The notes under the pieces: model-generated
The model's database searches: none
What the model was told of the DNA's origin: nothing
What the model saw: the letters and a program-made list of their open reading frames with translations, nothing else
IMG/VR virus record: IMGVR_UViG_3300034061_001941
Span: 1-21,291 of that record
Length of the DNA: 21,291 nucleotides
Reading direction: 5' to 3' (one strand)
Origin: a virus
Shown here: positions 1 through 21,291 of the stretch, one piece after another
How the letters are laid out: every line of letters starts with the position of its first letter
Numbering within the stretch: position 1 is the first letter of the stretch
Program-made: the position numbers and the translations under genes

Positions 1-318
1 GGTTCTATTAATACTACTTACTTTCCTAAAGATACAAACATTACTGTAGATAGAGTTATAAGCGGTACTACTTTTGAAAGAAGATATCGTGTGGTTTCTT
101 CTACCTCCACTGCTGCACTAATCCAATCTTTAGATAACGATGTTCCTGCAACAAACGATATTTTTACTAATGATGCAAGTCAAACTTTCACTGCATCTTC
201 AGTATCTAATCCAACAGTGGATAAATATTCTGGACAGCTGATGTTTATTGATAATAAAGCTGGATTTACCCCATCAGATGAAGAGACTGTTACTCTTAGA
301 ACTATTATTAGATTCTAA
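1..318 (+). CDS. C-terminal part of a baseplate wedge protein, possibly gp8-like (cut by window start)
   Basis: The reading frame is open from the first base and ends with TAA after about 105 residues, so only the C terminus is present and the true start lies upstream. The fragment is rich in Thr, Ser, Asp and Asn, as expected for a beta-rich virion protein. Its last 30 residues (KYSGQLMFIDNK, then a segment ending TIIRF) resemble the tail end of gp8-like baseplate wedge proteins of marine T4-like phages, which close with a 'SG-L-(Y/F)I-(E/D)N' stretch followed by alternating hydrophobic residues. Its position just before a DUF4815 tail protein fits a baseplate role. The gp8 assignment rests on remembered family resemblance of a short segment and is moderate at best; a virion structural protein is safer. 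Confidence 0.6.
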   Translation, partial: GSINTTYFPKDTNITVDRVISGTTFERRYRVVSSTSTAALIQSLDNDVPATNDIFTNDASQTFTASSVSNPTVDKYSGQLMFIDNKAGFTPSDEETVTLRTIIRF

Positions 319-326
319 CATAAATA
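319..326 (+). promoter_or_regulatory. possible T4-type late promoter box
   Basis: The box CATAAATA differs by one base from the T4 late consensus TATAAATA. It sits directly after the upstream stop codon and about 30 bases before the ATG of the giant structural gene, a normal distance for a phage late promoter. Since the region is AT-rich, one-mismatch matches occur by chance, so this is a position-supported guess. Confidence 0.4.
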
Positions 327-355
327 TAGAGAACTAACCGAGAGAAGAATAAAGA

Positions 356-3300
356 ATGGCTATTAACTTTAATACCGAACCATATTATGACGACTTCGAT
401 GAAACTAAAAAATTCTATCGAATTCTTTATCGCCCAGCGTATGCAGTTCAAGCACGAGAACTTACTCAAATGCAGACTATTCTGCAAAATCAAATTTCTC
501 GTTTTGGAGACCATGTGTTTAAAGAAGGTGCGATGGTCATTCCTGGACAAGCATCTATTGATACTGATATTGGTTATGTTAAATTAGAAGCTGCATATGC
601 GTCAGTTAATGCAGACACAGTTGTTGAAGAATTCGTCGGTTTAACAATTCAAAACGCAACTGGTCTTCAAGCTGAAGTTATCCACTATGCTAAATCTTCT
701 GGTGCAGATCCAGCTACACTTTTTGTTCGTTATAAGAATTCTGGAACTAGCACTACAGAAAAAATATTTGCTGCTGGTGATGTTATTTCTGATGTTGATA
801 CTACATATACTGTTCAAGCACTAGCATCTTCTCCATCTGGTAAGGGTTCAATTGCAACTATTACTCTTGGTGTGTACTATATCAAAGAACACTTTGTCCT
901 CGTAGAACCACAAACAATTATTCTTGACAAATATACAAACACTCCGTCATATCGTATTGGTTTGTTGTGTGAAGAATCTATTGTCACTGCAGAAGAAGAC
1001 GAAACATTATTTGACAATGCTCAAAATTCGTTTAACTATGCTGCTCCAGGTGCTCATCGTTATAGCATAACTGCAACATTAACTAAACTAACTGAAGGAA
1101 GCACTGCTGATACAGATTTTATCGAATTGATTCGTACTGGTGATGGCCAAGTTAAGCGTGAAGTCCGTAGAACAGAATACTCAGTATTAGAAGAAACTTT
1201 TGCTCGTCGTACATATGATGAGTCTGGTAACTATACTGTTAAAAACTTTGAAATTGATATTCGTGAATATAGAGATAACAATCGTGGTGCTTGGTCTTCA
1301 AGCAGAGTTTATCTAACAGGAGATGTGGTTACTAATAGCGGTAACATTTATGTTGCTAGAAACAGCGCAACTTCTTCATCAAGCACTCCACCAACTCATA
1401 CTGCAGGCGCAGTTTATGATGGTCCAGGTAATACTGGTGTTCAATGGGAATATACAACAACTCCATATTACAATCGTGGCATTTATGCTCCAGGAAATGC
1501 AGATACTCTTGTAACAAATCAAGCAAACGAAGCAAAATTAGCTGTTGGTTTGGAGCCTGGAAAAGCATATGTTCAAGGATATGAAATTGAAAAGATTGCA
1601 ACAGAATATGTTCCTGTTGAAAAATCTCGTGAGTTCGTTCAAGTAGAAAATGCTTACATTCCTTCTACTGTAGGAAATTACTTACTTGTAACCAATGTCA
1701 ATAGTTTACCACCAGTAGATACTTTTGGTGAGGTTACATTATACGACAGACTAACATCAGCTGTTGGAACTGCTCCAGCAAGCGCAACTGCAGTTGGTAC
1801 TGCTCGTGTTCGTTTAATAGAATGGCACAATGGAACAATCGGTACACAAACTGCAATTTACAAATTAGGTTTGTTTGATATTAAGATGAATGGAACTTTC
1901 GACTTTAATCGTAAAGTTAAATCTGCTTTCTTTAATGTTTCAAGCGATGCAAATCTTTCTTTCTCTGCAGATATCGAACCAGTTTTAACTCGTTTGATTG
2001 GCTCTGCCACAGCATCATCTTCTACTACAATTACTGGTAATGGTACTTCTTTCCAAACTGATTTTATAGTTGGTGATGTAGTATCATTTGGTGGAACTAA
2101 GCGTCGTATTACAGCGATTGCCTCACAAGTTTCTATGACTGTTGATAGTTCTATTACCGTCACTGGTTCTACTATTGATAGAGTTTCAACTGAAATTAAA
2201 GAGCCAGAAAATACATCTTTAATTTTCCCATTACCTTACTATGCAATTAAAGATGTCCGTTCAGCACTACTTGCTAACGATACAGTCTACACTGTGTATG
2301 AAAAGTTTTCTGGCACTGCAACAGTATCAGGGTCACCTCAATTAACAGTATCAACAGCTTCTGGTAATATGGCTTCTGCTGCAGAAACAGACAATTATAT
2401 TGTTGTTGATAATGATTCTGGTGCTGGCGGTGCTATTGTTCTACCAACTACTATTACTCCATCAGGATCTAGTGTAACATTTGATCTAGATTCCTCACTA
2501 TCTGGTAGATCAATGATGGTTATTGCAGCTGTTAATAAAAGTGGTGCTGTTTTAACAGAAAAGTCTAAAACATTAGTTTCTTCAGCTACCGCAACATTTA
2601 CTACTCAAGCAACTGCTCAAAATTCTACTCTTCTATTAGGCTTCGCTGATGGTTATAGATTAGTATCTGTTAAAATGAAATCTGGAACATTTGCGTCTCC
2701 AGGTGCTTCATATTCTATTGACATTTCAGATCGTTATGATTTTGATAATGGTCAAAGATCTACTCATTATGACCAAGCACGATTAGTTCTTAAAAATTCA
2801 TATGCTCCACCAGAAGCACCTATTGAAGTAACATTTGATTACTTTACACATTCAACTGGTGATTACTTCACAGTAAATTCATATCCTGCAAATGTGGATT
2901 ACAAAGCGATTCCATATTATCAAGGACAAGCATTAAGAGATTGTATTGATTTCCGTCCGAGAATTGATGATGCTGGCACTAGTTTCTCTGGAACTGGATC
3001 CTCTGCATCATTAATACCAAAGCGTGGTATCGATATTGTTACAGACTTTACATATTACTTGGCTCGCAAATCTAAAGTTGCTGTAGATTTTGGTGGTAAC
3101 TTCTTTGCTGTTGATGGTGTCTCATCATTAAATCCAGGAGAGCCATTAGATCCAGCACTTGGTTTAGTTTTATATAACTTAACTTTAGAGCCATATACTT
3201 TCGGCACAAATAGTAATAACATTCAAGTTGGTCGTATTGACAATAAACGATACACTATGCGTGATATTGGTAAACTTGAAAAACGAATTGATAATCTAGA

Positions 3301-6300
3301 ATACTATACTTCACTATCTTTATTAGAGCAACAAACAGAGTCTCTTGACATTATTGATTCTAATGGTGATTCTAGATTTAAAAATGGATTTATTGTAGAT
3401 GGATTTACAGGACATAATACTGGTGATAGTTTGTCGCCAGATTACATCTGCTCTATTGATATGGAAAGAGCAGAACTTCGTCCATTCTATTCAATGAATA
3501 ACATTAATCTGCTAGAAAAGAACTCTAGTGATGCTTCTCGTGCATCAAGTAATTACAAGTTGTATGGTGATGTTATTACTTTACCTCTTGTAGAACATGT
3601 AGCTCTTATAACACAACCATATGCTTCTCGTTTAGAAAACATTAACCCATTTGCAGTATTTACTTTCTTGGGTGATGTTAAAATCAATCCATCATCTGAT
3701 GACTGGTTTGAAGTAGATCGTCGTCCAGATTTAGTTATTGATGTTGAGGGAAATTACAGCACAATTAAAAATATTGCTGAGAGACGAGGTGTTCTTGGCA
3801 CTGTTTGGAATGCATGGCAAAATAGCTGGACTGGGGCAAGTGTAAGCAGTGGTGCTGTTAAGTTTACATTTGGCAGTCAATGGGCATCTGGTTTCGGTGA
3901 TGTTCGTTTATCACAAGCAGAAGTTCAGGCTAGATTTGGTATTACTGGTTGGGGTAATGCTCGTCAAATTACTGTAGAATCTACAGCAACACAAGTTGGT
4001 CAATCGAGAACTGGTGTTAAAACATCATTAGTTACAAAAATTGATAGACAAGTAGTTGGAGATCGTGTTCTTTCAACTGCTGCAATTCCATACATTAGAT
4101 CTAGAAATGTTTTAATTCAGGTACAGAAATTAAAACCAGGAACTCGTTTCTATCCATTCTTTGATAATATTAGTATTGCTTCTTATTGCACTCCTGCGTC
4201 TAAAATAACATACACTCCAGTTTCTGGGGCATTTAATACTGAAACTAATGTGGGTGGTCTTGCATCAGGTTCTGCTCGTCGCATTAATGGAGATTCACAA
4301 GTATGTTTAAATCGTGGTGATGTTATCACAGGTGGAACATCTGGTGCTACTGCAGTTGTAGTCGGCAAAGAATTTAATCCAGATACTAATGCATATGCAT
4401 TATATGTTGTTAATATCGTTGGAACATTTAGTTCTACTGAAACAATCACTGGATCTGTTTCTGCTGCTACTGGTACTGTTGGTACTGTAACAGTTGCCTC
4501 TCTTGGCGGTAATTTGGTTAGTAACTTTAATGGTGATATACAATTATTGTTTAATATCCCAAATACAGACGCATTAAGATTCCGTTGCGGTACTCGTGAA
4601 TTTAAACTAGTTGATGTGTCAACAGCTGATGGCGACTTTACTTCTCGTGGTCGTGCAAACTATCGTGCAGAAGGTATTTTAGAAACTCGCCAACAAACAG
4701 TTCACTCAGTTCGTAATGCAGAACTAGTAGAAGAACAAGTTTCAGAAAATCGAGTTATCGTTCAAACATCAGATCGTATTGTTGCTGATACAGGATGGTG
4801 GGATCCTCTTGCTCAAACATTCTTAATTGAACAAAAGGGTGGTTGCTTCTTATCTAAGGTAGATATTTTCTTTGCAACCAAAGATGAAAAAATTCCAGTT
4901 ATGCTAGAAATTCGTGAAGTTGTAAATGGATATCCTGGAAAGCGAGTTCTACCATTTAGCCGTGTCACATTAAAACCAGAACAGGTAAGTTTATCTGCTA
5001 ACACTGTAACACTTGATGGTGTATCAGTTAACAAGTATGATACTGCTACAACATTTACATTCCCTTCTCCAGTTTATGTGCAGGAAAATACAGAGTATTG
5101 CATTATCTTAGCATCAGATTCAAATGCATATAAAGTTTGGATTTCTCAAGTTGGTGAGCAAATGCCAGGAACTGCTCGTACCATTTCTGAACAACCATAT
5201 CTTGGCTCGTTGTTCAAATCACAAAACGCTTCTACTTGGACAGCTGATCAAACACAAGACTTAAAATTTGTTTTATATCGTGCTAAATTTGATACAAGCG
5301 TACAGGCTAATGTTGAGTATGTAAACGATTTAATTCCTCTTCAAACTTTGGGTACAGATCCATTTGAAACACGAGTTGGGCAAACAAAAGTTCGTGTCTG
5401 GCATGACAATCATGGTATGCCATCTGGATCTCGTGCAACAATTAGTGGTGTTGCTGCAGCAGTAAACGGTATCCCAGCTGCAGAATTAAATACAACACAT
5501 GTTATTAGCGATGTAGATTTAGACTCTTATGTTGTTACTGTGGCTACTACTTCTGCAACTGCTTCTGGATATGGTGGTGGCTCTGCAGTTAAAAGTTCAA
5601 GAAATCTACAGTATGATGCAGTTCAACCAGCAGTTCAAATTCAGACATTCTCCGAAACCCAAGTTGATTTTGGAATTAAAACTACTACTGGCAAATCTGT
5701 AGATTCAACTACTCAAACAGCGTATGTGCAAGATGCGTCTTTTAGCGGAATTCTTGCAAATGAGACTAATTATTTCACTGCTCCAAGAATGATCGCATCT
5801 GAAGTTAATGAAACCAATTCTTTAAGTGGAAATAAATCTGTAACTATGAATGTTACATTTAGCAGTACAAATAATGCACTATCACCAATTCTTGATACAC
5901 ATCGTACAAGTATGATTGTTATTAATAACAAAATTAATGAACCATCAGAAACTAATATGAATGTGGCTGGTCTTGATTATAATGTTATTTTAAATGGTCT
6001 TTCTGGTGTTACTGTTGCAGGAAATCAGATTACAACTTCTACTAGAAATGCACAATTTAAGACAGCAACTGTTGGTAAGTATCTGACAATCGCTGGGGCA
6101 TCTTCTGGTTCAAGCACTCGTTTGATTACTGCTGTTGCCTCAGATGGTAGTTCTATTACTTTCTCTGCAGCACCAGATGCAATTACTGGTAATGCTACTT
6201 TAACTCAGCGTGAAAGATTCGTTGATGAGATCGCTCCAATCGAGTCATCAAGTTATAGTAAATATGTAACTAAGACTGTTAATTTGGCAAATCCTTCTAA

Positions 6301-6595
6301 TTATCTAAGAGTTCGTTTTGCTGTTAATTTACCAGCAGAAGCATCAGTTGAAGTTTATTACAAAACTGCTGTCGTTGGATCTACAGCGTCTTTCGATTCT
6401 GTGCCATATACTTTAATGACAGTTGATGCACCTATTGTTAATTTTAGTAATGGAACAGATCGATTTGTTGATGCTAGTTTTTCTGAAGCAGACATGGAAG
6501 CGTTTGATGCCGTTAAATTAAAAATAGTTATGAAGTCAGATAACAGTTCTGAAGTTCCAAGAATTAAAGATCTTCGTGTAATAGCGTGTGCATAA
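356..6595 (+). CDS. Giant DUF4815-type baseplate/tail structural protein (2079 aa)
   Basis: The product is a very large virion protein, probably part of the baseplate or tail periphery. Its N terminus (residues about 3-65: PYYDDFDETKKF, RPAYAVQARELTQ, LQNQISRFGDHVF) is the hallmark start of DUF4815 proteins found in marine T4-like phages. Around residues 315-370 there is an insertion with the pattern W-x5-Y-x2-GD-x-V-x4-G-x-Y-x-A, ending PTHTAG...W-x-Y, like small carbohydrate-binding-type modules in phage tail proteins. The C-terminal part carries beta-sandwich-like segments: an 'ISG-x-AAAVNG' segment near 1690-1745, and 'VGD/VGK...R-I-TA' segments near 560-610 and 1890-1945. No transmembrane or signal segment is evident. 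The ATG follows a purine-rich GAGAGAAG stretch. The stop overlaps the next ATG (TAATG), implying translational coupling. The structural role is well supported; exact location in the particle is inferred. Confidence 0.85.
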   Translation: MAINFNTEPYYDDFDETKKFYRILYRPAYAVQARELTQMQTILQNQISRFGDHVFKEGAMVIPGQASIDTDIGYVKLEAAYASVNADTVVEEFVGLTIQNATGLQAEVIHYAKSSGADPATLFVRYKNSGTSTTEKIFAAGDVISDVDTTYTVQALASSPSGKGSIATITLGVYYIKEHFVLVEPQTIILDKYTNTPSYRIGLLCEESIVTAEEDETLFDNAQNSFNYAAPGAHRYSITATLTKLTEGSTADTDFIELIRTGDGQVKREVRRTEYSVLEETFARRTYDESGNYTVKNFEIDIREYRDNNRGAWSSSRVYLTGDVVTNSGNIYVARNSATSSSSTPPTHTAGAVYDGPGNTGVQWEYTTTPYYNRGIYAPGNADTLVTNQANEAKLAVGLEPGKAYVQGYEIEKIATEYVPVEKSREFVQVENAYIPSTVGNYLLVTNVNSLPPVDTFGEVTLYDRLTSAVGTAPASATAVGTARVRLIEWHNGTIGTQTAIYKLGLFDIKMNGTFDFNRKVKSAFFNVSSDANLSFSADIEPVLTRLIGSATASSSTTITGNGTSFQTDFIVGDVVSFGGTKRRITAIASQVSMTVDSSITVTGSTIDRVSTEIKEPENTSLIFPLPYYAIKDVRSALLANDTVYTVYEKFSGTATVSGSPQLTVSTASGNMASAAETDNYIVVDNDSGAGGAIVLPTTITPSGSSVTFDLDSSLSGRSMMVIAAVNKSGAVLTEKSKTLVSSATATFTTQATAQNSTLLLGFADGYRLVSVKMKSGTFASPGASYSIDISDRYDFDNGQRSTHYDQARLVLKNSYAPPEAPIEVTFDYFTHSTGDYFTVNSYPANVDYKAIPYYQGQALRDCIDFRPRIDDAGTSFSGTGSSASLIPKRGIDIVTDFTYYLARKSKVAVDFGGNFFAVDGVSSLNPGEPLDPALGLVLYNLTLEPYTFGTNSNNIQVGRIDNKRYTMRDIGKLEKRIDNLEYYTSLSLLEQQTESLDIIDSNGDSRFKNGFIVDGFTGHNTGDSLSPDYICSIDMERAELRPFYSMNNINLLEKNSSDASRASSNYKLYGDVITLPLVEHVALITQPYASRLENINPFAVFTFLGDVKINPSSDDWFEVDRRPDLVIDVEGNYSTIKNIAERRGVLGTVWNAWQNSWTGASVSSGAVKFTFGSQWASGFGDVRLSQAEVQARFGITGWGNARQITVESTATQVGQSRTGVKTSLVTKIDRQVVGDRVLSTAAIPYIRSRNVLIQVQKLKPGTRFYPFFDNISIASYCTPASKITYTPVSGAFNTETNVGGLASGSARRINGDSQVCLNRGDVITGGTSGATAVVVGKEFNPDTNAYALYVVNIVGTFSSTETITGSVSAATGTVGTVTVASLGGNLVSNFNGDIQLLFNIPNTDALRFRCGTREFKLVDVSTADGDFTSRGRANYRAEGILETRQQTVHSVRNAELVEEQVSENRVIVQTSDRIVADTGWWDPLAQTFLIEQKGGCFLSKVDIFFATKDEKIPVMLEIREVVNGYPGKRVLPFSRVTLKPEQVSLSANTVTLDGVSVNKYDTATTFTFPSPVYVQENTEYCIILASDSNAYKVWISQVGEQMPGTARTISEQPYLGSLFKSQNASTWTADQTQDLKFVLYRAKFDTSVQANVEYVNDLIPLQTLGTDPFETRVGQTKVRVWHDNHGMPSGSRATISGVAAAVNGIPAAELNTTHVISDVDLDSYVVTVATTSATASGYGGGSAVKSSRNLQYDAVQPAVQIQTFSETQVDFGIKTTTGKSVDSTTQTAYVQDASFSGILANETNYFTAPRMIASEVNETNSLSGNKSVTMNVTFSSTNNALSPILDTHRTSMIVINNKINEPSETNMNVAGLDYNVILNGLSGVTVAGNQITTSTRNAQFKTATVGKYLTIAGASSGSSTRLITAVASDGSSITFSAAPDAITGNATLTQRERFVDEIAPIESSSYSKYVTKTVNLANPSNYLRVRFAVNLPAEASVEVYYKTAVVGSTASFDSVPYTLMTVDAPIVNFSNGTDRFVDASFSEADMEAFDAVKLKIVMKSDNSSEVPRIKDLRVIACA

Positions 6596-6822
6596 TGGAA
6601 TTTGTTAGAATACAAGATAGTGATAGTTTAATTAGAGATTTATCCAGTGGTGCGGTGATAAATACTAATACAACAGACTATCAAAACTATCTTGCTAAAA
6701 AAAATTCTTCTAAAGATATGAAGCAACAAATTAAACAAAACTCTGATAAGATTGAAAAGATCGAATCAGATTTATCAGAGATTAAGCAATTGCTTATCAC
6801 TCTTATCAATAAGGAACGATAA
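6595..6822 (+). CDS. Small coiled-coil phage protein (75 aa)
   Basis: I do not recognise a named family. The start at 6595 is chosen because its ATG overlaps the TAA of the giant tail gene; an in-frame ATG nine bases upstream would lie inside that gene. The first half is polar (MEFVRIQDSDS, then a DYQNYLAKK stretch). The second half, about residues 42-72, is a clear heptad coiled coil with Ile and Leu at a/d positions (KQQIKQNSDKIEKIESDL, then a run rich in Ile/Leu). Short proteins of this type often sit between tail genes of marine T4-like phages. A role in trimerising or connecting tail parts is a guess. Its stop overlaps the start of the next gene (TAATG). Confidence 0.75.
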   Translation: MEFVRIQDSDSLIRDLSSGAVINTNTTDYQNYLAKKNSSKDMKQQIKQNSDKIEKIESDLSEIKQLLITLINKER

Positions 6823-8036
6823 TGGCAGTAATCGTATTACGATCAGTTAAAGGCAGTCCGCTTACGATTGCAGAGGCAGATGCTAATTTTACCAATCTAA
6901 ACACTGAGGTTGGAACTAAACTAGACACCGCAACATATACTGCAGCAGATGTTTTAAGTAAACTTCTAACTGTAGATGGTTCAGGATCTGGTTTAGATGC
7001 AGACCGACTAGACGGATTACAATCTGCCACTGCAAATACAGTTAGCACTATTGTTGCTCGTGACTCGTCTGGTAATTTTTCTGCAGGAACTATTACTGCT
7101 TCTTTAGTTGGAAATGTAACAGGAAATCTTACAGGTAATGTAACTGGAACCGTAACTGGTAATGCAACCAATGTTGATGGCACTGTAGCATTAAACAATG
7201 GTGGTACAGGTGCAACTACTGCTGCAAACGCTAGAACAAATCTTGGTTTAGGCACTATAGCAACTCAAGCATCTAACAGTGTATCAATCACTGGTGGCTC
7301 TATTGCTGGTATTACAGATTTAGCAATTGCTGATGGTGGTACTGGTGGCTCTACAGCAACTCAAGCAAGAACGAATCTTGGTTTAGTTATCGGTTCAGAT
7401 ATTCAACCATTCTCTAATAATTTAACAGCACTTGCTGCTGTAACCAGTCATGGATTTTTTGTTAAAGATTCAGCAGGTACAGCAGTAACAAGAAGTATTG
7501 CAGCTGGTGGTTCTATAACAGTAACGAATGGTGATGGTGTTTCTGGAAACCCTACTATTGCGTTATCAAGCACACCTACTGTTTCTTCTATTACTAAATC
7601 TGGAACGAATGGTTCTGGTGATATTGGTCAAACTGGCAATCGCTTTGGTACTATTTTTGGTACAGCTACTTCTGCTAGATACGCTGACTTGGCAGAAAAA
7701 TATACAACTGATGCTGAGTATGAGGCAGGAACTGTTTTAGCAGTTGCAATTAATGGTGATGCAGAAGCAACTCAAACATGGCAGTCTGGACAAAGAGTTC
7801 TTGGTGTAGTTTCTACCAATCCAGCGTTCTTAATGAATGATGACGCAGATGGTCAAGCGATTGCACTTCGTGGTCGTGTTCCAGTTAAAGTTATTGGTCC
7901 AATCCGTAAAGGACAACCACTAATCTGTAATCAAGATGGTAAAGGTATGTATGGCGATACTTCTAATTCGTTTGCCATAGCATTAGAAACAAATGAAGAC
8001 GCATCTGTTAAATTAGTTGAGTGTGTTATCCTATGA
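6822..8036 (+). CDS. Tail fibre protein with GGTG-type repeats (404 aa)
   Basis: This is a fibrous tail protein. Residues about 13-33 carry an N-terminal motif (SPLTIAEADANFTNLN) that recurs in the second fibre gene at 16869 and is probably a docking segment. The middle is low-complexity and beta-helix-like: a 'GNVTGNLTGNVTGTVTGN' array near 105-122, then two copies of a GGTG-x-TA-x2-(A)RTNLGL phage fibre repeat at about 127-143 and 172-188. From about residue 286 a globular C-terminal domain begins with ARYADLAEKY, continues with GVVSTNPAF, and contains LRGRVPVKVIGP; this 'ADLAE' type of C-terminal domain caps many phage fibres. The start has a good AAGGAA ribosome site and overlaps the upstream stop. 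Receptor binding is inferred, not shown. Confidence 0.85.
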   Translation: MAVIVLRSVKGSPLTIAEADANFTNLNTEVGTKLDTATYTAADVLSKLLTVDGSGSGLDADRLDGLQSATANTVSTIVARDSSGNFSAGTITASLVGNVTGNLTGNVTGTVTGNATNVDGTVALNNGGTGATTAANARTNLGLGTIATQASNSVSITGGSIAGITDLAIADGGTGGSTATQARTNLGLVIGSDIQPFSNNLTALAAVTSHGFFVKDSAGTAVTRSIAAGGSITVTNGDGVSGNPTIALSSTPTVSSITKSGTNGSGDIGQTGNRFGTIFGTATSARYADLAEKYTTDAEYEAGTVLAVAINGDAEATQTWQSGQRVLGVVSTNPAFLMNDDADGQAIALRGRVPVKVIGPIRKGQPLICNQDGKGMYGDTSNSFAIALETNEDASVKLVECVIL

Positions 8037-8413
8037 CAAACGCTGAGAAAGAAAGTCTTTTTTACGACTTTGTTAAACAGCATGAACAACTTCAGCATTT
8101 AACATTTGGTGAACCAATTGAAGGACAGCAATGGATTGGTGTTCTTACTGAAGGGTTTAACAAAGATGATGGTGTTTATATTTCAGCAGACTGGGATGAA
8201 GTTTACGGAGACTTTCTAGAGTCATCAAATGAATCTGTTGAATATATCTCTAGTCAAATTTCTAGTATTGACACTAGAAGAAAATTGGCAGACTTTATAA
8301 CAACATATATACTTGAAAAACTAAAAGCAGATAACATTCAATCTCAAAAAGTATATGTTTGCATTTCTGATAATTGGGATAAAACTTGGTTTGACTCTAT
8401 AGAGGAAAGTTAA
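8033..8413 (+). CDS. Hypothetical phage protein (126 aa)
   Basis: I do not recognise a family. The start at 8033 is preferred because ATG overlaps the TGA of the fibre gene (ATGA); an upstream GTG in frame lies inside that gene. The protein is acidic, with no cysteine pair or membrane segment, and has several aromatic residues (WIGVLTEGF, SADWDEVYGDFLE, SDNWDKTWFDS). The N terminus (TNAEKESLFYDFVKQHEQ) and the middle (RKLADFITTYILEKLKAD) look helical. It is followed directly by another small gene with the GAGGAA ribosome site inside its 3' end. The place between a fibre gene and an acetyltransferase-like gene suggests an accessory or chaperone role, but nothing in the sequence proves this. 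Confidence 0.7.
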   Translation: MTNAEKESLFYDFVKQHEQLQHLTFGEPIEGQQWIGVLTEGFNKDDGVYISADWDEVYGDFLESSNESVEYISSQISSIDTRRKLADFITTYILEKLKADNIQSQKVYVCISDNWDKTWFDSIEES

Positions 8414-8800
8414 ATGTCTTTATATGGAGTTTTTGGTACAGATATTGATTCGGCTCTAAACTCTTTAAGTAACCCAATACCTCTTCAAAGAGATATGTAT
8501 GGGCAAGTTGTTATAAAACTTCCAGTGGTTAATAAAAATGACTACACAATGCATATTGAATTATTCAATGGATTGTTGTGGTTTCATACAGACATTCGTA
8601 AATGGACTGGCACAGTAAAGGATAGTTTTATAAAAGACTTAGATTTACTGCAATACTTAATAGAGATTCCTCTGGTAGCAATTAGTCGAGTTTCTAATAA
8701 AAAGTTAATTAAATTTGGTGAATCTATTGGTTTTAAATATAAACAGGATTTCTTAGGAAAAGATAATCATATGTATGTAATTTATACAAGGAGTCTGTAA
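8414..8800 (+). CDS. Small GNAT-like phage protein (128 aa)
   Basis: The C-terminal motif NKKLIKFGESIGFKYK (residues 95-110) matches the last helix and strand of GNAT acetyltransferases ('N..a..f...lGF'). The preceding segments (HIELFNGLLWFHTDIRKW, then DLDLLQYL and IPLVAISRV) follow the order seen in short phage proteins with this fold. The usual acetyl-CoA loop (Q/RxxGxG/A) is not visible, so catalytic activity is doubtful; it may be a degenerate or structural GNAT-like protein. The ATG directly follows the upstream stop and has a GAGGAA site. Its own stop overlaps the next start (TAATG) and an AAGGAG site lies inside its 3' end. The fold assignment is moderately sure, the function unknown. 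Confidence 0.65.
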   Translation: MSLYGVFGTDIDSALNSLSNPIPLQRDMYGQVVIKLPVVNKNDYTMHIELFNGLLWFHTDIRKWTGTVKDSFIKDLDLLQYLIEIPLVAISRVSNKKLIKFGESIGFKYKQDFLGKDNHMYVIYTRSL

Positions 8801-9264
8801 TGGGTGGTACAGTAATATCATCAGCATTAGTAGCAACTGTTGCTGCAGCAGCTGCAGCAACAGTTACTGGCGCAAACACAACAGAACGAACTGCAAAATC
8901 AATTGTTTGGCCAAATGGTGGTGTTGATCAAACTGCAGAACTTGCATCATTAAGAACTGCTATCCAATCTGGCAATACTATATTTGCAAATGATCTTAAT
9001 AGAGTAGCAACTTTAATTAATAATATGAATGGACATTATCACACATATGATGATGCAAAACAACTAGCTACCTACGGTAATAATGGTGATAGAACTAATT
9101 ATATTGTGACTATAAGCACTGGTGTTGCTCAGGACACTACCAGTGCTCCAACAGACACAGCTTCTAATACTACAATTACGGCATCTAGACATAACGAATT
9201 AAAAGATGCAATTAATAATATTAGAAACCACTACCATGAAATTGGTGATAACACATCACTTTAA
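8800..9264 (+). CDS. Virion protein with two His-x-His modules (154 aa)
   Basis: This is probably a small tail or fibre-tip protein. The N terminus has a short hydrophobic Ala-rich stretch (residues about 6-24), which could be a membrane-like or fusion-type segment. Two 26-residue repeats follow, residues 60-85 and 125-150. They share the pattern T-I-x-A-x3-N-x5-INN-x3-HYH-x3-D, so both end in a His-Tyr-His motif. In phage fibre and spike tips (for example T4 gp37) HxH motifs from three chains bind iron; by analogy these may be metal sites in a trimer. The same module occurs a third time in the 67-aa Cys-rich protein at 10215. A strong AAGGAG ribosome site precedes the ATG. The structural role is inferred. 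Confidence 0.7.
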   Translation: MGGTVISSALVATVAAAAAATVTGANTTERTAKSIVWPNGGVDQTAELASLRTAIQSGNTIFANDLNRVATLINNMNGHYHTYDDAKQLATYGNNGDRTNYIVTISTGVAQDTTSAPTDTASNTTITASRHNELKDAINNIRNHYHEIGDNTSL

Positions 9265-9288
9265 TAATTATTTACCTGTGAGTATATT

Positions 9289-10206
9289 ATGGACATTAGA
9301 AGAGTATTTTTAATTCAGACAGAAATGGGTCACCCAGATCCTTGGGATGACTCTCTCAATATGGCTAATACTGAAGTCAGTCCTGGACTTGGTGCTAGCA
9401 GCAATCCTTCTGCTTATTCAAGCATGATTTCATTTTTTCAAAGAGCTGATAACAGATTTTCTATTAGTCATTCTGTTTATCCAGAAGCACATATAGTTCT
9501 AAAAAGACCATTTAGTGTCCACGATCCATTAACTGAAGTATTATTAAATTTTGATAAACTTGCAGAATTAGTAGATTCTTCAGTGCATGGTGTTGTTTTA
9601 CTTGGAGCCATTCTTGGCGACACTATATTATCACAACAAGATGTTATCGGTAAATCTTCTTTCTATCATCGCAAAGATGGAGAAGTTCAAGACATGATTT
9701 CTGGTGAAACTTTTAAAGATCCCAAAATTATTCCATGGATGTTTTGTTACAAAACCAAAGATTTACCACTATACTATATGGTGTTAAATCCACACTCGGT
9801 TCAATGTATTTCTAACATTGAAGGTGTGTATAATGGAAACCATGTATTTACAGTTTCTAATCACTTAAGAAATTTAAACGAAATTATATTTAAACCTTCT
9901 CTAAGTAAAAATGCTAGGGTTATTGGTGACCATAATATTGTAGTTACAGGTGACGAGTTTACAATCGAACCTTTTGGTACATGGTTTGTAAAACGACATT
10001 TACCAGAGTTCTTCAAATCTGCAAAGGTAAAAATAAGCACAAATTTTGAATATAGATTTGAGGGAAATAAGATAGTAGTAAATACCCTAAATAAAGAAAA
10101 GGGTTACATCTCTCTAAGATGGAATACTGGAACTGTTATGGATATGTCTTTCCATACTAGTAAAAATAGATTCCTACAAGAGTTTATAGTTGATGTGATT
10201 CGATAG
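9289..10206 (+). CDS. Hypothetical phage protein, probably structural (305 aa)
   Basis: I do not recognise a family. The product starts MDIRRVFLIQTEMGHPDPW and is a mixed, likely soluble protein without signal peptide or membrane helix. It has an N-terminal half with scattered aromatic and Asp residues (NMANTEVSPGLG, then a Tyr-Pro-Glu-Ala-His segment), and a beta-rich C-terminal half with motifs such as PFGTWFVKRHLPEF, TNFEYRFEG and GYISLRWNTG. The last of these looks like an immunoglobulin-like or jelly-roll strand pattern, but I cannot name it. Only two cysteines are present, so it is not an iron-sulfur enzyme. It lies between the double HxH protein and the Cys-rich 67-aa protein, 24 bases after the former and 8 bases before the latter, so all three are probably one operon. 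A link to the enzyme cassette downstream is possible but unproven. Confidence 0.7.
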   Translation: MDIRRVFLIQTEMGHPDPWDDSLNMANTEVSPGLGASSNPSAYSSMISFFQRADNRFSISHSVYPEAHIVLKRPFSVHDPLTEVLLNFDKLAELVDSSVHGVVLLGAILGDTILSQQDVIGKSSFYHRKDGEVQDMISGETFKDPKIIPWMFCYKTKDLPLYYMVLNPHSVQCISNIEGVYNGNHVFTVSNHLRNLNEIIFKPSLSKNARVIGDHNIVVTGDEFTIEPFGTWFVKRHLPEFFKSAKVKISTNFEYRFEGNKIVVNTLNKEKGYISLRWNTGTVMDMSFHTSKNRFLQEFIVDVIR

Positions 10207-10214
10207 GAGAATAT

Positions 10215-10418
10215 ATGGGTATAGAAAATACAAGTACAGCAGATGTAGGTTCCGATGTGCCTGCAAAGGCAGCTGGTGATGCTGTTACTGCAGATACATT
10301 TAGACAGATGCTCGATGTGCTAGAGCAATTGGCATCCCACAACCACATTTTTTATGATGATTATAACACTGTTTGCGAATGCCAGTGTCAATGTGCATGT
10401 AGTCGTGGAACACTATGA
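10215..10418 (+). CDS. Cys-rich 67-aa protein; candidate substrate (RiPP-like precursor) of the radical SAM cassette
   Basis: The N-terminal two thirds hold a single HxH module (residues 23-49, AVTADTFRQMLDVLEQLA, then H42-x-H44 and Y47-D48-D49). It aligns without gaps through the HxH to the two modules of the 154-aa virion protein. The C terminus is striking: five cysteines at every second residue (C54, C56, C58, C60, C62), followed by SRGTL. On a beta strand all five would face one side. A good TAGGAGA site precedes the ATG. The stop overlaps the start of a radical SAM/SPASM gene (ATGA), so the two are translationally coupled. Small Cys-rich C termini next to radical SAM/SPASM enzymes are typical of thioether-forming RiPP systems. 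Substrate status is inferred; a simple metal-binding fibre tip is the main alternative. Confidence 0.75.
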   Translation: MGIENTSTADVGSDVPAKAAGDAVTADTFRQMLDVLEQLASHNHIFYDDYNTVCECQCQCACSRGTL

Positions 10419-12175
10419 ATGAACAACCAATTGTATGGTTAAAAACAGAAACTCAGAAGAAAAGATTCCAAGACCATAAAGCGTCTGTTTCTACTTCTGA
10501 AGATGGCACACTGCAATTTGAAAGCCACAATATTATAACTCCCAAAGGACTTGAGAAAACAAATAAACTAATCTCAGTTGTCCCAAAACCAGAAGAAACA
10601 ATCGTTCCACTATCATCTGTTTCTTATCTCTTTCAAGAGTTAAAACAGATGAATCTAATTCTAACAAATGCCTGCAATCTTTCTTGCAGTTATTGTTACG
10701 AGCAACACAATAAAGACTTCGGCAGATTTACAAACGAAAGTCTTTTATCTGCATATCGATTTCTAGTAGAAGCCAACAATCGCCAAAAGAAAGTTTTTAA
10801 CTTTTTTGGTGGAGAGCCACTCATTCACAAAGACATTATCTTAGACTTTGTTCGTAAAAACGAAAAAGAATTACAAGAAAATGCTCGTGGTGATTTCAAT
10901 ACCGTAGTTGGTATTGTTACTAATGGTCTGCTATTAACAAAACCTTTAATTGATGAATTTTTATCATATGACTTTACATACATTTTAATCTCTTTAGATA
11001 CAGATCGTAGTGAAGTTGATCATCGTGAAATTGGTCAAGATAAAATTGATCAATTAATGGAGCATATTAAATATATGCCAGATGGACCAAAGCAAGAAAA
11101 ACGAGTAACTATTCGTTGTACTCTCGCCAGAGAAAATGCACCATTCTTTACAGAGTTTGCAGATAATCTTTATGAAAGAGGTATCCGCAGAATGGTTGTG
11201 CATCCACTAGTGTTAGATTCTAGTAAAGGATTTATCCGTTGGAAAGATGAAGAATGGAATAAACTTCATAAAGACATTCTTGCAGTTCTTGACAAATATA
11301 CTGATATGCAGATTCACTTCTCCGAGGGTGTTGGTCAAAAAGGTGAAGAGAATTGTATGATCGGCTCAGACATGATTGCTATTGATGCGTCTGGAGACTT
11401 CTCTGGTTGTTACTTCTTTACAAATCAAAAAGCCAATACAACATCAGACACTATTCTTGGAAATCTATTTCACAGAAACATCTATATCGATAGATATAAA
11501 ACATTTCAAAAAGCATATGCTGAGATGTTTGAGATGGAAGAACAGTGTCAGAAGTGCGATTATAAAAATGCTTGTTATCAGTGCCCAGCTGGTAATTTAG
11601 ATACTGGAACTCGTATGTTCCGACCAGATGACATGTGCCAGAAGATTGTAAAATTATACATCGACTTGCAAGAAGATATCTCAAAGAAACAGTTTAAAAA
11701 GAAGTATGAATCTATCTGCTCTGCATTAAACACAGAGGGAGAAAACATCACCTTTGTGAAGGGATTAAGTTATCTAATGTTTTACTTTCATTTCAACTAT
11801 CATCCTAAGTTAGAGATAGTACACGATGGAGTATATGAGATAGATGACTACAGGAAGATGTTATCGTTATGGATGAATATCATAAACGGCAACAACACTG
11901 TTGATTTTACTGCTAATGAGTTTACAAGTCAAATAAAAGATGCATTAACAGACGAAACTGTTGAGATAGATGATTTCTATTATTTTATCGTTCAGCGAGG
12001 TAAACTAGCTCCAATTGATAGAAAAGCCAAAGGCGAAACATCTTATCAAAGAGCATTCTTTTTATCATTATTGCATATGATTATTTTACAATCTATGCAT
12101 AAAACATTTGAGGGAACTTTTAGTGAAAGACTTGTCCATGATGCCAGTGAACTTGGTAAGCACAAATCCGCTTGA
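10415..12175 (+). CDS. Radical SAM/SPASM peptide-maturase-like enzyme (586 aa)
   Basis: The enzyme cleaves S-adenosylmethionine with a [4Fe-4S] cluster to modify a substrate, by family most likely a peptide. The cluster motif is C87-x3-C91-x2-C94 (ACNLSCSYC), followed by GGEP at 132-135 (SAM binding) and a VTNG strand near 168-171. A SPASM domain for two auxiliary clusters follows: C314, then G327-x4-C332, C378-x2-C381-x5-C387-x2-C390, and C408. The third spacing is CX2C rather than the usual CX3C. Residues 1-80 precede the barrel, and about 160 residues after the SPASM domain (430-586) form a helical extension I cannot name. Together they make the protein longer than a plain maturase. The ATG overlaps the stop of the Cys-rich 67-aa protein, which makes that protein the prime substrate candidate. 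The enzyme class is sure; the substrate is inferred. Confidence 0.9.
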   Translation: MNEQPIVWLKTETQKKRFQDHKASVSTSEDGTLQFESHNIITPKGLEKTNKLISVVPKPEETIVPLSSVSYLFQELKQMNLILTNACNLSCSYCYEQHNKDFGRFTNESLLSAYRFLVEANNRQKKVFNFFGGEPLIHKDIILDFVRKNEKELQENARGDFNTVVGIVTNGLLLTKPLIDEFLSYDFTYILISLDTDRSEVDHREIGQDKIDQLMEHIKYMPDGPKQEKRVTIRCTLARENAPFFTEFADNLYERGIRRMVVHPLVLDSSKGFIRWKDEEWNKLHKDILAVLDKYTDMQIHFSEGVGQKGEENCMIGSDMIAIDASGDFSGCYFFTNQKANTTSDTILGNLFHRNIYIDRYKTFQKAYAEMFEMEEQCQKCDYKNACYQCPAGNLDTGTRMFRPDDMCQKIVKLYIDLQEDISKKQFKKKYESICSALNTEGENITFVKGLSYLMFYFHFNYHPKLEIVHDGVYEIDDYRKMLSLWMNIINGNNTVDFTANEFTSQIKDALTDETVEIDDFYYFIVQRGKLAPIDRKAKGETSYQRAFFLSLLHMIILQSMHKTFEGTFSERLVHDASELGKHKSA

Positions 12176-13241
12176 TAAGATAAAACTAATTGTAATATAT
12201 CTCGGTAACACTTGTAATTTTGATTGTGTTTATTGCGATAGGGGTTACATTGACAGTCTTGGTGGGCAGAATTTAAATAAACCAACACTGCTTGAAATGA
12301 AAGAGTTTTTCGAATGGGCAGAAACTCTACCAAACCAAATACAAAGAATATCATTTCATGGCGGAGAGCCACTTCTTTTTATTAAAAGAATGGAAGAAGT
12401 TATGGAGTGGCTATACCCAATTGCAAAAAGAAACAATTGGAAAGTTACACTCACCACTAATGGTTCTTTAGTTAAAGAATGCCAGTGGTTTTTTGAAAAA
12501 TATAAAGATGTTTTATATGCAACAATTAGTTACGATTTTATGTATCAAAAACAAAATCGTGAAGAGTTTGATGTATATGAAATGGCAGAGGTTTTAAATA
12601 AAACATGTGGTCAATGGCAGTGGCAATTTGTGTTGCCCATTGATGATCCTAAATCGTTTTCATTTGAAAATATTAAAGAGATTGTAAATACTTGTTATCG
12701 AACCAACTGCAGAGTTATAAACATAATTCCGCTTCGCCACAAACGAGGTAAAGATAAGTTTGATGTAATTATAGATCGAGTTAATCTTCCGCAGTTCTTG
12801 GAAGCGTTTTTACAGTTTATACAAATACTATATGTAAAGAAACTAACAGTGTTTATTGATGGGTGTTATGTAGATGTTGATAAAGCATATTTTGCAGAAC
12901 ACAATAAATTAATCTTATCACCTGATGGATTCATCTATCCTGAATTTGATTTCTTAGAATACAAAACTATAAATGCAAGAATCGGTGATTGGAAACAAAA
13001 ACAGATTTGGCGAAATCAGGGAGACGCTGGCAGGATTCATGATTCTTGTATGTCTTGCGAAAAACGACCGAGTTGTGGATTGAAGTATTTGTATCATCTG
13101 TTTGATGTGAACCCACAAGGGAGTTGTAGAGAGTTTTATACATATATGGATTATGTTATTATGCACAACGCTAAACTAAATCAAAAGAAAAGCGTATTGG
13201 AGTGGATTGGTATAAAAGAGGATTTTGAGATAAATCAATGA
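12138..13241 (+). CDS. Radical SAM enzyme with half SPASM (twitch-like) domain (367 aa)
   Basis: The start at 12138 (ATGATG) is chosen because the radical SAM barrel begins soon after it; a TTG 30 bases upstream is open too. No strong ribosome site is visible, and the gene overlaps the previous one by 38 bases, so coupling is likely. The cluster motif is C26-x3-C30-x2-C33 (TCNFDCVYC), with HGGEPLL (GGEP at 75-78) and LTTNGS near 105-110. In the C-terminal part a 'LSPDGFIYPEFDF' segment holds the place where the first SPASM cysteines normally sit, but has none. Only C304-x2-C307-x5-C313 and C330 remain, so a single auxiliary cluster is expected. Function is probably a modification step acting with its neighbours; the substrate is unknown. 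Confidence 0.85.
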   Translation: MMPVNLVSTNPLDKIKLIVIYLGNTCNFDCVYCDRGYIDSLGGQNLNKPTLLEMKEFFEWAETLPNQIQRISFHGGEPLLFIKRMEEVMEWLYPIAKRNNWKVTLTTNGSLVKECQWFFEKYKDVLYATISYDFMYQKQNREEFDVYEMAEVLNKTCGQWQWQFVLPIDDPKSFSFENIKEIVNTCYRTNCRVINIIPLRHKRGKDKFDVIIDRVNLPQFLEAFLQFIQILYVKKLTVFIDGCYVDVDKAYFAEHNKLILSPDGFIYPEFDFLEYKTINARIGDWKQKQIWRNQGDAGRIHDSCMSCEKRPSCGLKYLYHLFDVNPQGSCREFYTYMDYVIMHNAKLNQKKSVLEWIGIKEDFEINQ

Positions 13242-13726
13242 TTAATACAGAATTGTGTTATAAAAAACTGGGTGCATCTACTCACATAGTACATCAATTT
13301 GAAAATAATAAAGAACATTTTGAATATGGCGATTATTATGGATTTTCTGTTTGTCAACTACCACTGGAAGTAATATTACAGGAACCGATATTACAAGATA
13401 TAAATCATTCTCATAAAATTAAGAATGGTGGTATTATAAAGTTACAACCAAATAGATGTTATAAGTGGCATCAAGACGCTGTTCGTGGTGTATGCATTAA
13501 TATGTTATTAGAACATCAAGATAGTTTTGTATTGTTTGGAAATAGTGTTTCTGACTCTGAAGATCAGTTTGATATAGCTCTTTTAGATTATAACATTGGT
13601 GAATTATATTTGTTTAATAATCAATGTATGCATACAGTTATAAATTTTAATGAACCAAGATATATGTTTACTCTAGAGTTTGAAGAAGATAAAAGTAGTT
13701 TAACCTACGAGAATTTTTATGAATAG
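13238..13726 (+). CDS. 2-oxoglutarate/Fe(II) oxygenase-like protein, Asp/Asn beta-hydroxylase type (162 aa)
   Basis: The protein has a jelly-roll oxygenase signature. WHQD gives the iron ligands H78-x-D80. After a beta-rich stretch, GELYLFNNQCMHTVINFNEP provides the distal H132, and R141 in EPRYMF is the likely 2-oxoglutarate-binding arginine. The G-E-L-x-L-F...H-x-V-x-N...R order is typical of aspartyl/asparaginyl beta-hydroxylase-like enzymes, though this one is short. By family it would hydroxylate a protein or peptide side chain using O2. The start overlaps the previous stop (ATGA) and the stop overlaps the next start by eight bases, so it belongs firmly to the cassette. Hydroxylation of the Cys-rich protein or a fibre is a plausible role but not shown. 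The oxygenase fold is moderately sure. Confidence 0.7.
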   Translation: MINTELCYKKLGASTHIVHQFENNKEHFEYGDYYGFSVCQLPLEVILQEPILQDINHSHKIKNGGIIKLQPNRCYKWHQDAVRGVCINMLLEHQDSFVLFGNSVSDSEDQFDIALLDYNIGELYLFNNQCMHTVINFNEPRYMFTLEFEEDKSSLTYENFYE

Positions 13727-14792
13727 AGACGACTTTGACAACTATGAAAACTTATCCGAATATTGGATGAGGGAAGACGCACTTCGTTCGTTGGATTATG
13801 ATTTATACTTTAGTCTTGGAACAAGATACTATTGCGACGCTGGCTGTAAAGTTTGCTACATTAGAGAAAATTTAAATGAAACAAAACATTTGGATAACTT
13901 TCCAGATGATTTAGAAACTCTACATAAAACATGGTTTAACTTCTTTGAATACTTTGGAGTAGTTAGAACCAATGATGACTTGTATTATCTAAAGTATCAC
14001 TATCCAAAACAATACGAATGGTATAAGAAATACGGTAAACACTTTGAGTTGGGTATTACTGACAACGCTATCTTTAGAACTCTGCAATTAGATGACATTC
14101 AATTGCAAAGCATAGGGGATATTTCTGTAAGCACAGATTTTGTTTCTCAGTTGGGTGTTGAAAAAGTTTTATCTGGCATTAAAGAACTATACGATCGTCA
14201 TGGTGTTAAGAAGATTAAGTATATTGACTGTGGGCATCCAGAACTATTTAAAGAGATTATTGAATGGGCAAACAAATTAGAATTACATAACTGCGTACAC
14301 CACGACTTTAGAACTAATCATCGTGAAGTTTTAAATCACGCATGGGCTGAATATCAAAACACTTGGGTCACTAACGACTCCGAAGGTTTAATGCAAGTCT
14401 ATAGAGAGTCCGTGCATTTATACTATGATAGATTTTATTACTCTTCCGATGATGCCAGCGATTTAACTAAAGAACATTTTTACTCATTTGAAGATACCAT
14501 AAATATAAAACAGTTTCTGTTTAATCTTATCGAAGGTAAACAGAAACGATATTGGGATCTTAGAAATAGACCTATTGAAAAGAAGTTTAGGGACTATTAC
14601 AAAAAGACTCAAGAGTTTGCAGTAAACCAAAATTTTAATTTTATTCCAAGAGTTATGTTTCCTCTTTCTTGCAAATTTTTCTACGAGATGGAAAAACAAG
14701 GGTGGCAACAAACCAAGTATGGTTTATATTTACCAGATGGTGATAAAATAATTTCAATCATTGAACCGAGAGTATATCATGAGTTACGCTAA
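13719..14792 (+). CDS. Atypical radical SAM-like protein without a GGE motif (357 aa)
   Basis: A cluster-binding motif C39-x3-C43-x2-C46 (YYCDAGCKVCYIREN) follows a hydrophobic strand (YDLYFSLGT), as in radical SAM enzymes. The usual GGEP about 40-50 residues later is absent; an insertion rich in Tyr, Trp and Lys (about 60-110) occupies that space. A possible stand-in is IDCGHPELFKEI at 169-180, which reads like the 'GGEPLL' strand and helix, followed by DFRTNHREV in the place of 'TNG'. No SPASM cysteines are seen, and the C-terminal third is basic and aromatic. It may be a divergent radical SAM enzyme or a partner protein that binds substrate. The gene overlaps both neighbours (8 and 14 bases), so it is part of the same unit. 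Confidence 0.7.
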   Translation: MNRDDFDNYENLSEYWMREDALRSLDYDLYFSLGTRYYCDAGCKVCYIRENLNETKHLDNFPDDLETLHKTWFNFFEYFGVVRTNDDLYYLKYHYPKQYEWYKKYGKHFELGITDNAIFRTLQLDDIQLQSIGDISVSTDFVSQLGVEKVLSGIKELYDRHGVKKIKYIDCGHPELFKEIIEWANKLELHNCVHHDFRTNHREVLNHAWAEYQNTWVTNDSEGLMQVYRESVHLYYDRFYYSSDDASDLTKEHFYSFEDTINIKQFLFNLIEGKQKRYWDLRNRPIEKKFRDYYKKTQEFAVNQNFNFIPRVMFPLSCKFFYEMEKQGWQQTKYGLYLPDGDKIISIIEPRVYHELR

Positions 14793-16119
14793 ATTTAAAC
14801 TTAAAGAGTCAGGTAAGATTTTCTATTATAGAAATCTTGATAATAGTCTACATAATTCTGTAGGTGAGATGCTGTCTCTGCCACCAAAAGAGGGTATAGA
14901 ATTTTTTGAGAAAGCCAATTCTCAAAACAACTTCGGTGTAACTCACAAAACAAATAAACCCACAGCACTTCGTATTTTACTTGGACATGCTTGTAATTAC
15001 TCTTGTGGGTATTGCATGCAAAAAGACATTGGTAATCCAGATGAACGACCAGAAAATTTCTGGCTCGAACCATTTATTGAATCTATTGATAAACATTTAG
15101 ATTTAGAACAACTCGAGCGAATTGAATTGTGGGGTGGTGAACCATTCCTTTATTGGAATGATATGATGCCGATTATGAAAAGATTGGATCATCCAAAAAG
15201 ACATTTTTACATATCAACAAATGGCTCCGCATTAAGACAAAAACATGTAGACTTTTTTAAAACTCTACAAGCATCTGTTATGATGGGTATTTCACATGAT
15301 GGTCCAGGACAAGAATCCCTTCGTGGTGAAGATATCTTTATCAAAGAGTCTGTATGCAATACAGTTCGACAACTTGGTGAAATGTATCCAAGAGTTCAGT
15401 TTAGTTTTAATCCAGTAGTATCGGCAACTAACTTTGATCTTTTTGAAATTAATGATTACTTTAAACGAGTTGCAGATCGTCTAGGATTACAGCATGCTAG
15501 GATCTCTTTCGTTCCAGCCAGAATTTATGATGATTCGGATTCAGTAAATTCAGCAGACCATGTAATTAAAGGCGATCTGTTGCCAAAGTTTAAAGAGATG
15601 TGCAACTCTTATATTAAAGAAGCCATCCGCCAGAAAAAAGAAGGTGGCGATAGAATTCTTAATTCAAATATTGTAGATAACGATGTCGGTGTTTTAAAGT
15701 ATGCATCTTTAACTCGTCATCAAATTCCTATTACTATGACCTCCTCTTGTGGAGCAGATTCCGCTGATATTCTTTCTATGGACATTCGTGGTAATGTTAG
15801 ACTGTGTCCACATACTTCTGAGAAGTTTACTGGTGGACATATTAATAATCTAAAAGGTGTAAAGATTATTGGTATGGCTTTAGAAAGAAAGGACACCCAT
15901 TGTTATACATGCCCTGTTCGTAGATTATGTAAATCTAGTTGTCCGATCGACTTTCCAACTGAGGTTTTCTTACACAACTGTCGTGTTGAGAAAATATGGT
16001 TTTCTGCAATTCAACAAAATTCATTCGCTTTACTCTTCGGAGAAGAAGTAGAATTATTAGAAACTGGTTTAGATGAGAATAGATTTAAAGAAGATACAAG
16101 AACATCGATCGCTGCTTGA
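14779..16119 (+). CDS. Radical SAM/SPASM peptide-maturase-like enzyme, second full copy (446 aa)
   Basis: The start at 14779 is preferred to a TTG 18 bases upstream because a GAGAG ribosome site stands about eight bases before it. About 65 N-terminal residues precede the barrel. The cluster motif is C72-x3-C76-x2-C79 (ACNYSCGYC), followed by ELWGGEPFLYW (GGEP at 119-122), STNG (146-149) and MGISHDGPG, a signature of anaerobic sulfatase-maturase-like proteins. The SPASM domain is canonical: C324, G338-x4-C343, C375-x2-C378-x5-C384-x3-C388 and C401, giving two auxiliary clusters. It overlaps the previous gene by 14 bases and the next by 47. With the 586-aa enzyme it forms a pair of full SPASM maturases in one operon, suggesting successive or distinct modifications. 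The class is secure; the substrate is not. Confidence 0.9.
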   Translation: MSYAKFKLKESGKIFYYRNLDNSLHNSVGEMLSLPPKEGIEFFEKANSQNNFGVTHKTNKPTALRILLGHACNYSCGYCMQKDIGNPDERPENFWLEPFIESIDKHLDLEQLERIELWGGEPFLYWNDMMPIMKRLDHPKRHFYISTNGSALRQKHVDFFKTLQASVMMGISHDGPGQESLRGEDIFIKESVCNTVRQLGEMYPRVQFSFNPVVSATNFDLFEINDYFKRVADRLGLQHARISFVPARIYDDSDSVNSADHVIKGDLLPKFKEMCNSYIKEAIRQKKEGGDRILNSNIVDNDVGVLKYASLTRHQIPITMTSSCGADSADILSMDIRGNVRLCPHTSEKFTGGHINNLKGVKIIGMALERKDTHCYTCPVRRLCKSSCPIDFPTEVFLHNCRVEKIWFSAIQQNSFALLFGEEVELLETGLDENRFKEDTRTSIAA

Positions 16120-16831
16120 AAATCATTCGTTGCTTGTAACAAATACTATACAGTCGGTTGAAGATCTTAGGATCTTTATGAAGTATCATGTATTTGCAGT
16201 TTGGGATTTTATGAGTCTTTTAAAGACTATGCAACATAATGTAGTTCCATCTAGTAATTTTTGGTTGCCAACAGAAGGAACTCGTTCAGATATAGCCAGA
16301 ATGATTAATGAGATCGTTTTGTGTGAAGAGTCCGATATTAGTCCAGATGGTAAAAGTTCCATAAGTCACTTTGATCTTTATCTACAGGCTATGTTAGAGA
16401 TAGGGGCAGATACTACTCCTATTAGAAACTACTTAGAATCCGTGAATAAATTTAAGACTCATACTGAGTGTTCCTTTGCTCCAGAAATATCCATGGATTT
16501 TGTTAGTTCTACATTTGATGCTATAAATCGTGGACCACACTGTGCAGCTGCATCTTTTTGTTACGGTAGAGAGACAGTAATTCCCTCTATGTTTAAACGA
16601 ATTTTAAGGCAAATAAATATATCAAATACAGACGCTCCAAAGTTTCACTATTATCTAGAAAGACACATTCAGGTAGATGGTGAAGACCATGGACCAATGG
16701 CAGAAAAGTTGGTTAATTACTTTTGTAAAGATGACCCCTTTTTAATACATGAAGCAGAACAAACAGCGATTGAAGCGATTCAGGCTCGAATCCGTCTTTT
16801 TGATGGGGTCGAGTGTATCCTTTTGTCCTAA
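16073..16831 (+). CDS. DUF3050 protein, heme-oxygenase-like fold, possible di-iron enzyme (252 aa)
   Basis: The segment SVEDLRIFMKYHVFAVWDFM (28-47), the following LLKTMQ, and INEIVLCEESDIS with SHFDLYLQAM (98-107) are the family hallmarks of DUF3050, which I place in the heme-oxygenase-like superfamily. Candidate metal ligands are H39, E80/E85/E86, H99, E167, and the C-terminal helix H198-x3-D202-x3-H206 (RHIQVDGEDHGPMAE). This Glu/His/Asp pattern resembles heme-oxygenase-like di-iron oxidases, enzymes used in peptide and amino-acid modification. The length fits a full-length family member. The gene is the last of the overlapping cassette: its ATG lies 47 bases inside the preceding gene and no other start is nearer. 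Membership is fairly sure; di-iron oxidase activity and its substrate are inferred. Confidence 0.75.
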   Translation: MRIDLKKIQEHRSLLENHSLLVTNTIQSVEDLRIFMKYHVFAVWDFMSLLKTMQHNVVPSSNFWLPTEGTRSDIARMINEIVLCEESDISPDGKSSISHFDLYLQAMLEIGADTTPIRNYLESVNKFKTHTECSFAPEISMDFVSSTFDAINRGPHCAAASFCYGRETVIPSMFKRILRQINISNTDAPKFHYYLERHIQVDGEDHGPMAEKLVNYFCKDDPFLIHEAEQTAIEAIQARIRLFDGVECILLS

Positions 16832-16833
16832 AT

Positions 16834-16841
16834 AATAAATA
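16834..16841 (+). promoter_or_regulatory. possible T4-type late promoter box
   Basis: AATAAATA is one base from the TATAAATA consensus. It lies in the only sizeable gap of this region, right after the cassette's last stop codon and about 28 bases before the next ATG, where an AGGAAT ribosome site follows. It would let the fibre and adhesin genes be transcribed apart from the enzyme cassette. Similar AT-rich matches occur inside coding sequence, so this is tentative. Confidence 0.4.
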
Positions 16842-16868
16842 TATTGCAAAACATAGGAATAACCATAA

Positions 16869-17765
16869 ATGGCTGCGATTACAACTAGAGAGACAGGAAC
16901 CACTGGTGTAGGTGGAGTTACCAGAAAAAACCTGCCTTTAACAAATGGTGAGATTGACACTAATTTTATCAATCTAAACACTGATAAACTAGAAGCGTCT
17001 TTCACAGGAAATTCTAATCTGGTCACTGTTGGTACATTAACGACAGGAACTTGGAATGCTACTACAATTGCCACTAATAAGGGTGGTACTGGTTTAACTT
17101 CCTTTACTTCTGGTGGTGCTGTTTATGCGACTAGTAGTTCTGCTCTTACAACAGGAACTTTGCCTATCGCATCTGGTGGCACTGGAATCACAAGCACTCC
17201 AACTAGTGGAACTCTTTTAATTGGAACTTCTGCTGGTGGATATTCTTCTGCTACCTTAACTGGAACTACAAACCGCATTACAGTAACCAATTCTTCAGGT
17301 GGTATTACTCTATCTGGTCCACAAGATTTAGCAACAACTTCTAATCCACAGTTTGGATCATTGGGTATTGGTACTGCTGCATCTGGAACTGCAGGTGAAA
17401 TTCGTGCCACAAATCAGATTACATCTTATTACTCTGATGAAAGATTAAAAGAGAGCATCGAGTTAATTCCGAATGCTCTGGATAAGGTAATGTCACTCCG
17501 TGGTGTTACCTATCAACCAAACTCAATCGCAGAGGCATTGGGTTACAAGAAACAAAATGAGGTTGGAGTGCTTGCTCAGGATGTAGAAAAAGTTCTACCA
17601 GAAGCAGTGAAACCAGCACCATTTGATATTATGTTATTTGAAAATACAGAAATATCAAGATCTGGGCAAAACTATAAAACTGTTCAATACGAAAAATTAG
17701 TACCATTGCTAATCGAAGCAATCAAGGAACTAAATAAAGAAGTCCAGCAGCTGAAGGGGAAATAA
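16869..17765 (+). CDS. Tail fibre with S74 intramolecular chaperone domain (298 aa)
   Basis: The N terminus contains LPLTNGEIDTNFINLNT (22-38), the same motif as in the fibre at 6822, likely for attachment. The middle is a Gly/Thr/Ser-rich fibre with GGTG motifs (ATNKGGTGLTSF, IASGGTGITST). From about residue 186 a peptidase S74 (intramolecular chaperone) domain begins: SDERLKESIEL gives the catalytic dyad S189 and K194, spaced as in endosialidase chaperones. It is followed by LRGVTYQ, GVLAQDVEKVLPEAV, and a C-terminal coiled coil (EKLVPLLIEAIKELNKEVQ). By family this domain folds the trimer, then cuts itself off before S189, releasing about 110 residues. The ATG has a good AGGAAT site and a possible late promoter upstream. 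Family and dyad are secure; receptor and cleavage are inferred. Confidence 0.9.
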   Translation: MAAITTRETGTTGVGGVTRKNLPLTNGEIDTNFINLNTDKLEASFTGNSNLVTVGTLTTGTWNATTIATNKGGTGLTSFTSGGAVYATSSSALTTGTLPIASGGTGITSTPTSGTLLIGTSAGGYSSATLTGTTNRITVTNSSGGITLSGPQDLATTSNPQFGSLGIGTAASGTAGEIRATNQITSYYSDERLKESIELIPNALDKVMSLRGVTYQPNSIAEALGYKKQNEVGVLAQDVEKVLPEAVKPAPFDIMLFENTEISRSGQNYKTVQYEKLVPLLIEAIKELNKEVQQLKGK

Positions 17766-17774
17766 CCAGCTGCA

Positions 17775-17794
17775 AGTTCAGATTAATCTGAACT
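17775..17794 (+). other. Perfect 20-bp inverted repeat between two fibre genes
   Basis: AGTTCAGATTAATCTGAACT reads the same on both strands. In RNA it could form an eight-base-pair stem with a TTAA loop, starting nine bases after the stop of the S74 fibre gene. No U-run follows, so it is not a classical terminator. It may stabilise or process the mRNA, or be a protein site. A TATAAAAT stretch follows directly. Confidence 0.55.
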
Positions 17795-17801
17795 ATAAAA
17801 T

Positions 17802-17843
17802 TAAAAGGGATTAGACATCATGCATAAAAAGGGGATTAACTGA
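17802..17843 (+). promoter_or_regulatory. Duplicated ribosome site and 7-codon leader ORF before the first glycine-rich gene
   Basis: Two near-copies of an AAAAGGG(G)ATTA ribosome-site block stand in a row, each followed by an ATG. The first ATG (17820) opens a seven-codon frame encoding MHKKGIN. Its TGA overlaps the ATG of the adhesin gene (TGATG). This is either a translated leader coupled to the adhesin gene or the remnant of a local duplication. Confidence 0.4.
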
Positions 17844-18901
17844 TGCCAACAACAGTTCTTAAAGAATTTGTAATTGAACTTCCATCAGGAACTACTGCTC
17901 AAAGACCAGCATCACCAACAGCTGGACATTTTCGTTATAATAGTTCTAAGAAGGGAATAGAATTTTATGATGGAACACAATGGGTCGTTGTTGGTGAGTT
18001 TCTCGCCAGTGGTGGAACTGTTACTGATGCGGGAGGTTATAGAACCCACACATTTACATCTTCTTCATCTTTTGTAGTTACTAGTGGAAGCATAGCTGGT
18101 GAGTTTTTAGTTGTTGCTGGTGGTGGTGGTGGTGGTTCAGGTGGTAATGGTCCATCGTGGTGTGATGGTGGCGGTGGTGGTGGTGCAGGTGGATTAGTTT
18201 ACTCATCTTCAACTACTATCACTACAGGAACTCATGCAGTTACAGTCGGTGCTGGTGGTTCTGGTGGTTCTGGTTCTGGTGGTGGACAAAATAGAGGTGC
18301 CAATGGTGGTAATTCTTCCATTGGTGCTCTTGTTACAACTGCAATTGGTGGAGGTGGTGGGGCATTCGGTAGTCGTGTAACTGATGGTTTAGGATTTGGT
18401 TTGTCTGGTGGTTCTGGTGGTGGTTGTACTAATTATCCTAACAACGGCAGCAATGTTCCTGGAAGTGGAACTGCTGGACAAGGTAATGCTGGTGGCTCAA
18501 GTTCAGGTGACTCGCAATCAGCAACTGGTGGTGGTGGTGCTGGTGCTGCTGGTACAGCTATGCCAGGTGGTACTGGTAATGGTGGCGGAGGAACTTCAGG
18601 TGGTGTTGGATTAGCATATTCGATCTCTGGGTCATCTGTCTATTATGCAGGTGGCGGTGGTGGCGGTTCTGCGGCAAATATTTGTTCTGGTGTATCTTCT
18701 TCATATACTGGGAATTCTGGTGGTAATGGCGGTGGTGGCACTGGTGGGTCTGGTACTGCTAATTCTAATATAACTGCTGGTACTACAAACAGAGGTGGTG
18801 GCGGTGGCGGTGCTAATGGCTCAAATGGTCAGAGTACAAACTTTGGCGGAGCCAATGGTGGTTCTGGAATTGTTATTGTTAAATATGTATATGCAGCATA
18901 A
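17843..18901 (+). CDS. Glycine-rich adhesin-like tail fibre protein, copy 1 (352 aa)
   Basis: The N-terminal part (residues about 15-50) has the phage fibre pattern SGTTAQRPASPT...FRYNSSKKGIEFYDGTQW, followed by EFLASGGTVTDAGGYRTHTF and SSSSFVVTSGS. From about residue 90 onward the protein is dominated by Gly runs (VAGGGGGGSGGNG, AGGGGGGSAAN and others), interrupted by Ser/Asn/Thr loops, and it closes with NGGSGIVIVKYVY, a common end of phage glycine-rich domains. Such domains can pack as polyglycine-type helices and carry receptor-binding loops, as in the adhesin of phage S16. Isolated cysteines lie in loops (PSWCDG, GGGCTNY, NICSG). It is a close paralogue of the next gene, with the same length. 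An AGGGGATTAA ribosome site precedes the ATG. The receptor-binding role is inferred. Confidence 0.85.
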   Translation: MPTTVLKEFVIELPSGTTAQRPASPTAGHFRYNSSKKGIEFYDGTQWVVVGEFLASGGTVTDAGGYRTHTFTSSSSFVVTSGSIAGEFLVVAGGGGGGSGGNGPSWCDGGGGGGAGGLVYSSSTTITTGTHAVTVGAGGSGGSGSGGGQNRGANGGNSSIGALVTTAIGGGGGAFGSRVTDGLGFGLSGGSGGGCTNYPNNGSNVPGSGTAGQGNAGGSSSGDSQSATGGGGAGAAGTAMPGGTGNGGGGTSGGVGLAYSISGSSVYYAGGGGGGSAANICSGVSSSYTGNSGGNGGGGTGGSGTANSNITAGTTNRGGGGGGANGSNGQSTNFGGANGGSGIVIVKYVYAA

Positions 18902-18991
18902 GGGGAATTCAATATGCCTTCTACAATCTTAGGCGAACACTCAGTACTATTACCTATAGGAACTACTGCTCAAAGACCAGCATCACCAACA
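17888..18991 (+). repeat. Direct DNA repeat: tandem adhesin duplication (exact 33-bp block shown)
   Basis: An exact 33-base block (starting GGAACTACTGCTCAAAGACC) occurs at 17888-17920 and again at 18959-18991, at matching positions of the two glycine-rich genes. Further near-identical blocks continue through both genes. It shows a fairly recent duplication or ongoing conversion, and makes recombination between the copies possible. Confidence 0.85.
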
Positions 18992-19972
18992 GAAGGAAGT
19001 TTCCGTTTTAATAGTTCTAAAAATGCAATAGAATTTTATGATGGAACCCAATGGGTCGTTGTTGGCGAGTTTCTCGCCAGTGGTGGAACCATTACTGATT
19101 CAGGAGGTTATAGGCTTCACACATTTACTTCCAGTTCATCTTTTGTAGTTACTAGTGGAAGCCTAGCTGGTGACATATTATGTGTTGCTGGCGGTGGTGG
19201 CGGTGGTTCAGGTGGTAATGGTCCATCGTGGTGTGATGGTGCTGGCGGTGGTGGCGCAGGTGGATTAGTCTATGCCACTGGAGTAACTCTTACCACAGGA
19301 ACTCATGCAGTTACAGTAGGTGCTGGTGGTGCAGGTGGATCTGGTGCATCTGGTGGGCAAAATAGAGGTGCCAATGGTGGTAACTCTTCAATCGGTGGTC
19401 TTGTATCAACTGCAATTGGTGGAGGTGGCGGTGGCTTTGGTAGCCGTTACAGTGATGGGTTAAATTCTGGTTCAAGTGGTGGCTCTGGTGGCGGTTGTGG
19501 TGGTAATGATGGTCGTGGAAGCAATGCTCCTGGAAGTGGAACTGCTGGACAAGGTAATGCTGGTGGGGCAAGTGGTTCATCCCAATCAGCAACTGGTGGC
19601 GGAGGAGCAGGTGCTGCGGGTACAGCTATGAGTGGTTCTGGTAATGGTAATGGAGGCACTTCAGGTGGAGTAGGATTATCATACTCAATTTCTGGATCAT
19701 CTGTCTATTATGCAGGTGGCGGTGGTGGTGGATCAGCCTCTGGATATGGTCCTTGTGGTGGTGTATCTGGGTCATATACTGGTAACACTGGTGGTAATGG
19801 TGGCGGAGGAACTGGTGGATCAGGTACTGCCAATTCAAATATAACTGCAGGAACTACTAATCGTGGCGGTGGTGGTGGTGGAGCCTGTGGTTCTAATGAT
19901 CAACCTAACAACTTTGGTGGAGCCAATGGTGGCTCTGGAATTGTTATGGTTAAATATCTATATACAGCATAA
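18914..19972 (+). CDS. Glycine-rich adhesin-like tail fibre protein, copy 2 (352 aa)
   Basis: This is a tandem duplicate of the preceding gene, again 352 residues, with the same order of segments: GTTAQRPASPTEGSFRFN, FYDGTQWVVVGEFLASGG, the Gly-rich body from about residue 90, and the end NGGSGIVMVKYLYTA. Long identical protein stretches (for example GSGGNGPSWCDG, SYSISGSSVYYAGGGGGG) alternate with changed patches: the first 15 residues, the loop around 195-225 (YSDGLNSGSSGG and GGCGGNDGRG here, against VTDGLGFGLSGG and GGCTNYPNNG in copy 1), and the loop before SYTGN (SGYGPCGGVSG). Changes confined to loops fit receptor-binding diversification. It is 12 bases after copy 1, with an AGGGGAA ribosome site. 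Function is inferred from the family. Confidence 0.85.
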   Translation: MPSTILGEHSVLLPIGTTAQRPASPTEGSFRFNSSKNAIEFYDGTQWVVVGEFLASGGTITDSGGYRLHTFTSSSSFVVTSGSLAGDILCVAGGGGGGSGGNGPSWCDGAGGGGAGGLVYATGVTLTTGTHAVTVGAGGAGGSGASGGQNRGANGGNSSIGGLVSTAIGGGGGGFGSRYSDGLNSGSSGGSGGGCGGNDGRGSNAPGSGTAGQGNAGGASGSSQSATGGGGAGAAGTAMSGSGNGNGGTSGGVGLSYSISGSSVYYAGGGGGGSASGYGPCGGVSGSYTGNTGGNGGGGTGGSGTANSNITAGTTNRGGGGGGACGSNDQPNNFGGANGGSGIVMVKYLYTA

Positions 19973-19982
19973 GGAAAATTAA

Positions 19983-20384
19983 ATGGCACATTTTGCAAAA
20001 GTAGTTAATGGAATAGTAACACAAGTTATTGTTGCCGAACCAGAAATGTTTGATACATTCATAGACACAAGTCCTGGAGAATGGATTCAGACTAGTTACA
20101 ATACAATGGGTGGTATACACTATAATTCAGAGACTGGAGAACCATCTGAAGATCAATCAAAGGCATTAAGAAAGAATTTTGCTGGCATTGGTTATACATA
20201 TAATGCACAATTAGATGCATTTATTCCACCAAAACTTTACAATTCTTGGATTCTAGATAATACTACTGGTACTTGGAAAGCACCAGTGGATCGTCCTACT
20301 GATGGTAATGTTTATATTTGGAATGAGGCTGAACAATCATGGGAACAGATGACGGAACTTGATGAACATGGACAACCCTTATAA
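19983..20384 (+). CDS. Conserved marine T4-like phage protein (133 aa)
   Basis: The product starts MAHFAKVVNGIVTQVIVAE and contains SPGEWIQTSYNTMGG, ALRKNFAGIGYTYNAQ, DAFIPPKLYNSW and a C-terminal EAEQSWEQM. I recognise this as a family common in marine cyanophages, usually annotated as hypothetical, often near tail fibre genes. Its small repeated W-x-x-P/D strand motifs suggest a beta-rich domain. A tail-fibre accessory or assembly role is likely from context, next to two adhesin-like genes, but is not shown by sequence. The ATG has an AAGGAAA site and follows the adhesin stop by ten bases. No membrane or metal motif is visible. Confidence 0.8.
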   Translation: MAHFAKVVNGIVTQVIVAEPEMFDTFIDTSPGEWIQTSYNTMGGIHYNSETGEPSEDQSKALRKNFAGIGYTYNAQLDAFIPPKLYNSWILDNTTGTWKAPVDRPTDGNVYIWNEAEQSWEQMTELDEHGQPL

Positions 20385-20562
20385 TATATTTTGCGATAAG
20401 AAAGAGCAAGAGTTTAGGAGAAATATTTGCAATTCGTGTGAAAAACGAGATAAAAATAGATGTTCTATGTGTGGGTGTTTTTTACTGGGTATTTCAAAAT
20501 GGAAAGCATATAAATGCCCATTGAACAAATTTATAATAGAGGATAATAATGGTATTAAATGA
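20362..20562 (+). CDS. Small zinc-ribbon-like protein (66 aa)
   Basis: Cysteines follow a zinc-binding pattern: C-x2-C (ICNSCEK), then C-x2-C-x-C (RCSMCGCFL), then a lone C before PLNKF (KCPLNKF), as in short 'CGC...CP..KW' phage proteins I know from marine phages. A further N-terminal Cys (IFCDKK) may not be part of it. The start at 20362 is preferred (a TTG three bases upstream and an ATG at 20368 are alternatives); it overlaps the previous gene by 23 bases. It probably binds zinc. The role is unknown; its place at the end of the tail operon says little. Confidence 0.7.
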   Translation: MNMDNPYNIFCDKKEQEFRRNICNSCEKRDKNRCSMCGCFLLGISKWKAYKCPLNKFIIEDNNGIK

Positions 20563-20905
20563 ACAGCAACAGAAATCAGCAGAATTTGTTTTTGGTTTTG
20601 CAGACGCTATTAAGCGTTTAAGACCAACTGCTAAATTTGAATTATATAATACTGATATCACAAAATGGGAAGATGAGGATCCAACTCCTCCTCCATCTTT
20701 GGATATAATTATGAAGCAATATGAGGCTGATAGAAAACTATATGAGTCTCTTGAATATGCTCGATTTAGAAAAAAAGAATATCCAAATCCAGAAGAACAG
20801 TTAGACTTTCTCTGGCATGCAGTAAATTCTGGACAGGTAATTGATCAAAACTCTGATTGGTTTAATACTATTAAAGAAGTTAAAAATAGATATCCAAAAC
20901 CTTAA
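20549..20905 (+). CDS. Conserved phage protein with YPxxxEQLDxLWH motif (118 aa)
   Basis: The C-terminal half carries a characteristic run, EYARFRKKEYPNPEEQLDFL, then WHAVNSGQVI, and ends DWFNTIKEVKNRYPKP. I know this pattern from short proteins near tail genes of marine phages, often of unknown function. The N terminus (NEQQQKSAEFVFGFADAI) looks helical, and the middle (DPTPPPSLDIIMKQYEADRK) is a flexible Pro stretch followed by a helix. It could be a small tail chaperone or accessory, but this is a guess. The ATG has a GAGGA site within the previous gene's 3' end, and the gene is followed at once by a strong terminator, which closes the operon. Confidence 0.75.
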   Translation: MVLNEQQQKSAEFVFGFADAIKRLRPTAKFELYNTDITKWEDEDPTPPPSLDIIMKQYEADRKLYESLEYARFRKKEYPNPEEQLDFLWHAVNSGQVIDQNSDWFNTIKEVKNRYPKP

Positions 20906-20907
20906 GT

Positions 20908-20930
20908 AAACCCTCTTCGGAGGGTTTTTT
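20908..20930 (+). terminator. Rho-independent terminator closing the tail operon
   Basis: AAACCCTC, a TTCG tetraloop and GAGGGTTT form a perfect eight-base-pair stem, followed by more T residues. The CUUCGG-type loop is extra stable. It starts two bases after the stop codon of the last gene in the block. Confidence 0.93.
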
Positions 20931-20947
20931 GTTGCAGTCTCTGATCT

Positions 20948-20955
20948 TATAAATA
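20948..20955 (+). promoter_or_regulatory. T4-type late promoter
   Basis: TATAAATA matches the T4 late consensus exactly. It lies between the terminator and the next start codon, about 29 bases before the ATG, a suitable distance. It presumably drives the next structural gene set with a phage late sigma factor. Confidence 0.78.
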
Positions 20956-20983
20956 AGATGTATAGAATTTATCGGATTCCAGA

Positions 20984-21291
20984 ATGGCAACTATTAGCAA
21001 TCTTTATGTGGACGCTGGGGCAACTTACAGTAATATAATCACTGTAACTGCAGCCAATGGTCAGGCTCTCAATCTGACTGGGTACACTGTCGCTTCTCAA
21101 ATAAGAAAATCCTACCAGTCTAGTACTGCATATGCATTTACTGCAACCGTATACGACGCTGCGACTGGTAAAATCCGACTTCAGCTAACTGATACTCAAT
21201 CACAGGCTATTCCAGCAGGTAGATGGTTATATGATGTAGAAATTACATCATCGGGTGGTACTAAGACTCGTGTAGTCGAAGGTATCGTAAC
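20984..21291 (+). CDS. Phage beta-sandwich structural protein, N-terminal part (cut by window end)
   Basis: The frame opens with ATGGCAACTATT and runs open to the window end, giving about 102 residues. It begins MATISNLYVDAGATYSNIIT and continues with ANGQALNLTGYTVASQIRKS, a Thr/Ala-rich strand, then QLTDTQSQAIPAGRWLYDVE and TRVVEGIV. This is a typical Ig-like / phage baseplate N-terminal beta domain ('G..a.l.LTGyt...qir..'), common near the baseplate and fibre genes of marine phages. Its own late promoter and the terminator before it mark a new unit. A purine-rich site (CAGAATGG) is only weak. The fragment is too short to name. Confidence 0.8.
   Translation, partial: MATISNLYVDAGATYSNIITVTAANGQALNLTGYTVASQIRKSYQSSTAYAFTATVYDAATGKIRLQLTDTQSQAIPAGRWLYDVEITSSGGTKTRVVEGIV

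Follow-up and report, generated by a model that had tools for sequence, protein, structure and literature searches.

The viral gene cassette described here, which lies in a window of 21,291 nt comprising the whole virus record, probably (at a rough probability of 0.7, estimated from comparative sequence evidence) makes a post-translationally modified tail-tip protein, in which a cysteine array at the tail tip would undergo radical maturation. The putative substrate is a 67-aa protein, P67, and four probable radical enzymes, R1 to R4, very likely modify it. All genes of the cassette are on the plus strand. P67 (10215..10418) comprises a variable N-terminus, a helix, an HxHxFYDDY motif (HNHIFYDDY, residues 42-50, 10338..10364), a (CX)5 array with 5 Cys (CECQCQCAC, residues 54-62, 10374..10400) that is the presumed core for modification, and the residues RGTL. 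It is followed by R1 (10415..12175, radical SAM with a full SPASM domain), R2 (12138..13241, radical SAM with a half SPASM domain), OX (13238..13726, 2OG-Fe(II)-oxygenase-like), R3 (13719..14792, an atypical CX3CX2C protein and probable radical SAM enzyme), R4 (14779..16119, radical SAM with a full SPASM domain), and HO (16073..16831, a heme-oxygenase-like DUF3050 protein). The original prediction of P67 and six overlapping enzyme genes was borne out, as all seven open reading frames (ORFs) were found at these positions with successive junction overlaps of 4, 35-38, 4, 8, 14 (or 32), and 47 nt, within its range of 4-47 nt. The start of R2 was placed by alignment at 12138 or 12141 (with an ATG at 12138; a TTG at 12108 is open too), and the start of R4 is probably the ATG at 14779 rather than the TTG at 14761. 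Two further genes precede P67, namely F (8800..9264, 154 aa, containing two HxH..D modules that are homologs of the one in P67) and G (9289..10206, a 305-aa partner protein), the stop of which is 8 nt upstream of P67. A tail-fibre gene lies downstream of HO, and the wider surroundings encode tail fibres, Gly-rich tail proteins, and a protein of 2079 aa that belongs to PHROG 358. Searches of the window for tRNAs and RNA families were negative, as was one of the cassette for a T4-type late promoter sequence.

Linkage of P67 to the enzymes was assessed by using P67, R1, R3, and R4 as queries against 2.9 million viral contigs, which gave 66 dereplicated groups. With R1 orthologs defined by a score of at least 390 bits, P67 was encoded in 37 of the 38 dereplicated viral groups that carry R1, a count made on contigs retrieved with R1 alone as the query. 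The sole exception (L157) is a contig that stops 642 nt past R1; in L156, where R1 has a similarly truncated N-terminus, P67 is 3.9 kb downstream of R1. The gene orders seen were P67 directly 5' of R1, P67-G-R1, P67 after R4 (L156), P67 and F on the opposite strand (L134), and F between R3 and R4. The predicted co-occurrence of peptide and enzymes in other phage genomes was therefore seen in several arrangements, and the coupling of the two is strongly supported by the persistence of P67 with R1 despite shuffled order and strand. The enzymes were not found to be widespread without a Cys-rich neighbour, P67 being present in all 37 evaluable R1 groups. Membership of the cassette had been given as P67 and the enzyme genes; P67 and R1 to R4 stand, and the constant set takes in G and also F, which an HMM search located in almost all cassette groups. 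At the level of sequence, this distribution shows P67, F, G, and R1 to R4 to be one inherited functional set. Reshuffling in hypervariable host-recognition islands could inflate part of the linkage.

The layout of P67 is common to 40 homologs, with a variable N-terminus, a helix, HxHxxYDDY, an alternating-Cys array, and usually RG plus two residues. The residues H42, H44, and D48 are invariant (38 homologs). Alternate-position cysteines number 3, 4, 5, and 6 per array in 6, 3, 27, and 3 homologs, respectively (n=40), the P67 of L164 being an outlier with 2 Cys only. The residue after the first array cysteine is E, N, D, or Q in 39/40 homologs, as is that after the second in 39/39, and at later X positions alanine, which has no carboxyl or amide side chain, is frequent. 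The array cysteines are encoded by a mixture of TGT and TGC codons, and selection on P67 is strongly purifying (dN/dS of ~0.06-0.11 for close pairs); its C-terminal part in the L017/L023/L025 group has 4-6 synonymous changes and zero amino-acid changes. The array is not a chance feature, because at least four alternating cysteines occur in 33/40 P67 homologs versus 3 of ~8,600 other ORFs on the same contigs, and all three of those ORFs adjoin a radical SAM (rSAM) gene. Alignment of the predicted peptides thus shows the C-terminal Cys-X array to be the conserved feature of P67.

The HNHIFYDDY motif of P67 is similar in kind to the motif of F, in which H79, H81, H144, H146, and D150 are invariant (30 homologs) and which is linked weakly by blast to an L009 P67. 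Since F has two HxH..D modules of the P67 sort, P67 resembles one F-type module extended by a Cys-array tail. In the unrelated phage contig L168, HxH modules and a long Cys array are fused in one protein of 207 aa, with an rSAM gene nearby. Solved structural relatives of P67 and F were not found. The AlphaFold model of G (pLDDT 85.7) gave no confident match in a fold search against the PDB, only weak ones that include a lambda tail-tube Ig-like domain (prob 0.99, TMt 0.51), and G is perhaps a virion structural protein with an Ig-like beta fold at best.

The HxH and CxC content would also suit plain metal binding. A metal-binding trimeric tip, in which these motifs coordinate an Fe-S cluster or iron, zinc, or copper while the radical enzymes only tune or protect the ligands, and which may imitate a metallophore so as to engage an outer-membrane receptor in the manner of a Ferrojan horse, is an unlikely alternative of appreciable weight. 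The invariant HxH of both F and P67 and the CxCxC sequence, a classic thiolate array, speak for it, as do an earlier proposal of iron-binding tail fibres (PMC11705849) and the IscU or A-type carrier genes present in 5/20 cassette contigs and adjoining the cassette in L004. Metal binding itself, however, does not require four radical enzymes, the clusters of these enzymes account for the Fe-S supply, and Fe-S genes are absent from most cassette contigs. The carrier genes fit a need to supply clusters to many Fe-S enzymes. Fe-S assembly was rejected as a constant cassette partner on the same count of contigs.

The coupling of Cys arrays to rSAM genes was approached by an independent route, in which the collection was scanned for Cys-(K/N/H/Q/D/E) arrays alone. 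This gave at least 120 loci, which were then classified. The test class took in ORFs no shorter than 60 aa whose array lay 20 residues or fewer from the C-terminus and had mainly Asn/Asp as the intervening residues. Among the matches listed, an rSAM gene was near 31/38 of these long C-terminal N/D arrays versus 5/82 other arrays (Fisher p ~6e-17); the latter (5 with and 77 without rSAM) were mostly low-complexity or short frames, and 4 of the 7 rSAM-negative long arrays were relatives of positives and had only short flanks. Because array loci are not fully independent they were counted by sequence clusters, 19/22 of which were rSAM-positive among the matches listed. In the same listed matches the rSAM gene was always on the same strand as the array, at a distance of 3 to 2515 nt. 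Many array proteins are tail fibres, with collagen-like repeats, PHROG tail-fibre matches, and ends of the type ...NCNCNCNC. Arrays alone as the query thus recover neighbouring rSAM genes, which again supports the coupling and makes the phenomenon far wider than the cassette.

Phages with R4 and without R1 to R3 encode a Gly-rich tail protein near R4 (with RLIACGACA...GGGGGGG, CGAC(A)C, or CACACDC), which in L106 carries CQCQCQC. R4 is the enzyme type that the three target architectures found have in common. In the tree built from 84 proteins of the R4 family, which has some long branches and weak deep nodes, clades follow target architecture, and the three architectures need two changes, the minimum. 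The prophage tail locus L163 has an rSAM/SPASM gene beside a Cys-repeat protein, with a TIGR04115 score of 415 against a cut-off of 350, which only this prophage passed among those tested. Gene neighbourhoods show that, across many unrelated phages, predicted tail-protein Cys arrays are accompanied by radical SAM/SPASM genes of the R4 type.

Two phages in culture, JWF and 2-1 of Achromobacter, have the simple form of the system, and their R4-type enzymes share 49% and 47% identity, respectively, with that of L275. The array fibre is two genes upstream of the rSAM gene, the two being gp028 and gp030 in JWF, and its array (NCNCDCNCNCS in JWF; NCNCDCNCS, one unit shorter, in 2-1) runs straight into a Hint domain that begins at the next cysteine. 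Hint cleavage at that cysteine would leave the array as a new C-terminus, like that of the other systems. The full cassette was not found in isolated phages by tblastn with P67, R1, R3, and HO against 50,697 phage records, and a tblastn search of the same records for divergent R1, R3, and P67 relatives gave nothing orthologous.

The small precursor and several tailoring enzymes are the standard layout of a RiPP cluster, and P67 could be a classical RiPP precursor, giving an injected or released toxin or signal and forming no part of the virion. This is improbable, as no leader peptidase, exporter, or immunity gene was recognised among the window ORFs searched, the Cys array is C-terminal on long fibre proteins in other phages, and P67 resembles its neighbour F and is found in tail regions. 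Still less credence is given to the radical enzymes being ordinary auxiliary metabolic or nucleic-acid-modifying genes, with the Cys-rich neighbour coincidental or a hitch-hiker in a hypervariable island. Earlier authors did treat phage radical SAM genes as Fe-S metabolism genes (PMC5332604) or as loose cassettes of host-recognition islands (PMC7029224). Against this, the linkage of P67 and the enzymes survives shuffling, the array-first association is independent of it and is highly significant among the matches listed, and SPASM domains are typical of peptide maturases.

The assignment of two full radical SAM/SPASM proteins and one with a half SPASM domain was upheld by Radical_SAM Pfam matches to R1 (E 4.4e-18), R2 (E 3.8e-13), and R4 (E 1.2e-9) and by the SPASM cysteine sets, of which the seven cysteines for two auxiliary clusters are complete and invariant in R1 and R4, and R2 has only four auxiliary cysteines. 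The best NCBIfam match of R1 was the PapB ranthipeptide maturase (NF047865, E 5e-34), with R1 at 118 bits and R4 at 44 bits, both below the equivalog cut-off of 340; R1 scored 74 bits against the CXXX-repeat target maturase TIGR04115 (cut-off 350). R1, R2, and R4 were far under every NCBIfam equivalog cut-off, and no curated equivalog cut-off was met by any of R1 to R4. The nearest solved structure to R1 is 5wgg (E 3e-18), and R1 carries an extra C-terminal domain of ~160 aa, which is absent from the R1 of L011. R3 (PHROG 36229), predicted to be an atypical radical SAM enzyme, retains C39, C43, and C46 (CX3CX2C) in all 35 homologs and has no Pfam match; it is a probable radical SAM enzyme by motif only. 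No relation of R3 to the R1 and R2 profiles was detected, and a fold search with its model (pLDDT 94.9) gave no confident PDB match, the weak ones being to TIM barrels, one of them a radical SAM enzyme. A viperin-like nucleotide enzyme with a defence or counter-defence role, suggested by matches of PADLOC pVip models to R1, R2, and R4 at 6e-19 to 3e-14, was rejected as scarcely credible on its scores (61, 50, and 50 bits against the NF038283/pVip cut-off of 180), which reflect the common radical SAM core only, and viperins, to our knowledge, are without SPASM domains.

The other two genes encode the predicted oxygen-dependent enzymes. HO was confirmed as a DUF3050 protein (Pfam E 3.5e-77, 259.7 bits against a gathering score of 22.2), with a solved relative (9vwb, E 2e-64). 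OX had only a sub-threshold Pfam 2OG match (E 0.095, 13.5 bits against a cut-off of 27), and its HxD...H...R residues are conserved across three homologs. As HO occurs in 22/37 groups and OX in 3 groups only, these predicted enzymes are accessory. The further tailoring enzymes vary from phage to phage, with a rubrerythrin-like protein in L003 and a B12-binding radical SAM enzyme in L011, L058, and L134.

In the mechanism proposed for radical maturation of the tail-tip array, the helix-HxH part of P67, a sibling of F, would be a virion or assembly module that doubles as the recognition part. R4 would work on the Cys-X array, being the common factor among the target architectures, and R1 to R3 would contribute further changes. 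The most likely products would be thioether cross-links from cysteine to the Asn, Asp, Gln, or Glu side chains between the cysteines, as in ranthipeptide-type chemistry, the bond type being a guess; the Asx/Glx residues next to the first array cysteines suggest thioether acceptors, and PapB- and QhpD-like thioether enzymes use Asp/Glu as acceptors. The DUF3050 and 2OG-like enzymes would provide optional oxidative tailoring. Since no recognisable protease or exporter is in the cassette, the product would stay in the cell and become part of the virion. The stiffened array would form the distal tip that touches the host, tip and receptor being deduced from the position of the arrays at distal fibre C-termini.

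To look for a bacterial origin, 84,980 prokaryote species genomes were scanned with R1, which gave one ortholog, on a contig assigned to Bdellovibrio that has F, P67 (CNCNCNCNC), G, R1 to R4, and HO. These are followed by pilin-like genes, which have S74 chaperone domains and of which one matches a Pfam N-methylation motif, then by another R3 and by metabolic genes. This pilin and fibre setting fits an adhesive tip. P67 was found in 1/66 genomes of the family, and the contig, which is from one metagenome-assembled genome, may be a product of mis-binning or a prophage remnant. The broader proposal is slightly favoured, that in many phage lineages, and in this one genome assigned to Bdellovibrio, where pilin-like S74 genes are close by, dedicated radical SAM/SPASM enzymes convert tail-tip Cys-X arrays (on P67-like modules, Gly-rich tip proteins, fibres, and Hint-processed fibres) into cross-linked or metal-binding, host-contacting structures as an unrecognised class of virion maturation.

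Peptide-modifying radical SAM/SPASM enzymes and the rSAM maturation of Cys-rich targets are well known. No prior report of radical maturation of virion proteins was found in a search of the open literature. If correct, the proposal would describe a new kind of virion maturation, in which host-recognition parts have radical-made bonds that are invisible in sequence. It would also explain the many radical SAM and Fe-S assembly genes of marine T4-like phages, which have been filed as metabolic with their purpose unclear, and would open a large unexplored set of enzyme-substrate pairs in which the repeat substrates vary naturally in length. Its occurrence in simple form in the Achromobacter phages makes it testable now.

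Among known systems, fibres with HxH iron sites, such as the T4 gp37 tip, share the HxH motifs and the C-terminal tip position, and Hint- or S74-processed fibres share the autoprocessing domain that adjoins the array in JWF; we know of no radical enzyme for such tips, which use metals or autoproteolysis only. Radical SAM cassettes are held in a pelagimyophage host-recognition cluster (PMC7029224) and up to 12 radical SAM genes in a T4-like genome (PMC5332604). These are probably genes of the same sort in the same genome region as the cassette, and, unlike the analysis here, the available portions of those papers give them no function and no link to a peptide or tail protein. The TIGR04115 CXXX-repeat maturase of L163 is likewise an rSAM/SPASM protein, whose gene lies next to that of a Cys-repeat protein within a phage tail region, and differs in that its target repeat is of the CxxxC type rather than alternating Cys. 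RiPP clusters in general resemble the cassette in that a precursor gene is linked to modifying enzymes in diverse genomes (here in 37/38 groups). Further parallels are the PapB ranthipeptide maturases (NF047865) and SCIFF maturases (TIGR03974), which have the same rSAM core with a seven-Cys SPASM domain, a small Cys-rich target beside the enzyme, and Asx/Glx near the target cysteines. The cassette differs from these systems in its distance from the family (R1 at 118 versus 340 bits), in having four rSAM-type genes together without export or protease genes, and in its target, a virion-type module bearing a Cys-X array in place of a leader with a spaced core.

The full cassette, comprising the 67-aa Cys-array protein P67, the HxH-module protein F, the partner protein G, R1-R4 and the accessory HO, was found in L171 (1971-9326) and L176, from a Bdellovibrio-assigned contig, and the genome carrying it is apparently cellular. 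There, the cassette is followed by pilin-like genes bearing S74 chaperone domains and by a second R3, the atypical CX3CX2C protein. In some phages the cassette set is flanked by B12-binding radical SAM enzymes (L011 11367-13217, L134 15391-17283, L058 5247-7334), and a rubrerythrin-like protein is encoded between F and G in L003 (6448-7236). Genes for the Fe-S carriers IscU and A-type occur near the cassette or elsewhere on its contig in L004 (15408-16489) and in G078, the contig of L155 (23649-25639). The R3 gene of L010 (8998-10187) and both the R1 and R4 radical SAM genes of L145 are broken across two frames, reflecting sequencing error, decay or frameshift.

Two 352-aa Gly-rich paralogs lie in tandem in the window (17843-19972) and resemble poly-Gly tail-tip proteins. 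In L063, L067, L069, L078, L088, L089, L095, L098, L099, L101 and L103, which have an R4-type radical SAM gene without R1-R3, a Gly-rich tail protein with an RLIACGACA-like motif at its N-terminus is encoded near R4. Cys-Asn/Asp arrays form protein C-termini in L223 (7450-7969) and L234 (2369-4331) with no radical SAM gene within the stretch examined around each, and the enzyme may be encoded elsewhere.

In the Achromobacter phages JWF (L178, 6802-8253 and 8959-10323) and 2-1 (L179, 6727-8169), a Hint autoprocessing domain immediately follows the Cys-Asn array of a fibre protein, a radical SAM gene lies two genes 3' of the fibre gene, and array length differs by one unit. On a 543-kb virus contig (L164, 5478-13195), five radical SAM genes adjoin the gene of a P67-like protein that is 127 aa long and contains 12 Cys. 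In the tail locus of a prophage from an isolate genome (L163, 8851-10876), a 230-aa Cys-repeat protein adjoins a radical SAM protein that scores above the cut-off of TIGR04115, the CXXX-repeat target maturase family.
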